Shown here one piece after another: positions 1 to 64,000 of a stretch of DNA of 64,000 nucleotides (its first letter is position 1; the number at the start of each line of letters is the position of its first letter). The DNA lies in the NCBI GenBank assembly GCA_039193195.1, contig JBCCWS010000007.1:62001-126000 (forward strand). Reading direction: 5' to 3'. This stretch comes from Pseudomonadota bacterium (GTDB taxonomy: Bacteria > Pseudomonadota > Gammaproteobacteria > Steroidobacterales > JBCBZW01). The notes beneath the pieces are model-generated. The model searched no databases, was not told where the DNA came from, and saw nothing but the letters and a program-made list of their open reading frames with translations. Both the position numbers and the translations under genes were made by a program.

Positions 1-64
1 GAAGGTTTTCGCCGGCAGCGAACACAAGCACGAAGCCCAGCAGCCCCAGCCGCTGGACATCTGA
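1..64 (+). CDS. rplM: 50S ribosomal protein L13, C-terminal end (partial)
   Basis: Only the last 20 codons are in the window; the 5' part lies upstream of base 1. The visible tail reads KVFAGSEHKHEAQQPQPLDI and stops at a TGA. This matches the conserved L13 C-terminus (family pattern K-V-Y-A-G-x-x-H-x-H-x-A-Q-Q-P). L13 is a primary assembly protein of the large ribosomal subunit. rpsI starts 23 nt downstream, the usual rplM-rpsI operon order, which supports the call. Confidence 0.93.
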   Translation, partial: KVFAGSEHKHEAQQPQPLDI

Positions 65-87
65 GCGACGGCGAGAGCTATTAGCGA

Positions 88-483
88 ATGAACATGCAGA
101 GCAACTACTACGGCACCGGCCGCCGCAAAACCTCCACCGCGCGTGTCTTCGTGCGTCCGGGCACCGGCGAGTTCACCATCAACCGCGTGCCTCTGGAGCG
201 CTTCTTCGGTCGTGAGACCGCGCGCATGATCGTCATGCAGCCATTGGAGCTCACTGAGCTCGTGGGCCGCTTCGATGTCACCGTCACCGTCACGGGCGGC
301 GGCACCACGGGCCAGGCCGGCGCTATTCGCCACGGTCTCACCCGCGCGCTCATGCAGTACGACGATCAGTTGCGCTCTCCCCTACGTAAGGCCGGCTACG
401 TGACGCGCGACGCCCGCGAGGTGGAGCGCAAAAAGGTCGGTCTGCGCAAGGCTCGCCGCGCTACCCAATTCTCGAAGCGCTGA
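88..483 (+). CDS. rpsI: 30S ribosomal protein S9
   Basis: S9 is a small-subunit protein whose C-terminal tail reaches the P-site tRNA. The protein is 131 residues, against about 130 in E. coli. It shows the N-terminal [15 protein letters not shown] block, the central [14 protein letters not shown] block and the basic C-terminus ending QFSKR, which in the family ends in the P-site-contacting Lys-Arg. It lies directly behind rplM as in most bacteria. ATG 94 is a possible alternative start two codons in; ATG 88 is kept because it gives the usual length. Confidence 0.98.
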
Positions 484-512
484 TCGTTATTCGGCGCCTC
501 GGTTCCACCTAC

Positions 513-586
513 TGGGGGATCGTCTAGTGGTAGGACTACGGACTCTGACTCCGTCAACCTAGGTTCGAATCCTAGTCCCCCAGCCA
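513..586 (+). tRNA. tRNA-Gln(CTG), CCA encoded
   Basis: A full cloverleaf is visible. Acceptor strand TGGGGGA (513-519) pairs with TCCCCCA (576-582), followed by discriminator G583 and a genomically encoded CCA (584-586). The anticodon arm is ACGGA/TCCGT around loop CTCTGAC, giving anticodon CTG, which reads CAG. The T arm has the invariant GGTTCGAATCC. The U1-A72 end pair is typical of tRNA-Gln. It lies 29 nt after rpsI with no clear promoter between, so cotranscription with rplM-rpsI is likely (inference). Confidence 0.97.
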
Positions 587-591
587 ACACC

Positions 592-620
592 AAACGCCCC
601 CGCTCGTCGGGGGCGTTTTT
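592..620 (+). terminator. Rho-independent terminator after tRNA-Gln
   Basis: A perfect 11-bp stem, AAACGCCCCCG (592-602) with CGGGGGCGTTT (608-618), closes a 5-nt loop and runs into five T residues (616-620). It sits 6 nt after the tRNA CCA end and should terminate the rplM-rpsI-tRNA transcript. Confidence 0.9.
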
Positions 621-769
621 GTCTATGCCTTGCCAAATTGGCAAGCATCTTCGTCAGGCGCCCGTCACCGCGATTTTTGCCGGCCTTGGTAGTCTATGTT
701 GGAGGCCGTCGAGTCTTCCATCAACATGTTGAGCACCTAGCCAAGCGAGCATGTTGCATGAGTGGTGTC

Positions 770-2270
770 GGTGGCGAGATCGGGGCAGGCCGCGCTGGGC
801 ACTATCTCCAGCGCGAGTTTCAGAGCGCCGGGTGCCTCGACGGCATCTGGCACTGGGATCTACGCCAGCCCGAACACGATGGATGAGTCGCAGCTTCTGG
901 GAGACCTTAGGCTATGACCGGAGTGAAAGCCGCATCTGTCTTCAGCCTGGCAGGGCATCATCAACTCGGATGTTCTCCAGGTGGACTTGGAGAACGCCAA
1001 GGGCCACTTCGACGACCCTGCTCACCCCTACGACCAAATCGTCCGCCACCGTCACGCGAAGGGCCACACCGTTTGGATACGTTGTCGGGGTCTCGCCGTA
1101 CGCGACGGCGAGGGACGACCCCTGCGGATGCTCGCCGCGCACCCCGACGTGACCCAGCTCAAGCAGGCCGAGGAAGACATCAGGGCGCGTTCCCGAGAGC
1201 TGGATTTGATTCTGGAGCACATGCCGGCCCGGATCTGGCTGAAGGATGATGCGAATAAGATCATTCGCTGCAACTGGGCGGCGGCGAACTCGATGGGTTT
1301 CGAGGACGCAGAAAGCCTGCGCGGGAGCGATACCTACGAGCTGTTTCCCACCATGGCGAAGAAGTACCACGATGACGACCTCGCCATCACCGACTAGGGG
1401 GGAGGCAAGGCTCAACATCCAGGAGCGCTACATGCCGCGAGATGGGGCGAGCGCCTGGATCAGCACCGATAAGGTGCCTATGGAGACGGAGGGTGGTTAA
1501 CGCCGCCTGCTCGTGATGTCGACGGACGCGACCGAGCGTATCGCGCGAGAGCGACGCCTCTCGCAGCTCAACGAAAGCCTGCGTGACTTCACCCACATCG
1601 CCGCCCATGACCTCCAGGCACCCTTACGCCAGGTGGCGGTGCTGACGGAGATCCTCGAGGAGGAGTTGGGGCAGAACGCAGAGCAAGTCAGCGAGGATGT
1701 GCAGGACGTAGTCCGCGGCATATCCACGGGCGTGCGTCGTATGCGGGGGCTCGTGAGCAGCTTGCACCAGCTTTCCAAGCTCGAGTCCATCGCCATCGAG
1801 CGGCAGCTCTGCGATCTGCAAAAAGTGGTGGTGGAGGGGCGGGCGCTCGCGTCCCTCGCCTTGGACGAGACGAATGCGAAGGTGGTGGTGGATTCGCTGC
1901 CGAGTGTGCACGGTTCGGCGGAACTGCTGGCTCAGCTATTCCAGAACCTGTTCTCAAATGCCTGCAAGTACGCCGGTGACTCACCACCGAAGGTTCGTAT
2001 CTGGTCCGAGGTGAAGCATGAGCGGGGGTGGATTTGGTCCACTTCGAAGTCCGCGGAGTGGGTATACCGGTCAAGAGCCACGAACGGGTGTTCGAGTCCT
2101 TTCATCGGCTTCATCACAGGGAAGACATCGAGGGCACCGGTATCGGCCTGTCTATCGGCCGCCGTATCGTACAAACCCACGATGGTAAGCTGACGGTTGA
2201 TCCGGCCTACTCGAACGGGGTGCGCGTCACGATCGCCTTGCCCTTGTCCGTTCCCGGAGGTGCCTCATGA
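770..2270 (+). pseudogene. PAS-PAS sensor histidine kinase, broken by several frameshifts and stops
   Basis: Pieces of one kinase can be read only by changing frame repeatedly. A PAS start (DGIWHWDLRQPEHD) stops at TGA 884-886. The next piece (SFWETLGYDRSE) is in another frame. PAS/PAC sequence then continues in a third frame from about 945 to a TAG at 1395-1397. After that the frame holding NIQERYMPRDG meets TAA 1498-1500. The HisKA part (H-box AAHDLQAPLR) and N-box (LFQNLFSNACKYAG) run from about 1500 to about 2030. The G boxes (GVGIPVKSHERVF, EGTGIGLSI) are in yet another frame and end at 2270. The H-box resembles that of phytochrome-type kinases. At least five independent lesions make function very unlikely. 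Confidence 0.85.
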
Positions 2271-2625
2271 AGGTTTCGTATTGGCGGTCGATGACGATGT
2301 CATGGATCGCAAGCTGATCGATCGTGCTCTGAGGCAGTCGGGTTATGACGTGCAGATCGGCTCGGTGCGCGATGGCGTCGAGGCGTTGAAGAAGCCTCGT
2401 GCGGGGCCGCGCCCTGACCTGCTCGAGTCCGTGAAGCGCGACGAGGCGTTGAGTTCCATCCGCGCGATCATCGTCTCCACCTCGGACGACGTGAGCGACA
2501 TTGCGGATTGCTATCAGCTGCGAGCCAACGCGTACGTGACAATACCGGACTGCGCTGCAGGTTATCCTGATCTCGGGCGCAGTCTCATGAGCTTTTGGTT
2601 CGGTAGCGCCCGCCTGCCGCACTAG
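2267..2625 (+). pseudogene. Rcp1-type response regulator, degenerate, lacking the phospho-acceptor segment
   Basis: The receiver fold is recognisable: the acidic pocket VLAVDDD, then VRDGVEAL, then ESVKRDEAL, IIVSTSD and ANAYVT. The sequence jumps from GPRPDL straight to LESVKRDE. The stretch that normally reads LLDLNMPxMDG, with the phosphorylated Asp, is missing (roughly 14-18 residues). The conserved Lys-Pro after ANAYVT is replaced by Ile-Pro. The ATG at 2267, which overlaps the kinase stop as ATGA, is one base out of frame with the receiver reading frame, so the start is also broken. The partner kinase upstream is decayed too. Known: this family pairs with phytochrome-like kinases. Confidence 0.82.
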
Positions 2626-2673
2626 TCTTACGGTCCGCTGATCGTAAACGGTGGTCACAGGCTCTCCGCGGCT

Positions 2674-2702
2674 TTGGCATCTGCGCACCGACGCGCTACG
2701 CT
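2674..2702 (+). promoter_or_regulatory. Candidate sigma70 promoter for the crp-like gene
   Basis: TTGGCA (2674-2679) and TACGCT (2697-2702) are separated by 17 bp, 80 bp before the CRP-family start codon. The -35 matches the consensus at 5 of 6 positions; the -10 is weak (3 of 6). A guess from sequence only. Confidence 0.35.
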
Positions 2703-2781
2703 ACCCCCTTCGGTGTCGAAATCTCTTACGGCCAGCGTCGCCGGCGCATCTCGCGTCTGGGGCGTTTCATTAGGTAGCACC

Positions 2782-3411
2782 ATGGGCGTCGTCGAAATCT
2801 TCCTCAAGCACGCACGGATGAAGACGGTGCCGAACCGCACCACGGTCATCCATGCTGGCGCGACACCTGACGCGCTCTACTACGTGGTGAAAGGCACCGT
2901 CGAAGTGATGCTCGAAGACGAGCAGGGCGGCGAGATGATCCTGAGCTACCTCTCGAAGGGGCAGTTCTTTGGAGAGATGGGGCTCTTCAATCAGGAGCCG
3001 GCACGCTCGGCCTGGGTGCGCACGCGCTCGGAGTGCGAACTCGCTGAAATGAGCTATTCCCGCTTCAAGCAATTATCCGCTGATCACCCCGCCTTGCTGT
3101 TCGAGATCGCCACGCAACTCTCCGGCCGCCTCGATCGCACCAATCGCAAGGTCACGGACCTGGCCTTCATGGACGTGTCGGGCCGCATCGCCAAAGCCCT
3201 GATGGACTTGTCCAAGTCGCCCGATGCCATGTCCCATCCGGATCGCAATGGCATGCAGATAAAGGTCAGCCGTCAGGAGTTGGCGCGCCTGGTGGGGTGC
3301 AGCCGAGAGATGGCCGGTCGCGTGCTGAAGGGCCTGCAGGAGCAGGGTCTCATCGAGGTGAAGGGCATGCAGATCGTGGTCTACAACATGCGCAACGCGG
3401 ACGCCGGCTAG
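2782..3411 (+). CDS. crp: cAMP receptor protein / Vfr-type transcription regulator
   Basis: A 209-residue CRP/Vfr homologue, co-linear with E. coli CRP (210 codons). It has an N-terminal cyclic-nucleotide beta-barrel (about residues 15-115) with the phosphate-binding cassette GEMGLF (64-69) and Arg75-Ser76, the equivalents of CRP R82-S83. A long dimer helix follows, then a winged helix-turn-helix with SRQELARLVGCSREMAGR (163-180), almost identical to CRP/Vfr in the recognition helix. CRP Thr127 is kept (Thr120), while Ser128 is Asn121; Vfr is also not Ser there. ATG 2782 is chosen because it gives the family length. cAMP binding and global catabolite or virulence control are inferred from the family. 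Confidence 0.93.
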   Translation: MGVVEIFLKHARMKTVPNRTTVIHAGATPDALYYVVKGTVEVMLEDEQGGEMILSYLSKGQFFGEMGLFNQEPARSAWVRTRSECELAEMSYSRFKQLSADHPALLFEIATQLSGRLDRTNRKVTDLAFMDVSGRIAKALMDLSKSPDAMSHPDRNGMQIKVSRQELARLVGCSREMAGRVLKGLQEQGLIEVKGMQIVVYNMRNADAG

Positions 3412-3481
3412 ACGACCTTCGCGCCGCCGACGGACCTGCCCATCGATGGCGCTCCCTTCAGATCATCCCCCTCAGATCATC

Positions 3482-5099
3482 CTAGAGCTCAACCACGCCC
3501 GGCACGCCGGCGTTCACGCCGTAGCTGGCGATCGTGCTAACGGCGAGGTCCGGGCTCGGCACGGTGAAGTTCGGATCGCTCACCCGTTCCACACCGCGGA
3601 AGTCCGTGCGCCATTGCTCGCGTGTCACCTCGCACACGGCGTAGCCGCGGAACAACCCATCGAAGAAGCGGATGTGCGGGTTGAACGGCAGCGTGAGCTC
3701 CACCAGCGGCACGTTCTCGTCACCGAAGCTCGACGTGATGCCGGAACATACGAACTCGGCGCCCACGATGTCGGAGTCAGCCACGTCGAAGTCCACCTTG
3801 ATGTCCGCGGCCCACGAGGAGTGGATATCGCCCGTGAGCACGATCGGGTTGGCGGGCTGGGTGGCGGCGAGGAAGTCGAGTAGGCGTTGGCGAGCGCCCT
3901 GGTAGCCGTCCCAGGCGTCCGGGTTGAAGGCTCCCGGTGCACCGAGGGCTGCGCCCACGTCCCACTGCATCATCATCACCTGCTGTGCCATTACGTTCCA
4001 GATTGCGCGCGAGCGGCTGAGACCGTTGTACAACCACTGCTCCTGCTCCCCGCCGGTCATGGTGCTGTTGGGGTCGACGATCTCCGGACACACATCGATG
4101 AAGGCGGGGAAGATGTCATCGCACGGTTGGTCGTCACGGAACTGACGGGTGTCGAGGACGTGGAACTGAGCGAGATCGCCGAAGGTGAAACGACGGAAGA
4201 GCTGCAGCTCGTTGTCGTCGTTCAACGTTTGTCGCGGGCCTAACGGCATGCTTTCGCGGTACACCTGGGTAGGCGGCGGTGCGGCGCGCGCTGAAGTCCT
4301 CCGGGAGTTGGTCGTCCTCGGGGCTGAGGGCGGCGTAGTTGTTGTCCACCTCATGGTCGTCCCAGGTCACGATCCAGGGGAACGCAGCGTGGGCGTCCTG
4401 GAGGTTCTCATCGAGGCGGTACTGGGCGTAGCGGTTGCGGTAGTCGACCACCGAGGTGCATTCGGGGCCGACGTGGCGGCGCGACTCCGGCGTCGCCTCG
4501 TCCGCGGCGCCTTCGTAGATGTAGTCGCCCGTGTGCGCGACGAAGTCGAGGTCCTGATCGGCCATGTCGCGGTAGGCGGCGTAGAAGCCGGCCGTGTAGT
4601 TCTGGCACGAGGCGAGCGCGAAGCGCATCTGCTCCGGCTGTTCGAAGCGTGATGGGAAGGTGCGGGTGCGCCCGACGCGGCTGGTCTCTCCAAGTGCGCT
4701 GAAGCGATACCAGTAGAAGGTGTTGGGTGTCAGCGCCGGCACGGTCACGGACACCGCGTGACCTGCCTCCGGCAGCGCCATCACCGTGCCGCTGCGAACG
4801 ACATCGCGGAAGTCCGGATCGCTTGCCACTTCGACGGTGACCTCCACCGCCGCCTCGTCCATGCCGCCGCCGTTCAAGGGATCGGGCGACAGGCGCGTCC
4901 ACAAGGTGACGCGACGCGGCTGCGGATCGCCGGAGGCGACGCCGAGGGTGAATAGGGCCGATCGGCGAGAGGTGCGTGGGCTCCAGCCACCCGGGCGGGC
5001 CAGGCTGGGCAGGCTCAAGCTGCTGGCGGCGAGGACACCGCCCACCCCGCCGACGAGACGCCGGCGGATGTGATCGACTCGGGGTTTGCGTGGGGTCAT
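3482..5099 (-). pseudogene. PhoD-type alkaline phosphatase/phosphodiesterase with a single +1 frameshift
   Basis: Two overlapping frames together make one full-length PhoD (about 540 residues). The first (from 5099) carries a likely Tat signal (HIRRRLVGG then a hydrophobic stretch), an N-terminal fibronectin-like domain, and the metal/catalytic motifs ASCQN, HTGDYIYEG and TWDDHEVDNNY. The second begins near 4265 and carries LDTRQFRDDQPC and VLTGDIHSSW. The junction is a CCC run at about 4264-4267: removing one C restores AAY-QVYRES. GGAGG precedes the ATG by about 10 nt. PhoD enzymes are exported Ca/Fe phosphodiesterases used in phosphate scavenging. A recent mutation or an assembly error are both possible, since the rest of the gene is intact. 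Confidence 0.85.
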
Positions 5100-5564
5100 T
5101 GCGTGATGCCTCCGAAGTGCGTGATGACACGACGGACAGCACGCGGCGCGGTGCCCGTCACTGCGGGCTATGGGGCATCACAGATATGAATAGTGCGTTA
5201 TCGCGGTCTGACGGTTTGATGAAGCGTGGGCGAGTGAGCCTAGTGTCCTGAGTTGGAAGTTCGTTGATGAATTCGCACGCGAGTTTTTATCCCTGAGCGC
5301 GGCGCGACGACGAGCGTGGCAGGTCCCACGGGAGGAGGAGTAACGTGTTCAGGGGCAAAAAGGTGCCGCGAATTCATCAACGAACTTCTAACTCAGGACA
5401 CAAGGGAAGCTCTGCACAAGTCCGCTCATCATCCCCGCGCACCAGCGGCGCGATCTCAGTGTTGCGCAAAGCTACCTATAGCGGCGGCTACAGGTAGGTT
5501 CACGCGCCTTGATCTCACGCCGCTGGATGCACAGGGCTGCCGACCGGACTTATGCAGCGCTTCC
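5100..5564. other. Gene-free stretch between phoD-like gene and rpiA
   Basis: This 465-bp interval holds the 159-bp inverted-repeat element (5243-5401) and otherwise no convincing reading frame. Bases 5100-5242 must contain the phoD promoter on the minus strand, but I see no clear hexamers. Bases 5402-5564 lie downstream of rpiA (minus) and contain an imperfect hairpin around 5472-5500 (ACCTATAGC against GCTACAGGT) without a T-run. Confidence 0.6.
5243..5401. repeat. MITE-like element with 34-bp terminal inverted repeats
   Basis: The left end (5243-5276) begins GTGTCCTGAGTTGGAAGTTC and continues TTGATGAATTCGC. The right end (5368-5401) is its reverse complement with one mismatch in 34 (G versus A at 5255). 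Weaker similarity continues inward for about 20 bp (TTTTT then CCTGA on both sides). The core is about 90 bp and non-coding. This looks like a miniature inverted-repeat element or a solo remnant of an insertion sequence. I see no target-site duplication and no second copy in the window. Confidence 0.7.
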
Positions 5565-6230
5565 CTAACGGCGAGCCGTGTGGCGCTCGATGCCGTCCTC
5601 GGTGCCGATCAGCAGTTCATCGGCACCGCGCAGGGCGAACAGGCCGACGGTGACCACGCCGGGGATCTGGTTGAACTCGCGTTCCGCGCGTGAGGGATCG
5701 ACGAGGTCGAGGCCGTGGACATCGAGGATGTGATTGCCATTGTCCGTGACGACGCCTTCTCGAAACACCGGCCTTCCGCCCGCACCCATCAGCTTGCGTG
5801 CGACGAAGCTGCGCGCCATGGGGATCACCTCGATCGGTAGGGGAAACTTCCCGAGCACGTTGACGAGCTTCGAATCGTCTGCGATGCAGACGAAGCGTTG
5901 GGCCGCTCCCGCGATGATCTTCTCGCGGGTCAGTGCACCCCCGCCGCCTTTGATCAGCTGCAGGTGTCGCGTGGCCTCGTCGGCGCCATCAACGTAGAGA
6001 TCGACCGCGCCCACGGTGTTTAGATCGGACACGGTGAACCCGGCTTCGGTGAGCTTGCCGGTGGAGGCATCGGAGCTGGAGACGATCGCACGCAGCGTTG
6101 GGCGCTTCTGTGCCAACAGCTCGATGAAGTGGTTCACGGTGCTCCCGGTTCCCACGCCCAGCACGATGTCCTCCTGCAGAAACTGCAGCGATTGCTCGGC
6201 AGCGTGGCGTTTGCGTTCGTCGGCATTCAT
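5565..6230 (-). CDS. rpiA: Ribose-5-phosphate isomerase A
   Basis: Interconverts ribose-5-phosphate and ribulose-5-phosphate in the non-oxidative pentose phosphate pathway. It is 221 residues (E. coli 219). Visible family motifs are the phosphate-binding GVGTGST (25-31), SSSDAS (51-56), DLYVDGADE with Asp81 and Asp84, and [11 protein letters not shown] with Lys94 and the general-base Glu103, all at E. coli numbering. An upstream in-frame ATG at 6263 exists, but ATG 6230 has a strong GAGGAGG about 9 nt before it and gives the family start. It is an isolated minus-strand gene downstream of the H1-like gene. Confidence 0.96.
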
Positions 6231-6353
6231 CGCGGGTGCCTCCTCGTAGCGAACCGGCAGCAAAGTGTTAGTTCGGTGAGGATACGCCGCTTCTCGGGGG
6301 GCAGCGACGCGAGCTCCGGCTGTAAGTGGCGTGGAGCGGAGGGTAGCGGGCGG

Positions 6354-6386
6354 GTCGTGTCACCGTTGAATGGGCGGTGACACGAC
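6354..6386. repeat. Perfect 12-bp inverted repeat between rpiA and H1-like gene
   Basis: GTCGTGTCACCG (6354-6365) and CGGTGACACGAC (6375-6386) form a perfect hairpin with a 9-nt loop. No T-run follows on either strand. It could be an operator, a transcript-stabilising stem or a weak terminator for the gene upstream on the minus strand. Confidence 0.65.
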
Positions 6387-6400
6387 GCCCTGCGGAGGAA

Positions 6401-6421
6401 AGCCGGCGCCAAAGGCCGGCT
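6401..6421 (-). terminator. Probable terminator hairpin after the H1-like gene
   Basis: On the minus strand AGCCGGC, a 7-nt loop and GCCGGCT are followed by TTTCC, 5 nt beyond the stop codon of the lysine-rich gene. The U-tract is short, so terminator strength is uncertain. Confidence 0.55.
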
Positions 6422-6426
6422 CTCGC

Positions 6427-6849
6427 TCAGGCTGCCTTGCGTCGGCTCGCCTTCTTCTTCACAGCGACGGGACGCTTCTTACGCGCCAGCGGCTTGCGGG
6501 CCGCAGTCTTCTTGCGCGCAGCGGTCTTACGCTTTGCAGCTGGCTTCTTCTTGGCCGCGGCCTTCTTGCGACCGGTGGCCTTCTTCTTAGAAGCCTTCTT
6601 CTTAGAAGTCTTCTTCTTGGCCGCGGTCTTCTTCCGAGCGGTCGCCTTCTTCTTGGATGCCGTCTTCTTACGGGCAACCTTCTTCGCTACCTTCTTCTTG
6701 GCCGCCGTTGCACGCTTCTTACGCGTGACCGCAGTGGCCTTCTTCTTCGCTACGGTAGTGCGTTTCTTCTTCGCAGCTACCTTCTTCTTCTTCGACGTGG
6801 CCGCCTTCTTTTTGCGGCTCACCTTCTTCTTACGACTTGCAATTGCCAT
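6427..6849 (-). CDS. Histone H1-like lysine/alanine-rich DNA-binding protein
   Basis: A 140-residue, extremely basic protein: about 40% lysine, most of the rest alanine, threonine, arginine, serine and valine. It consists of irregular repeats of the type A-x-K-K-K and A-R-K-K-T, with no acidic residues visible. This is the composition of bacterial H1-like proteins (AlgP-like, Hc1-like) and the H1 C-terminal tail, which condense DNA. The chosen ATG at 6849 begins MAIASRKKK; an ATG three codons upstream is also possible. It is a stand-alone gene with its own probable terminator. Function is inferred from composition alone, since low-complexity sequence gives little true homology evidence. Confidence 0.75.
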   Translation of the reverse strand: MAIASRKKKVSRKKKAATSKKKKVAAKKKRTTVAKKKATAVTRKKRATAAKKKVAKKVARKKTASKKKATARKKTAAKKKTSKKKASKKKATGRKKAAAKKKPAAKRKTAARKKTAARKPLARKKRPVAVKKKASRRKAA

Positions 6850-6973
6850 TGGATACAACTCCGTGTCGGGGGATTGCGAAGCCGAGTATAACCAATAACT
6901 CCACGAATACCAGTAAGTTGTGTGATCAAACTCAGAAAGAGCGGGAGCGAATGCTCGTAAGTTGATCCAGTCC

Positions 6974-7438
6974 TCACTCGAGCGAGAGGATGAACGACCA
7001 CTCTTGTTCGCTCACGGGCATGATCGAAAGACGATTACCACGTGCTAACAGACGGAAGTCAGCGAGTGCTCCATCGGCGTATTCACGCAACTCGGTCAAA
7101 GCGATAACACGCTTTGTACACCGGAGAAAACGCACATCCACCATGAACCAACGGGGTTTGTCAGGATCGCTTTTCGCGTCGTAGTGAGGATCATCGGGAT
7201 CGAACGCGGTGTGATCGACATAGCCTTCGCGCGCCACTTCCATGACGCCGGCGATGCCAGGCACCTTCGTATTCGAGTGGTAGAAGAAAGCTTGGTCACC
7301 TTTCTTCATTTCGTTGCGCATCATGTTCCGCGCCTGGTAATTGCGCACGCCGTCCCAGTGCGCGGTCTTGCGCGGTGAGCTCGCGAGATCATCGATCCCG
7401 AACTCGTCGGGCTCTGATTTCATCAACCAGTACTGCAT
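6974..7438 (-). CDS. EVE domain protein (YTH/PUA-like fold)
   Basis: A 154-residue EVE-domain protein. The family signature is clear: the N-terminus MQYWLMKSEPDEFGIDDL, then WDGVRNYQARN, FFYHSNT, GIAGVMEV and YVDHTAFDP. EVE domains are PUA/YTH-like modules that bind modified bases in nucleic acids; in bacteria the exact role of the single-domain form is unsettled. ATG 7438 is chosen because family members start at this methionine; the upstream extension has no family similarity. The gene overlaps the 3' end of the cyclo-ligase gene by 16 nt, indicating cotranscription. EVE next to ygfA/fau is a common gammaproteobacterial arrangement. Confidence 0.92.
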   Translation of the reverse strand: MQYWLMKSEPDEFGIDDLASSPRKTAHWDGVRNYQARNMMRNEMKKGDQAFFYHSNTKVPGIAGVMEVAREGYVDHTAFDPDDPHYDAKSDPDKPRWFMVDVRFLRCTKRVIALTELREYADGALADFRLLARGNRLSIMPVSEQEWSFILSLE

Positions 7439-8091
7439 GCGTCGTGGACTCCTTGTCGAGAAGAGCAGGCATGAGGGTAACGCGCGGACTCTGTCATCAC
7501 TTGCCGTAGCGGGATGTCCCACGGTTCGCGTGGCAAGGCGTGAGTCACCCGCTGACACTCGAAGGCCACGCCCACCAATTGGGGGCGTTGCCAGTAGTGG
7601 CGCTGGAGCAGGGGCGCGAAGGTGCGATCGTAGTAGCCGCCGCCCATCCCCAGGCGGTTACCCGCGTCGTCGAAACCTACTAGCGGGGTGAGCACGAGGT
7701 CGAGCTGCATTGGGGCTACCGTGTGTAGGCTGTCCGGGTGCACCGGTTCATAGAGGCCGAAACGGTTCGCCGCGAGGCGTGTGCGTTCGGTGAAGCGCAC
7801 GAAGCTAAGGTGGTCATCGGCGCGCATCAGCGGCACGTACACCTCTTTGCCTGCGGCGAGTGCGTCGGCTATCAACCGCGCAACCTCCACTTCTCCGGGT
7901 GCGGCCAGGTAGGCGCCAATGCGCCGCGCTGAGCGAAAGCTGCGCAGGCGGGCGACACGCGCACACAGTCGCTGCGTAGCGCGTTCGCGATGCCATCCAT
8001 CGAGGGTGAGACGTGCTTGGCGAAGAACCGTGCGCAGGTCGCGTTTGCGTTGCGCTTCGTGAAGGAGATCGAGGCCGGTCGCCGTAGTCAT
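7423..8091 (-). CDS. fau: 5-formyltetrahydrofolate cyclo-ligase
   Basis: Converts 5-formyl-THF to 5,10-methenyl-THF using ATP, clearing an inhibitory folate. It is 222 residues, somewhat longer than E. coli YgfA (about 182) at both ends. The ATP/folate site motif GNRLGMGGGYYDR (144-156) is intact, as are an N-terminal basic helix (RDLRTVLRQAR) and the YLAAPGEVEV segment. The last 25 residues are low in family similarity and overlap the next gene. It sits directly downstream of 6S RNA, the classic ssrS-ygfA pairing, so it is probably transcribed by read-through from ssrS. Confidence 0.94.
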   Translation of the reverse strand: MTTATGLDLLHEAQRKRDLRTVLRQARLTLDGWHRERATQRLCARVARLRSFRSARRIGAYLAAPGEVEVARLIADALAAGKEVYVPLMRADDHLSFVRFTERTRLAANRFGLYEPVHPDSLHTVAPMQLDLVLTPLVGFDDAGNRLGMGGGYYDRTFAPLLQRHYWQRPQLVGVAFECQRVTHALPREPWDIPLRQVMTESARYPHACSSRQGVHDACSTG

Positions 8092-8105
8092 GGAGGTGAA
8101 GGAGG

Positions 8106-8293
8106 CGCTTCCCGCAGGTGCCGGTTAGGGCCTTTGCTCTCGAGCCAGAGCAAAAGGTGGGACGGACCAGGACGTTTCAGGCTTCCCGTCTAATGGACGG
8201 ACCTGCTCAACAACGTCCAGCGGCCAATGTCCCTGGATGGGAAAATTAGGGTCGAGAGGTACCGTGGACCCGGCTCGAACACCGCAGGAAACG
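8106..8293 (-). ncRNA. ssrS: 6S RNA
   Basis: 6S RNA mimics an open promoter and sequesters sigma70-RNA polymerase in stationary phase. On the minus strand between zapA and fau, its standard location, there is no coding sense but a clear 6S layout. A closing stem is formed by TTTCCTGCGG (around 8290-8281) and CCTGCGGGAAGC (around 8118-8107). The conserved TGTTCGAGCCGGGTCC follows it. The 3' side of the central bubble reads GAGCAGGTCCGTCC then GGGAAGCCTGAAACG, very close to the E. coli GGUCCGUCCGAGAAGCC. A terminal stem-loop TTTGCTCT...AGAGCAAA matches E. coli CUUGAACC...GGGUUCAAG. Length is about 188 nt (E. coli 184). The ends are estimated from the closing stem. Confidence 0.88.
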
Positions 8294-8380
8294 CTGACGA
8301 CAGTGTGGAGCATCCGCGGCCGGGGTGTCCAGAAGCCAATCACAGTTCGTGCGACCTCGAAGGCGGCCCGGCGACCTGCG

Positions 8381-8701
8381 CTAGAGATTCATCTGCCGCG
8401 CATCCTCGAGGGCGCGGTCGGCTCGATCGGAGAGTGACTGCAGGCGGCCGTGGACCGCTGCGATGGTCTCATCTTGGGTGGCACGTGCCTCGCGCAGTTC
8501 GTTGGCCAGGTTGAGCGCCGCCATGATCGCGATACGCTCGAGGCCGACGATACGGCCCGTATCGCGAATCTCCTTCATGGCGTTGTTCAGCAGGCGAGCG
8601 CTCTCGAGCAGCGCGTCGTGTTCGCCGGGTGGACACGCGACCTGATACTCCTTATCCAAGATGCGCACGGTGACGCGCGCGCCGGCGTTAGCCTCGCTCA
8701 T
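8381..8701 (-). CDS. zapA: Cell division protein ZapA
   Basis: A 106-residue ZapA, which bundles FtsZ filaments at midcell. The N-terminal beta-strand VTVRILDKEYQVACP is the typical ZapA start. A helical domain (residues about 25-60) follows, with the family segment ERIAIMAALNLANEL, and then a C-terminal coiled coil. It begins inside the end of the upstream coiled-coil gene (4-nt ATGA overlap) and is followed by 6S RNA, the usual order. Confidence 0.94.
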   Translation of the reverse strand: MSEANAGARVTVRILDKEYQVACPPGEHDALLESARLLNNAMKEIRDTGRIVGLERIAIMAALNLANELREARATQDETIAAVHGRLQSLSDRADRALEDARQMNL

Positions 8702-8934
8702 GCATTGTGCTCCATCGCCTTGAGGCGAGAGATCATGGCTTCGACACGGGCGCGGGCGCGCTCGTTCTTCTGCAGCAGACCAGCACGCTCGCTCATTAGG
8801 GATTCCTGCTTCTGTCGCAGGGAGCGATTCTCCTCTTCGAGCTGTCGACAGAGGGATAGGAGTGCGTCCACCCGTGCCTCCACGCGGGCGAGCTCACGCT
8901 CCAAACTGTCTCTTCCCGATTCAGGATGGGTCAT
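8698..8934 (-). CDS. Small coiled-coil protein, ZapB-like (TIGR02449 type)
   Basis: A 78-residue protein that is almost entirely coiled coil: heptads run from about residue 10 to 72 with ELARVEARVDALLSLCRQL and EEENRSLRQKQ. Proteins of this type precede zapA in many gammaproteobacteria and are thought to act with ZapA at the division site. That role is inference; no motif proves it. ATG 8934 is preferred to an ATG 12 codons upstream because it begins the family-like MTHPE segment. The 4-nt overlap with zapA indicates translational coupling. Confidence 0.85.
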   Translation of the reverse strand: MTHPESGRDSLERELARVEARVDALLSLCRQLEEENRSLRQKQESLMSERAGLLQKNERARARVEAMISRLKAMEHNA

Positions 8935-9046
8935 GCGCCGAATATAGGTGGTGCGTGAAGACCCGGTCAAACCAGGCCCTCCAGGGCCTTCCCGGCGGGT
9001 CCCACAGCGCTCTGGGTAAGTGGTGCGAGTGATAGGATGCAGGTCG

Positions 9047-9637
9047 ATGAACGATGATGATCAAGCCCTTGCGGGCGCAGCGGCCCTAGCCGCCTTTGAT
9101 GCTGAGCCTTTGGCCCAATGGCACGGCAGCGTGAGCGGTTTGCTGTGCGGGGCACCGCTTGCGGTGGCCGAGGGGTTGCTGGCAAACCTGCCTCACCCCG
9201 ATGGGAGCGCACCTGCCCTCGATGCGGTGACCGACGGCTCGCGAGCTGACACGGTGATCTCCGCTGATTTGCGACGGGTCGTCAGCGTCACGGTCAACAC
9301 CTTGGAGGAGGGCGGGCTCGACTTCCAACCGCTCATCAGTGACGAAGTGCCCTTGTCGGAGCGAGCGCTGGGTCTCGCGGAGTGGTGCCAAGGATTTCTC
9401 TACGGCCTCGCCAGCACCGTCCCTAAGGAGCGCCTGATGGACGACGCGCTCGGCGAGTTGTTGGGTGACTTCGCCGAGATTGCGCGAGCCGTGCGTGGCG
9501 GCGATGACGCCGAGGAGGCGGAGAACGCCTACGTCGAGCTGGTGGAGTTCGTTCGCGTGGGCGTACAGCTTTGCTACGAGGAGTTGCGGCGAGAGCGTGC
9601 TGCCTGGGCCAATGGGCCCTCGGAGACTCTGCAGTGA
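9047..9637 (+). CDS. ygfB: UPF0149 (YgfB/YecA-type) protein
   Basis: A 196-residue UPF0149 family protein. Recognisable parts are the N-terminal EPLAQWHGSVSGLLCG block, the central WCQGFLYGLA motif characteristic of the family, and the C-terminal YVELVEFVRVGVQLCYEEL helix. In pseudomonads YgfB influences gene regulation; the biochemical role in general is open. It is the first gene of a four-gene block ygfB-pepP-ubiH-ubiI, with pepP starting inside its stop (GTGA). It diverges from the zap/6S block. ATG 9047 is used; the preceding nine codons are not family-like. Confidence 0.93.
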   Translation: MNDDDQALAGAAALAAFDAEPLAQWHGSVSGLLCGAPLAVAEGLLANLPHPDGSAPALDAVTDGSRADTVISADLRRVVSVTVNTLEEGGLDFQPLISDEVPLSERALGLAEWCQGFLYGLASTVPKERLMDDALGELLGDFAEIARAVRGGDDAEEAENAYVELVEFVRVGVQLCYEELRRERAAWANGPSETLQ

Positions 9638-11007
9638 ACGCGCGTGAATTCGCTCGCCGCCGTCGTGCCTTGATGCGCCAGGTCGGTCGAGAGGGTGTCG
9701 TCGTGCTCACGGCCGCCCAGCCTAAAGTGCGCAATCGCGACGTTGAGTATCTGTTTCGCCAGGACAGTGACTTCTTCTACCTCACGGGTTTTGCTGAGCC
9801 AGCGGCGGTCGCAGTGCTCATCCCCAAGCGCGAAGCAGGTGAGTACGTGCTGTTCTGCCGCGAGCGCGATCCGGCCCGCGAGCAATGGGACGGTCCGCGC
9901 GCCGGACTTGAGGGCGCGCTGGAGCAGTTCGGTGCCGATGATGCGTTTCCTATCGATGATCTGGACGACATCCTCCCAGGTCTCATCGAGGGGCGTACGC
10001 GCGTGTACCATGCTATGGGGGCGCAACCAGAGTTCGACGCGCGCCTCGTACAGTGGATGACCACGCCGCGGCGTGACGCTGGGGAGCTACCCCAGGAGTT
10101 GGTCTCGCTGGAACACATGCTGCACGACATGCGCCTGTATAAGAGTCGCAGCGAAGTGGCCTTGATGCGGCGGGCGGCAGTGGTCGCTGCGCAGGCTCAT
10201 CGCCGAGCGATGCAGTGTTGTCGCCCAGGCATGTTCGAGTACGAGGTGGAAGCCGAGCTTGCACACACCTTTCGTCGTGCCGGCGCGCGCACCTCTTATC
10301 CCCCGATCGTCGCCAGCGGTGTCAATGCCTGCATCCTGCACTACATAGATAACGACAAATCCTGTGCAGATGGCGATCTGCTGCTGATCGACGCTGGTTG
10401 CGAGATCGAAAGCTACGCGTCGGACATCACGCGCACTTTCCCCGTGAATGGACGCTTTAGCGACCCACAGCGGGCGATCTACGAGTTGGTGCTCAAGGCC
10501 CAATACGCAGCGATCGAGGCGGTGCAACCAGGGAACCACTGGAACGCCCCGCACGAGGCGGCAGTGAGGGTGATCACTCGCGGCCTAGTGCGTTTGGGCC
10601 TGTTGAAGGGGAGCGTCGCAAAGCTCATCAACGACGAGGCCTACCGCCGCTTCTTCATGCACCGCACGGGGCATTGGCTCGGCATGGATGTGCACGACGT
10701 AGGTGACTACAAGGTGGGCGATGCCTGGCGTGAGTTGGAAGCGGGCATGGTGCTCACGGTAGAGCCGGGGATCTATATCGCGCCGGGTAGCAAGGGCGTG
10801 CCGCGCAAGTGGTGGGGCATCGGTGTGCGCATCGAAGACGACGTGCTGGTGACTGGCTCGGGGCACGAGGTATTGAGCGCCGACGTACCTAAGGAGGTGG
10901 AGGAAATCGAGGCGCTGATGGCGAGTGCGCCCGGGGATTTGCCCGCGAGCGCTCGCCACCGTCGCTCTCGCGCGCGCCGCGCAACCCCAGTGGGCGCGGC
11001 GTCGTGA
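9634..11007 (+). CDS. pepP: Xaa-Pro aminopeptidase P
   Basis: Removes N-terminal residues preceding proline. It has 457 residues from the GTG start, which overlaps the ygfB stop and gives the family N-terminus (NAREFARRRRAL); E. coli PepP is 441. It has an N-terminal creatinase-like domain (1-170) and a C-terminal pita-bread domain. All five metal ligands are present: Asp253, Asp264, His347, Glu377 and Glu401, in motifs LIDAGCE, ASDITRTF, HRTGHWLG, TVEPGIY and GVRIEDD. The C-terminal 25 residues are Arg/Ala-rich and extra. pepP upstream of ubiH is the widespread gammaproteobacterial order. Confidence 0.97.
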   Translation: MNAREFARRRRALMRQVGREGVVVLTAAQPKVRNRDVEYLFRQDSDFFYLTGFAEPAAVAVLIPKREAGEYVLFCRERDPAREQWDGPRAGLEGALEQFGADDAFPIDDLDDILPGLIEGRTRVYHAMGAQPEFDARLVQWMTTPRRDAGELPQELVSLEHMLHDMRLYKSRSEVALMRRAAVVAAQAHRRAMQCCRPGMFEYEVEAELAHTFRRAGARTSYPPIVASGVNACILHYIDNDKSCADGDLLLIDAGCEIESYASDITRTFPVNGRFSDPQRAIYELVLKAQYAAIEAVQPGNHWNAPHEAAVRVITRGLVRLGLLKGSVAKLINDEAYRRFFMHRTGHWLGMDVHDVGDYKVGDAWRELEAGMVLTVEPGIYIAPGSKGVPRKWWGIGVRIEDDVLVTGSGHEVLSADVPKEVEEIEALMASAPGDLPASARHRRSRARRATPVGAAS

Positions 11008-12329
11008 GCGTGCATGAGACCCTGGCCTACGATGTGGTGATCGTCGGCGGCGGGGCAGTAGGCAGCGTGCTGGCGCTGGCGCTGGCGCCGTTGCGCCTGC
11101 GGGTCGCGCTGGTGGAGGCCACGGCGCCGTCGAATGATGCGTTGGCGCCAGGCGATGCTTCTCAGGCGCGCTGCACGGCCCTCTCCATGGGCAGCCAGAG
11201 GATGTTGGAGACGCTCGGGGTGTGGCCACACCTGCAGTCCGCCGCGACGCCCATCCGGCACATTCATGTTTCCGATCGCGGACAGTTCGGCAGCACGCGC
11301 CTCGACGCCCAGCATGAGGGCGTGACCGCCTTCGGCCAGGTGGTCGAAAACGTGGACTTGCAGCATCGCTTGTGGGCGCGTCTGAGTTCGCTCGGGAGGC
11401 GAGTGGAAGTACCTGGCGCGCCGGCTCCCGGTGAGCTTCACCTCTGGGCGCCGGCGCACGTTACCGACACCCACGCCGGTCTCGAGGCGGCGACCGTGAC
11501 CCTGGCCAGGGCCGCGCAGCGAGCGCCGATCCAGTTGCGGGCGCAACTGTTGGTGGCGGCCGATGGCGCGCGTTCGAGCATTCGTCGCCTGCTCAGCGTG
11601 GGCGCTGACCAGCAGTCCTACCGCCAGCAGGCGATCATCGCCAACATCACCCCCCAGCGGCCCCACGGTCACGTCGCGTACGAGCGGTTCATCGGCAGTG
11701 GACCCCTGGCCTTGCTGCCCTTGTCGGGCGGTCGTTGCAACCTGGTCTGGACCGTGTGGCGAGACGACGCCGAAGCCCTGTTGGCGCTGGCGGAGGCTGA
11801 GTTTCTCGAGGCGCTGCAGGATGCTTTTGGTTTCCGCCTGGGCCGTTTCCTTCAAGCTTCCCCGCGCGCGGCGTTCCCCCTGTGGCTGAGCCGCGCACGG
11901 GATGATCTCCTGCCGCCACGGGTGGCGCTTGTCGGCAATGCGGCCACCGGCGTGCATCCGGTGGCTGGCCAAGGCCTGAACTTGGGGCTGCGCGATGCTG
12001 CCGGACTCGCCGAGTCGATCGCCGATGCGCTTGCCGCGGGCACCGCGGACGTGGGTGCTGGCGTCTTGCTCAGTGCCTTTCTGCGCTGGCGCAAGGAAGA
12101 TCGTGGACGCGTGAGCGCGTTTACGGACGCGCTAGTGCGCGTGTTCACCCAACCTGCAGCGCCGATTGGAATGGCGCGCGGTTTGGGGCTGCTGGCGCTG
12201 GATCTCATGCCCGGTGCCAAGTCCGCCTTCGCCCGCGGTGCCATGGGGATGGGGGGCAGGGCGCCTCGCCTATCGCGCGGCTTGCCCTTAGCCTCACCGC
12301 GGCGTACGGCCGCGCGTAGCACCCCATGA
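11004..12329 (+). CDS. ubiH: 2-octaprenyl-6-methoxyphenol hydroxylase UbiH
   Basis: A 441-residue FAD monooxygenase of ubiquinone biosynthesis (ring C1 hydroxylation). It has the dinucleotide-binding motif VVIVGGGAVGSV (11-22), the UbiH-type segment RCTALSMGSQRMLETLGVW, the IRHIHVSDRG segment, the DG motif VAADGARSSIR and the second FAD motif ALVGNAATGVHPVAGQGLNLGL. The more usual GDAAH is GNAAT here, a change from the usual Asp-Ala-Ala-His. GTG 11004 overlaps the pepP stop (GTGA), and ubiI follows with an ATGA overlap. The next gene is a paralogue, so the two likely catalyse different ring hydroxylations. Confidence 0.93.
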   Translation: MSVHETLAYDVVIVGGGAVGSVLALALAPLRLRVALVEATAPSNDALAPGDASQARCTALSMGSQRMLETLGVWPHLQSAATPIRHIHVSDRGQFGSTRLDAQHEGVTAFGQVVENVDLQHRLWARLSSLGRRVEVPGAPAPGELHLWAPAHVTDTHAGLEAATVTLARAAQRAPIQLRAQLLVAADGARSSIRRLLSVGADQQSYRQQAIIANITPQRPHGHVAYERFIGSGPLALLPLSGGRCNLVWTVWRDDAEALLALAEAEFLEALQDAFGFRLGRFLQASPRAAFPLWLSRARDDLLPPRVALVGNAATGVHPVAGQGLNLGLRDAAGLAESIADALAAGTADVGAGVLLSAFLRWRKEDRGRVSAFTDALVRVFTQPAAPIGMARGLGLLALDLMPGAKSAFARGAMGMGGRAPRLSRGLPLASPRRTAARSTP

Positions 12330-13594
12330 GCCCATCGCCCACGGCCGACTACGACGTGATCATCGTCGGCGGTGGCCTGGTAGGGGCGTCCCTTGCCGCC
12401 TTGCTCGCGCACACCACGAAGCTGAGCATGGCCGTGCTCGATCGGACCGTGCCGCCAGGGCCGGCCTCGCCCTTGGCGGCGCGCGCGGAGGAGTTCGATT
12501 TCGGTTTGCGCGTCTCCGCCATCTCCCACGCCACCTGGCGTCTGCTGACGCTGGTGCGAGCGCGGCCCGACCCGCGGTCACTACTAGCCTACGAGCGGAT
12601 GGAGGTGTGGGAAGGAGCCGCTACGCGTGAGGCGCGCATCGAGTTCGACTGCGCCCGCCTCGCCGAACCCTGCTTGGGCTACATCATTGACAACACGGCG
12701 TTGCTCAAGGCCTTCTACGACGTGCTGCACGCGGAGCGTGCCGTCGCATTGCTAGCGCCTACGGGCGTGGCGGGTATCACGCCGGGGGGCACCCCGCGAG
12801 AGCCCATCGCCGTGCAGCTGGATGACGGTCGCGCGCTGCGCACCCGTCTTGTCATCGGTGCAGACGGTGCCGAGTCGCGCGTGCGCAGCTTGGTCGGGAT
12901 CGCTGCTCGCACTCATGAGTATCGTCAGGCCGGCGTCGTGGCCCACTTGCGACCAGAGAGGCCGCACGGTGCCACGGCCCGACAGCGGTTCTTGGCCGAT
13001 GGACCTCTGGCCCTGCTGCCGCTCGCCGATGGTCGTGTCTCCATCGTTTGGTCCACGCGTCCCGAGCACGCCCACGAGCTGCAGTCCGATCTGTCCCCTC
13101 AAGCCTTCGAGCGGGCGGTGGAGGAGGCTAGCGAAGGCGTTCTTGGCCAACTTGAGCTCATGAGTGCGCGAGCCTCGTTTCCGCTGCGAGTAATGCATGC
13201 GCGTCGCTACACGGCCCCGCGCGTCGCCCTCGTTGGGGATGCCGCTCACGTGGTACATCCGCTCGCCGGTCAGGGTGTGAATCTCGGCTTTCTCGACGCG
13301 GCGGCGCTCGCCGGCACGCTCGTCGACGCCGTAGAGCGTGGCGAGGAGATCGGTGATCACTACGTGCTCGAGCGCTACGAGCGCGCTCGCAAGGGAGAGA
13401 ACTTGGCTACCGCGGCCGCCCTCGACGGCTTGAAGCGCTTGTTTGCCGCGCGCCATCCGTTGGTCGACTCCCTGCGCCGCATGGGCCTCGCCGCGGTGGA
13501 TCGACTTGACCCAGTGAAGTCCGTGCTCGCGCGGCGCGCCATGGGGCTTAGCGGCAACGTGCCTGCGCTGCTCGCCCGCCGCCCACCAAGCTAG
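12326..13594 (+). CDS. ubiI: UbiI/UbiF-family FAD-dependent ubiquinone hydroxylase
   Basis: A 422-residue FAD monooxygenase of the UbiH/UbiF/UbiI family. It has VIIVGGGLVGASLA (11-24), FGLRVSAISHATWRLL (typical of UbiI/UbiF), the DG motif VIGADGAESRVRSL, and the second FAD motif ALVGDAAHVVHPLAGQGVNLGFLD, fully canonical here. Position behind ubiH suggests C5 hydroxylation (UbiI), but UbiF, UbiL and UbiM share these motifs, so the exact carbon is uncertain. It is the last gene of the ygfB-pepP-ubiH-ubiI operon. Confidence 0.88.
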   Translation: MSPSPTADYDVIIVGGGLVGASLAALLAHTTKLSMAVLDRTVPPGPASPLAARAEEFDFGLRVSAISHATWRLLTLVRARPDPRSLLAYERMEVWEGAATREARIEFDCARLAEPCLGYIIDNTALLKAFYDVLHAERAVALLAPTGVAGITPGGTPREPIAVQLDDGRALRTRLVIGADGAESRVRSLVGIAARTHEYRQAGVVAHLRPERPHGATARQRFLADGPLALLPLADGRVSIVWSTRPEHAHELQSDLSPQAFERAVEEASEGVLGQLELMSARASFPLRVMHARRYTAPRVALVGDAAHVVHPLAGQGVNLGFLDAAALAGTLVDAVERGEEIGDHYVLERYERARKGENLATAAALDGLKRLFAARHPLVDSLRRMGLAAVDRLDPVKSVLARRAMGLSGNVPALLARRPPS

Positions 13595-13689
13595 CTCAAC
13601 CTGTCGATCAGGCCTCCGGCAGCGGCATGGATCTCGCGGCGATGCTCGACCATGCGCGTCGGCTCGGCGCACCACCTTCGTCGCCTAGC

Positions 13690-14763
13690 CTAGGCGCGGG
13701 CTCGCCAGGTGAGCGGAGCCTCGGGGTTCACCCCTTCGGCGAAGGGCCGACCGCGCTCCACGTGCGTGAGCCGATAGACGATACCGATCCAGTTGTCCAT
13801 GATCGCCTCCGCCGTGTCGTGCCAGCTGTTGTGCAGGGCGGGTACCAGCAACGCCTCGGGGAAGCTCTCGAGCCCAACGGTATTCGTAGGCGTTGCCAAG
13901 CGCCGCTGGAACTCGAGGAGAATCGCGCGGCTGCGTGGGCTGAAGTAACGCTCTGGAAATGGCGGTGGTTCGCTCCGCTCCTTATCCAGCCAGCGCGCGA
14001 CCTCGCGGCGATACTCCTTCAGCAAGGTGATCGCGTCGTACTCTGGATGCCCTTGGAAGCAGACCTGACGAATGCCATCGCCGCTCACCGCTAGGTGCAC
14101 CTCGCCCTCATCGCTCGCGGCCAACACTGCCATGTCGTGCGCCTCGAAGGTGTCGCGCGAGATGTGGTTCCAGCGCGAATGGGGCACGTCAAAGCGGGTG
14201 TTCACTCCGCTCACGAGAGGGTGAGCCCGGTCGCTAACTGCGTGGGCGTATACCCCCCACCGCTTGAATCCAAGGGGTTGGCGAACCTCGCCGTGCGCGT
14301 GTTGGAGCAGGGCGTGAGTGGCTAGGCATGAGCACAAGGTGGAAGTGACGTGTTCGGCCGCCCAATCGAACACTGCAGTTAGCTCACCCCAAAATGGCTC
14401 CTTTGAAAGGTCGCGTCCTGTCGCGTTGGCGCCGGTGATGATCAGGGCATCCAGCCCGTCCTTGGTCAGCGTATCGAAGCGTGCGTAGTGGGCCTCGATA
14501 TGGGCCTTGGCGCTGGCGCCGCGCTCGACGCTCGCCAGGGTGAATGGGTGAAGATAGAGCTGGGCTACCTGGTTTGCTTCCCCAACCAGGCGCAGGAACT
14601 GGCGCTCGGTGGCTTCTAGTGCTGCATCGGGCATCAGGTTCAGCAAGCCGATGTGCAGCTCGCGGATGTCCTGCTGTACCGCTTGCGCACGCGAGATCAC
14701 CGTGACCCCCTCGCGGGCGAGGCGTTGGAAGGTCGGCAGCGGGTGATGGGCGACCAGCGGCAT
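13690..14763 (-). CDS. metA: Homoserine O-succinyltransferase (MetA-type)
   Basis: Activates homoserine by O-acylation, the first committed step of methionine synthesis. The 357-residue protein has the MetA start (VTVISRAQA), the LLNLMP motif, ITGANATG, the nucleophile region LCSCLATHALL (the Cys before LATHA aligns with MetA Cys142), PHSRWNHI, and the catalytic His/Glu in FQGHPEYDAI. After LNLMP the family Lys-Lys/Asn-Lys is DAAL. This variant differs from enterobacterial MetA, so acyl donor specificity (succinyl or acetyl) cannot be read from the motifs. It follows the ATPase gene by 12 nt on the same strand, so the two are probably cotranscribed. Confidence 0.87.
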   Translation of the reverse strand: MPLVAHHPLPTFQRLAREGVTVISRAQAVQQDIRELHIGLLNLMPDAALEATERQFLRLVGEANQVAQLYLHPFTLASVERGASAKAHIEAHYARFDTLTKDGLDALIITGANATGRDLSKEPFWGELTAVFDWAAEHVTSTLCSCLATHALLQHAHGEVRQPLGFKRWGVYAHAVSDRAHPLVSGVNTRFDVPHSRWNHISRDTFEAHDMAVLAASDEGEVHLAVSGDGIRQVCFQGHPEYDAITLLKEYRREVARWLDKERSEPPPFPERYFSPRSRAILLEFQRRLATPTNTVGLESFPEALLVPALHNSWHDTAEAIMDNWIGIVYRLTHVERGRPFAEGVNPEAPLTWRARA

Positions 14764-14775
14764 GGCGTCGGTCGC

Positions 14776-15618
14776 TCAGCTGCGGTCCAGAAGGTCGGCC
14801 ACCAAGTCCACGAAGTCGTCAGCGCTCTCCACGTTGGCTAGCTGCGCAGCCTGCAGAGTGTAGCCGTAGCGTTTCGCGATCTGTTCGTAGCGCGGTACGC
14901 GGGCTTCGAAGAGCCGGGGGAAGACCCAGCGAACGAAATCATCAGGATCGACAAGCGCCACGTACTCCAGCTGTCGCTCGCCCATGTACTGCGCTAGCCG
15001 TTCGTCGAGAAACGACTCGCGATAGAACATCGGTTTGGGGCCGGCGACGGCGCGCTCGACCAGCGCCTGCCTATCTGCTTCGGAGGCGCTGATATAGATC
15101 ACTAGCGTATGTTCGGCGAGTACCTCCATCACCCGCGGGTCGCTCAGTTCGCACAGGCTGCCCCCTGCATCGTTTACGAAGTGTCGATAGCCGTAGATGG
15201 CCTGGGCGCGTTCGATAAACTGCGGTACGTCGAGCATCGCGGCCACCTCAGCTTGCTCGTGCAGGCGCTGTCGGCGCTTGAACTCCACTAGGTCGAGGCC
15301 GCCTCGTTCCGGATCGCCGAGCTTGCCGAGGAAGGTCGATAGCGGCGCCAGGTTGTCGATGCTGATGTTGTTCTCCACGTAGATGGAGTCCGAGCGCAGA
15401 AGGTCGCGCACGAAGGGCACCGTCATCAGCTGTCGTTTGATGTTGTCTAGGATGGGCTCGCCGAGGTACCGCGTGCCGATGCGATAGTCACCCGAGTAGT
15501 GAAACCAGTGCTGGCGGCGCAGGCGCGAGGCCAGACGCGTCTTGCCTACGCCGGACATGCCGAGCAGGGTGATGGCCCGCGAGGGTCGGGCGCGGAACTG
15601 CCGGCCTGTCAGACGCAT
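14776..15618 (-). CDS. P-loop ATPase/kinase-like protein of unknown function
   Basis: A 280-residue cytoplasmic protein with a textbook Walker A near the N-terminus (LLGMSGVGKTRLA, residues 18-30), followed by HYSGDYRIGTRYL. LVIYISASEADRQALVERA about 180 residues in could be the Walker B/lid region, though no clear DExx is visible. The overall look is of a nucleotide-kinase-like P-loop protein. Its start codon touches the stop of the thiolase remnant (TGA-ATG), and metA begins 12 nt after its end, so it is in a thiolase-ATPase-metA operon. I cannot assign a substrate. Confidence 0.8.
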   Translation of the reverse strand: MRLTGRQFRARPSRAITLLGMSGVGKTRLASRLRRQHWFHYSGDYRIGTRYLGEPILDNIKRQLMTVPFVRDLLRSDSIYVENNISIDNLAPLSTFLGKLGDPERGGLDLVEFKRRQRLHEQAEVAAMLDVPQFIERAQAIYGYRHFVNDAGGSLCELSDPRVMEVLAEHTLVIYISASEADRQALVERAVAGPKPMFYRESFLDERLAQYMGERQLEYVALVDPDDFVRWVFPRLFEARVPRYEQIAKRYGYTLQAAQLANVESADDFVDLVADLLDRS

Positions 15619-16260
15619 TCAGGGGCGCTCCAGGAGGCACGCGACACCTTGGCCGACGCCGACGCACGTGGTCGCGAGGGCACGCGTGGCGTCGCCGCAA
15701 TGAACGGAGTGCGCCGCCGTCGCTACTCGGCGTGCGCCCGTCATCCCCAAGGGATGGCCAAGAGCGACCTCCAGCGGATCGCTCCTGCGTTGAGGAACTT
15801 CGACCGGAGTGATCTCCTGCGCTAGGTGGCCGCTCGCCTGGGCCGCGGCGGCGCGCTGCTGCGAGCGCAGGGCGAATGCGTCCTGATCCTCGCGGGAGAT
15901 CTGGCACTGCTCAGCGACGTTCTCGCCGGTTTGCGGCATCGAGTCGATCCCGTACTCCCGCTCGATGCGAGGATTGACAAAGCGCCAGCCGAGTGTGGTG
16001 TCGAAGATCTCAGCACGGCGGTTGAAGGCAGCGTCCGCCTTAGGCATTGCCCAGGGGGCACGCGACATCGGCTCCACGCCGCCAGCGATTGTTAGTTGAG
16101 CTTCCCCGCAGACGATCGTACGCGCCGCCGTGGCGATCGCGTCCATGCCCGATGCGCGCAGCGGCGCGGCCGCCAGATCGTCCGCGCGCACGTGAGCGAG
16201 GGCTCCGCCGAAGCGACCGACGGGTGTACGCACGGCGTCGAAAATGAACACGGGCTGCAT
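15619..16260 (-). pseudogene. Acetyl-CoA C-acyltransferase (thiolase) remnant with two in-frame deletions
   Basis: The 213-codon frame aligns to thiolases of about 400 residues (PcaF/FadA-like). Intact parts are the N-terminus FIFDAVRTPVGRFGGALAHV, then SGMDAIATAARTI, GGVEPMSRAPWAM, DSMPQTGENVAEQ, ISREDQDAFALRSQQ, and the C-terminal ALGHPLGMTGAR and CVGVGQG. Two segments are missing in frame. One ends just before SGMDA and removes the NRLCG loop carrying the acylated Cys. The other lies between RRSDPL and ALGHPLG (well over 100 residues) and removes most of the second half. The general-base His and the second Cys remain. Without the nucleophile it cannot be a thiolase. Confidence 0.87.
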
Positions 16261-16475
16261 CGCATCTCATCCTATCTACGCTGGGAGCGGCTTGCGCGCG
16301 TGGCCCTCGACCCGCAGCGCATCACGCTCCCCATCGGTGGCTGATTTTGTCACGTTTTCCGCACCCTAGCGCGGGCCGAGGAAGCGGCGCGGGGAGAGGC
16401 TGGTGAGGGCCTCGGCGGATCGGCTATGATCCGCGCCATTCGCGCCCGAGGGGCGCTTACTGTTGTGGAGACCGG

Positions 16476-17621
16476 GTGGCCCACTTGACCGCACTAGCGA
16501 GCGCCCATGAGCGTGCCGGGGCCCGCATGGTCACCTTCGCCGGCTGGCAGCTGCCTGTGCAGTATCGCTCGGTGCTCGAGGAGCATCGTGCTGTGCGATC
16601 TGCCGCGGGCATGTTCGACGTCTCCCACATGATGATTACGGACTTCTCAGGCGAGGGTGCGAGCGCTTGGCTGCGCGAGCTGCTGTGCAGCGATGTGGCG
16701 ACCCTGAAGGAGCCCGGCGCGGGCCGATACACCTGCGCGCTGAACCCTGAAGGCGGAGTGATCGACGATCTCATCGTCTTCCGCCGTCCCTCGCGCAATG
16801 GCAAAGCCGCTTGGCGCACGGTGAGTAATGCGGGGACGCGCGAGCGCGTCGGTGCATGGTTCGATGAACGCCTGCGGGCGTGGGACGGCCCTGAACTGGT
16901 TCGCACCCAGCGCGACGATCTATCGATGATCGCGGTGCAGGGCCCGCACGCGGTTGATCGCTCGATGCCCGTGTTGGCGGCGACGCTAGGCGGCAGCGAC
17001 GATCGCTCGCTCGACGGTCTGCCACGCTTTCATGCCCTAGAGGCGGGCGAGATCTTCATCTCCCGCACCGGGTATACCGGCGAAGACGGCGTCGAGGTCT
17101 GTTTGCCGCACGATCAGGTGATGCCGCTTTGGGATCGCTTGCAGCGAGAGGCGCGGGTCGAGCCGTGCGGCCTTGCTGCCCGTGATGTGCTGCGTCTCGA
17201 GGCTGGCCTGAATCTGCATGGTAGCGACATGGATGAGGCTACCCGACCGCAAGAGGTGGGCCTGCGTTGGCTGCTCGATCTGGAGGACGCGCAGCGTGAG
17301 TTCGTGGGGCGCGCCGCGGTCGATCCGGCACGCGATGCTGCCCCCTCGCGTTTCCTGCGCCGTGGCTTGCGCCTGGTCGAGAAGGGTGTGCCGCGAGCTG
17401 GCTGCGAGGTGCTCGCCGGCGCGCAAAGTGATGGCGCGGTGGTCGTCGGTACGATTACCAGCGGCAGTTTTTCCACCAGCCTCGGTCATGGTATTGCCCT
17501 CTGGCGCATGCAGGGCGATGCTCGCGAGGCGGTGGAGGCGGGAGGTCTTTTCGTTCAGATTCGCCAACGGCGGGTACGCGCAGAGCTGACTGCACCGCCG
17601 TTCGTGAGGGCTGGCGCCTGA
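16476..17621 (+). CDS. gcvT: Aminomethyltransferase (glycine cleavage T protein)
   Basis: The T protein transfers the methylene group of glycine from lipoyl-GcvH to tetrahydrofolate, releasing ammonia. The 381-residue protein shows the N-terminal FAGWQLPVQY and FDVSHM motifs, YTCALNPEGGVIDDLIVFR (the folate-site Asp region), the RTGYTGEDGVEV motif and the C-terminal domain GTITSGSFSTSLGHGIAL. GTG 16476 is used as start because it gives the family N-terminus and has GGAG nearby. The gene lies 38 nt before gcvH. I looked for a glycine riboswitch upstream and did not recognise one. The P-protein genes are not in the window. Confidence 0.95.
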   Translation: MAHLTALASAHERAGARMVTFAGWQLPVQYRSVLEEHRAVRSAAGMFDVSHMMITDFSGEGASAWLRELLCSDVATLKEPGAGRYTCALNPEGGVIDDLIVFRRPSRNGKAAWRTVSNAGTRERVGAWFDERLRAWDGPELVRTQRDDLSMIAVQGPHAVDRSMPVLAATLGGSDDRSLDGLPRFHALEAGEIFISRTGYTGEDGVEVCLPHDQVMPLWDRLQREARVEPCGLAARDVLRLEAGLNLHGSDMDEATRPQEVGLRWLLDLEDAQREFVGRAAVDPARDAAPSRFLRRGLRLVEKGVPRAGCEVLAGAQSDGAVVVGTITSGSFSTSLGHGIALWRMQGDAREAVEAGGLFVQIRQRRVRAELTAPPFVRAGA

Positions 17622-17659
17622 GCGCCGGATGACCAGGCTCGGTACAGGGGAGACAGGCA

Positions 17660-18046
17660 ATGAGCAATGTACCTGGCGATCTGCGTTACACAGAGAGTCA
17701 CGAGTGGATTCGCGTCGAGGATGACGGCACGCTGCTGATGGGGATCACGGAGCACGCCCAAGCGGAGCTGGGTGAACTCGTGTTCGTCGACCTGCCCGAA
17801 GCCGGCCAGCAGGTCTCCCAAGGCGATGCACTGGCCGTGGTCGAATCAACCAAAGCCGCTTCCGACGTGTACAGTCCTGTGGCGGGTGAGTTGGTCGCCG
17901 TCAACACCGCTCTCGATGACTCGCCGGATCTCGTCAATCAGCATCCATACGATGACGGCTGGATCTTGCGCTTGCGCCCGAGCGATGATGCCTGGGCCGA
18001 GCGCATGCTCGACGCCGAAGCCTACGCCGCGCTCATCAGCGACTGA
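17660..18046 (+). CDS. gcvH: Glycine cleavage system H protein
   Basis: The lipoyl carrier of the glycine cleavage system. It has 128 residues (E. coli 129). The start [14 protein letters not shown] is typical, and the lipoylated lysine is Lys65 in [15 protein letters not shown]. It directly follows gcvT. GGAGACAGGCA before the ATG gives an adequate ribosome binding site. Confidence 0.97.
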
Positions 18047-18114
18047 TTGCCCGACCGCTACCCAACCTTTGGCACGTCTTCCGACTTACTCTCAACTTCA
18101 GGAGCTTCCTGACG

Positions 18115-18615
18115 ATGGCAACGATTACCCTGCAAGGCAACGAGATCCACACCAACGGTGAGCTACCGAAGGTGGGCGCAGCCGCGCCCGACTTCACCCT
18201 AACGAATAAGGACCTTGCCGACGTGGGACTCAACGAATTCGAAGGCCGTCGGAAGCTGCTGAACATCTTCCCGAGCGTCGACACGCCGGTGTGCGCCTTG
18301 TCCACGCGCCGCTTCAACGAATACGCCAAGGACCATCCGGACACGGTGATGCTGATGATCTCGGCTGACCTGCCGTTCGCCCAAGCGCGCTTTTGCGGTG
18401 CCGAGGGGTTGGAGAACGTGATGGCGCTCTCGACCATGCGCAACCAGGAGTTCGCGGGCGACTACGGAGTGCGCATCGAAGACGGTCCGCTGGCGGGCCT
18501 TACGGCGCGTGCGGTGGTGGTGCTGGATGAGAACAACACGGTCGTCCACACCCAGCTCGTGACGGAAATTGGCCACGAGCCCGACTATGAGGCAGCCATC
18601 AAAGCCCTCGGCTAG
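18115..18615 (+). CDS. tpx: Thiol peroxidase (atypical 2-Cys peroxiredoxin)
   Basis: Reduces hydrogen and lipid peroxides in the periplasm/cytoplasm, with thioredoxin as reductant. The 166-residue protein has the Tpx motif [10 protein letters not shown] with peroxidatic Cys60 and the resolving Cys94 in ARFCGAEG, plus the conserved Arg in [17 protein letters not shown] lies before the ATG. The gene follows gcvH by 68 nt and ends at a GC-rich hairpin. Confidence 0.96.
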
Positions 18616-18626
18616 GCCTCTCCGGT

Positions 18627-18648
18627 GCGCCGCGTCCGCCCGCGGCGC
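18627..18648 (+). terminator. GC-rich hairpin after tpx
   Basis: GCGCCGCG (18627-18634) and CGCGGCGC (18641-18648) form a perfect 8-bp stem 11 nt past the tpx stop. CCCCCTTGT follows, so there is no real U-tract. It is likely a terminator or a 3'-end stabiliser. Confidence 0.45.
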
Positions 18649-18832
18649 CCCCTTGTGTGCCTGCTGCGCTCAGGTCACGGCAGCTAGCGAGCGATTGCAG
18701 TAGACTCCGCCGCTTGGACTCGATCCGAGGGGCGCCAACAGCCTGTGCCCAGTTCCTGCCTCGCCGGGTCCCCACCCGCCCCTGTCAGGGTCGACAGGCG
18801 GCCGTACCCACTTCGACGGAGAACTTGAGCGC

Positions 18833-19771
18833 ATGACAGCACTGATCTGCGGGTCCCTGGCCTTTGACAACATCATGGTGTTCCCGGGTCGCTTTAAGGA
18901 TCACATCCTGCCCGACAAGATCCACATGCTGAACGTGGCATTTCTGGTGCCTGAGCTGCGTCGGGAGTTCGGCGGTTGCGCGGGGAACATCGCCTACAAC
19001 CTCAAGCTGTTGGGCGGCGATGGAGTACCCATGGGCACCGTGGGCCGCGATTTCGCGCCCTACGCGGAGTGGCTGCACAGCCAGGCAATCGACGGTCGTT
19101 TCGTGCGCGCTTACGACGACCAGTTCACGGCCCAGGCCTACATCACGACCGATCTAGACGACAATCAGATCACGGCTTTCCACCCCGGGGCCATGGCCAA
19201 CGCTCACGAGCAGGAGGTGCCGACCGACGCCGGTATGTCCATCGGCATCGTCTCTCCCGACGGCAAGGACGGCATGGGCAGCCATGCACGACAGTTTGCT
19301 AGCGCGAGCATCCCCTTTATCTTCGACCCTGGCCAGGCCCTGCCCCAGTTCGAGGGTCCGGAGTTGCTGGAGATGGTGGAGCTTGCCACTTGGCTCACGG
19401 TCAACGACTACGAGATGCAGCTGGTGAGCGAGCGCACGGGCCTGGCGCCAAAGGCCCTGGCCGAGCGGGTTAGCGCGCTGGTCGTCACCCGCGGTGGCGA
19501 GGGGTCGGAGATTCACAGCGACGGTGGGATCACGGAGATTCCCGCCGCGAAGGTCAGCGGTCTCGCAGACCCCACCGGCTGCGGCGACGCCTACCGGGCT
19601 GGCCTGCTCTACGGCCTCATGAACGAGCTCGGCTGGGAGGTGACAGGCCGCCTGGCCTCGCTTATGGGCGCGGTGAAAATCGAGTCTCACGGTACCCAGA
19701 ATCACCGCCCGGACCTTGACGAATTGGGCCGGCGCTACCGCGATAGTTTCGGCGCGGCTGCACCCTGGTAG
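18833..19771 (+). CDS. PfkB-family carbohydrate/nucleoside kinase, probably adenosine kinase
   Basis: A 312-residue ribokinase-fold kinase. It begins ALICGSLAFDNIMVFPGRF and has the substrate-side GGCAGNIAYNLKLLGG motif (47-62) and the PfkB signature DPTGCGDAYRAG with catalytic Asp252. The N-terminal pattern SLAFDNIM and the length match bacterial adenosine kinase-like PfkB proteins. Adenosine kinase converts adenosine to AMP, which would fit methylthioadenosine and S-adenosylhomocysteine recycling elsewhere in the window. Substrate is inferred, since PfkB members with other sugars share the signature. Confidence 0.85.
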   Translation: MTALICGSLAFDNIMVFPGRFKDHILPDKIHMLNVAFLVPELRREFGGCAGNIAYNLKLLGGDGVPMGTVGRDFAPYAEWLHSQAIDGRFVRAYDDQFTAQAYITTDLDDNQITAFHPGAMANAHEQEVPTDAGMSIGIVSPDGKDGMGSHARQFASASIPFIFDPGQALPQFEGPELLEMVELATWLTVNDYEMQLVSERTGLAPKALAERVSALVVTRGGEGSEIHSDGGITEIPAAKVSGLADPTGCGDAYRAGLLYGLMNELGWEVTGRLASLMGAVKIESHGTQNHRPDLDELGRRYRDSFGAAAPW

Positions 19772-19839
19772 ATCCCGCGAGCGAACCTTCCTGGTCCACT
19801 CCTGCCAAACAGCAGGACACGTCGAAGTCGAGATCGCCC

Positions 19840-22740
19840 ATGCAGCTCTTCCGTCCAACCGTTTTCGCCGCTCTCGCCCTGTTGGCGGGCTCCCTCGGGT
19901 CGTTGACCTACGCCAACGCTGACCAGCAACCGCCAGCCACCGTGCCCTCGTGGAGCGAGACCTTGGAACGGGTGTCGAGTGGTGTGGTGTCGATCCGGGT
20001 GGATGGCACGCGAGCCTTCGACACGGAGTGGAATCAATCGACCCAGGCCACTGGCTTCGTGGTGGATGCCGAGCGTGGGCTGGTTATGACCAACCGGCAC
20101 GTGGTGATGCCCGGGCCGGTGGTGGCGCAAGGTGTATTCGTCAACAACGAAGAGGTAGAGCTGGTGCCCGTGTACCGCGATCCGGTGCACGACTTCGGAA
20201 TCTATCGATACGACCCGGCAGCCCTCCGCTATATCCAGCCGCCCACCCTCGAGCTTTATCCTGAGGGCGCACAGGTGGGGCGCGAAGTGCGTGTGATCGG
20301 TAACGACGCCGGTGAGCAGCTGTCGATCCTGGCGGGCACGATCGCCAAGCTCGATCGCGCCGCGCCCACCTATGGCAAGAATAAGTACAACGACTTCAAT
20401 ACCTTCTACTTCCAGGCGGCATCGAGCACCTCTGGCGGTTCCTCCGGGTCACCGGTGATAGACATAGGGGGAAGGGTCGTCGCCCTGAATGCCGGTGCCA
20501 ACACCAACGCTGCCTCGAGCTTCTTTCTGCCGCTGGATCGGGTTCAGCGTGCGCTGCGTTTGATTCAGCAGGGCAGCCCGGTTGCGCGCGGTAGCCTGCT
20601 CACCATCTTTAAGCACCAGCCCTTTGACGAGCTGCGTCGCCTAGGGCTCTCGTCAGGTACGGAGGCGTCTGTGCGCGCCGCCTTCCCCGAGGGTACGGGG
20701 ATGCTGGTGGTGGATGAGGTGCTGCCGGAAGGGCCCGGTGATGGCGTGCTCGAGCCGGGCGATATCCTGGTCAGCGTCGATCACATGCTGGTCAACCGCT
20801 TCGTGCCGCTCGAGGATCGCCTGGATACTAGCGTGGACGCCCCTGTCTCCCTGCTAGTCCGCCGAGGTGAGCAGGATCTTAGGGTGTCGGTGACACCGGC
20901 CGATCTGCATTCGGTGACGCCTGCTTCGCTTATCGAGGTGGGGGGCGCAATAGTCCACGACCTTTCCTACCAGCAGGCTCGCCACCTAAATGCCCCGGTG
21001 CGCGGCACCTACGTGGCGTCCCCAGGCTACCTGCTGAGTGTCGCGGGGATCCCCCGTGGCGCGGTGATCACTGAGCTCAACGGTCGCGACGCCTCCACGC
21101 TGTCTGCCTTCGAGGCGCGCCTTGCCGAAGTGGCCGACGGTGAGTCCCTACGAATTCGCTACTTCACCGAGGCGGATCCGCGCCGTTCGTCTCTGCGGGT
21201 GGTCAACATGAACCGCGCTTGGTTCCCCAATCGCGCCTGCGAGCGGGACGATGCGCTCGGCTACTGGCCCTGCCGCGCCCTAGACCCCGGTCCGTCGGCC
21301 GTCGCGCCAACCGCGGCGAGCACGCGCTTTGCAAGCGGCGGCGACCCGCGCGCCGACTTCCTGGCACCGTCCTTGGTCATGGTCAACTACGACATGCCGT
21401 ACACCGTCTCCGGCGTGGCGGACCTTCACTACCACGGCACCGGCGTGATCGTAGACGCGCAGCGCGGCTTGGTTGTGGTCGATCGCAACACGGTGCCCGT
21501 GGCCATGGGCGATGTACGCATGACGTTCGCGGGTTCGCTCGAAGTGCCCGCCGAGGTGGTGTACGTACATCCCCTGCACAACCTCACCCTGCTGCACTAC
21601 GATCCGACCTTGATCGGCGACACGCCGACGCGCGCTGCGAGCTTCAGCGTAGAGCGCCCTAATGCCGGCGATAGGGCGTGGGTGGTGGGTCTGCGTGCCG
21701 ATCACAAGATCGTCTCCCAGGGCACGATCGTGGCTTCTGTGGATGCCGCGGAGTTCCCCTTATCGCGCAGCTTCCGCTTCAGGGACTCGAACGTCGAGAC
21801 CATCTCAGTGGTCAATGCGCCGGCCGTGGATGGTGTGCTGGCCAACGACAACGGACAGGTGATCGCTACCTGGTCCAGCTTCGCCTATCAGGAAGGTCGG
21901 CAGGTGGTGCAGGTCACGCGCGGAATGCCGATCGGTATCGTGGCTGACATGGTCGATGCGGTGCGCGAGGATCGACCCCTGCGTTCACTGGAGGTGGAGC
22001 TGTGGCCTATCCCCATGGCGGCAGCGCGCCAGTACGGACTGCCCGCTGACTACATCGCGTGGCTTGAGGGCCCGGATGGGCCTACGCAACCGCAGGTGCT
22101 GAAGGTGATGCGCCTGGTGGCAGGCTCGCCGGCCGCGGCGCTGCTCGAGACCGGTGATCTGTTGCTTGCCGTCGACGGTAAGCCGGTGGCTAACTTCCGC
22201 GATGTCGAGCGCAGCACCGCCGCGCCGCAGGTGACCCTGACCGTGCTGCGCGACGGTTCTATGCGCAACTTGGACGTGCAGACGGTGCCACTGAGTGGTC
22301 GCGGCGTCGACCGCGCCGTGGTGTGGGCCGGCGCGTTGCTTCAGGCCCCGCACCGCGCGCTCGCAGCGCAGCGTGGAATCGAGCCCTACGGCGCTTATGT
22401 TGCGTACTTTGCGTACGGGTCACCGGCGAGCCGACACGGCCTGTGGGCGGGCCGGCGTGTGGTGGAGGTGGACGGCCAGCCGATCCCAGATCTCGATGCG
22501 TTCGTGGCAGCTGTCTCGGGTCGGCGCGATCGCGATTCCTTACGCCTGAAAACCGTCGGTTGGAACGACGCCAGCGACGTGATTACGTTGAGTCTCGACC
22601 TGAAGTACTGGCCCGCCTACGAGCTACGCCGCGGCGCGGACGGCTGGCAGCGCCAACCCATAGATCCTATTACGGAAACTGGGGTCGTGGCGGAGAAGAC
22701 GTCGGCCGCTACGGGGTCCGGCTCGCGAGGGTTGAAGTAG
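19840..22740 (+). CDS. Exported tandem HtrA-like protease with four PDZ domains (Nma111-like architecture)
   Basis: A 966-residue protein with an N-terminal signal peptide (cleavage near ANA-D). The first trypsin-like domain has a complete triad: His87 in MTNRHVV, Asp118 in VHDFGIYRYD, Ser202 in SGGSSGSPV. It is followed by PDZ-like regions (about 280-345 and 370-440, e.g. LEPGDILVSVDHMLVN). A second trypsin-like domain (about 515-720) has lost the triad: the His position reads VVDRNTVP and the Ser region reads VDGVLANDNGQ. Two further PDZ regions follow (LLETGDLLLAVDGKPVAN; LWAGRRVVEVDGQPI). This protease-PDZ-PDZ-dead protease-PDZ-PDZ order is that of yeast Nma111 rather than DegP. A role in envelope protein quality control is inferred. 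Confidence 0.9.
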   Translation: MQLFRPTVFAALALLAGSLGSLTYANADQQPPATVPSWSETLERVSSGVVSIRVDGTRAFDTEWNQSTQATGFVVDAERGLVMTNRHVVMPGPVVAQGVFVNNEEVELVPVYRDPVHDFGIYRYDPAALRYIQPPTLELYPEGAQVGREVRVIGNDAGEQLSILAGTIAKLDRAAPTYGKNKYNDFNTFYFQAASSTSGGSSGSPVIDIGGRVVALNAGANTNAASSFFLPLDRVQRALRLIQQGSPVARGSLLTIFKHQPFDELRRLGLSSGTEASVRAAFPEGTGMLVVDEVLPEGPGDGVLEPGDILVSVDHMLVNRFVPLEDRLDTSVDAPVSLLVRRGEQDLRVSVTPADLHSVTPASLIEVGGAIVHDLSYQQARHLNAPVRGTYVASPGYLLSVAGIPRGAVITELNGRDASTLSAFEARLAEVADGESLRIRYFTEADPRRSSLRVVNMNRAWFPNRACERDDALGYWPCRALDPGPSAVAPTAASTRFASGGDPRADFLAPSLVMVNYDMPYTVSGVADLHYHGTGVIVDAQRGLVVVDRNTVPVAMGDVRMTFAGSLEVPAEVVYVHPLHNLTLLHYDPTLIGDTPTRAASFSVERPNAGDRAWVVGLRADHKIVSQGTIVASVDAAEFPLSRSFRFRDSNVETISVVNAPAVDGVLANDNGQVIATWSSFAYQEGRQVVQVTRGMPIGIVADMVDAVREDRPLRSLEVELWPIPMAAARQYGLPADYIAWLEGPDGPTQPQVLKVMRLVAGSPAAALLETGDLLLAVDGKPVANFRDVERSTAAPQVTLTVLRDGSMRNLDVQTVPLSGRGVDRAVVWAGALLQAPHRALAAQRGIEPYGAYVAYFAYGSPASRHGLWAGRRVVEVDGQPIPDLDAFVAAVSGRRDRDSLRLKTVGWNDASDVITLSLDLKYWPAYELRRGADGWQRQPIDPITETGVVAEKTSAATGSGSRGLK

Positions 22741-22922
22741 GCCCCGAGGGCGTCGATCGGCGGTCAAAAACGCCGTCCATATGCTACCCTCTGCCGCCTG
22801 CCGGCCCGGGCTGTGCCCCCCGGCAGTCCTGCCGTAACCGTCGTCCGGCTTCAATGACGTCGGCTGCTGAGCGCGCGCCGCAAAGACCCCAAGATCGGGC
22901 GCGCGCGATCGGAGGACTCCTC

Positions 22923-24437
22923 ATGGAGCTCAAGAGCAAACTCGACACCTTGCGTGCGAGCCCCGGCCGGCGCCAGACCGTCGGCCTCAACGACGAGACC
23001 ATCGCTCGCTTCGCCGCTGCAGATGCGCGCCTAGAAGCGGCCGTCGACGCCGCCCTTTCGGCCCGCGAGTGCTGGCTGTCCGCCTACCCGGGTCTGTTCG
23101 ACCTCGATGAGGCCGCCCAGATCGAGCGCATGCACGAGCAGGTTGCATGCTTTTACCCCTCGGGCACGGTCAACCCATACGTGGCCCTAGGGGCGCGCGG
23201 TCCTTGGATCGTGACCAGCATGGGCGCGCTCCTTTACGACTGCGGCGGCTACGGCATGCTCGGCGCCGGCCACGCACCGGAGCATGTGCTGAAGGTACTC
23301 AGCTCGCCGCACGTAATGGCCAACGTGATGACGCCCAGCCCGAGCCAGATGCGCCTTATCGAACTCCTGCGCACGGAGATCGGCCACAGGCGTGCCGACG
23401 GCTGCCCCTTCGAGAGCTTCCTATTCTTGAATTCAGGCTCCGAGTCGATGAGCGTTGGTGCGCGCATCGCCGATATGAACGCGAAGGCCATGACCGACGC
23501 CGGCGGCCGCCATGCGGGCAAGCCGATTCGCTCCCTTAGCCTAACCAAGAGCTTCCATGGCCGTACGGATCGGCCGGCGCAGTTCTCCGACTCCACACGC
23601 GATACCTATGAAAAGCACTTGGCAAGCTACCGCAAGCTGGACTCTCTGCTGACGGTTGAGCCGAACAACGTCGAGGCTCTGCGCGCGATGTTCCGCCGCG
23701 CCGACGATGAAGGGTTTTTCATCGAAGCCCTGTTCATGGAGCCGGTGATGGGTGAGGGCAACCCGGGCATGGCGATCACCCCGGAGTTTTACCGCGCTGC
23801 GCGAGAGCTCACGCTGGCCCACGGCAGTTTGCTGCTCGTCGATTCGATCCAGGCAGGCCTGCGGGCGCAAGGTTGCCTGTCCATCGTCGACTACCCTGGC
23901 TTTGAAAGGGAACAGGCGCCGGACCTCGAGACCTACTCGAAGGCGCTCAACGCGGGACAGTTCCCTCTCTCCGTCCTAGCGTTCAACGCGCGAGCGCGAG
24001 AGATTCAGCGCCCCGGGATCTACGGCAACACCATGACCACTAATCCGAAAGCGATGGACGTGGCTTCGGCCGTGCTCACGGGGGTCACCGACGAGCTGCG
24101 CACCAACATTCGGGAGCGCGGCCAGGAGGCGGTGGCGCTGCTGGAGGCGCTGCGCGCTGAGCTCGGGCCGGAATTGGTGACGGGCGTGCAGGGGACGGGC
24201 CTGTTGTTCAGCCTCGAGCTGTCCGACCAGTTCAAGTGCTACGGCCACGACAGCACCGAGGAGTACCTACGGCTCAACGGCGTCAACGTGATTCACGGTG
24301 GGCGCAACAGCCTGCGCTTCACGCCGCAGTTCAGCGTGACCAGCGCAGAGCTCAAGCTGGTGGTGGCTGCCACGCGCGACGCTTTGCTGAACGGTCCGCG
24401 GGTAAGCGAGGAGCAGGCGCGCGTCGCCGTAGGCTAA
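22923..24437 (+). CDS. Class III PLP-dependent aminotransferase
   Basis: A 504-residue fold-type I aminotransferase. It has the PLP-phosphate/ring segment NSGSESMSVGARIADM, the cofactor Asp region LLLVDSIQAGLRAQG, and the Schiff-base lysine at Lys340 in LETYSKALNAGQFPLS, followed by YGNTMTTNPKAMDVA. It resembles large class III enzymes such as lysine epsilon- or acetylornithine-type aminotransferases, but the amino donor cannot be deduced. ATG 22923 is chosen because GGAGG lies about 8 nt upstream; an in-frame ATG at 22854 is possible. It follows the protease gene by 182 nt and has its own promoter region. Confidence 0.88.
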   Translation: MELKSKLDTLRASPGRRQTVGLNDETIARFAAADARLEAAVDAALSARECWLSAYPGLFDLDEAAQIERMHEQVACFYPSGTVNPYVALGARGPWIVTSMGALLYDCGGYGMLGAGHAPEHVLKVLSSPHVMANVMTPSPSQMRLIELLRTEIGHRRADGCPFESFLFLNSGSESMSVGARIADMNAKAMTDAGGRHAGKPIRSLSLTKSFHGRTDRPAQFSDSTRDTYEKHLASYRKLDSLLTVEPNNVEALRAMFRRADDEGFFIEALFMEPVMGEGNPGMAITPEFYRAARELTLAHGSLLLVDSIQAGLRAQGCLSIVDYPGFEREQAPDLETYSKALNAGQFPLSVLAFNARAREIQRPGIYGNTMTTNPKAMDVASAVLTGVTDELRTNIRERGQEAVALLEALRAELGPELVTGVQGTGLLFSLELSDQFKCYGHDSTEEYLRLNGVNVIHGGRNSLRFTPQFSVTSAELKLVVAATRDALLNGPRVSEEQARVAVG

Positions 24438-24589
24438 GGCGGCGACCCGGCAGGAAGGCGGCGGCTACCAGCGAGGTAGCTGCCCCGGGCAATCTCGAGC
24501 GCCTGACAAAGATCTGACGTCTCGGTGCCCTTCCGCGAATCGCCAACGCGTATAGTTTTTCGAGTTCCCTGTGCCCTTGGAGAATTCTG

Positions 24590-24967
24590 ATGGAACGGTT
24601 TTTCCTCACCCTCGTCATCGTCGCGCTTTGCACGCTAATGAGCCCGTTGGCGTTGGCTGACGATGCGCCCACCGTCAGCGAGCCCGTGGCCGATCCCCTG
24701 CAGTTGATGATCGCGCAGATCAAAGCGTGGGGCGGCGGCGGTGGACCGCGCCAGCGCGATTGTCAGCGCGTTTGTGAGAACACCCAAGTCAACTGCCAGC
24801 GTGGGTGCTTCGGCCTGGCTGAGACCGGTGAGCAAAACAACTGCTCCCGTCAGTGTTTGGGTACCTATCTTGGCTGTGCCGAGGGCTGTCTTCCCGGCTC
24901 CACGGGCGGTGCGGCCAACAAGTCGCGCAGTGAGGACTCCGACGGCAGCGGCTCATCCTCCGGCTGA
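24590..24967 (+). CDS. Small secreted cysteine-rich protein with duplicated C-x3-C-x6-C-x3-C module
   Basis: A 125-residue protein. It has a signal peptide (residues 1-23, hydrophobic core then ALA-D), a short linker with GGGGG, and then two copies of the same cysteine pattern: Cys58, 62, 69, 73 and Cys85, 89, 96, 100. The tail is Ser/Gly/Asp-rich and probably disordered. In the mature region all eight cysteines lie in the two modules, suggesting two disulphide-stapled helical hairpins in the periplasm or outside the cell. TATAGT at 24551-24556 could be its -10 box. I do not recognise the family; toxin, metal-binding and structural roles are all possible. Confidence 0.75.
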   Translation: MERFFLTLVIVALCTLMSPLALADDAPTVSEPVADPLQLMIAQIKAWGGGGGPRQRDCQRVCENTQVNCQRGCFGLAETGEQNNCSRQCLGTYLGCAEGCLPGSTGGAANKSRSEDSDGSGSSSG

Positions 24968-24993
24968 GCGCTGGAAGGAACCCCAAAATTCTA

Positions 24994-25018
24994 GCGGGGC
25001 TCGCACGGGCCCCTCTTT
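24994..25018 (+). terminator. Weak terminator candidate after the Cys-rich gene
   Basis: GGGGC (24996-25000) and GCCCC (25009-25013) can pair around an 8-nt loop, followed by TCTTT. The stem is only 5 bp, so this is tentative. Confidence 0.3.
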
Positions 25019-25092
25019 CACCGGGCCTCGCCTAGGGGCGGAGCGACCGGTTCAACACAGATGGTCACACCCTGCCGCGCCGGGCGGGCCCA

Positions 25093-26583
25093 GTGTGCCG
25101 ACACGCTGGTGTAGACTGCTCGGCACCTTCACTGACCGCGCAACCCACCACCGCTTTGCAGCTCGCCCTCATCCTATCGCTCCATCAAGCGCTCGACGAA
25201 GACCGCAGCACACCTCACGAGGAACGCCTGCAGCGCGATCGTGAGATCGGTCGCGGTAGAGGGGATGACACCCCTCTCGGTCGCGTCATGCACTGGTGGG
25301 CGGTGGTCGGGTCACAGCTCCTACAGGCGGAGAGCGCAGACGCCGGGAGCCGCATCGACGGTGCCCTGCGGGTGGCCGTAACGGCCCTCACCGCACTCGG
25401 CTTCGCCGTTGGGATCGGTGTTGCGGGTGCCGCCTTCGCCTATCACGGTCGCTACCCAGTAAATCTATTCGCTCTGCTCGGCGTGCTCATCGTCGTGCCC
25501 TGGCTGCCCTTCCTGGCCACGGCCGTGTTGCTTCTGCCCCTGCCGGGCCTGCGCCGTCTGCGTGAGGGCTTGGCGACCTTCAGTCCTGGGCGATGGCTGG
25601 CTGGGTTCCTACACAAGCGTCTCAACGTTGATTTCCTGCGTTGGCGAGGGGGTAGCACGCCGCCTGCGCGGGTGGCTCAGCTCGAGGCGCTACGCCTGTC
25701 CCTGTGGATGGGCGTAGGGTTCTTTGGCGGGGCGCTGGTGCTGGCTCTGCTGCTGGTGGCGTTCACCGATCTCGCCTTCGGTTGGAGCACCACGCTCGAG
25801 GTGGATGCCTCGCTTGTGCACGGATTGGTCAGCAGCGCGTCCTTGCCCTGGAGGGGCTGGTTGCCGGTCGCGGCGCCGGATGCCGAGCTCGTGGCCCTGT
25901 CCCAGTACTATCGCTTGGAGGACGCTGCGCCTCCCGACGTCTCGCGCCTCGGCGAGTGGTGGCCCTTCGTCTGCATGATGCTGCTCGTGTACGGTCTCGC
26001 CCCGCGAGCGCTGCTGCTGGCCTTTGTATCCTGGCGACGAGAGGGCGCCTACCGAGCCCTGTTGCTCGATCATCCCCAGGTCCGCGCCCTGCTCGATCGC
26101 ATGAGTTCGCCATTGGTCGTGCACGAGTCGTCCGCGCCAGGTCTTCAGGCAGTTCTGCCTACGGCGCCTGACGCCGGAGTCAGGCTCACCGCCGGTGGCG
26201 CCAACGTGTTGCTCTGGAACAGTCCGCTGGAGGCGGCGGCGGGGGTCGCGTGGTTGCGAGGGCAATTCGCGATTGAGGCGGGGTCCGTGCTGGAGCTCGG
26301 TTCCTACCAAAGCGGTGAGGCCTTGGATCAGGCCCTGGCCGGCTTGGAGGATGCGAGGCAGCGACTGGTGCTGGTGACGAAGGGTTGGGAGCCGCCGCTG
26401 CTCGAGTTTTTGGATTTGATCGCTGACCTGCGAGAATTGCTCGGCGCTGAGGTCTCGATAACCGTAGTGCCCGTGGACACGAGCGGGCAGGCCGTCTCTT
26501 CGAGCGAGCGAGACGTGTGGGCAGCCACCCTCGCCCAGCGTAAGGACTCCTCGCTCTACGTGGTGGAGGCTACCGGCTCGTGA
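25093..26583 (+). CDS. DUF2868 family membrane protein
   Basis: About 475-496 residues with four predicted membrane segments: two near residues 95-115 and 125-155 (ALGFAVGIGVAGAAFAY, LFALLGVLIVVPWLPF), one near 210-232 and one near 300-320. A soluble C-terminal domain follows. This matches DUF2868 proteins, which are regularly paired with a DUF3482 GTPase, and the pair is present here: the GTPase starts inside this gene's stop (GTGA). The start is uncertain. The GTG at 25093 lies upstream of a TAGACT box (25112-25117), so initiation may really occur at TTG 25156, where the family-like LQLALILSLHQAL begins. Confidence 0.82.
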   Translation: MCRHAGVDCSAPSLTAQPTTALQLALILSLHQALDEDRSTPHEERLQRDREIGRGRGDDTPLGRVMHWWAVVGSQLLQAESADAGSRIDGALRVAVTALTALGFAVGIGVAGAAFAYHGRYPVNLFALLGVLIVVPWLPFLATAVLLLPLPGLRRLREGLATFSPGRWLAGFLHKRLNVDFLRWRGGSTPPARVAQLEALRLSLWMGVGFFGGALVLALLLVAFTDLAFGWSTTLEVDASLVHGLVSSASLPWRGWLPVAAPDAELVALSQYYRLEDAAPPDVSRLGEWWPFVCMMLLVYGLAPRALLLAFVSWRREGAYRALLLDHPQVRALLDRMSSPLVVHESSAPGLQAVLPTAPDAGVRLTAGGANVLLWNSPLEAAAGVAWLRGQFAIEAGSVLELGSYQSGEALDQALAGLEDARQRLVLVTKGWEPPLLEFLDLIADLRELLGAEVSITVVPVDTSGQAVSSSERDVWAATLAQRKDSSLYVVEATGS

Positions 26584-27980
26584 GCGAACAGCCAGCGAAC
26601 GTTCCCACCTTTGCGGTGGTCGGGCAACCTAACAAGGGTAAGAGCAGCATCGTCGCCACCCTGGCCGAAGACGCGCAGATCGCTATTGCGGCCACGCCGC
26701 GCACGACCCGCCGCGCCGAACGCTACGTGCTGACCGTCGACGGCGAAGCCCTCTACGCTCTCGTGGACACGCCTGGTTTCCAGCGCGCTCGCGCTGCCCT
26801 CGATTGGCTCGAGGCTGAGCCGGTACCTTCCCACGAGCGGCCAGCGCGCGTGGCGGACTTCGTAGAGGCCCATGCTGGCGATGACAGATTCATCGACGAG
26901 TGCGAGCTCCTGCAGCCGATCCTCGAGGGCGCTGGCATCCTCTATGTGGTGGATGGTGCCAAGCCCTTTGGCCTCGAGTACGAAGTGGAGATGCAGGTGC
27001 TGCGCTGGACCGGCCAGCCGCGCATGGCGCTCATCAATCGCATTGGGGAAGGCGACCATGTGGCCGAGTGGCGCGACGCTCTCGGCCAGTACTTCTCCAT
27101 CGTGCGCGAGTTCAACGCCGTACATGCAGATTTTGACAAACGCATCGCCCTGCTAGATGCCTTCGCCGCCCTCGACGAACGGGTGAGCCCGCGCCTTGCG
27201 CGTGCCGTGCAAGTGCTGCAGCAGGATCGCCAGCGTCGGCGCGAGCGCAGCGCCGAGTCGATCACGGATCTATTGAGCGGCGCCTTGCGCGCCTCGTGCA
27301 GCACGCGCCTCAGCGATGAGCAGGATAGAGATCGCCTCGCCGCGAAGCTCCGCAACCGCCTGATGAATGATCTGCGTGACCTGGAGCAACAGTGTCGCGA
27401 CCAGGTGCAGGCACACTATCAACACCAATCGTTGGAGCGTGCCGAGTCGCAGACAAGCGTGGGCGATGGGGATCTGTTCACCACCGATAGCTGGGAGATT
27501 TTCGGGCTCTCGCGTGAGCAGCTGCTATGGACTGGTGCGGTCTCCGGGGCGGTGGCTGGGGGTGGGGTAGATCTCATGCTGGGCGGCGCTTCCTTGCTCA
27601 TGGGGGCAGCTATCGGCGCCGTCGTCGGCAGTACGGGGGCGTGGTTTGCCGGCGATGAACTGGCGAAGGTCAAGGTGCTAGGGCAAACGCTTGGGGGACG
27701 CGTGCTCCAGGTGGGTCCCGTGAGCGCTGTGAACTTCCCCTGGGTGCTGCTCGGCCGTGCGTGGATTCACCACCATCTAGTGGAGGAGCGTAATCACGCG
27801 CGGCGCGAGGCACTGGAATTGACCGTGGCGGACGGCACGGCGCTCATGGATCAGGTGCCGCAGGCTCTGCGGCGTGAGTTTGTCGTGCTCTTCAAGCGAC
27901 TTCGCAATGATGATGTGCGACCTGCCCTGGTGGAAGCTGTATCCAAGCTGCTCGAGCTCGAAGCCACCGTCACCGACTGA
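26580..27980 (+). CDS. DUF3482 family Era/EngB-like GTPase
   Basis: A 466-residue GTPase. G1 is VVGQPNKGKSS (13-23), Thr residues in ATPRTTRR can serve as G2, G3 is VDTPGF (62-67) and G4 is the divergent INRIG. A long helical region follows, and then a glycine/alanine-rich hydrophobic stretch (AVSGAVAGGGVDLMLGGASLLMGAA begins about residue 318) that could insert in or lie on the membrane. With the upstream DUF2868 membrane protein it forms a translationally coupled two-gene module (4-nt overlap). The module is conserved in many proteobacteria; its function is unknown to me. Confidence 0.88.
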   Translation: MSEQPANVPTFAVVGQPNKGKSSIVATLAEDAQIAIAATPRTTRRAERYVLTVDGEALYALVDTPGFQRARAALDWLEAEPVPSHERPARVADFVEAHAGDDRFIDECELLQPILEGAGILYVVDGAKPFGLEYEVEMQVLRWTGQPRMALINRIGEGDHVAEWRDALGQYFSIVREFNAVHADFDKRIALLDAFAALDERVSPRLARAVQVLQQDRQRRRERSAESITDLLSGALRASCSTRLSDEQDRDRLAAKLRNRLMNDLRDLEQQCRDQVQAHYQHQSLERAESQTSVGDGDLFTTDSWEIFGLSREQLLWTGAVSGAVAGGGVDLMLGGASLLMGAAIGAVVGSTGAWFAGDELAKVKVLGQTLGGRVLQVGPVSAVNFPWVLLGRAWIHHHLVEERNHARREALELTVADGTALMDQVPQALRREFVVLFKRLRNDDVRPALVEAVSKLLELEATVTD

Positions 27981-28113
27981 GCAAGAACGCAGGGAACGCT
28001 GCTCGCTTGGCCCTGCTGCGCAGGGGTGGGCCTTAACGGTGCGCTCCTAGATAGGCTCGCCCACTTCGACGAGCCCTACGCACAGGCCATCAGTCACGAA
28101 TCGACCCGGGCCC

Positions 28114-30213
<2,100 letters not shown>

Positions 30214-30282
30214 TAGGGCTCCGGGGCGCGTGCGTCTGGCCGCGACTATACCGCTTTGCGTAGCGCTTCGAGTGGTCGCGTT

Positions 30283-31608
30283 TCAGGGGTCACCCGCCGT
30301 TCGGCGCAGGAAGCGGCGCACTCGTTGCAGGTAGGCTTGCGGCCGTTCCCAGTACAGCATGTGCCCTGCATCGTCGAAGCGTTCGAACTGCGCATTCGGA
30401 AGAACGCTCGCGTACTCCTGCGCCACCGCTTCGTGCTTGTAGTCACATTCGCCACGGAGAATGAGCACCGGGGTAGGGTTCGAGCGCAGCGCTGGCCGAG
30501 GATCCTGCCTGGGTAAGCCTAGTGACCGGCCGGTCATGCGATTGGACCAGAAGCCGTAGCCGGAGGACGAGATCTCTGTGCCGCGCAGGTCACATACCGC
30601 GAGCGGCAGGTAGAACGCGTTGGCGACCCTATCGAAGAGCGACCCGAGCTCCCACTCACTCGCAAAGCGGGTCGCCGCTTTCGGGCTAATCTCGGCCAGT
30701 GCGAGGGCTGCTAGTAGGCGGGGCGTCTTCACCATATGGGTGAACTGTTCAGCTTGGTCGGTCGTTAGCCGTTCCTCGAGTCCGCCCTCCTCCCCAGGTG
30801 CCCAGCTGGGGTGGTACATCGGGCCGGGGCCGGAGAACACGGCTGCGGCGACATGCTCTGGATGCCGCGCCATGTAGCTCGCCCCCAAGGAAGCCCCCCA
30901 GGACGAGCCGATTAGGATCATCTTTGCTGTCCCGATCCGTTTGAAGACAGCATTTAGATCCATTAGGTGGCGTTCGATGGTGTAGTCGCGCGCATCCTCG
31001 AGTCTCGCAGAGAGGCCACCGCCCACTTGGTCGTAGAGGTAGACGTCGTGGCCGTCTTCGCTGAGCTGCCCGATGGCCTCGACCGTCGCTTGGAGCGATA
31101 TGCTATACCCACCGGGTCCGCCATGGAGAAACACGATGGGAGGTACCCGCTGATCACCTCGTCCATCGACCTTCTTGACTGCCACGTGGGATCCGCTTGC
31201 CAGGCGCCACACCTCGACGTCCTGGGGTAGGGCGATGGCGAACTGCTCGTCCTCTGGGATCAGCGGCCGCAGGAAGGTCGCCCAAAATGCCGTGAGCAAT
31301 AGCGCGGTACCGACCCCGCTGATGGCGATTGCTGCCGTGCGATGGCGAGCGACGCCGCACATCCACAAGGTGAGGCGAGCGCCAAGGTAGGTGAAGGCCA
31401 GACTGGCGAGAACGCCCATCGAAATAAGCACCGCTGGCGTATCAATGAGCAGCGCGGCCGCGAGGCTGGCCATCGCGAACACCGCGACCGCGAGCGGTGG
31501 CCCGAGGAGAATACCAACTACACCTACTAGGCGGCGCACGTGCCGCGGCGTTCGAGGCGAAGGCGCGGCGGGATCGCCGATGGGCGGATGTTGCGGATGA
31601 TGAGTCAC
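30283..31608 (-). CDS. Membrane-anchored alpha/beta hydrolase, proline iminopeptidase-like
   Basis: About 441 residues from GTG 31608; an ATG at 31677 would overlap the MarR gene by 62 nt and is less likely. Two or three N-terminal membrane helices (residues about 27-60, 63-80, 92-115) are followed by a periplasmic-looking alpha/beta hydrolase domain: oxyanion motif HGGPGG (162-167), nucleophile elbow GSSWGASLG with Ser236, the acid region VLILRGECDYK and His in DDAGHMLYWERP. HGGPGG is typical of proline iminopeptidases and related enzymes. It lies directly downstream of a MarR-type gene, so expression may respond to the same ligand. Confidence 0.85.
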   Translation of the reverse strand: MTHHPQHPPIGDPAAPSPRTPRHVRRLVGVVGILLGPPLAVAVFAMASLAAALLIDTPAVLISMGVLASLAFTYLGARLTLWMCGVARHRTAAIAISGVGTALLLTAFWATFLRPLIPEDEQFAIALPQDVEVWRLASGSHVAVKKVDGRGDQRVPPIVFLHGGPGGYSISLQATVEAIGQLSEDGHDVYLYDQVGGGLSARLEDARDYTIERHLMDLNAVFKRIGTAKMILIGSSWGASLGASYMARHPEHVAAAVFSGPGPMYHPSWAPGEEGGLEERLTTDQAEQFTHMVKTPRLLAALALAEISPKAATRFASEWELGSLFDRVANAFYLPLAVCDLRGTEISSSGYGFWSNRMTGRSLGLPRQDPRPALRSNPTPVLILRGECDYKHEAVAQEYASVLPNAQFERFDDAGHMLYWERPQAYLQRVRRFLRRTAGDP

Positions 31609-31615
31609 ATCGATC

Positions 31616-32104
31616 TCAGGTGTGGTCGGTGGATCGTGCGAGCATGGATCGTGTGAGAAGCGCGTCGTAGGCAGCATCGAGCAGACGCGCCACGTTCACG
31701 TTCAGTTCGCTGTTGAGGTTATCGAATACCACCAACGCCTCCTTACAACGGGCCTGGACCTTGGTTGCCTCGCGCTTTCCCTTGGGTGTCAAGGAGAACA
31801 TGCGTCGCCTTCTGTCCTTAGTGTCGGCGCGGCTGCTGAGCATGGAGAGTGAACTCAGCCGTGAGGTTCGCTGCGCAGTGAGCTGGTGCGGCTCGTTGAG
31901 CGCCCTGGCGATCTCTACCAGTGAGGACGGCCCTTCTTGATGGAGGTAGAGCAGCGTCGATACGGAGCGAACAGGGATGGTGATTCCGGCCGCCTGCAGG
32001 AACTCATCACCCTGCTGAGCGATCAAGTCGGCCAGACGTTGAGCCCGCGCTCCGACAAACGCCTCGCCGGTGGGTAGCTCCAGAAAGAACGGGTGGCTTT
32101 GCAT
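31616..32104 (-). CDS. MarR-family transcriptional regulator
   Basis: About 162 residues from ATG 32104. The winged-helix region has TLLYLHQEGPSSLVEIARAL (HTH), then QLTAQRTSRLSSLSML and the wing RADTKDRRRRMFSLTPKG, where D-x-R-R-R-R-x-x-x-L-T is the MarR wing motif. The C-terminal helix would form the dimer interface. The frame is open another 52 codons upstream, but that extension is not family-like and it would run through two TTGCGCAA palindromes that look like an operator, so 32104 is preferred. It precedes the membrane hydrolase by 7 nt and probably regulates it and itself (inference). Confidence 0.85.
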   Translation of the reverse strand: MQSHPFFLELPTGEAFVGARAQRLADLIAQQGDEFLQAAGITIPVRSVSTLLYLHQEGPSSLVEIARALNEPHQLTAQRTSRLSSLSMLSSRADTKDRRRRMFSLTPKGKREATKVQARCKEALVVFDNLNSELNVNVARLLDAAYDALLTRSMLARSTDHT

Positions 32105-32116
32105 CTTGGGAGAAAT

Positions 32117-32136
32117 TTGCGCAATAAATTGCGCAA
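32117..32136. promoter_or_regulatory. Twin TTGCGCAA palindromes, probable MarR-type operator
   Basis: Two identical 8-bp palindromes TTGCGCAA (32117-32124 and 32129-32136) have centres 12 bp apart. A partial third (ATTGCAG, 32140-32146) follows. They lie 13-32 nt upstream of the MarR start codon on the minus strand, a typical position for autoregulation. Confidence 0.55.
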
Positions 32137-32542
32137 CATATTGCAGATAAGCGCGGCTGCCTGCAAGGGGTGTGCGCTCCGAACGCCTACGCGCCGGTCC
32201 GCTGCTTGCAGCGACCACGTACCGGTGCGTGGGCGCCGTCATGCGGGCCCTTGCGCACATGGCTTCGACCGCCTTGCCCTGGCGCCCGTGCTACTCCTGA
32301 GTGTCACCTCATTTACCAAGCGGCCCACTAGGCGGCCGAAGCACCTTCCGCTGCGAGCAGCGCACAGTGTCGGCCTCAAGACCTTGAATCGCGCTGTCCG
32401 CGCAAGCCTAGATGCCATCCAGGTCACCGACGCTTGTGCGAAAGGCAAAGGAGCTTTAGTAAATGATCTGCTTGGGTGAAGTCGCAGCCTTGTTGGTACG
32501 AGCGCCGGAGCCTGCTGTGATCGTTGGAGGATATCCGCGTAT

Positions 32543-32566
32543 GGTGATGTGATCACGTAAATCACC
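32543..32566. promoter_or_regulatory. Nested palindrome upstream of rlmI
   Basis: GGTGAT/ATCACC arms (6 bp, 12 nt apart) enclose the palindrome GTGATCAC, ending 21 nt before the rlmI ATG. The half-sites recall the GTGA of CRP sites, but the spacing is not that of a CRP site. Operator-like, factor unknown. Confidence 0.35.
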
Positions 32567-32587
32567 GAGCGATTCCGCAGAACACCC

Positions 32588-33835
32588 ATGAGCAACCAAC
32601 GTCGAGACACCGCGCCGCCCGTTCTGAACACGCCCTACCCGCGTCTCACCCTGCGCAAGCGGGAGGAGCGTCGCTTGCGCGGAGGCCACCTATGGGTGTT
32701 CAGCAACGAGGTGGACACGCGCGCTACGCCCCTAAAGGACTTCGCGCCGGGTGACGCCGTCACCGTGGTGGGGTCGAGCGGACGCTTCCTGGGTCACGGC
32801 TACGTCAACCCGCGCTCGCTTATCGCCGCCCGCATTCTCAGCCGGGAGCCAGATGTGCTGCCCGATGAGGCGCTGCTCAGCGCGCGATTGCGCCAGGCCG
32901 TGGCTCTGCGCGAGGGCTGGCTAGGCCAAGCACGCTGGTGTCGCCTGATCCACGGCGAGGGTGATCTGCTGCCCGGTCTGGTGGTCGACCGCTTCGACGA
33001 GCTCCTCGTCGGCCAGATCACCACGGCGGGCATGGCGCGGTGGCAAGATGCGCTCGGTGAGCTGTTGCGCGAGCACGCGCCCGGGGTGAGGGCCCTTCGC
33101 TGGGCGAACGACACGGCTGTTCGCGACCTGGAAGGGCTCGCGCGCGAGTCCCGTATGGGCTTTGGTGAACCGCCGGCGAAGCTCACGGTGAAGGAGGGCG
33201 ATGCGCGCTTTGAGCTACCTGGCGCGGGTGGCCAGAAAACGGGCTGGTACTACGATCAGCGTGCCAACCGCGAGCGCTTGCTGCCGATGCTGCGCGAGGG
33301 TCACCGCATGCTCGACGTGTTTAGCTATGTCGGCGCTTGGGGCATTCGCGCCGCGCTTGCGGGCGCCGGCCCTGTCGTGTGCGTCGACAGCTCTTCACCG
33401 GCTCTCGATGCCGTGGCGCACAATGCGGCGCTCAACGGTGTCGAGGTCAAGACCCATCAGGGGGATGCGGCAGCGGTGCTCAAGGCCCTCGCTGCGCAGG
33501 GACAACGCTTCGACGTGCTCGTCCTCGACCCTCCGGCGTTGATCCCGAGACGCAAGGACATCGAGGCCGGCACCAAGGCCTACTGGCAGCTGAACGAGCT
33601 CGCCATGCGGTTGGTCGCGGACGACGGCCTGCTGGTGAGCTGCTCTTGCTCCCACCATCTGAGCGAGGAGTCCCTGCTCGGGGTGGTGGCTGGCTGTGCC
33701 AGGCACCAGCGTCGCGACTTGCAGATATTGATGCGTGGCGAGCAAGCGCCGGATCACCCCGTTCACCCGTCGATCGAGCAAAGTCGCTATCTGAAGGCTC
33801 TCTACTGTCGCGTGGGCGCCCGAAAAAACCCGTGA
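32588..33835 (+). CDS. rlmI: 23S rRNA m5C1962 methyltransferase RlmI-type
   Basis: A 415-residue SAM-dependent rRNA cytosine methyltransferase. It has an N-terminal PUA-like domain (LRKREERRLRGGHLWVFSNEVD, then YVNPRSLIAARIL), a central EEHEE-like region (HGEGDLLPGLVVDRF), and the Rossmann domain with GGQKTGWYYDQRANR, the SAM motif LDVFSYVGAWGIRAA, the acidic loop VCVDSSSPAL, LVLDPPA and the catalytic cysteine region VSCSCSHHLS. Target C1962 is inferred from family. It is followed 43 nt later by lgt. Confidence 0.92.
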   Translation: MSNQRRDTAPPVLNTPYPRLTLRKREERRLRGGHLWVFSNEVDTRATPLKDFAPGDAVTVVGSSGRFLGHGYVNPRSLIAARILSREPDVLPDEALLSARLRQAVALREGWLGQARWCRLIHGEGDLLPGLVVDRFDELLVGQITTAGMARWQDALGELLREHAPGVRALRWANDTAVRDLEGLARESRMGFGEPPAKLTVKEGDARFELPGAGGQKTGWYYDQRANRERLLPMLREGHRMLDVFSYVGAWGIRAALAGAGPVVCVDSSSPALDAVAHNAALNGVEVKTHQGDAAAVLKALAAQGQRFDVLVLDPPALIPRRKDIEAGTKAYWQLNELAMRLVADDGLLVSCSCSHHLSEESLLGVVAGCARHQRRDLQILMRGEQAPDHPVHPSIEQSRYLKALYCRVGARKNP

Positions 33836-33864
33836 TGCCTCGCGGCGAACGGGAGTTCACGCGC

Positions 33865-33870
33865 TACAAT
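33865..33870 (+). promoter_or_regulatory. Possible -10 box just before lgt (short or no leader)
   Basis: TACAAT ends 8 nt before the lgt ATG, so a transcript started from it would carry almost no 5' leader. There is no Shine-Dalgarno sequence before this ATG. No good -35 is visible. Confidence 0.35.
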
Positions 33871-33878
33871 CGCGCGTC

Positions 33879-34673
33879 ATGATCAAGTACCCGGAATTCG
33901 ACCCCGTCGCCATCGCCCTCGGGCCGATCAAGGTACGTTGGTACGGCCTGACCTACATCCTCGGCTTTCTGGCCTGCTGGCTCCTCCTGCGCCACCGCGC
34001 CCTGCGCAGCGACGGGTGTTGGACCGTCCAACATGTCGAGGAGATCATCTTCTACGGCATGCTCGGCGTGCTCCTCGGCGGCCGCCTGGGCTACGTGCTG
34101 TTCTACGGCACGGAGGCCTTGCTCCAGGACCCCCTCTACCTGTTGCGAATCTGGGACGGAGGCATGTCTTTCCACGGCGGTATCTCCGGCGTGGCCGTGG
34201 CCATGGCCCTGTTCGCGCGCCGAGCGGGCAAGGGCTTTCTGGAAGTCACCGACTTCATGGTCCCCGCCGTGCCACCCGGTTTGTTCTTCGGCCGTATCGG
34301 AAACTTCATCAACGGCGAGCTGTGGGGCGGTCAGACCACCGTGCCCTGGGGCTTTGAGGTGGACGGCAAGGTCCTGCACCCCTCTCAGCTCTACGAGGCA
34401 GCACTCGAGGGTGTGCTGCTCTTCATCATCGTGTGGGTCTACTCAGCGCGCCCCCGTGCCACGGGTGCCATCAGCGGCGTGATGCTGGCAGGCTACGCCG
34501 TTTTCCGAATTCTCGTCGAGTTCGTGCGCACGCCTGATGCGCACCTTGGCGATGATGGGTACCTGGCCTTCGGTTGGCTTACCATGGGCCAGGTGTTAAG
34601 CCTGCCTATGCTTGTTATTGGCCTATGGTTGTTTATGCGGGCGCACCGTGGTGCTGCGTCGGCGGCCGCGTAG
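33879..34673 (+). CDS. lgt: Prolipoprotein diacylglyceryl transferase
   Basis: An inner-membrane enzyme that adds diacylglycerol from phosphatidylglycerol to the lipobox Cys of prolipoproteins. The 264-residue protein has seven or so membrane helices. Signature sequences are [25 protein letters not shown], the His-containing [11 protein letters not shown] and the Lgt signature [14 protein letters not shown], with Asn and Glu in place. Late motif HPSQLYEA is present. lgt-thyA order is the same as in E. coli. Confidence 0.97.
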
Positions 34674-34689
34674 GGGGGGCGGTGAGCGT

Positions 34690-35484
34690 ATGCGTGCTTA
34701 CCTAGATCTGCTGCGTCACGTCCTGGAGAACGGTGTGCGTAAGGAGGATCGCACGGGCACGGGCACGCTCAGCGTGTTCGCTCATCAGATGCGCTTCGAT
34801 CTCGGCGAGGGCTTCCCGCTGGTCACCACCAAGCGCGTGCACCTGCGATCGATCGTCCACGAGCTGCTCTGGTTTCTCAAGGGCGACACCAACATCGCCT
34901 ACCTGCGCGAGAACGGGGTCAGCATCTGGGATGAGTGGGCGGATGAGCAGGGTGAGCTCGGCCCGGTCTACGGGCGCCAGTGGCGCAGCTGGCCCACCGC
35001 AGCTGGTGGCGAGGTCGATCAAATCGCGCGAGTCGTTCAACAGCTGCGCGAGAGCCCAGATTCGCGTCGGATAATCGTCAGCGCCTGGAATGTGGGGGAG
35101 CTCGAGCACATGGCGCTGATGCCCTGCCATGCCCTCTTCCAGTTCTACGTGGCGCAAGGGCGCCTTTCATGCCAGCTGTACCAGCGTAGCTGCGATTTGT
35201 TTCTCGGCGTGCCCTTCAATATCGCCTCCTACGCCTTGCTTACCCACATGCTGGCCCAGCAGTGCGATCTCCAGGTAGGTGACTTCGTGTGGACCGGGGG
35301 CGATTGCCACCTCTACCTCAATCATCTCGACCAGGTGCGTACGCAGCTTGAACGTCAACCGCTGGCGCCCCCAACGCTGGTGCTAAAGCGCCATCCACCT
35401 TCGATCTTCGATTACGCCTACGAGGACTTCGACATGCAGGACTATCAAAGCTACCCGCCCATCAGCGCGCCGGTGGCGGTTTAA
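34690..35484 (+). CDS. thyA: Thymidylate synthase
   Basis: Methylates dUMP to dTMP using methylene-THF. It has 264 residues, exactly the E. coli length. Nucleophile Cys146 is in [11 protein letters not shown], and other motifs are [10 protein letters not shown], the folate/dUMP segments [13 protein letters not shown] and [26 protein letters not shown] and the C-terminal APVAV, which ends in the family's Ala-Val type C-terminus. ATG 34690 is selected because it begins the family start. It starts 16 nt after lgt. Confidence 0.98.
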
Positions 35485-35486
35485 CG

Positions 35487-36467
35487 ATGGTGGTGGGTTC
35501 TGCCGGCCAGGGCACGCGCCTTCTGACCAAATCCCAGGTAGCCCAGCTGATCGACATGCCTGCGGTTATGGAGGCGGTGGAGGCAGCACTGGTCGCCCAC
35601 GCGCGCGGCGAGACGCAGATGCCGCCGAAGGTGTACCTTGAGTTTACCAATCACATGGGCGATCTGCGCGCGATGCCGGCCCTGGTGGGGGAGCGAGCGG
35701 GCGTGAAGTGGATCAATTCGCATCCTAACAATCCGCTTCGCTTCCACTTGCCGACGGTCCGCGGTGTTTACCTGCTGAGCGACCCGGCGAACGGCGACCT
35801 TCTGGCGATGATGGATGCCACGCTGATCACGGCGCTGCGCACCGGCGCGTCCGCGGGCTTGGCCACGCGTGTGCTGGCCCGCGGTGATGCACGCACGGTC
35901 GGCATCATCGGCTGTGGAGCCCAGGCGCCCTACCTCCTGAGTGCCGTGTTGGCAGCACGCGCCCCCACTCGGATCTTGGTTGCCGACCGCGACGAGGAGA
36001 AGGCGCAGGTGTTCGCAACTTCGGTCGGCGCGCAAGCCGTCTCCCTGGAAGCAGCCGCGGCCTGCGATATCGTCTGCACCGCGACCCCATCGCGCGAACC
36101 GTTGGTGCGGCGCGAGTGGTTGCAGCCGGGCGCCCATATCAACGCGATGGGCGCAGACGCTCACGGCAAGCAGGAGTTGCAGACCGAGATCCTGCGCGAG
36201 GCCCTGGTCATCGTCGACGATCTGGTGCAAGCCCAGGGCAGCGGTGAGGTCAATGTACCTTTGGCGAGGGAAGAGCTGGCGCTCAGTGACCTCGCCGGCA
36301 CCCTCGGCGCGGTGCTCGCCGGCGATGCGGCGGGCCGGCTGAACGAGGAGGACCTCACGGTGTTCGATTCCACAGGCCTCGCCATCCAGGATGTAGCTGT
36401 GGCGGCCTTGGCCTACGAGCGGGCTGTGGCGCAGGGCGTGGGTACGGAGCTCGATTTCTTCGCCTAG
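35487..36467 (+). CDS. Ornithine cyclodeaminase / mu-crystallin family dehydrogenase
   Basis: A 326-residue NAD(P)-binding protein of the OCD/mu-crystallin family. It shows the N-terminal substrate domain with GVKWINSHPNNP (the Lys that contacts the substrate carboxylate), LSDPANGDLLAMMDATLITALRT, the Rossmann motif IIGCGAQAPYLL, TATPSREP, and the C-terminal VFDSTGLAIQDVA (catalytic Asp). Members include ornithine cyclodeaminase, alanine dehydrogenase and ketimine reductases; which reaction applies here cannot be told. Its start is 2 nt after the thyA stop, so it is cotranscribed. Confidence 0.88.
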   Translation: MVVGSAGQGTRLLTKSQVAQLIDMPAVMEAVEAALVAHARGETQMPPKVYLEFTNHMGDLRAMPALVGERAGVKWINSHPNNPLRFHLPTVRGVYLLSDPANGDLLAMMDATLITALRTGASAGLATRVLARGDARTVGIIGCGAQAPYLLSAVLAARAPTRILVADRDEEKAQVFATSVGAQAVSLEAAAACDIVCTATPSREPLVRREWLQPGAHINAMGADAHGKQELQTEILREALVIVDDLVQAQGSGEVNVPLAREELALSDLAGTLGAVLAGDAAGRLNEEDLTVFDSTGLAIQDVAVAALAYERAVAQGVGTELDFFA

Positions 36468-36475
36468 TCTAAGGC

Positions 36476-36499
36476 GAACGACTCTGCCCAGAGTCGTTC
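36476..36499. repeat. Perfect 11-bp hairpin after the OCD-family gene
   Basis: GAACGACTCTG (36476-36486) and CAGAGTCGTTC (36489-36499) are perfect complements 2 nt apart, 8 nt beyond the stop codon. AAACC follows, not a T-run, so intrinsic termination is doubtful. It is one of several such stems at gene ends in this window. Confidence 0.6.
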
Positions 36500-36633
36500 A
36501 AACCGCGAGCCTCGACACTGGCGGTCGGTACGCCGTATCAGCCTTCCTGGGGTGATACCATCCGGGCCCCGAACTGCCCGCAAGCGGCCAACCCTGCGGA
36601 CCTTAAGTCCAGCTAGCTCGAGGCAACGAGAGA

Positions 36634-37689
36634 ATGAACAAGCAAGAATTCCAGAGCGTGCATCCCCCCCGAGCCAACCGTTGGTTCGGTGCCTTGGGGA
36701 CCATCCTCGCGCTGCTCCCGCTGGTGGCAGTGCAGGCGGCACGGCCGGTGGATCCGCCCTCCGTGGAACTCACGCGCGGCACCAACAACGTGGTCGCCGC
36801 GACGGTCCTGGACAAGCCCAACCTCACGCATATGAAGCTGCGGGTTGATAGCCTGCTGAGCGGAACGGCAGAGGAGGCGGAGTTTTCCGTTCGCGCCGAG
36901 GAAGGAGCCTTCGGTGACCTGGTGATCGGCCAACGCTACCTCGTAGCGTTCACCCGGGTGGGCTCCAACGATCAGTTTCGCGACGCGAAGTTTCTGGATC
37001 CTGAGGGGCCGCGGGTGCTGCGCCTACGGGGTGGACGCATCGCCACCGTGTTCCCGGACACGCCGGCTCTGCGCTTTCTATTTAGCCGTGCGAGAGGCGA
37101 TAGGCAGCCGTCCGATCGCGAGCGTTTGGACGCCGTGCTGACCTTGATTTCCGAAGGCGGCCCGCGCAACCAAGCCTTCGCCATCGAAGAGCTGTACGTG
37201 CGCAACGAGCTCGGTCCCGTCTTCGAGGCGCAGGACATCGAAGTCATCAAGGCCGCGCTGGCCCGGCACGACCTGCCCCTTCAGCTGCGCCAGTTCCTGC
37301 TCGATGCGGCGGCGAAGTTCCCCGGCGGCCCCGCTGCCCCTTGGCTGCATGAAGAACACCGCAAGGTGCTGCTGCGCGCTGGGCCGCAGTTGGATTTGGT
37401 CAGCGCCCAGGCCCTGTTGGTCGTGACCGCCCTGAAGGGCCTGGCAACGGCGAATGATGCGAGGGACCTGTCCGTGGTGTTACCGATGCTCGGGGCAAAC
37501 TCTCCGAGCGTGGTCCGCGAGGCCTTGGGCGTCGCTCACGCGATGGATCAGCCGGCAACCTTGGTGGCGGTGCAGCAGCAGCTTGAGGCGGCGATGTTCG
37601 AGGAGGGCGTCCACGCGGATACGCGCCGGCTCCTCGAGCAATACGTGCTGGGTGAGCTTGGCGTTATCGACGACGAGGACGCCCGCTGA
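36634..37689 (+). CDS. Exported protein of unknown function
   Basis: A 351-residue protein with a long N-terminal region containing a hydrophobic stretch (FGALGTILALLPLVAVQAA), probably a signal peptide cleaved after AQAA. The first mature domain (about 45-125, LTRGTNNVVAATVLDKPN to RYLVAFTRV) is beta-rich and may be an OB/TIMP-like fold. The second half (about 150-345) is helical with HEAT-like repeats (VVLPMLGANSPSVVREALGVA). No catalytic motif is visible. Single-gene unit between two hairpins. Confidence 0.72.
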   Translation: MNKQEFQSVHPPRANRWFGALGTILALLPLVAVQAARPVDPPSVELTRGTNNVVAATVLDKPNLTHMKLRVDSLLSGTAEEAEFSVRAEEGAFGDLVIGQRYLVAFTRVGSNDQFRDAKFLDPEGPRVLRLRGGRIATVFPDTPALRFLFSRARGDRQPSDRERLDAVLTLISEGGPRNQAFAIEELYVRNELGPVFEAQDIEVIKAALARHDLPLQLRQFLLDAAAKFPGGPAAPWLHEEHRKVLLRAGPQLDLVSAQALLVVTALKGLATANDARDLSVVLPMLGANSPSVVREALGVAHAMDQPATLVAVQQQLEAAMFEEGVHADTRRLLEQYVLGELGVIDDEDAR

Positions 37690-37703
37690 GCGCCCCTTAC
37701 AGT

Positions 37704-37737
37704 CCAGGATGGCGCACCGCAGCGCGCGCCATCCTGG
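37704..37737. repeat. Perfect 12-bp inverted repeat after the 36.6 kb gene
   Basis: CCAGGATGGCGC (37704-37715) and GCGCCATCCTGG (37726-37737) pair perfectly with a 10-nt loop, 14 nt after the stop codon. TCGCTC follows, so there is no U-tract. Probable 3'-end structure. Confidence 0.6.
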
Positions 37738-37950
37738 TCGCTCAATGCCCTCATGTACAGCCGCGCGCCGCACGCGCCTTGAAGTCCATCCTCCCCCAGC
37801 GACGGTAATCCCCGACAGTTGCTTCCTCCCGCCGATTGTCCAGCGCTGCGGAAGTTGTCGAAGCGCCGTGGTTTCAACAGAAACCATTGCGGTGCGACAC
37901 GCTGCCACGAATTTCCGCGGAAACCGTTGCGATATCGAGCACTTAGTCTA

Positions 37951-37970
37951 AGCTATGGATTTCCATAGCT
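37951..37970. promoter_or_regulatory. Near-perfect 20-bp palindrome
   Basis: AGCTATGGA (37951-37959) and TCCATAGCT (37962-37970) are perfect 9-bp arms with a 2-nt centre. It is operator-like and lies 283 bp upstream of the secreted protein gene. Factor unknown. Confidence 0.4.
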
Positions 37971-38141
37971 ATTGCAGGCTGCGTTTGATGCCATCGAAAC
38001 ATCACATAAATGGGTGGCTGCGCGCGCTCTCAGGCCGTTTATTGTCGCGCCGCAGAAACACGTCTGCGACTTATTGTCGCAGGGGGAAATGCCGCTGACA
38101 GACGGTGTTTTGGCAGCGCTGCCTTGGCATAAGTCCTCGGG

Positions 38142-38171
38142 TTGGTTTTTGCGACCGGTGCGCCGTATAGT
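38142..38171 (+). promoter_or_regulatory. Candidate promoter for the 38.3 kb secreted protein
   Basis: TTGGTT (38142-38147) and TATAGT (38166-38171) are 18 bp apart. The -10 matches the consensus at 5 of 6 positions, the -35 at 3 of 6. It leaves a leader of about 75 nt. Confidence 0.4.
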
Positions 38172-38252
38172 CCGGACTCCCAGCAGCAGGCAACAACACG
38201 CAAAACGCACGCCTGCCTGTTGGCAAATTCATTACGACCAGGGGGTCAACAC

Positions 38253-40196
38253 ATGAACCGCTACGGCATTGCAGCCTCTGCGGGCATCGCAGCACTCGCG
38301 CTCAGCACCAGCGCTGCGTTTGCGGCAGAACCCGTTACCGGCGATCTGAGAATGTCCTCGCGACACGCTCACACCGGTGCGTTGAAGATTCAGGACTTGC
38401 AGGCCCTCCAGGGCCCGCAGCGCAGCGGCGGCGCGCCCGCTTCTGTTCCCAACCAGCTCGGTAAGACCACGTTCTCTCGCCAGCTGACCGACCTGGTGCA
38501 GGACGCGCTGGTCGATCCCGCGCACAACCCTGTCCTCGCTCCGGCCCTGAGCCTGAGCTTCGACGGCCCGTCCAGCGACGACAACAGCGCGCTGTTCGGC
38601 TTCCGCATTCAGCCGCCTGACACCAACGGGGATGTGGGTCGCGACTTCGCGGTGAGCTACATCAACCTGACCTGGTCGTACTACGACAAGGCAGGCAACA
38701 TCGTTGGCGGTCCCTTTGCCGGTAACAGCTTCTGGGCTGGCTTCGGCGGTCCCTGTGAGGCTAACAACAACGGCGACCCCATCATCATCTACGACGAAGA
38801 TGTTGGTCGTTGGGTGTTCAACCAGTTCGCTCCGTTCCAGGGCGTGCAGTGCTTCGCTATCTCCGACGGTGAAGATCCCGCAGGTCCTTACACGCTCTAC
38901 GAGTTCGTCGTCGAGCCGAACGCGTTCAACGACTACCCGAAGGTTGGTGTTTGGGCCAGCGAAGACGGTACCCAGAGCGCCTACACGTACACCGGTCGTA
39001 ACTTCACCCCGCAGGGCAACCCCTTCGCGGCGCGTGACATCACTGCCGTGCTGTTCGACCGTGACGCCATGCTCGCAGGTGCCGCTGCTGGCTTTACGAC
39101 CACTGTGATGCCGGGCGGCTTCTTCACCTACGACGGTGCACAGCCGGGCTCCGTGCAGGCTCTGTCCAACGCTCCGGGCGGTGCTTGCCCGCTGTTCTCC
39201 GTGGCCGAAGCGCCTGCCACCTACCGCTTCTTCGAGTTCTGCGAGAACTTCCCGGGCGCAGGTACCTTCACCACGCTGCCGACGGTCTCCGTGCCAGCCT
39301 TTGACGATAACCTCGGCGACGTGCCTCAGCCCGGTGGCGACAACCTCGACACGCTGGCCTTCTTCACCATGTACCGCGCCAACCACGCTGTGATCGACGG
39401 TCAGCACCAGCTCGCGCTGGCGCACACTGTTGACGCTGGCGGTGACCGCGGCGGCATGCGTTGGGCTATCCTCGACGTTGACGACTACAACAACATCTCG
39501 CTCATCGACACCGGCACCCAGGCGCCGAACGATGGCTTCGAGCGTTGGATGGGTTCCGTGGCGCTGGATACTGTGGGTAACCTCGGTCTGGCCTACACCC
39601 GTGGCGGCAACGGTGACTTCACGAGCGTCTATGTGACCGGTCGTGAGACCACTGATCCGGCTGGTACCGTGCAGCAGGAGGTCGAGTGTGTGGCCGGTAC
39701 CGGTGCGCAGACTGGTGGCGGCGGCCGCTGGGGTGACTACTCCTCCACGAGCCTCGATCCTTCCGACGGTTGCACCTTCTGGACGTTCCAGGAGTACGTG
39801 GCCGAGACCGGTAGCTTCGAGTGGAACACCCGCGTGTGTGCTTGGAACTTCCCGAGCTGCACCGGCGTACAGCCCACCGACTTCACCCTGGCTCCGGCTG
39901 ATCCTGGCATCGCTGGCGTTGCCAACGACTTCAACACCAGCAACGGCTCTGCCAACAGTGGCGTAGTTCTCTACATCGGCTCTTCCGCAGGTTCTTCTGC
40001 AATCAGCCTCGGTAACTGCACCACGACGGTGGATCTGACCAACGCTCGCCTGATCGGCTTCGCCCGTGCAGACGGTGCTGGTAACGCCACCATCACTCGC
40101 AACATTCCCGGCCAGGCTGCTGGTCGCACGATCCTGGCTCAGGCCGTGGATCTGAGTGCCTGTGAGACCTCGAACGTCGCTTCGCAGACGTTCTAA
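38253..40196 (+). CDS. Secreted protein of unknown function, probably beta-propeller, likely abundant
   Basis: A 647-residue protein with a clear signal peptide (MNRYGIAASAGIAALALSTS, cleaved near AFA-A). The mature part has repeats of the kind seen in extracellular proteins with a propeller-like core: PPDTNGDVGRDFAVSYINL, NSFWAGFGGPCEANNNGDPI, YDEDVGRWVFNQFAP, NDYPKVGVWASEDG, then GGRWGDYSSTSLDPSDG. Cysteines are few and probably paired. The C-terminal 90 residues form a separate beta domain. No catalytic motif or anchor was found. Codon choice (many GGT, CGT, GCT) differs from its GGC/CGC-rich neighbours and fits high expression. It ends in a strong terminator. ATG 38253 is used because the signal peptide starts there. 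Confidence 0.8.
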   Translation: MNRYGIAASAGIAALALSTSAAFAAEPVTGDLRMSSRHAHTGALKIQDLQALQGPQRSGGAPASVPNQLGKTTFSRQLTDLVQDALVDPAHNPVLAPALSLSFDGPSSDDNSALFGFRIQPPDTNGDVGRDFAVSYINLTWSYYDKAGNIVGGPFAGNSFWAGFGGPCEANNNGDPIIIYDEDVGRWVFNQFAPFQGVQCFAISDGEDPAGPYTLYEFVVEPNAFNDYPKVGVWASEDGTQSAYTYTGRNFTPQGNPFAARDITAVLFDRDAMLAGAAAGFTTTVMPGGFFTYDGAQPGSVQALSNAPGGACPLFSVAEAPATYRFFEFCENFPGAGTFTTLPTVSVPAFDDNLGDVPQPGGDNLDTLAFFTMYRANHAVIDGQHQLALAHTVDAGGDRGGMRWAILDVDDYNNISLIDTGTQAPNDGFERWMGSVALDTVGNLGLAYTRGGNGDFTSVYVTGRETTDPAGTVQQEVECVAGTGAQTGGGGRWGDYSSTSLDPSDGCTFWTFQEYVAETGSFEWNTRVCAWNFPSCTGVQPTDFTLAPADPGIAGVANDFNTSNGSANSGVVLYIGSSAGSSAISLGNCTTTVDLTNARLIGFARADGAGNATITRNIPGQAAGRTILAQAVDLSACETSNVASQTF

Positions 40197-40240
40197 GGCA
40201 GGTTAGCCCCGCCACGGCGGGGGTAAGTGCCTAACCGATA

Positions 40241-40274
40241 GGGCGGGAGCTTCGGCTCCCGCCTTATTTTTTTC
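40241..40274 (+). terminator. Strong Rho-independent terminator
   Basis: GGCGGGAGC (40242-40250), tetraloop TTCG and GCTCCCGCC (40255-40263) form a 9-bp GC-rich stem followed by TTATTTTTTT. A second hairpin lies just before it, with GGTTAG/CTAACC outside CCCCGCC/GGCGGGG (40201-40236). Confidence 0.93.
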
Positions 40275-40296
40275 CATCCCCGCCGATACAGCGCCC

Positions 40297-40944
40297 ATGG
40301 AATCGCCCATCGACCTCTTCGTTAGTGCCTTCGTCACGTTCTTCCTGCTGATCGACGCGATCGGTATGTCGCCCGTGTTCGTCACGCTGACTGCCGCCGG
40401 CGATGCGGCCTACCGCCGCCGCACGGCAGTGCAGGCGGTGCTGGTGGCCTCCATCGTGATCTTCGCCTTCGCCCTCGGTGGTCGTTGGCTGCTCGACCAT
40501 ATGGGCATATCCATCCATTCCTTTCGCATGGCAGGCGGTGCCCTGCTGTTTCTGATCGCTCTGGAGATGGTGTTCGAGAAGCGCACGGAGCGCCGTGAGG
40601 AGCGTGCCCATGACGTGCAGGAGAACGCCCAGGAAGCCTCCGATCCGGCGCCGGACGTCTCCGTGTTTCCCCTTGGCATTCCCATGTTGGCCGGTCCAGG
40701 GGTGATCGTCTCGGTGATGGTCTTCATGACCGAGCACCCGGGCTTGATTCCCCACGCGGTGGTGTTGTCCGCCGTGCTGGCGAACATGATTCTAGCGCTC
40801 GCGATCTTCCTTCTGGCCATTCCTCTGCTGAAAGCCCTAGGGGATAGCGTAGTGGGCGCACTGACGCGAATTCTCGGCGTCCTGCTCTCGGCCCTGGCAC
40901 TCGAGATGCTCGTCGTCGGCACTAAGGGCGCCTTCAACCTCTAG
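40297..40944 (+). CDS. MarC family (UPF0056) inner-membrane protein
   Basis: A 215-residue integral membrane protein with six predicted helices. The N-terminal FFLLIDAIGMSPVFVTLT and the second-half repeat FPLGIPMLAGPGVIVSVMVF are the MarC signature (the P-x-x-x-G-P-G-x-I motif). The cytoplasmic loop (about residues 90-125) is charged and longer than usual (EKRTERREERAHD). MarC was once linked to antibiotic resistance, but no transport substrate is established. It is a single gene between a strong terminator and a TlpA-like gene. Confidence 0.9.
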   Translation: MESPIDLFVSAFVTFFLLIDAIGMSPVFVTLTAAGDAAYRRRTAVQAVLVASIVIFAFALGGRWLLDHMGISIHSFRMAGGALLFLIALEMVFEKRTERREERAHDVQENAQEASDPAPDVSVFPLGIPMLAGPGVIVSVMVFMTEHPGLIPHAVVLSAVLANMILALAIFLLAIPLLKALGDSVVGALTRILGVLLSALALEMLVVGTKGAFNL

Positions 40945-41221
40945 CTGGTGACTATCACTCACCGCTCGTGCCCGCACCGGCTGATCCCAGCGAGCCGCCC
41001 AACGCCTACACCGAATGCAGCGCATAGGTGGGAAACAGCTCAAGGAGGGGCTGCGCCGACGATACGGACGGCTGCGCCTCGGTCGGCGGCCGCTTGACGT
41101 ACCAGTCCCGCGCTGGGTGACGCCCGGCGGCCACCGTGGAGCCTACGGCGCCTGTGATACTTGTGTGTCATTTGCGAGGCAGCATAAGGCCCCCTAGACG
41201 CCGCCTGCAGGAGAGCTCCGA

Positions 41222-41806
41222 ATGGTTGTCAGTCGGCCTGTCGCGTCCCGGCGCCTAGGGGCGTGGGCCTTTGCGATGTTCTTGCTGGTGAGCCTCGCCG
41301 TTGGCTTGGCCATAGGCGCGCCCCACCAGCGCGGCACAATCACACCGACGCCTGCGCCCGCCTTCACTCACACGGCAGCTCAGGATTGGCTGAACAGCGA
41401 TCCCCTGACCCTGGAATCACTGCGGGGCAGCGTATTGCTGGTGGATTTTTGGGCCTTCGAGTGCTGGAACTGCTACCGCTCCTTCCCCTGGCTGAACGGG
41501 CTGGAGGCGAAGTTTGGGCAGCAGGGCTTGCAGGTGATCGGTGTGCATGCGCCGGAGTTCGAGCGCGAACGGGAGCGCAGCGCCGTGGCGGCTAAGGCGC
41601 AGGAGTTCAAGCTGCGCCATCCGATCATGATCGACAACGACTTCTCCTATTGGCGCGCCGTTGGCAATCGCTATTGGCCGACCTACTACCTGATCGACAA
41701 GCGGGGGCGCATTCGCTACCGCTTTATCGGCGAGACGCACGCGGGCACTGACCAGGCGCGGCAGGTGGAGCGAGCGCTGCGCGGGCTGCTCGACGAGTCC
41801 GCCTAG
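41222..41806 (+). CDS. Membrane-anchored thioredoxin-like protein (TlpA/DsbE type)
   Basis: A 194-residue protein with an N-terminal uncleaved or cleavable signal-anchor (about 14-32) and a redoxin domain facing the periplasm. The active site is Cys81-Trp-Asn-Cys84 in VDFWAFECWNCYRSFPWL. The cis-Pro loop is YWPTYYLIDKRGRIRY. The WNC centre is seen in TlpA/CycY relatives and in redoxin domains fused to DipZ. A probable role is reduction of periplasmic disulphides or in cytochrome c or peroxide chemistry. It is monocistronic and no partner gene is adjacent. Confidence 0.88.
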   Translation: MVVSRPVASRRLGAWAFAMFLLVSLAVGLAIGAPHQRGTITPTPAPAFTHTAAQDWLNSDPLTLESLRGSVLLVDFWAFECWNCYRSFPWLNGLEAKFGQQGLQVIGVHAPEFERERERSAVAAKAQEFKLRHPIMIDNDFSYWRAVGNRYWPTYYLIDKRGRIRYRFIGETHAGTDQARQVERALRGLLDESA

Positions 41807-42045
41807 GTACTGGGCAGGCACTAGGGCTATCAGGCGACTGCGGCGCTGCGAAAGAAGCTGCGAAGCGGGCTCGGTTCCTAGGCCGCAAGGCGAGGCCGTG
41901 CAATACTCTTCGCCTTGGGGAACGGCCGGTCGGGCGCGTCTGTGGGCGGTGCTACATAACACGGCGTCATCTGGCGACAAGAGGCGGCCGCTCCCGTTGC
42001 ATTTACCGTTGACGCGGAAGATCTGAGCGGAGCTAAGCGGCCCCC

Positions 42046-44256
42046 GTGAGCAGTCTCGACAGGCTGGCCGAAGCCTGTGGCATCCAGCCCGATTACTTCG
42101 ATTACCAGGGCCGTCATTGCATCGTGTCTGCGGATACGAAAGCCGCCCTGTTGCGCGCTATGGGCGTGAACGTCGATGACGAGCAGGCGATCGACGCCGA
42201 GCTCGACCGGCTTGCCTTACAGCCTTGGCGGGATGCCCTGCGTCCGGCAATCGTGCTCCGCGAGCACGCGCGCCCCCTCGTCCCTGTGCGCCTGTCCGTC
42301 AAGCACTGCCAAGCACCTATTACCTGGGGCATCGCCCTCGAAAACGGCGAGTATCGCGAAGGGGTCGTGTCCTTCAGTGAGCGCAGTCCGAAGGCCGTGC
42401 GCGAGGTGGATGGGGTCGAGCATCGTCAGTACCTTCTGCAGCTGCCCCTCGATCTCGCCCCCGGCTACCACGACTTTCGCCTGCGCTCTGAGGACGGCGA
42501 GCTCGACGTTTCCTCGCGCCTGATCATCGCCCCAGAAACCGGTTATGGGCCCGAGGAGGTTACCCGCGACGAACACACCTTCGGTTTGGGGTTGCAGCTC
42601 TACACCCTGCGCTCCAGGGAGAACTGGGGCATAGGTGACCTGGGGGATCTGCGTCGCATGGCGCCAGCCCTGCGCGATGCCGGAGCTGACTACATCGGTC
42701 TCAACCCCCTGCATTCGCTGTACCCACACCGCCCGCAGCACGCCAGCCCATACAGTCCGTCGAGCCGGGCCATGCTCAACGCCTTGTACATCGATATCCC
42801 GGCCGTGCCCGAGTTCGACCAGTGCGAGCAAGCGCAGCAGCTTGCGGCTAGTGATGGCTTCAAGGACCAGCTGGAACGTGTTCGCGAGGCGACCCACGTG
42901 GACTACGAGCGCGTGGCTAGGTTAAAGCTCGATGTCCTCGAGCGCATGTTTGCTTACTTCAATACCACGCATATCCAGCGTGGCAGTGGGCGTGCGCTGG
43001 CGATGCAGAACTTCGTTGCGGAGATGGGCGAGCCGTTGGTGCATCAAGTGCTCTACGACGCGCTGGCGGAGCACTTCCAGGATCAGGATCCCCAGAGCGT
43101 CGGCTGGCAGCAGTGGCCCGAGTCCTTTCACGAGCCAAAGTCGCCAGCGGTGGCTGAGTTTGCCGCTGCGCGAAGCTCGCGCGTGAGGTTCTTCGAGTAC
43201 CTGCAGTGGTTGGCCGATGAGCAGCTTGGCCTCGCTCAGCAGTCCGTCTTGAGCGCCGGGATGAACGTCGGTTTGTACCGCGATCTGGCCGTTGGGGCAG
43301 ACCCTGGCGGCGCCGAGGCATGGGGTGAGCAGGCCTTGTACTGTTTCGATGCGAGCGTTGGGGCGCCGCCGGATCGGCTCGCCCTCCAGGGCCAGAACTG
43401 GGGCGCGCCGCCGATCCATCCCCTTCGCCTCGCCGAGCGCGCGTACCGCGACTTCACTACCTTGATTCGCGCGAACATGCGCCACTGCGGTGCCCTGCGC
43501 ATCGATCACGTGATGTCCATGATGCGCCTTTGGTGGGTGCCGACGGGAGAATCTGCGCTTGAGGGCGCCTACGTGCGCTACCCCATGGAGGACATGCTTG
43601 GCATCCTGGCGCTGGAAAGCCGGCGCAACGAGTGCATGGTGATCGGCGAGGATCTCGGCACGGTACCCGACGAGATTCGTGGCCCGCTCCAAAGCGCAGG
43701 GGTGTACTCCTACCGCGTGCTGTACTTCGAGAAGTCAAACGACCAGGAGTTCTTGCTGCCGGGAGCCTACCGCGATCAAGCCCTCGCCACGCCCACAACT
43801 CACGACCTGCCCACCTTGTGGGGGTGGTGGGAAGAGCATGATTTGCATCTACGCGATGAGCTGCGCCTTTTCCCGGACGGACAAATCCGGGAGGAAAGCT
43901 ACCGAGAGCGTCAGCTCGATCGTGAGCGCATGCTCCGCGCACTCGAGACGGAAGGGCTATTGCCTCAGGGCTGGTCCGTCGCCTCTTCCGGGGCGCCGAT
44001 CGACTACGCTCTGCTCAGTGCATTAGTGGAATTCCTAGGCCGAAGCCACGCCGCTCTACTCACGATCGCGCCGGAGGATCTGCTGGAGATCCGCGATCCA
44101 GTGAACGTGCCAGGGACGTGTCTGGAGTACCGTAACTGGTCCCGTAAGCTGACGGCGGATTGGGAGGACTGGCTCGCTAGCGATCGCGTGGCTCGCGTTC
44201 TCGAGCGTCTCTGCGCAGCGCGCGCACGCGCGTCCTTGAGGCGCCTGCAGCCCTAA
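42046..44256 (+). CDS. malQ: 4-alpha-glucanotransferase (amylomaltase, GH77)
   Basis: Disproportionates maltodextrins. The 736-residue protein has an N-terminal beta domain (1-140) and a GH77 barrel. Family motifs are ENWGIGDLGDLRRM, YIGLNPLHSLYP, SPYSPSSRAMLN, GLYRDLAVGADPGGAEAW, the nucleophile region ALRIDHVMSMMRLWWVP (Asp), VIGEDLGTVP (Glu acid/base) and TTHDLPTLWGWW (stabilising Asp). It is of the long MalQ type. GTG 42046 is the only reasonable start giving the family N-terminus (SSLDRLAEACGI). There is no glycogen or other mal gene nearby. Confidence 0.95.
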   Translation: MSSLDRLAEACGIQPDYFDYQGRHCIVSADTKAALLRAMGVNVDDEQAIDAELDRLALQPWRDALRPAIVLREHARPLVPVRLSVKHCQAPITWGIALENGEYREGVVSFSERSPKAVREVDGVEHRQYLLQLPLDLAPGYHDFRLRSEDGELDVSSRLIIAPETGYGPEEVTRDEHTFGLGLQLYTLRSRENWGIGDLGDLRRMAPALRDAGADYIGLNPLHSLYPHRPQHASPYSPSSRAMLNALYIDIPAVPEFDQCEQAQQLAASDGFKDQLERVREATHVDYERVARLKLDVLERMFAYFNTTHIQRGSGRALAMQNFVAEMGEPLVHQVLYDALAEHFQDQDPQSVGWQQWPESFHEPKSPAVAEFAAARSSRVRFFEYLQWLADEQLGLAQQSVLSAGMNVGLYRDLAVGADPGGAEAWGEQALYCFDASVGAPPDRLALQGQNWGAPPIHPLRLAERAYRDFTTLIRANMRHCGALRIDHVMSMMRLWWVPTGESALEGAYVRYPMEDMLGILALESRRNECMVIGEDLGTVPDEIRGPLQSAGVYSYRVLYFEKSNDQEFLLPGAYRDQALATPTTHDLPTLWGWWEEHDLHLRDELRLFPDGQIREESYRERQLDRERMLRALETEGLLPQGWSVASSGAPIDYALLSALVEFLGRSHAALLTIAPEDLLEIRDPVNVPGTCLEYRNWSRKLTADWEDWLASDRVARVLERLCAARARASLRRLQP

Positions 44257-44261
44257 GCGCT

Positions 44262-44843
44262 ATGCTGGAGGCGCTAATGGATTTCGCGCTTACCTTCGCC
44301 CTTCCCGTGATGTTGGCCGCGGGCTTCGTGTGGCTGGCGAGTGCTGCCTCGTGGATGGCCCTGCCGCACCATATCGGCGAGTATCGACCGGTGAACGATG
44401 AGGCCGCCTTCGCCGAGGCTCTGCGGCGCCAGTCCCTAAAGCGTGGCCAGTACTTACTGCCTCACCTGGATCGCTGGGAAGATGCGACTACACCGGAAGG
44501 TCGCGAACGCTTCGTCGGGGGTCCCGTCGCCTTCTTGACGGTCTTGCCGAACCGCGTGCCATCGATCCGTCGTCACCTGCTGCTGACGCTTGCCCACTAC
44601 GTTATCGTGTGTGCAGCAATCGCATGGGCGACACAGACCTTTGTTCCCCTGGGGGCTTCCTACCACTCGGTGTTTCCGCCGGTCGCCGTGATGGCGCTGT
44701 TGGCGCACGGGTCCGCGCTTATCCCGGAAGCAATCTGGTACGGTAAGCCCTGGAGCAACGTACTGCGCGGTCTGCTCGACGCGACCGTGTTCTCGCTGCT
44801 AACGGCAGGTGCGATGGCCGCCATGTGGCCACCTGCTCCCTGA
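44262..44843 (+). CDS. Membrane protein of unknown function
   Basis: A 193-residue protein starting 5 nt after malQ. Predicted helices are about 5-32 (ALTFALPVMLAAGFVWLASA), 105-125, 138-158 and 165-187. Between helices one and two is a soluble stretch of 60 residues (HHIGEYRPVNDEAAFAEALR). No motif is recognised. Position suggests cotranscription with malQ, but a link to maltodextrin use is not shown. Confidence 0.65.
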   Translation: MLEALMDFALTFALPVMLAAGFVWLASAASWMALPHHIGEYRPVNDEAAFAEALRRQSLKRGQYLLPHLDRWEDATTPEGRERFVGGPVAFLTVLPNRVPSIRRHLLLTLAHYVIVCAAIAWATQTFVPLGASYHSVFPPVAVMALLAHGSALIPEAIWYGKPWSNVLRGLLDATVFSLLTAGAMAAMWPPAP

Positions 44844-44896
44844 TGTCATCGGCGCGCTCGCGGGCGCCCCAAAACAGCAACGTGGAGAGCGTTGGC

Positions 44897-45232
44897 GTGA
44901 GTTTGAAGGATCAGGTCGATAAGGCGATGCCAGGCTGGGAGCGCTGGTACCCGAGCCTGTTTGATGCCGCCGTGGATCTCGGCATCCTGCGCGCACGCAG
45001 GTGCGATCCTTCCTCGCTACTGCTGACCAACCGCCATGCACGGGTGCGCGAGGAAGCCGAGGCGATGCACCGCGATCGGTGGGGTGGAGACTTTTCCAAC
45101 GCCGATGCTATTCCCAGCCTGGAAGCCAAGCGCACCGTGCGCAAGAAGAAGCGGCCTAAGCCGACTGCCCGCAAAGGCAAGGCGCGGGTGAAGGTTACGC
45201 CGCGCGGACCGGGTGGCAACCGCCGCGCTTAG
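44897..45232 (+). CDS. Small basic protein of unknown function
   Basis: 111 residues from GTG 44897, which has GGAGAG 8 nt upstream; the open frame extends further upstream without a better start. The N-terminal 75 residues look folded and helical (KDQVDKAMPGWERWYPSLFD). The last 35 residues are Lys/Arg/Pro-rich (VRKKKRPKPTARKGKARVK) and could bind nucleic acid. Its stop overlaps the stop of the convergent decarboxylase gene by 4 nt (TTAG). The coding call rests on frame openness and composition. Confidence 0.55.
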   Translation: MSLKDQVDKAMPGWERWYPSLFDAAVDLGILRARRCDPSSLLLTNRHARVREEAEAMHRDRWGGDFSNADAIPSLEAKRTVRKKKRPKPTARKGKARVKVTPRGPGGNRRA

Positions 45233-46443
45233 GCGCTCGTAGCGCGGCTCGGAGTCTCGAGTGCGCCCTTATCAGGGTCGACGGCGACCCTGTCGACGAC
45301 GAATCTAGCGTCTGGCAGCGAGTTGAAGCGCGTTTTGGTCGCTGCCGTGTATGCGCCCATCTGGTGTCCTATCAGCAAGTCGCCGACCTCCAGCGCCGGT
45401 AAGGGAATGTCTTCGGCAATCATGTCGATGCTGTCACAGGTCGGGCCGGCGATCATGCTCGGTGCGGTGGGGCCATCGCGGAAGACCTGCAGGGGATACA
45501 CGGTGCGGTCGAACACCTGCCCGCTGTAGGAACCATAGGCGCCGTCGTCTACGAAGTACCAGCGATGACCGGCGCGTGAGCTGCGTCCGGTGATCGTCGT
45601 GACGCTGCGTACGGCGGGGGCGATCAAGCAGCGCCCCGGCTCTGCCATCAGATGCCAGTCGCTCGGCAGCGCGCGCAAGGCGCGGCGGATAGGTCGGCAG
45701 AAGGCGTGCAGATCGAGCCCTTCCAGGCGATAGTCCGCCGGAAAACCACCCCCGATGTCGAGCGTGGCCAGGGGCGAGGAAAGCCGCTCATTGAGGGAGA
45801 TCATGAGCTGCGCGCAGGCATAGATAGCTTCCACGTGCTTGTCCGCATCGGGCACCTGCGAGCCGACGTGAAACGAGAGCCCGCGAATATGCACGCCGAG
45901 CTCGCTCGCGGCGCGCACGATGCTGCTCACCTCGTAGGGCGTGCAGCCGAATTTTCGTGATAGGTCGATGCGCGCGCTAGGTGCGCGGAAGCTCACCCGG
46001 AGCAAGACTCCGACCCGCTTGCGGTAGGGTGCGAGCTTGCGCAGCTCCTCGAGGTTGTCGACCACGAAGGTGGTCGCCCCAAAGCGTAGGGCGTCGCGAA
46101 TCTCACGGTCCTTCTTCACCGGGTGGGTATGGATCGTGCGCCTGCCGGAGATGCGCAGCTCCAGCAGCAAGTCCATTTCTCCCGAGGATGCGACGTCGAA
46201 ACCCGCCCCTAGCTCATCGAGGGTGCGCACGATGTGCGCGTTCGGGTGAGCTTTGACCGCGTAGTAGAGATCGACTCCCGGCAGGGCGTCGACCAACGTC
46301 TCGTATTGGCGCTGCAGGACACTGGGATCGAACACCAACAGGGGCGAGCCATGTTCCTCGATCAGGCGTTCGAGGCGCTCGCGCTCGGCGGGGCGATCGC
46401 CCGTGAGGATCGTGCGATCGGAAAGCTCAGCTGTCGTCGCCAC
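45229..46443 (-). CDS. Ornithine/lysine decarboxylase, alanine-racemase fold (fold type III)
   Basis: Makes putrescine (or cadaverine) by PLP-dependent decarboxylation. About 404 residues from GTG 46443. The PLP lysine is Lys64 in LYYAVKAHPN. Other motifs are FDVASSGEMDLLL, HPVKKDREIRDA, SFHVGSQ, the glycine loop DIGGGFPADY, MAEPGRCLIAPAV, and the active-site cysteine motif GPTCDSIDMIAED near residue 336, where Cys-Asp-Ser marks eukaryotic-type ODC. The gene lies directly behind speE, overlapping it by 17 nt, so putrescine supply and spermidine synthesis are coupled. It may also act on lysine. Confidence 0.9.
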   Translation of the reverse strand: MATTAELSDRTILTGDRPAERERLERLIEEHGSPLLVFDPSVLQRQYETLVDALPGVDLYYAVKAHPNAHIVRTLDELGAGFDVASSGEMDLLLELRISGRRTIHTHPVKKDREIRDALRFGATTFVVDNLEELRKLAPYRKRVGVLLRVSFRAPSARIDLSRKFGCTPYEVSSIVRAASELGVHIRGLSFHVGSQVPDADKHVEAIYACAQLMISLNERLSSPLATLDIGGGFPADYRLEGLDLHAFCRPIRRALRALPSDWHLMAEPGRCLIAPAVRSVTTITGRSSRAGHRWYFVDDGAYGSYSGQVFDRTVYPLQVFRDGPTAPSMIAGPTCDSIDMIAEDIPLPALEVGDLLIGHQMGAYTAATKTRFNSLPDARFVVDRVAVDPDKGALETPSRATSA

Positions 46444-47284
46444 GCAGGCTCTTCTCCACGTAGCGCGGCAGGGCAAAGCTGCCTAGGTGGATATCCGGCG
46501 TGTAGTAGCGGGTATCGAGGCCCGCAGCGGCCAGGCGCGCGGTGAGGGTCTCGCGATCGACCCGGCGCAGACTGGGATCGTCCGAGGCCCAGCCGAAGGC
46601 CATGATGCCCCCGTAGTAGGTAGGCACGGCGGCACTGTAGAAGGTGTGGTCGGCAAAGACCGGTGCCATCCGCTGGTGCGTGGTGCGCACCTCGTCCAGC
46701 TGGAAGAAGGCAACGCCATTTTGCGTCACCATCACGCCGCCGGGCTTCAGGCAACGCTTGCAGGCGCTGTAGAAGTCCTCGGTGAACAGTGCTTCGCCCG
46801 GACCGATCGGGTCGGTGCTATCGGAGATGATAACGTCGAACTGCTCTTGCGCAGTGCGCACGTACTCGAGGCCATCAGCAATCTCCAGGTTGAAGCGCGG
46901 GTCGTCGAAGGCGCCGGCGGAGTGGTTGGGCAACCACCGCTTGGCCATATCGATCACCTTCTCGTCGATCTCCACCTGCACGATGCGCTCGATGGCGCGG
47001 TGGTGGCAGACCTCGCGCAGCATGCCGCCATCGCCGCCGCCGACGATGAGCACTGAGCGCGCCTTGCCGTGCGCCAGCACAGGCACATGGGTGAGCATCT
47101 CGTGGTAGATGAACTCGTCCGCTTCGGTGGTTTGCACGATGCCATCGAGGGTCATCACCCGGCCGAGCACCGCGTTGTGGAAGATCATCAAATGCTGCTG
47201 GCCGGTGCCGCTTTCGAAGTACATCTTGTCGATGCGCATGTCCTGGGAGAGCGCGTCGTACATAGTCTCGCGAAAGTGCTTCAT
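46427..47284 (-). CDS. speE: Spermidine synthase
   Basis: Transfers aminopropyl from decarboxylated SAM to putrescine. It has 285 residues (E. coli 288). Seen motifs are MYFESGTGQQHLMIF, MTLDGIVQTTEADEFIYHEML, the nucleotide-site loop SVLIVGGGDGGMLREV, VEIDEKVIDMAKRW and the catalytic Asp in IISDSTDPIGPGEALF. It starts in an ATGA overlap with speD. The by-product methylthioadenosine connects to mtnA at 61.3 kb. Confidence 0.97.
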   Translation of the reverse strand: MKHFRETMYDALSQDMRIDKMYFESGTGQQHLMIFHNAVLGRVMTLDGIVQTTEADEFIYHEMLTHVPVLAHGKARSVLIVGGGDGGMLREVCHHRAIERIVQVEIDEKVIDMAKRWLPNHSAGAFDDPRFNLEIADGLEYVRTAQEQFDVIISDSTDPIGPGEALFTEDFYSACKRCLKPGGVMVTQNGVAFFQLDEVRTTHQRMAPVFADHTFYSAAVPTYYGGIMAFGWASDDPSLRRVDRETLTARLAAAGLDTRYYTPDIHLGSFALPRYVEKSLRGDDS

Positions 47285-47745
47285 TCGGCGTCTTTCGTCA
47301 CAATGCCGCGCATGTGCTCACCCACCTGCGTGCGCGAGGGGGTGAAGGCGCGCTTTAGGACGTCGATCGCCGCTAAGGGCTTCGCGTCACCACACATGAA
47401 CACGTCGAACGCGGCGAAGGCGCGCTCGGGCAAGGTGTGGACGCTGATGTGGGATTCGGCAAGCACGGCCACGCCGGAGATGCCCCCGTTGGGCGTGAAG
47501 TGATGCAGGTGGATGTGGAGGAGAGTGGCGCCGGCGGCTTCTACGGCATCGCGCAGGGCGGTCTCCATATGGTCGAGCTCATCGAGGCGAGAGGCGCCCC
47601 ACAGGTCGGCGATCAGGTGCGTGCCGGCGAACTCGATGCCGTCACGTTGAACGAAGTGATCGGCGCTGGTGGTGGTGTCGCGGGATTGGTCGTGGCTGGG
47701 CCATCCCGGGCGGTCAGCGAAGGCAACGACGGAATTTTGCGCCAT
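47281..47745 (-). CDS. speD: S-adenosylmethionine decarboxylase proenzyme (SpeH-type)
   Basis: Provides decarboxylated SAM. It has 154 residues, slightly longer than the class 1B enzymes (about 125-140) because of about 30 extra N-terminal residues. The self-cleavage site is Glu97-Ser98 in AESHISVHTLPE, where Ser98 becomes pyruvate. His103 and Cys118 (FDVFMCGDAKP) are the processing and catalytic residues. AGGAGGT lies 7 nt before the ATG. First gene of speD-speE-decarboxylase. Confidence 0.95.
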   Translation of the reverse strand: MAQNSVVAFADRPGWPSHDQSRDTTTSADHFVQRDGIEFAGTHLIADLWGASRLDELDHMETALRDAVEAAGATLLHIHLHHFTPNGGISGVAVLAESHISVHTLPERAFAAFDVFMCGDAKPLAAIDVLKRAFTPSRTQVGEHMRGIVTKDAE

Positions 47746-47937
47746 TCAAGGCACCTCCTGCGTAGGAACAAAGGGCGGTATGGATCGACACGCCTTCGCA
47801 CCTCTTGTCAGGAGGCAGCGTGCCGTCAGCGGACTAACATAAAAACCCCGAAGGTTTCTGCGGAGCGCAAAATTCTAGGGGCTTTCACCCGAAATGCAAG
47901 CGTGCGCAGCGTGAGGTTACGAGGTGTGGATCACGCT

Positions 47938-48933
47938 TTACGAGTGCGGCAGGGGAGCACCGGGGGGCCGCGCGCGAGGGACCACGGCGAAACAGTCGAG
48001 ATCTTCGGCAAACACCAAGTTGCCACGCCAGCGGCGGCGGATGCTCTGCTGGGAGCGCAGCTCATGGCCCAAGGTGCGACGCATACGATGGGACAGTACG
48101 AGCAGGTCCGGATCGGTGTCTGCGGCGAGCTGACCGATCATCGCTGGCGGCATGTGCAGGCCGCGGGCGCCGCGGCCGCTCCGACCGGTGATTGCATGAT
48201 GAGCCACCAGCAGCTCCGTATCCTGACCGGCGAGCAGGCGGATACGGTCGTTGCGATTGGTCGTATCACCCGTGAAGACCACGGTCGCCTCGCCGATGTC
48301 GACCCGATAGGCGATCGCGGGGATTGGCCCGTGGTGCACGGCCACTGCGGAGACGGCGATGTCGCGGGTCCTGCCGAATCGATGCATCCAGTGCGCATCG
48401 CTCTCAGCGTCGAGGGTTAGCGGTGTGATCGCGTAATCGCCACGCTGCGGGTCTAGGTAGTCATCGAGATAGGGCCACGCGCCGTCACTCGCCAACAGGC
48501 GACGGACAAATGACTGCAGATCCGCGGTGAAGCGCGAACCAGTGGGGCCTAGCACCGGCAGATCGCGCCTGCGTACGCCAAAGTAAGAGGCCTTCAAGAG
48601 TGCCGCCAGATCCAGGCTGTGGTCGATGTGCAGGTGCGTCAGGGCGATGAGGTCGAGATCCTCGAAGCGCGCGCCCGCCTGATTGAACCGTAAGGCGACA
48701 CCGCCCCCCACATCGACCAGCACTCGCGCCACGCCCTCGTGCCACAGGAGATATCCGGAGGAGGCGCGCCCCGCAGAGAGCTCCGGGCCGCCGGAGCCGA
48801 GCACTTGCAACCACACGCCGTCCGCGCTGCAGCCCACGCTTTGCCCAATCGCTTCCCTATCGGCAAGGGCGTGGTCGGCGGTAAGTGCCATGCACAAGGT
48901 TGTGATCGCAAGGATCAGGCGGGGCAGGCTCAA
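47938..48933 (-). CDS. Exported metallo-beta-lactamase-fold hydrolase
   Basis: A 331-residue protein with an N-terminal signal peptide (LILAITTLCMALTADHALA). MBL motifs are His100-x-His102-x-Asp104-His105 in THLHIDHSLDL, the later His in AVHHGPIPA, the bridging Asp in VVFTGDTTNRND and a final His in VLSHRM. The metal set is complete for a binuclear site. The layout is close to RNase Z/arylsulfatase-like members of the family, but with a signal peptide, so a periplasmic phosphodiesterase or sulphatase is a plausible guess. Substrate unknown. Confidence 0.86.
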   Translation of the reverse strand: MSLPRLILAITTLCMALTADHALADREAIGQSVGCSADGVWLQVLGSGGPELSAGRASSGYLLWHEGVARVLVDVGGGVALRFNQAGARFEDLDLIALTHLHIDHSLDLAALLKASYFGVRRRDLPVLGPTGSRFTADLQSFVRRLLASDGAWPYLDDYLDPQRGDYAITPLTLDAESDAHWMHRFGRTRDIAVSAVAVHHGPIPAIAYRVDIGEATVVFTGDTTNRNDRIRLLAGQDTELLVAHHAITGRSGRGARGLHMPPAMIGQLAADTDPDLLVLSHRMRRTLGHELRSQQSIRRRWRGNLVFAEDLDCFAVVPRARPPGAPLPHS

Positions 48934-48960
48934 GGGAACTCCACGGGTGCTTACGCGCCG

Positions 48961-49671
48961 CTACTTGATGGCCAGAAAGCCCTCGAAGCTGATGTACTTC
49001 ATTACGGTCATGACGTCGATAAACCCTGCCCGCTCCAACAGGCCTAGGTTGCCCGCCGTCGAAAAGGGTTCCAGTACACCCTTGAGGCTGCGCGATTTGG
49101 CCACGATCTCATCGCCGCTGTAGCCCTGCTCCAGCTTGTAGTCGGCGTAGAGGCCGCTCGTGATGTCCTGAAAGCGCGCGTCGGGCGCCCGCACCTTCTC
49201 AAACAGAATGAAGGCACCGCCCCAGTTGAGCGCCTCGAAGACACGATCGAATACCACCTGGCGCCAACGGGGGCGCACGAACTGCATGGTGTAGCAGGCG
49301 ATGATCAGGTCGGCGGGCTCTAGGGTGACCTCCAGCAGGTCCGCCTCGATCAGCTCCACCGCTGGTCGGTCCGCGCAGCGTTCGCGGGCGCGCGCGATCA
49401 TGCCAGCCTCGCTGTCGATGCCGATGACCTTGATCTGCTTGGCCATGTTGCGCTCCGCCAGGGCGGCGCAGAGGCTTCCGGTGCTGCAGCCGAGGTCGTA
49501 GCAGCGCGATCCGGCGCCGAGGAAGTAGTCGGAAAGGGCTGCGATCAACGCGTGGCTTTGGGAGTAGAGGGGGACCGAGCGCGCCACGTGTTCGTCGAAG
49601 CGCTCACTCACGCCTTCGCCAAAGGTCCAGGCCGCGTTGGCGGCTTCTATAATGTCGCCCACGTTCTTCAT
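48961..49671 (-). CDS. cmoA: Carboxy-S-adenosyl-L-methionine synthase CmoA
   Basis: Converts SAM and prephenate to carboxy-SAM, the donor for cmo5U at wobble U34. It has 236 residues (E. coli 247). It shows the N-terminal FDEHVARSVPLYSQSHALI (CmoA-specific), the SAM site YDLGCSTGSLCAAL, IGIDSEAGMIARARER, ADLIIACYTMQFVRP and GGAFILFEKVR. It is divergent from cmoB with 56 bp between the starts. The two genes act in sequence, so a shared promoter region makes sense. Confidence 0.96.
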   Translation of the reverse strand: MKNVGDIIEAANAAWTFGEGVSERFDEHVARSVPLYSQSHALIAALSDYFLGAGSRCYDLGCSTGSLCAALAERNMAKQIKVIGIDSEAGMIARARERCADRPAVELIEADLLEVTLEPADLIIACYTMQFVRPRWRQVVFDRVFEALNWGGAFILFEKVRAPDARFQDITSGLYADYKLEQGYSGDEIVAKSRSLKGVLEPFSTAGNLGLLERAGFIDVMTVMKYISFEGFLAIK

Positions 49672-49727
49672 CGCGAGTCCTCGACGGCGGCTGGGACCGA
49701 AAGGTCCCGGTTGGCCAGAAGCTGCCT

Positions 49728-50732
49728 ATGGTGCCACCGTTTTGTCCCGAACATGAGGCGCAGGCCCTTGCGGCTGCCGCGGCGGGTACGCCGCTAGCGG
49801 CGGCCTTGCCAGCGCTGTTGGCTCAGGCGGATGCCGCTTGCGCGCCCGGCGTGCACGGAGACCTCGATCGTTGGGGCGAGGCGTTGGGGTCGCTTCCGGT
49901 CGTGACTCCCAGCATCGTCGATGTGGCCAGCCCGGTCGTTCGCCTCGGGCGCGAGGAGGACCTCGTAAACAGCAGTTCACGGGAGCGAGTCGAGCGCTGC
50001 CTGGAGGCCTTCATACCCTGGCGCAAGGGGCCCTTCAGTCTGTGCGGTGTCTCCCTCGACACAGAGTGGCGCTGCGATCTGAAGTGGGACCGCGTGCGCG
50101 AGACCTGCGCCCCCCTCAAGGGCCGTCGTGTGCTCGACGTGGGCTGCGGCAACGGCTACTACGCCCTGCGCATGCTCGCCGATGATCCCGCCTGCGTACT
50201 CGGCCTAGATCCCTACCTCCTGTACGCGATGCAGTATCGGGTGTTGCGACACTTCCTCGGCGAGGAGCCACGCTTGCATCTGCTGCCCCTGCCGTTGGAG
50301 GCGCTGCCGCAGGATGGAGTGCGCTGCTTTGATTCGGTATTTTCCATGGGTGTGCTCTACCATCGACGGTCACCGATGGATCACCTACAGGCGCTGCGCC
50401 GCGTCCTCGCCCCCGGTGGCGAAGTGGTGTTGGAAACGCTGGTGATAGACGGAGGGTTGAACGAGGTGCTGGTGCCGGAGGGTCGCTACGCGAGCATGCG
50501 CAACGTCTGGTTTTTGCCGAGTGTGGCCAGCCTCGAGAGCTGGCTGCGCAAGGCGGGTCTGCGCGAGCCGCAGCTGATCGACCTGACACCCACCACGCCG
50601 CTAGAGCAGCGCACTACGCGCTGGATGCCATACCGCTCCCTAGAGCACTTCCTCGACTCGGAGGACCGGTCGCGTACCGTGGAGGGGCACCCAGCGCCCC
50701 TGCGCGCCGTCATGCTGGCCAAGGCCCCATGA
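49728..50732 (+). CDS. cmoB: tRNA U34 carboxymethyltransferase CmoB
   Basis: Transfers the carboxymethyl group from carboxy-SAM to 5-hydroxyuridine in tRNA. It has 334 residues (E. coli 323). Motifs are RKGPFSLCGVSLDTEWRCD (binds cxSAM), VLDVGCGNGYYALRML, GLDPYLLYAMQYRVL, VFSMGVLYHRRSP and LETLVIDG. It overlaps trhO by 4 nt (ATGA), and trhO makes the ho5U substrate. Confidence 0.96.
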   Translation: MVPPFCPEHEAQALAAAAAGTPLAAALPALLAQADAACAPGVHGDLDRWGEALGSLPVVTPSIVDVASPVVRLGREEDLVNSSSRERVERCLEAFIPWRKGPFSLCGVSLDTEWRCDLKWDRVRETCAPLKGRRVLDVGCGNGYYALRMLADDPACVLGLDPYLLYAMQYRVLRHFLGEEPRLHLLPLPLEALPQDGVRCFDSVFSMGVLYHRRSPMDHLQALRRVLAPGGEVVLETLVIDGGLNEVLVPEGRYASMRNVWFLPSVASLESWLRKAGLREPQLIDLTPTTPLEQRTTRWMPYRSLEHFLDSEDRSRTVEGHPAPLRAVMLAKAP

Positions 50733-51637
50733 GCGCCCCAGCTGTGCATATCGCCACCTTCTACCGCTTTGTCTCCCTGCCCGAGTACGAAGCCTTGCGT
50801 GAGCCCTTGTTGGCGCAGTGCCAAGCCTTGGCGATCACGGGCACTGTGCTGCTTGCCGCGGAGGGAATCAACGCCACCTTGGCGGGTGGCCGGGAAGCTC
50901 TGCATAGCCTGTTGGTATGGTTAGGTGAGAGCGCTTCTCTGGCTAACCTCACGCCGCGCTGGTCAACGGCCCCGGACTCACCCTTTCGTAAGATGAAGGT
51001 GAAGCTCCGCCAGGAGATCGTCACCCTCGGTGTGCCCGGCATCGAACCCGATAGGCGCACGGGCAGGCACGTTCCGCCCGCCGAGTGGAATGCCCTAATC
51101 CGCGACCCGCAGACGTTGGTGGTGGATACGCGCAATCTCTACGAGACTGGCATCGGTAGCTTCGCGGGCGCCACCGATCCCGGCACGCGCAACTTCCGCG
51201 AGTTTCCCGACTACGTCGCGCAGCAGTTGGATCCCACCGAGCACAAGCGAGTGGCGATGTTCTGCACGGGTGGCATCCGCTGCGAGAAGGCCAGCGCACT
51301 CCTGCTGCACGCGGGTTTCGAGGAGGTCTGTCAGCTCAAGGGTGGCATCCTGGCGTACCTCGACGAGGTGGCGAAGGCCGAGTCCCTCTGGTGGGGCGAG
51401 TGCTTCGTCTTCGATGAGCGGGTCGCCGTGGATAGCGCCCTCGCGCCGGGCAGCTACGCGCAGTGCTATGCCTGCCGTCGCCCCGTTTCTGACGAGGATC
51501 GCCAACATCCACACTACGAGGCGGGCATCAGCTGCCCGGCGTGCTACGACGATCTCACGCCAGCGCAGCGGGCGTCATTCGCCGAGCGTAAGCGCCAGCG
51601 CGAGCTTGCCGCAGCGCGGGTGCAATCCACTAGTTGA
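50729..51637 (+). CDS. trhO: tRNA uridine-34 hydroxylase TrhO (rhodanese-like)
   Basis: Uses oxygen to hydroxylate U34, the first step of cmo5U/mcmo5U. The 302-residue protein has an N-terminal acylphosphatase-like domain (1-95, with GTVLLAAEGINATLAG) and a rhodanese domain (120-220, with Cys179 in AMFCTGGIRCEKA). A C-terminal Cys-rich segment (CYACRRPVSDED, CPACYDDL) could bind zinc. It is translationally coupled to cmoB, so hydroxylation and carboxymethylation of the same uridine are encoded together. Confidence 0.95.
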   Translation: MSAPAVHIATFYRFVSLPEYEALREPLLAQCQALAITGTVLLAAEGINATLAGGREALHSLLVWLGESASLANLTPRWSTAPDSPFRKMKVKLRQEIVTLGVPGIEPDRRTGRHVPPAEWNALIRDPQTLVVDTRNLYETGIGSFAGATDPGTRNFREFPDYVAQQLDPTEHKRVAMFCTGGIRCEKASALLLHAGFEEVCQLKGGILAYLDEVAKAESLWWGECFVFDERVAVDSALAPGSYAQCYACRRPVSDEDRQHPHYEAGISCPACYDDLTPAQRASFAERKRQRELAAARVQSTS

Positions 51638-51682
51638 ACAGTTGCGAGTGCTCTGGCCCTCGCCGTGAGGAAAGCGACGGAT

Positions 51683-53500
51683 ATGGACAACCGGCTGACA
51701 GGGAATCGGAATAGGCGCCTGGGCGCGTTCGCGGCGCTGTCGTTGGCGACGGTGGCGAGCGCTACAGGCGCCGCCGACGCGGACTGGCCTGTCTTCGGCA
51801 ACGACTTAGCGAACGGGCGCTACAGCCAGCTTGAGCAACTCACCACGGACAACGTGGCGGACTTGCAGCTCGCCTGGCGTGTGGATACGGGTAAGCGTGG
51901 CAGCTTTCAGGCCACGCCCATCGTGCGCGAGGGCATCATGTACGTCTCCACGCCCTTCAATCACGTACTCGCCCTCGATGCGGCGAGCGGCGCGCAACGC
52001 TGGCGCTACGAGCACGTGTTGACGACGAAGGAGTTCTGCTGCGGTCCTGCCAACCGTGGCGTCGGCGTCGCCCATGGCCGTGTATACATGGCGACGCTAG
52101 ACGGTCAGCTAGTGGCCCTCGATGCGGGCACAGGCGAGCTCGCTTGGCAGGCGCCGATCGTGGATGCTGAGGCACGCAGCCAGCAAGCCCAGGCTCGCGA
52201 GGCTATAACGCCGTTGATGGGTGACAGTACCTTCAGCGGTGCTAAGGTGACGGGCGGCACGGGCTACAGCGCCAACATGGCGCCGCAAGTGGTGGGTGAC
52301 ACGGTGCTCGTAGGTATCACGGGTGCCGGCTACGGACTTCACTTAGACCTCGAACGCGAGGCGGGCGAGGCGCTCTCGGTGGTGGGCTTGGCGGGCGGCC
52401 TCAACGGCTTGCGTGGCTTTCTTGTGGCCTACGATGCCCACACGGGCCAAGAGCGCTGGCGATGGTACAGCGTGCAGGGCCCCGACTGGGCTGGAGAGTA
52501 CGCCGAGCGAACCGCCTACGGGGCTGAGCTTGCGGATCGCGACGGTGAGGCGGAGCGTGTGCGAGCCGAGGAGTTTGCCGAGTCCTGGCGCCTCGGTGGT
52601 GGCTCGATCTGGACCACGCCGGCCGTGGATCTCGAGCTGGGTCTGCTCTACATCGGCACCGGCAATCCGGCGCCGCAGATGGCTGGTGAGTCCAGGCCCG
52701 GGGACAATCGCGACACGGTCAGTCTCGTCGCCCTCGATCTGAAGACAGGCCGCGAGGCCTGGGCCTACCAGCAGGTGCCTCACGACGTTTGGGGCTACGA
52801 TGTGGCAAGTCCGCCTGTGCTGGCCAGCGTCTTCATTGACGGTGCCATACGCGAGGTGGTAGCTCAGGCCAGTAAGACCGGGTGGATCTTCATGCACGAC
52901 CGGCGCACGGGCGAGCTGCTGCAGCGCTCCGAGCCTTTCGTGCCCCAGCGCAACCTGTTTAGGGCGCCGTCCGCCGAGGGTGTGGAGGTGGCGCCGGCGA
53001 TCTTGGGAGGCGCGTCCTGGTCACCGATGGCCTACTCGCCGGCGAGCGCGAGCTTCTTCGTCGCTGCGATTCATCAGCCTGCTACCTATTATATACGTTC
53101 GCTGGATGGATCTCAGGGGCCTTTGCGTAGCTATGCGTACATGGAGTTGAGCGGCGAGGAGCGCTGGGGTTTGCTATCCGCCCTCGATGCGCGCACGGGT
53201 AGGCTTCGCTGGCAGCAGCGTACGGCGCAACCTCTGGTAGGTGGCGTGCTGGCCACCGCCGGTGGGCTGCTCTTCTGTGGCGAGGGCGACGGCCATTTCA
53301 ATGCCTACGATGCCGAGAATGGCGAGCGCCTGTGGCGTTGGCGTGCCCCCTACGGTGTCAACGCGCCGCCCGTGACCTACTCGGTGGACGGCCGCCAGTA
53401 CGTTGCGGTCGCTGCCGGTGGCAACGCCCTGTTCGGTTTCGCCACGGGCGATGCGATTCTCACCTTCGCCCTGCCTGCGCAAGGCGATGTTAGGCGTTAG
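51683..53500 (+). CDS. Pyrroloquinoline-quinone-type dehydrogenase, exported
   Basis: About 605 residues from ATG 51683. The N-terminal region (RRLGAFAALSLATVASATGA) is a signal peptide. The mature protein is an eight-bladed propeller with tryptophan-dock type repeats (LVALDAGTGELAWQ, LVAYDAHTGQERWRW, ALDLKTGREAWAYQ, ALDARTGRLRWQQ, YDAENGERLWRWR). Vicinal cysteines Cys119-Cys120 (KEFCCGPANRGV) match the disulphide ring over PQQ. QVPHDVWGYD contains the conserved catalytic/ligand Asp region. A fused cytochrome domain is absent. Substrate is unknown (alcohol, aldose or similar), and no pqq genes are in the window. Confidence 0.86.
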   Translation: MDNRLTGNRNRRLGAFAALSLATVASATGAADADWPVFGNDLANGRYSQLEQLTTDNVADLQLAWRVDTGKRGSFQATPIVREGIMYVSTPFNHVLALDAASGAQRWRYEHVLTTKEFCCGPANRGVGVAHGRVYMATLDGQLVALDAGTGELAWQAPIVDAEARSQQAQAREAITPLMGDSTFSGAKVTGGTGYSANMAPQVVGDTVLVGITGAGYGLHLDLEREAGEALSVVGLAGGLNGLRGFLVAYDAHTGQERWRWYSVQGPDWAGEYAERTAYGAELADRDGEAERVRAEEFAESWRLGGGSIWTTPAVDLELGLLYIGTGNPAPQMAGESRPGDNRDTVSLVALDLKTGREAWAYQQVPHDVWGYDVASPPVLASVFIDGAIREVVAQASKTGWIFMHDRRTGELLQRSEPFVPQRNLFRAPSAEGVEVAPAILGGASWSPMAYSPASASFFVAAIHQPATYYIRSLDGSQGPLRSYAYMELSGEERWGLLSALDARTGRLRWQQRTAQPLVGGVLATAGGLLFCGEGDGHFNAYDAENGERLWRWRAPYGVNAPPVTYSVDGRQYVAVAAGGNALFGFATGDAILTFALPAQGDVRR

Positions 53501-54707
53501 GTGCGAGCCCCAGCTCGACGGTGCCGTCTAGGGTCTGGCAGACCAGCCCTCGAGGGAGGTCGAGCTTGTCAGCAACGTCGTCCATCACCGCGCGCTCGAG
53601 TTCACCGACGTGATCCTCGGCGCCGGCGATCAGACAGAGATCGCGTAGCAGCTGCGTGCGCTGGGATGAGCTTGCCTGCTCGCGCACCGTCGCGAGACGT
53701 GCGTCCAGCTCGCCCACGGTCTTCTCCACGTCGATGCGATCGCTGAGGCTGCCGCTGCCGAAGAACTTCTCGAATACCTCGGTCTCTGCCGCGGTGATTT
53801 CACCGTCAGCGTTTGCCACCGCGAGCGCGGCCGCGAAGAGGGCCCGGCGCATGGACTCGGCCACGCCGGTACGACCCTCCAGGTAAGAGGGTTCCATCAA
53901 GCTCATGATCGATTGCACTGCCACCTCAAGCTGCTCCTTGGGGGTGCCGTCTGGCTGGGCCAGTGCGGAGCGATAGAACAAGGCCAGGGCCTTCACGCGC
54001 AGGGGGCTGAAGGGGTGGGTGGAGAACCAGTCCTCCTTCGGTGCGCCCTGGCCGGGTTCGCCGTCGTGCACCTGCATCTCGTCCACCTGACGCAGGAAAT
54101 CGTCGAGCTGGAAGGCGATGGTGCGATCGCTGAGGCCCGAGGCGAGCTTGAATAGCGCCTTGGCAACGGTCCCGAGCTTTTCCGTGCAATGGGCGCCGGC
54201 GCGGTCTGCCGATATTTCTGCGTAGCGGGACCAGGCGAAGAGCTCCAGGGCCAAGCGTGCGTCGGGTTTCTGCCGTCCGCGTAGAACGTGGCCAATGGGT
54301 ATGTCGTGGTGTCGGTACAGGTGGTGGCCGAGTTCGTGGCCCATCACGAAGCCGACCTCCTGATCGTCGAAGTGCTCCAGCAGGCTGGAGGCGAACATGA
54401 TGAACAGGCGACCGTCCTCGGGCTTGAAGCAAGCCGCGTTGTACTGGGGGCTGGCGAAGACGTAGAGCTCGACGGGTATCTCGATGCCGAGCCGTTCGAT
54501 GCAGCGATCTGCGATCTTGTGCACGTGAGGCGCCATGCGCTCGCTCAGGCGCACGGAGGTGGCGAGCAGGTGGCGGCGGACCTTTAGCGCGCCGTGATCC
54601 TCGGCTTGCTGCGCCAATTGAGAGTTCACCCGCTTGATGTCGGGGTGTTCGAGCAGCTGTTGGGAGAGTTTTAGGTCGTTGCTGCAGCGGATATCGTGAG
54701 CGTTCAT
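53490..54707 (-). CDS. M48-family metallopeptidase with C-terminal TerB-like domain
   Basis: 405 residues from ATG 54707. The N-terminal zinc peptidase has HELGH (124-128) and the third ligand Glu164 in RYAEISADRAG, and THPFSPLRVKAL is the usual M48 trailing motif. The C-terminal part (about 280-400) has TerB-like features: AALAVANADGEITAAETEVFEKFF followed by helices, the pattern D-G-x-x-x-x-E. There is no signal peptide or membrane helix, so it is cytosolic, unlike HtpX. It is the last gene of a three- or four-gene minus-strand cluster with two unknown proteins. A link to stress or envelope surveillance is only suggested by domain type. Confidence 0.87.
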   Translation of the reverse strand: MNAHDIRCSNDLKLSQQLLEHPDIKRVNSQLAQQAEDHGALKVRRHLLATSVRLSERMAPHVHKIADRCIERLGIEIPVELYVFASPQYNAACFKPEDGRLFIMFASSLLEHFDDQEVGFVMGHELGHHLYRHHDIPIGHVLRGRQKPDARLALELFAWSRYAEISADRAGAHCTEKLGTVAKALFKLASGLSDRTIAFQLDDFLRQVDEMQVHDGEPGQGAPKEDWFSTHPFSPLRVKALALFYRSALAQPDGTPKEQLEVAVQSIMSLMEPSYLEGRTGVAESMRRALFAAALAVANADGEITAAETEVFEKFFGSGSLSDRIDVEKTVGELDARLATVREQASSSQRTQLLRDLCLIAGAEDHVGELERAVMDDVADKLDLPRGLVCQTLDGTVELGLAPNA

Positions 54708-54753
54708 GGCGGTCCTGTGGTCAGTCGCGAGGGGCACGGGCCTAATCGTGTTA

Positions 54754-55344
54754 TCAGGTTTTCAGCGAATCGAATTCTGAGAGGTGCTGCAGCAGCGCGT
54801 AGAGGGGGCGCTCCACGCCTTCGCGCGTGTCGGCCTCTGCTAGGTGCTTGATCGACTCGACGATGGCTATCCACCAACGCATGTGGCCGGTGCTGAGCTG
54901 CGCGGCGATGTCGATCAGATCTTGCGCCATCGGCAGGGTGGAGATGGCGACGCGCTTGACCTCGACCAGCGTGTCCGTGTCCAGCTCCATCTTCTGCATC
55001 GAGTCCATCAGGCGTAGCACCACCCTTGGCTGTGTCTCCAGATCGCGCGTCGTGGCCGGTTCGGCGTCCGCGTCGAGGTAGGCGAGATCGAGGTGCGATA
55101 GGAAGTCGCGAAGCGCCCCGCGCAGGCTGAGCCACAGCTCGCGCCGCCGATCCATCTCGCGCAGCTGCTGCACGAAGGTCAATAGGCCGACCAGAAAGAA
55201 GCCCTCCAGGCAAAACCCGATGAGCTCCGGCAGCAGGTTCTCGTGCACCGCGGCGCCGCCGGCCTGGCCGATGAACAGAATGTACAGGCCGACGCCGCCA
55301 ACGCCGAAAATGGCGAGGGGCAGGGCGAGCAGCCAGCGGCTCAT
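54754..55344 (-). CDS. Two-helix membrane protein of unknown function
   Basis: A 196-residue protein with two N-terminal membrane helices (about 4-28 and 40-60: LLALPLAIFGVGGVGLYILF, LIGFCLEGFFLVGLLTFV) and then a long cytoplasmic helical domain (about 65-196) beginning QLREMDRRRELW. No motif is recognised. The start overlaps the upstream gene by 4 nt, so it is coupled to the integrase-N-like protein. The M48 gene follows after 46 nt. Confidence 0.75.
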   Translation of the reverse strand: MSRWLLALPLAIFGVGGVGLYILFIGQAGGAAVHENLLPELIGFCLEGFFLVGLLTFVQQLREMDRRRELWLSLRGALRDFLSHLDLAYLDADAEPATTRDLETQPRVVLRLMDSMQKMELDTDTLVEVKRVAISTLPMAQDLIDIAAQLSTGHMRWWIAIVESIKHLAEADTREGVERPLYALLQHLSEFDSLKT

Positions 55345-55880
55345 TGCTCGGCCTCCTCGGTGTCGTCGACGAACGCTTCGATCACCCGCACGATCTTACG
55401 GGCCTGAGCCGCGCTGAGGTCCGCTGGCAGGTTCTGGATATACACCACCTCGTCGCCGCCAATGGGTACTGGGACGACGTCCGGTCGGGCGTTGGTGATG
55501 CTGAGCTTGGCCCGTTCGAGGGCCTGCTCTTCCTGGGAGCGGGTTCGGTGGGCGGTCGCCGAGCGTCGTTCGCTGGCGCTGGCCACGAACTGATCAGGGT
55601 CTTCGACGAAGCGAAAGTAGTCCGTGAGCGCATCGCGCATGCGCTTCTCGTAGACGCGCAGGACCTCGGGCCGCATGGTCCCGTCCACCTTCTGGCAGCG
55701 ATGGACCAGCGTGCTGACATCAAGCTGGCGCAGGTCCGCCCGCTCCACCGCGGTGAGTTGGGTGAACAGGCGTTGGGCGGCCTGCACGCGGCTTCGTGCC
55801 GTGGCCGGGTTTAAGCGCCCCGCCATCGCAGCTTCCCTCAGGAATGCCAGTAGCCCTTCCGGGGAGTAGTCCGCACTCAT
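55341..55880 (-). CDS. Protein with integrase-N-like helical domain, unknown function
   Basis: A 179-residue soluble protein. Residues 8-90 (LLAFLREAAMAGRLNPATAR, then QLDVSTLVHRCQKV and YEKRMRDALTDYFRFVED) resemble the SAM-like core-binding domain of tyrosine recombinases, but there is no catalytic domain. Residues about 100-170 include VPIGGDEVVYIQNLPADLSAAQARKI, a beta-alpha segment that may be a regulatory domain. It may be a DNA-binding or adaptor protein. The ATG overlaps the stop of a 38-codon micro-ORF (ATGA), and the next gene overlaps its stop. Confidence 0.72.
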   Translation of the reverse strand: MSADYSPEGLLAFLREAAMAGRLNPATARSRVQAAQRLFTQLTAVERADLRQLDVSTLVHRCQKVDGTMRPEVLRVYEKRMRDALTDYFRFVEDPDQFVASASERRSATAHRTRSQEEQALERAKLSITNARPDVVPVPIGGDEVVYIQNLPADLSAAQARKIVRVIEAFVDDTEEAEQ

Positions 55881-55993
55881 CGATTTACCCTGTGGTCCCG
55901 GCGCTGCCTCCAGGCTGCTTGCGGCCTTGAGTGTGCGAGCAGCAGCGGGTAGCGCTTGAGGCGCTGGCTGCGGAGGATGTCATCGGCGTTCAT
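55877..55993 (-). CDS. 38-codon micro-ORF resembling the start of the M48 gene
   Basis: It runs from ATG 55993 to a TGA that overlaps the next gene's ATG. It reads MNADDILRSQRLKRYPLLLA then HSRPQAAWRQ. The M48 gene begins MNAHDIRCSNDLKLSQQLLE then HPDIKR. Eleven of the first 21 positions agree, and the leader GACCGCCATGAACG is common to both. It may be a leftover from a duplication of the M48 gene's start, or a genuine leader peptide coupling translation. Coding status uncertain. Confidence 0.45.
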   Translation of the reverse strand: MNADDILRSQRLKRYPLLLAHSRPQAAWRQRRDHRVNR

Positions 55994-56067
55994 GGCGGTC
56001 TCGGGCGTTGGGACTCCCCCGATTCTGCCAGACAGCCGCCGCCGAAACCCGCCGGCCGCAAACGGTG

Positions 56068-57405
56068 CTAGTGGCCCGCGAGCGTGGCGAACGCCGTGCG
56101 TGTGAGGTTTTCGTGGCCGCCGCGCAAGGCGACTACATCGTCTTCGATGCGAATGCCGCCGAACGGTGTCAGCTGCTCGACCAGCCCCCAGTTCACATGC
56201 TTGCCCGCATCCTCGGCGCGCAAGTGCTCCAGCACGGTGGGAATGAAGTAGAGCCCGGGTTCTATCGTCACTACCTCGCGCTCACGCAGCTGACGCGTAA
56301 GGCGCAGGAAGGGATGCTCCTGCGGCGGATCGATACGGCCTCCTTCGGCCTTCGACTGAAAGCCGCCCACGTCATGCACCTGCAGGCCGAGGTAGTGGCC
56401 GAGGCCGTGGGGGAAGAAGGCGCGGGTGATGCCGGCCTCGACGGCGCCCTCAAGGCTAATGCTATTGATCAACTCGGCTTCGTCCAGCACGCGCGCCAAC
56501 ATCTCGTGGCACTGCAGCTGCAACTCGACGTAGTCGACCCCCGCCTTCACCTGATCGCACACGGCCTGCTGCAGCCGGTCCATCGTTGAGAGAAGGGTGG
56601 CAAAGGGGCCGTTGACCTCGCGCTCGGTGGTGTAGGTGCGGGTGATATCGCTCGCGTAGCCGTCCGCCATCGCACCTGCGTCGATGAGAAAGCTGCGGTG
56701 CTCCGCTGGCGTTCTTCGGTCGAGCTTTTGGTAGTGCAGGATGGCGGCGTGTTCGTTCAGGCAGACGATGCTAGGGTAGGGCAGGTCCGCATCCGTGGCA
56801 TCGATCGCCTGCAGGTAGTGCTGGTGGATTTGATACTCGCTGGCGCCATGCGAGAAGGCGGCTGCGGCGGCCTGGTGCGCCTGGGCACCTAGTGCATTCG
56901 CGCGCCGGAGGCAGGTCAGCTCGTAGTCTGTCTTGACCGAGCGGGCGAAGTTCAGGCGGCGCACGAGTGCGGGCGGATTCAAGCTCGCATGGGCACACGC
57001 CGGTGGCACGTGGTCGGCCTCGCCGAGCCAGGCGCAACGCCCGCCGTCGCCCAGCTGGCGAACGATGTCGTTCACATCGTCGGCGACGATCACATCGAAT
57101 GCCATCTGCACCATGGGTGGCGGCGCTGGCGCTGCGGCGTGCCAGAAGTCGCCGGGCTGGTGGCAGAACAGGCGCGGGCGCTCGCCGCGTAGGAATACGA
57201 TCGCATGGCCCGGGGTGTTCATCGGCACCCAAGCGCGAAAGTGCGCGGTGGCACGGAAAGGGTAGGCCGAATCGTCGAAGGGCAGCATGCGCTCGACGCC
57301 AGCGAAAACCACCACGCGATCGAGATCGGCCGCCTTCATAGCCTCCTCGTAGCGCGAGACCATGATCTGCACGTGAGCTGCGTATTCGTGGGCGAGTGAG
57401 GCCAT
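56068..57405 (-). CDS. pepQ: Xaa-Pro dipeptidase
   Basis: Hydrolyses X-Pro dipeptides. 445 residues from ATG 57405 (E. coli PepQ 443). The N-terminus ASLAHEYAAHVQ and the early FDDSAYPFRATAHFRAWVP block are PepQ-like. Metal ligands are in LIDAGAMADGYASDITRTY (two Asp), HGLGHYLGLQVHDVG (His), TIEPGLYF (Glu) and GGIRIEDDV (Glu). An in-frame ATG 12 codons earlier is less family-like. Upstream and downstream neighbours seem unrelated. Confidence 0.96.
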   Translation of the reverse strand: MASLAHEYAAHVQIMVSRYEEAMKAADLDRVVVFAGVERMLPFDDSAYPFRATAHFRAWVPMNTPGHAIVFLRGERPRLFCHQPGDFWHAAAPAPPPMVQMAFDVIVADDVNDIVRQLGDGGRCAWLGEADHVPPACAHASLNPPALVRRLNFARSVKTDYELTCLRRANALGAQAHQAAAAAFSHGASEYQIHQHYLQAIDATDADLPYPSIVCLNEHAAILHYQKLDRRTPAEHRSFLIDAGAMADGYASDITRTYTTEREVNGPFATLLSTMDRLQQAVCDQVKAGVDYVELQLQCHEMLARVLDEAELINSISLEGAVEAGITRAFFPHGLGHYLGLQVHDVGGFQSKAEGGRIDPPQEHPFLRLTRQLREREVVTIEPGLYFIPTVLEHLRAEDAGKHVNWGLVEQLTPFGGIRIEDDVVALRGGHENLTRTAFATLAGH

Positions 57406-57462
57406 GAGCGGTCGTTTCCGTGGCGGTGAGCAGGGATTCACCCCATGCTCGGTGGCCGCGGG

Positions 57463-59844
57463 TCAGATGTCCAGACTCGCCTCGACCGTGCGCGCTGCGA
57501 GCAGGAGGGGATGGTCCGTGTCGGCCTGTGCCAAGGCGCTGTTCACCGCGGCCAGGTAGGGCGCGGCGGCGGCGCCATCGCCCTCGCGCTGGAGTAGCTT
57601 GGCCATGCCGAGGTTCGCTTCGACGTTTGCCGGATAGCGAGTGAGCACGAACTCGAAGTTGCTGCGCGCATCGTCCAGGCGGCCCTGCTCGAGATAGACA
57701 TCGGCAAGCCGCGTGACGATCTCGAACTCAAGGTTCTCATCCTGAATACGCTGGATAGATGCGAGGTAGGCAGTACGCGCCTTCTCGAGTTCGGTAATGG
57801 CCTCGTCGGGTCTGCCTAGCAGGCTGAGCACCCGGCCCGTGTAGTAGCCGACGTAAGCGCGCATGTGATCCAGGCCCAGCGTCTCCAAGAGCTCGCCGGC
57901 CGCATCGCCGTGGAGCTGGGCGGTTTGTGGGTCGCCCATGGCCACAGCCACCTTTAGATAGCCGACGTCTAGCAGCGTATTCAAGGGCGGCTGCAGCTGT
58001 GCTTCGTGTTTGCGTAGCATCTCCACCGCTTCCTCAACCTGCCCAGCCAGCACGTAGTGCTCCACGTGCTCCACCCACACGCCCATGATCACGTCGATGG
58101 GCGCGAGGAATTGGGTGGCCTGGTCAGCCAGGTCCGGCAGCTTGGCGACCACCTCTGTCTCTTGCCCCCGTTGGCCAAGGTAGGCGATGCGTTGGCGGAG
58201 CACGGCCGCGTGCTGTCGCGGGGTGGCGGCGATCTGTGACGCCTCATCGAGGCGTGCCAGGGCGGCGTCGTAGCGGCCCTCGCGCAGGTCTAGCTCAGCT
58301 AAGTTGAGCGTGGGGTCGACCATGCCGCGGGCGACGATCACGGCCCGCTCGAAGAAAGCCCGCGCCCGCGCCAGATCGCCCTCTCGGCGATGCAGGTTAC
58401 CCAGGCTGCTCAGGGGGCCTGGGTCGTCCGGTGCCGCCTCGACGTAGCGCGTGTAGTACTCGACGGCCGCTTCGCGGTTGCCTCCCAGTTCATGCAGGTA
58501 GGCAATTTTGGCGAGGAGCCAGGTCTCGCGCGGATCCAGATCGATAGCGCTCTCGTAGGATGTCAGAGCATTGCCAGGGTCGTTTTGCCCGTAGAGGTGG
58601 GCCGACCCGAGGTAGATGTAGGCCATGGGGTCGTTCGGGTGCAGCTCGGCCCAAGTCTCGTAGGTGGCCAGCTCCTTTTCGCGATCGCCGCGGAAGACGT
58701 AGTTCATGCCCTTGGCGACGAAGCGCTCGCGGTCGTTCAACTTGTAGTCGTGACGCAGGGCCGTCTGCATGGCCATGCCGCCGTCGAGCATCATGCCGCC
58801 CTCGAACAGCGCCCGTCCCATTGTGAGGTGGGCGACGGCGAAGGTGGGGTCCTCCTGCACCGCTTGTTGCCAAAGGCGGATAGCGCGGTCGCGATCGCTG
58901 TCGAGCAGTTGCGCGGTGATGCCGTTGGTGTGGGATTCAAATGCTGCTAGTGAATTGGTTAGTCGATCGGAAGTCGGCAGGTCGACGAAGACCTCCTCGC
59001 CGCCTGGCAGGTTGAGGGAGGCGAACATCTCAGCGGTGACTGCATCGATGGCAGCGAACAAGCGGCCGCCCTCGGGGCCGATGTCTTGGCGCATCTCGGC
59101 GAGCACGCGGGAGCTAGCCGTGTCGTAGAGCAGGGCGACCAGCTCTTTGGAGTCGCCCGCCGCGTTCACCTCGATCCGCCCGCCCACGAAGTACTCCATC
59201 AGCCCCTTGTCGGCGATCGTTCGCTTCAGGGCGACAGGCACCTTCAGACCATCATCGAAGCCGGCCTTGCGGAGCTGGAACATGCCGTAGGCTTCCATGC
59301 CGACGAAGGGTGACCAGGCCTTCACGTAAGGGTGCTGGATAAGATCGGCGTAGAGGGCGATGTTGGCGCCGTACTGCATCCAGTCGAGGCTTTCATCACC
59401 CGTGGCGTTGTCGAAGAAGAACAGGGTGATGCCCTGGCTGAGCGCCTGGGTAACCACGGGGCGGGTCATGGTCTCGCCCGTCGGATCGGTGACCGTGCGC
59501 GTCTCCAGGGCCAGCGGCGAAGCGTCCGCCCCCTTGAACGGTTGTCCGAAGAACAGCGTGCCGATCAAGGCGGTGCTAAGCAGGGCGTTGATGGGGATCG
59601 CCAGCTTGTCCGTGATGGTCCACTCCTGGTGCCCAGGCTCACCGTGGTTACGCGCTAGGAGCGCGACCGTGGGCGTGAAGGAGAGCAGGCCGATAAGCGT
59701 TAGATCGACCACCCGGTCCGGCAAGTTGTAGCGCCCAACTAGCCAGTCGGCGAACTCGACCGCCACCCAACAGGCACCAATATAAAGGCCCAGGGTTCGC
59801 AGCATCGGCCAGGTAATCAGCTTTTTGGTCACAGGGGCGCTCAC
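57463..59844 (-). CDS. Membrane-anchored TolB/FlgO-like and TPR-repeat protein
   Basis: 793 residues from GTG 59844 (reading SAPVTKKLITWPML). Two N-terminal membrane helices (about 14-35 and 40-58) are followed by a third (about 78-95). Residues about 130-290 resemble the TolB-like/FlgO-like domain: FFDNATGDESLDWMQYGANI, then GGRIEVNAAG. Residues about 330-790 carry some ten tetratricopeptide repeats (AVAHLTMGRALFEGG, MAYIYLGSAHLYG, PLSSLGNLHRREGDLARARAFFERA). Similar domain combinations are found in adenylate-cyclase-like signalling proteins, but no cyclase is present here. Probably a scaffold. The upstream start codon is not certain. Confidence 0.78.
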   Translation of the reverse strand: MSAPVTKKLITWPMLRTLGLYIGACWVAVEFADWLVGRYNLPDRVVDLTLIGLLSFTPTVALLARNHGEPGHQEWTITDKLAIPINALLSTALIGTLFFGQPFKGADASPLALETRTVTDPTGETMTRPVVTQALSQGITLFFFDNATGDESLDWMQYGANIALYADLIQHPYVKAWSPFVGMEAYGMFQLRKAGFDDGLKVPVALKRTIADKGLMEYFVGGRIEVNAAGDSKELVALLYDTASSRVLAEMRQDIGPEGGRLFAAIDAVTAEMFASLNLPGGEEVFVDLPTSDRLTNSLAAFESHTNGITAQLLDSDRDRAIRLWQQAVQEDPTFAVAHLTMGRALFEGGMMLDGGMAMQTALRHDYKLNDRERFVAKGMNYVFRGDREKELATYETWAELHPNDPMAYIYLGSAHLYGQNDPGNALTSYESAIDLDPRETWLLAKIAYLHELGGNREAAVEYYTRYVEAAPDDPGPLSSLGNLHRREGDLARARAFFERAVIVARGMVDPTLNLAELDLREGRYDAALARLDEASQIAATPRQHAAVLRQRIAYLGQRGQETEVVAKLPDLADQATQFLAPIDVIMGVWVEHVEHYVLAGQVEEAVEMLRKHEAQLQPPLNTLLDVGYLKVAVAMGDPQTAQLHGDAAGELLETLGLDHMRAYVGYYTGRVLSLLGRPDEAITELEKARTAYLASIQRIQDENLEFEIVTRLADVYLEQGRLDDARSNFEFVLTRYPANVEANLGMAKLLQREGDGAAAAPYLAAVNSALAQADTDHPLLLAARTVEASLDI

Positions 59845-59947
59845 CGCAGTGTGGTTTCTTGAGGTTGATTGGCCATTATAAGACGGCGGATCGCGGCTGC
59901 CGTTCCCCTCGGCCCGCAAAGCGTGCACCAGCTCGCCCTTGTGCGGC

Positions 59948-60688
59948 TCAGGCCTGCCCTTCGTGCAGCGTGCGCAGGCGCTTCGCCAGGGCCGGACCGG
60001 TGGCCTCGTCTTCGTGCTTGAAGAAGACGTACGCGCGCTCGACCTGCAGGGCGCGCAGATGCGCCAGCCACTGCGCGAGTTCCTGGTCGGTATAGGTCAC
60101 CGCACGTAGGCGCAGGTAAGCGTGCTTGGCCGTGGCGATTAGCAGCTCCTCAGGGTTCTTTCGGGCATCGTCCTCCTCTTGGTCTGGATCCGGGGCCGTG
60201 TGGCTTACACACAGGGCGTGGCCTGCCTGCGCCAGTGCCCGCACCGTCTCTTCGCAGTGCCACGAGGGATGGCGAAACTCGAAGGTGATGCTCAGCTCGC
60301 CTGGCAGCAATGCCTGAAAGGCCTGCAGGCGCTGCAGGTCGAGGCGCAGAAACGGTGGCAGCTGAAACAGAATGCCGCCGAGGCGCTGTTCCAGCACCGA
60401 CACAGTGTCCAGCAGGTAGCGGGTTTCTTCCTCCGCCTCTACCAGACGCTTCAGGTGCGTAATGCGTCGCGATGCCTTTATGAAGAACCGGAAGTGCTCG
60501 GGGACTTGTGCAGCCCAGCGCGCGAGGACGTCCCGTTTGGGTAGGCGGTAAAAGGTGTTGTTGATCTCCACCGCCGGCAGCGCCTGGGCGTAGCACTCGA
60601 GCATGGCCGCCGGCTTGGTCTTCTCCGGATAGAAGGTGCCCACCCACTCCTTGTAACTGTAGCCGCTGGTGCCCTCGAGTAACTCCAC
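59948..60688 (-). CDS. DUF72 family protein (YecE-like)
   Basis: A 246-residue TIM-barrel-like protein. The family start GTSGYSYKEWVGTFYPEKTK is intact, and INNTFYRLPKRDVLARWA, FFIKASRRITHLKRL, GGILFQLPPFLRLD, FEFRHPSW and YAYVFFKHEDEA-type segments (YVFFKHEDE) are DUF72 hallmarks. Function unknown; members bind a sugar phosphate or nucleic acid in structural studies, which I cannot verify here. It is upstream of the TPR gene, 103 nt away. Confidence 0.92.
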   Translation of the reverse strand: MELLEGTSGYSYKEWVGTFYPEKTKPAAMLECYAQALPAVEINNTFYRLPKRDVLARWAAQVPEHFRFFIKASRRITHLKRLVEAEEETRYLLDTVSVLEQRLGGILFQLPPFLRLDLQRLQAFQALLPGELSITFEFRHPSWHCEETVRALAQAGHALCVSHTAPDPDQEEDDARKNPEELLIATAKHAYLRLRAVTYTDQELAQWLAHLRALQVERAYVFFKHEDEATGPALAKRLRTLHEGQA

Positions 60689-60698
60689 GGCCTAGCCC

Positions 60699-61310
60699 TC
60701 AGCGATACTCGCGTAAGCGGCGCAAGAGCACTTCACCGGCCTCGTCCAAGGTGCGGCCCCAGGCGATGATGCCGTCCTCGTGCCCGCCCATGACGGCGAT
60801 GCGATCTTTGGCGAAGCGCGTTTCGCGGTACAGGCGCGCAAGCTCGGTGGCCATGGCGGGCGTGCCGTAGGCGACGTCCGTGCCGGTGGTCGGCCAGTCG
60901 TCGCGGTAGCGTCGCCAGGCCTGGGCATCGTGGACGTGAAACACGGCTCCGCAGTCGGGGATGGCCGCGTAGAGCGCCATGTGCGCCAAGGTCTCCGAGG
61001 ACGGTTCGACCGGGCCGCGTGCGCGCACCCGATTGTCCTGCAGATCGTAGGTGATCACCTCCGTGTAGTGCGTTGGCGTGAGCCGCGGCAGGTGACCGGT
61101 CTGCGTGCCCGTCATCAACACATGTCCGTTCGCCAGTCTGGCGCTGACGTTGCCGTAGCCCACGCCGGCGTCGACGTACTCGCCGATTAGGCGGTATTCG
61201 AACAGGCGCGACCGCCAGCCGTTGAGCCCCCGCAGGGTGCTGCCTTCCTCCGGCGCAGGCCCAGGCTCGAGGTGTGACCGAAACTTGATGACGCCATCAT
61301 CGATGCTCAT
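60699..61310 (-). CDS. Class II aldolase/adducin-family protein, MtnB- or Ald2-like
   Basis: A 203-residue protein. It has the class II aldolase motifs GYGNVSARL (phosphate site), LMTGTQTGHLPRLTP, the catalytic Glu in PSSETLAHMALYAA and zinc ligands His-x-His in AVFHVHDAQ; a later His is in VMGGHEDGI. It starts in a TAATG overlap with the mtnA stop, so it should act on the mtnA product 5-methylthioribulose-1-phosphate. It may be MtnB (dehydratase) or the aldolase of the DHAP shunt. The other salvage genes mtnC and mtnD are not adjacent, which favours the shunt, but they could be elsewhere. Confidence 0.82.
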   Translation of the reverse strand: MSIDDGVIKFRSHLEPGPAPEEGSTLRGLNGWRSRLFEYRLIGEYVDAGVGYGNVSARLANGHVLMTGTQTGHLPRLTPTHYTEVITYDLQDNRVRARGPVEPSSETLAHMALYAAIPDCGAVFHVHDAQAWRRYRDDWPTTGTDVAYGTPAMATELARLYRETRFAKDRIAVMGGHEDGIIAWGRTLDEAGEVLLRRLREYR

Positions 61311-62416
61311 TAGTGCACTCGCTTGAATCGGGCGCGCAGGGCCTGCTCTGTGGCGTCGACGACTCCGCGCTCGGTGATCAAACCGGTGACAAGACGGGCC
61401 GGCGTGACGTCGAAGGCAGGGTTCGCGCAGGCGCTCGCGGCCGGAGTGATCCTCACTCGCTGGGTCTTTCCACCTGCCGTTTGGCCGTACACCTCGCTCA
61501 CCTCCGTGCTGTCTCGCTCCTCGATGGGAACCTCGCGAAGCCCATCGCTCAAGGTCCAGTCGATGGTGGATGAAGGCAGGGCCACGTAGAACGGAACATC
61601 GTTGTCGAAGGCGGCCAAGGCCTTCAGGTAGGTGCCGATCTTATTGCACACATCGCCGGTGCAGGTCACCCGATCGGTGCCGACGATGCACATGTCGACC
61701 AGACCGTGCTGCATCAGGTGGCCGCCGGCGTTGTCGACGATCACCGTGTGCGGGATACCCGCCTGGGCGAGCTCCCATGCGGTGAGTTGAGCGCCCTGGT
61801 TGCGAGGCCGCGTCTCATCCACCCACACGTGCACGGGAATGCCCTCCTGGTGGGCGAGATAGATCGCAGCGGTGGCCGTACCCCAGTCCACCGTGGCGAG
61901 CCAGCCGGCGTTGCAGTGAGTGAGAATGTTCACCGGTTCACCGTGACGTTGCGCCTGTTGGCGGCGGATGAGCGCAAGGCCGTGTTCGCCGATGCTGTGG
62001 TTGGTCTGTACGTCTTCCTCGCAAAGCGTTTCCGCAGCGCTGCGCAAGCGCACGACCTGCTGCTTCAGGTCCTGGCAATCGGCCACGCCAGCGAGCACCC
62101 GGTCGATGGCCCAAGCCAGATTGACGGCCGTCGGGCGGGCGGCGCGCAGCTGCGCCGCGGCTTGTACGAGATGGGCGGGGCCAAGTCCCTCGCGGTGCGC
62201 CTCTCGGGCGGCCAGGTACAGGCTCCAGGCCGCGGTGGCGCCGATCAGAGGCGCGCCGCGAACGAGCATGTCGGCGATGGCCTCGACGCCGTCCTGGTAA
62301 CGCCGAAGCTGCGCCACCTCGAAGCGGTGCGGCAGCCAGCGCTGGTCGATGATGTTCACCGCATCGGCATCGGCCGCCAGCCAGATCGTGCGATAGGGGT
62401 TGCCGTCGACATTCAC
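61310..62416 (-). CDS. mtnA: S-methyl-5-thioribose-1-phosphate isomerase
   Basis: Isomerises methylthioribose-1-phosphate (or 5-deoxyribose-1-phosphate) to the ketose. The 368-residue protein has the motif RGAPLIGATAAWSLYLAA, the catalytic Cys in NILTHCNAGWLATVDWGTA, VDETRPRNQGAQLTAWEL, and the catalytic Asp in VGTDRVTCTGDVCNKIGTY, followed by YVALPSSTIDW. It distinguishes MtnA from eIF2B by the isomerase motifs. Together with speE (which releases MTA) the pathway is sensible. Confidence 0.96.
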   Translation of the reverse strand: MNVDGNPYRTIWLAADADAVNIIDQRWLPHRFEVAQLRRYQDGVEAIADMLVRGAPLIGATAAWSLYLAAREAHREGLGPAHLVQAAAQLRAARPTAVNLAWAIDRVLAGVADCQDLKQQVVRLRSAAETLCEEDVQTNHSIGEHGLALIRRQQAQRHGEPVNILTHCNAGWLATVDWGTATAAIYLAHQEGIPVHVWVDETRPRNQGAQLTAWELAQAGIPHTVIVDNAGGHLMQHGLVDMCIVGTDRVTCTGDVCNKIGTYLKALAAFDNDVPFYVALPSSTIDWTLSDGLREVPIEERDSTEVSEVYGQTAGGKTQRVRITPAASACANPAFDVTPARLVTGLITERGVVDATEQALRARFKRVH

Positions 62417-62518
62417 TTGGATTGGCGCTCCGGTGTGCGGCCCAAGGGGCCGGTAACGCTAGACTAGAAGACCAGCATAGCAACCCGGCGTCTGCCGGCA
62501 TCGAGGAATCGACTTACC

Positions 62519-63613
62519 GTGGAATTGGACCAACTGCGTGAACGCCTGACGCAGATCGACAAAGAGCTGCTGGCACTGGTTGCCGAGCGCGATCAGCTGT
62601 CGCATCGAATCGCCGAAGTGAAGCGACGCGAGGGCCGCGCCACGCGCGACTTCGTGCGCGAGAAGACCGTGCTCCAGGGCGCCCGCCAGCGGGCGCGAGA
62701 GCTGGGGTTGTCGCCCACGTTGGCGGAGCGCTTGGTGCGCGAGCTGATCGAGGCCTCGCTCACTTCCCAGGAAGCCTACCGCCTGACCCGGGAGGGGCGC
62801 GGCGGCGGCCGGCGGGCCTTGGTGATCGGTGGGGCGGGGAAGATGGGCCGCTGGTTCGCGGAGTTTCTCGCCTCCCAGGCCTTCGAAGTGGAGATCGCTG
62901 ACCCCACGGGCGAGGTGCCGGGCTACCCCTGCCGTGCGCAGTGGCGCGAGCTCACCTTGGATCACGACGTGGTGGTGATCGCGACGCCCATGCAGGTGGC
63001 CAACGAGGTGCTGCTGGCCATGGCTGATGCACCGCCGCCGGGGCTGGTGCTCGACATAGGCTCACTCAAGGCGCCCCTGCGCGAGGGCCTGCAGCGCGCC
63101 GCCGAGGCAGGCGTTCGCGTCGCCTCCATCCACCCGATGTTTGGGCCCGATGCGCAGCTCCTGTCGGGTCGTCACGTGATCTTCGTGGATACGGGGGTCG
63201 CAGAGGCTACCCGTGCGGCGCGCGAGCTCTTCGACTCCACGATGGCGCGCCAGGTAGAGATGAGCCTCGATGACCACGACCGCCTAATCGCCTTCGTGCT
63301 GGGCCTCTCACACGCGCTCAACATAGTCTTCATCGCTGCGCTAGCGGAGTCTCATGAAAACGTGCCGAGGCTGCAGGAGATGTCCAGCAGCACCTTCGAT
63401 GCGCAGTTGGGCGTATCCGCGCGCGTAGCTCAAGACAATCCCCATATGTATTTCGAAATCCAATCGCTAAACGACCATAACGAACAGGCGTTGGCAGCGC
63501 TCGAGGGGGCGTTGGGGCGTTTAACGTCAGCGGTACGCGGCGGACACGAAGGTGACTTCGTCGCCATGATGCGCCAGGGCCGGGACTACTTCAGTGCGCT
63601 CGAGCGGCCATGA
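62519..63613 (+). CDS. tyrA: Bifunctional chorismate mutase / prephenate dehydrogenase
   Basis: Two steps to tyrosine. The 364-residue protein has an AroQ-type chorismate mutase (1-85: LRERLTQIDKELLALVAER, then HRIAEVKRREGRATRDF) followed by an NAD-dependent prephenate dehydrogenase (about 95-360: VIGGAGKMGRWFAEFL, EVEIADPTGE, LVLDIGSLKAPLR, SIHPMFGPD, HALNIVFIAAL). The TyrA fusion is typical of gammaproteobacteria. GTG 62519 fits the family start (ELDQLRERLTQ). Its end overlaps the convergent partial gene by 23 nt. CmoA also consumes prephenate. Confidence 0.96.
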   Translation: MELDQLRERLTQIDKELLALVAERDQLSHRIAEVKRREGRATRDFVREKTVLQGARQRARELGLSPTLAERLVRELIEASLTSQEAYRLTREGRGGGRRALVIGGAGKMGRWFAEFLASQAFEVEIADPTGEVPGYPCRAQWRELTLDHDVVVIATPMQVANEVLLAMADAPPPGLVLDIGSLKAPLREGLQRAAEAGVRVASIHPMFGPDAQLLSGRHVIFVDTGVAEATRAARELFDSTMARQVEMSLDDHDRLIAFVLGLSHALNIVFIAALAESHENVPRLQEMSSSTFDAQLGVSARVAQDNPHMYFEIQSLNDHNEQALAALEGALGRLTSAVRGGHEGDFVAMMRQGRDYFSALERP

Positions 63614-64000
63614 AGTCGTTGATCGTGGGGTTCTGAGCATCGAGGGCCACCACGTCATCCTCCTCTCCTGCATGCTGAACCACACCGCCTGCCGGGCCGC
63701 GCACGGCTCGGTGCAACGCTGCGGTGGCGGCGCGCACGAGGTTGCCCGCGTCCGTGTAGTCGCGCTCATCGCCCAGCGTGGCAAGGCCCACGCGTAGGGC
63801 GTTGCGGTCCAGCGCGGGTTCGGCCGTCGCCCCCCAGGTAAGCGGCCCGAACAGGGCGCGCGTGGCGCGTTCGGCCTCGCCCGCGGCAACCCCAGAGAAC
63901 ATGGCAAGCAGGCGGCCGTCGTCCATCACCGCGAGGGCAGCGGTGTCCGGGAGCTCGGCTTGCGCGCGCTTCGCGGCCACCGCCGTGGCTGCGCCGTCAA
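63591..64000 (-). CDS. C-terminal part of a GGDEF-like domain protein (partial)
   Basis: The reading frame is open to the end of the window, so the 5' part is missing. The visible 136 residues include AALAVMDDGRLLAMFSGVA and then LRVGLATLGDERDYTDAGNL and VRAATAALHRAV. This is the pattern of the second half of a diguanylate cyclase domain (the GDxxxADxLLxxADxALYxAK region). GGDEF itself would be at or near MDDGRLLAMFSG, which looks degenerate, so the domain may be inactive. Overlaps the tyrA 3' end by 23 nt. Confidence 0.55.
   Translation of the reverse strand, partial: DGAATAVAAKRAQAELPDTAALAVMDDGRLLAMFSGVAAGEAERATRALFGPLTWGATAEPALDRNALRVGLATLGDERDYTDAGNLVRAATAALHRAVRGPAGGVVQHAGEEDDVVALDAQNPTINDFMAARAH

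What the first reader, a model, noticed from the sequence alone, without database searches (positions are those of the whole stretch)
53490..55993. Cytosolic M48/TerB peptidase cluster with an integrase-N-like protein and a repeated gene start
Four coupled minus-strand frames: a 38-codon micro-ORF, a protein resembling only the DNA-arm domain of recombinases, a two-helix membrane protein, and an M48 peptidase with TerB-like tail. The micro-ORF repeats the leader and N-terminus of the M48 gene (11 of 21 positions). This could be an undescribed protease-based stress or defence module, or the scar of a duplication.
Basis: inference. Interest (0 to 1): 0.6.

Follow-up and report, generated by a model that had tools for sequence, protein, structure and literature searches.

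The report
Accessory gene pair beside displaced peptidase start
A little-known two-gene pair, one DNA-binding-like protein and one small membrane protein, sits in front of an ordinary cytosolic peptidase gene, and the tiny extra frame beside it is a decayed copy of that peptidase gene's start rather than a real gene.

Summary
The four frames are real, but they do not form a protease-based module. In 296 genomes of the order, 12 have a strong M48-TerB relative and 3 have the membrane protein; both occur only in the window's genome and its one sampled congener. The DNA-binding-like protein (ORF2) and the membrane protein (ORF3) are a separable, ATGA-overlapping pair, found in G058 between an S13 carboxypeptidase gene and 5S rRNA, in a genome without any M48 match. 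ORF2 belongs to PHROG 2602; its model resembles a tyrosine-recombinase core-binding domain plus a short tail, and enterobacterial phage relatives often lie shortly downstream of cI. ORF3 is an unnamed two-TM family, wider than this pair. The micro-ORF is homologous to the M48 gene start (55 of 81 nt, 59 of 81 with the sister species; best of 1525 controls 38), shows no codon-level constraint and is not detectable in the sister species. Most likely history: the pair was inserted in front of M48, leaving a displaced copy of its start. Function is inference: a lysogeny-cargo, Rex-like exclusion pair (0.25-0.3).

The parts
55877..55993 (-). Micro-ORF (38 codons); decayed, displaced copy of the M48 gene start, probably not a functional gene
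55931..56000 (-). Repeat copy 1 (relic): leader and first codons, 74% identical to copy 2
   Evidence: family D1; controls
54645..54714 (-). Repeat copy 2: leader and first codons of the intact M48 gene
   Evidence: family D1
55341..55880 (-). ORF2, 179 aa, PHROG 2602 family: integrase core-binding-like fold (about 1-93) plus a short strand-strand-helix tail; no recombinase catalytic domain found
   Evidence: purifying selection
54754..55344 (-). ORF3, 196 aa, two-TM membrane protein with a helical C-terminal part (cytoplasmic by charge, inferred); unnamed family
   Evidence: (low-confidence model); purifying selection
53490..54707 (-). M48 peptidase with C-terminal TerB domain, 405 aa from ATG 54707; HELGH at 124, EISAD at 164, no TM
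56068..57441 (-). Upstream neighbour: Xaa-Pro dipeptidase (PepQ-like, M24)
   Evidence: same neighbour in G001

Best explanation
Two unrelated things lie side by side. (1) A cytosolic M48-TerB peptidase gene, found patchily in six sampled families of this order; outside the window's genus it was not seen with these neighbours. (2) A separable two-gene accessory unit, ORF2-ORF3, inserted between the PepQ-like gene and M48 before the window's species and its sister parted. The insertion, or the rearrangement that brought it, left a displaced ~70-80 bp copy of the M48 start on the far side of the unit, as integrative elements do when they end in a host gene; that copy is now the decaying micro-ORF (history: about 0.75). 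Proposed function of the pair (about 0.25-0.3, inferred): a lysogeny-cargo exclusion pair that works like RexAB. ORF2 would bind DNA through its core-binding-like fold and sense phage DNA or its processing; ORF3 would be the membrane effector, gated through its cytoplasmic helical part. Shown: anatomy, homology of the repeat, separability, patchy distribution, phage relatives of ORF2. Inferred: insertion mechanism, DNA binding, ORF2-ORF3 interaction, exclusion phenotype.
For: Pair in G058, with the same 4-nt overlap, between an S13 D-Ala-D-Ala carboxypeptidase gene and 5S rRNA, in a genome with no M48 match. The related G024 has neither ORF2 nor ORF3; its interval between that gene and 5S holds a c-di-GMP-I riboswitch and an oppositely read frame. 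ORF3 in 3 of 296 order genomes, M48 in 12 of 296. ORF2 matches PHROG 2602 at 2.2e-14 over residues 4-171. Phage relatives: shortly downstream of cI in Oslo and phi-8 (about 170 and 500 nt; both cI genes Pfam-checked) and beside the integrase in YP3; a cI relative lies within about 600 nt upstream in 14 of 19 viral loci, many of them near-identical to each other. ORF3 relatives lie between icd and the integrase at an E. coli prophage edge. ORF2 residues 1-93 align best with core-binding domains, Z 6-7.5. Repeat statistics; codon-position differences and 5 of 6 sister-type bases. ORF2 and ORF3 evolve under purifying selection (45 synonymous-codon against 16 residue changes; 55 against 11).
Against: No integrase or transposase gene lies between the repeats, and G058 shows no comparable flanking repeat. 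No empty site was found; among the sampled relatives only G001 shares the genus. ORF3 is found in 34 of 398 genomes of the phylum; the 19 such loci scanned have no ORF2 within about 1.5 kb, and in 8 of the 19, by eye, a DUF3301-like gene stands upstream, which looks chromosomal rather than defensive. The phage ORF2 relatives inspected (Oslo, phi-8, YP3) and the 3 other ORF2 relatives in the class have no ORF3 nearby. Neither protein resembles RexA or RexB by sequence, and PADLOC names neither. Core-binding Z values are under 8, SRP54 domains score up to 6.4, and Foldseek alone gives no match at E <= 0.001.
Confidence: 0.5

Rival explanations
1. The M48-TerB peptidase, ORF2 and ORF3 form one functional protease-based stress or defence operon.
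For: Same strand, tight spacing, same order kept in G001 at 89, 94 and 93% protein identity; no minus-strand terminator-like site in 53000-57600.
Against: M48 without ORF3 in 10 of 12 M48 genomes and ORF3 without M48 in 1 of 3 ORF3 genomes; around the six M48 relatives outside the genus whose stretches were fetched, none showed ORF2, ORF3 or PepQ (one stretch has only 529 bases before M48). PADLOC gives only a weak capP match (E 0.0028) to M48.
Confidence: 0.1
2. ORF2-ORF3 is a chromosomal membrane-tethered DNA-binding unit (for example anchoring or regulating a chromosomal region) with no role against phages.
For: ORF3 relatives outside the class have a recurring context (DUF3301-like gene, by eye in 8 of 19 loci; DUF3301 and APS kinase Pfam-checked in one); no phage gene among the neighbours of the window pair that were checked with Pfam.
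Against: Patchy occurrence in its own order (3 of 296); ORF2 relatives sit in phages shortly downstream of cI.
Confidence: 0.3
3. The micro-ORF is a translated leader peptide kept to couple translation into ORF2.
For: Open for 38 codons, carries a copied start region, its stop overlaps the ORF2 start.
Against: Not detectable in the sister species; differences spread evenly over codon positions; ORF2 has its own AGGG 7 nt upstream of its ATG (direct reading).
Confidence: 0.1
4. The micro-ORF is the stump of an older duplication of M48 and has nothing to do with how ORF2-ORF3 arrived.
For: Only a partial copy remains; no transposition or integration gene between the copies.
Against: The copies flank the pair, one on each side; no further M48 coding sequence is recognisable beyond about +70.
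Confidence: 0.25

Closest known systems
PHROG 2602 (phage protein family of unknown function)
   Same: ORF2 matches the profile over nearly its full length, E 2.2e-14
   Different: ORF2 is followed by ORF3; no ORF3 match lies near the members inspected in Oslo, phi-8 and YP3
RexAB of phage lambda and of P. putida (PMC12894663: abstract, outline and section 8 read; PMC11077077: passages read)
   Same: Two-gene unit: soluble DNA-binding-like protein plus membrane protein; ORF2 relatives lie downstream of cI, as rexA does in lambda
   Different: No sequence relation found; core-binding-like instead of RdgC-like fold; two instead of four TM segments; no cI recognised beside the window pair
Tyrosine recombinase core-binding domain (lambda Int 74-159, XerA and others)
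   Same: Helical fold of ORF2 residues 1-93, Z 6-7.5
   Different: No catalytic domain; short different C-terminal tail
M48 peptidases and TerB domain (Pfam PF01435, PF05099)
   Same: Above Pfam cut-offs; HEXXH present
   Different: No TM segments, unlike HtpX as recalled; far below HtpX cut-offs in NCBIfam
Gene-end duplication by integrative elements (e.g. prophages in icd; recalled, general knowledge)
   Same: Displaced partial copy of a host gene on the far side of inserted DNA
   Different: Here the 5' end of the gene, and no integrase remains

Membership tests
PHROG 2602 | Profile match over most of the protein | tested here: met
   E 2.2e-14, residues 4-171 against profile 5-170 of 173
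Tyrosine recombinase | Core-binding domain fold | tested here: inconclusive
   9 of the top 10 rows are named integrases or recombinases, Z 6.4-7.5, but under 8; Pfam Phage_int_SAM_1 only for the phi-8 relative, E 0.047, below cut-off
Tyrosine recombinase | Catalytic domain | tested here: not met
   No Phage_integrase match (the same library finds it in the YP3 integrase); 179 aa with two strands and one helix after the linker helix
RexAB | RexA homologue | tested here: not met
   Sequence level only: hhalign of the nine-member ORF2 profile with lambda RexA, probability 0.1, E 0.41
RexAB | Four-TM RexB | tested here: not met
   Two hydrophobic segments in ORF3 and three relatives; no RexB match
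RexAB | Phage exclusion activity | not testable with these tools
   Needs plaque assays
M48 peptidase | HEXXH and downstream Glu motif, Pfam cut-off | tested here: met
   75.5 bits against 20.3; HELGH 124, EISAD 164
TerB | Pfam cut-off | tested here: met
   33.7 bits against 24.4
HtpX | NCBIfam equivalog cut-off and TM segments | tested here: not met
   Best 37.4 bits against 369; maximum 19-residue hydropathy 1.25
Site-specific integrative element | Flanking direct repeat derived from the host gene | tested here: met
   Repeat D1 flanks the pair in the window; not detectable in G001
Site-specific integrative element | Own integrase between the repeats | tested here: not met
   ORF2 and ORF3 fill the space
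Known anti-phage systems | PADLOC profile match | tested here: not met
   No match for ORF2 or ORF3; M48 weak capP match E 0.0028

The most novel reading that the evidence does not exclude
A new two-component phage-exclusion type, analogous but unrelated to RexAB: a recombinase core-binding fold reused as a DNA sensor (PHROG 2602, including the family downstream of cI in lambdoid phages of Salmonella and E. coli) driving a two-TM effector, moved between chromosomes as a minimal cassette that lands at gene starts and displaces the host start.
Probability: 0.15. Interest if true: 0.65.

Novelty: new variant of a known kind. Interest (0 to 1): 0.32.

Why it matters
It separates an ordinary peptidase from a testable, uncharacterised gene pair, explains a puzzling micro-ORF as an insertion-era scar, and points to a phage protein family of unknown function (PHROG 2602) that often sits near cI in lambdoid phages and could be assayed directly for phage exclusion.

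Tried and rejected
Rejected: the protease module (co-occurrence counts); a conserved micro-protein; RexA/RexB homology at sequence level; a PDB sequence relative of ORF2 (only an E 0.63 match) or of M48 by phmmer (none at 0.01). Led nowhere: genome-contig scans with M48 and ORF3 found no relative; viral scans with the window ORF2, with alignment A1, with the G079 protein and with the E. coli ORF3 relative found none; plasmid search with ORF2 and phage search with the E. coli ORF3 relative found none. A class search with the single ORF3 sequence found it only in the window genome among 369. The ORF3 model is poor (mean pLDDT 57.9) and was not searched. The search for ORF2-like genes in ORF3-bearing records covered 2 of the 3 asked for and found none, but nothing rang in its controls, so it shows little. 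No RexA chain was among the rows; that shows nothing either way. Papers: TerB with M48 and metallopeptidase, 0 papers; 'phrog 2602', 0 papers; other searches, of which I saw listings only, except PMC12894663 (abstract, outline, section 8), PMC11077077 (passages) and PMC10127798 (passages).

Weighed down during the work: I first read ORF3 as purely prophage cargo; the phylum search showed a wider family, so the exclusion reading was lowered.
Full report
Observation. The four frames exist as described. On the minus strand, after a PepQ-like Xaa-Pro dipeptidase (56068-57441), come the micro-ORF, ORF2, ORF3 and the M48-TerB gene. Micro-ORF and ORF2, and ORF2 and ORF3, overlap by 4 nt; ORF3 and M48 are 46 nt apart. 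The M48 gene most likely starts at ATG 54707, because an ATG and the conserved N-terminus stand there in G001, G016 and G052. It has HELGH and EISAD motifs, no segment of membrane strength, and Pfam M48 and TerB matches above cut-off.

The repeat is real and not chance. The micro-ORF region matches the M48 start over 70 nt at 74%. Over 81 nt from -12 to +69 it agrees at 55 positions, and at 59 with the M48 start of the sister species G001; 1525 other ATG-anchored windows from both strands of the window reach at most 36 and 38. Similarity drops at both ends. The exact 15-mer GACCGCCATGAACGC occurs at these two places only in the assembly.

The copy is a relic. Between micro-ORF and the G001 M48 start, differences at codon positions 1, 2, 3 are 5, 6, 5 (5, 7, 8 against the window's own M48); between the two M48 orthologues they are 0, 1, 5. 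At the 6 sites where the orthologues differ, the micro-ORF has the G001 base at 5, so the copy is older than most changes specific to the window's M48. In G001 the spacer before ORF2 has no detectable copy (score 20 against a shuffle mean of 19.8), though it aligns with the last 47 nt or so of the window spacer (score 34, reached by 2 of 500 shuffles). ORF2, ORF3 and M48 themselves evolve as genes (synonymous-codon against residue changes 45:16, 55:11, 108:29).

Separability. In 59 sampled genomes, own included, ORF2 and ORF3 occur in the window genome, G001 and G058 only. In 296 genomes of the order, ORF3 occurs in those same 3 and M48 at E <= 1e-100 in 12, from six families; the overlap is the two congeners. 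G058 has no M48 match even at E <= 0.001. Around the six M48 relatives outside the genus whose stretches were fetched, no ORF2, ORF3 or PepQ was found. M48 is itself patchy, so its being older in the order than the pair is an inference. In G058 the pair keeps its 4-nt overlap and lies between an S13 carboxypeptidase gene and 5S rRNA. In the related G024, which lacks the pair, that interval holds a c-di-GMP-I riboswitch and an oppositely read frame. The pair is thus a separable accessory unit, and the M48 link was seen in one genus only.

What ORF2 is. It matches PHROG 2602, function unknown, over nearly its full length. Relatives in Salmonella phage Oslo and E. coli phage phi-8 lie downstream of cI, at about 170 nt (with one small annotated frame between) and 500 nt. 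Of 19 viral loci found with the Oslo protein, 14 have a cI relative upstream, one of them only at 25-29% identity; many of the 19 are near-identical, so they are not independent. The phi-8 form occurs in 232 of 5426 complete E. coli genomes. In Yersinia phage YP3 a relative lies beside the integrase. Three further relatives in 369 genomes of the class have no ORF3 nearby. The AlphaFold model (mean pLDDT 73, blocks of residues 1-100 above 80) resembles tyrosine-recombinase core-binding domains in residues 1-93: 9 of the top 10 rows, Z 6.4-7.5. Foldseek alone gives no match at E <= 0.001, Z below 8 can be a common arrangement, and SRP54 domains reach 6.4. No catalytic domain was found.

What ORF3 is. 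Two hydrophobic segments and a C-terminal helical part, the segments also in three relatives (the model is poor). Relatives: an E. coli gene between icd and the integrase at a prophage edge, in 33 of 5426 genomes; a viral contig; and 34 of 398 genomes of the phylum, own genome included, one of them a broken fragment, 32 of them outside the class. The 19 of those loci that I scanned have no ORF2 within about 1.5 kb. In 8 of the 19, by eye, a DUF3301-like gene stands upstream; Pfam confirmed it in the one tested, where an APS kinase precedes it. Shared features are an invariant P and C at the entry of the second segment, H-x3-W and a C-terminal F. This spread speaks against reading ORF3 as a defence gene everywhere.

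Mechanism. History (about 0.75): a unit holding ORF2-ORF3 came in front of M48 before the two species parted, and a displaced copy of the M48 start was left beyond it. Elements that end in host genes leave such copies (recalled, general knowledge). No integrase remains, no empty site was found, and G058 shows no comparable flanking repeat, so the route is inferred. Function (0.25-0.3): ORF2 binds DNA and gates ORF3 in the membrane, as RexA and RexB are thought to do. PMC12894663 (abstract, outline and section 8 read) describes a P. putida pair of DNA-binding protein and membrane effector, two genes away from a CI-like repressor, and calls it RexAB-type; PMC11077077 (passages read) describes lambda RexA. 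Neither ORF2 nor ORF3 is related to RexA or RexB by sequence here, ORF3 has two rather than four segments, and PADLOC names neither. It may work like Rex; it is not a member.

Verdict. What remains of interest is an uncharacterised pair and the phage family PHROG 2602.

Noticed in passing
Window 54700-54740 and 55880-55905 (-); L022 9490-9520 and 10640-10670: The leaders of ORF2 and of M48 share GACC[A/G]CAGG in both species, with the same base variant within each genome (read); a shared operator, gene conversion or chance.
   Followed up: no
L022 11906-12700: The sister species has a 264-aa SdiA-regulated-family gene between M48 and the PQQ dehydrogenase gene; in the window those two genes' ends overlap by 11 nt (53490-53500).
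   Followed up: partly
L083 1492-3244 (-) and loci L069-L087: ORF3 relatives outside the class, in 8 of 19 loci by eye after a DUF3301-like gene: a recurring context for an unnamed two-TM family.
   Followed up: partly
L034 5953-6567; L044 6054-6668: An ORF3 relative lies between icd and the integrase at the edge of an E. coli prophage; 33 of 5426 complete genomes hold it.
   Followed up: partly
L041 6001-6519; L042 1854-2375: PHROG 2602 proteins sit downstream of cI in lambdoid phages without a partner recognised by the ORF3 profile.
   Followed up: partly
L066 950-1038 (+): A c-di-GMP-I riboswitch lies in G024 between 5S rRNA and the S13 carboxypeptidase gene, where G058 has the ORF2-ORF3 pair.
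   Followed up: no
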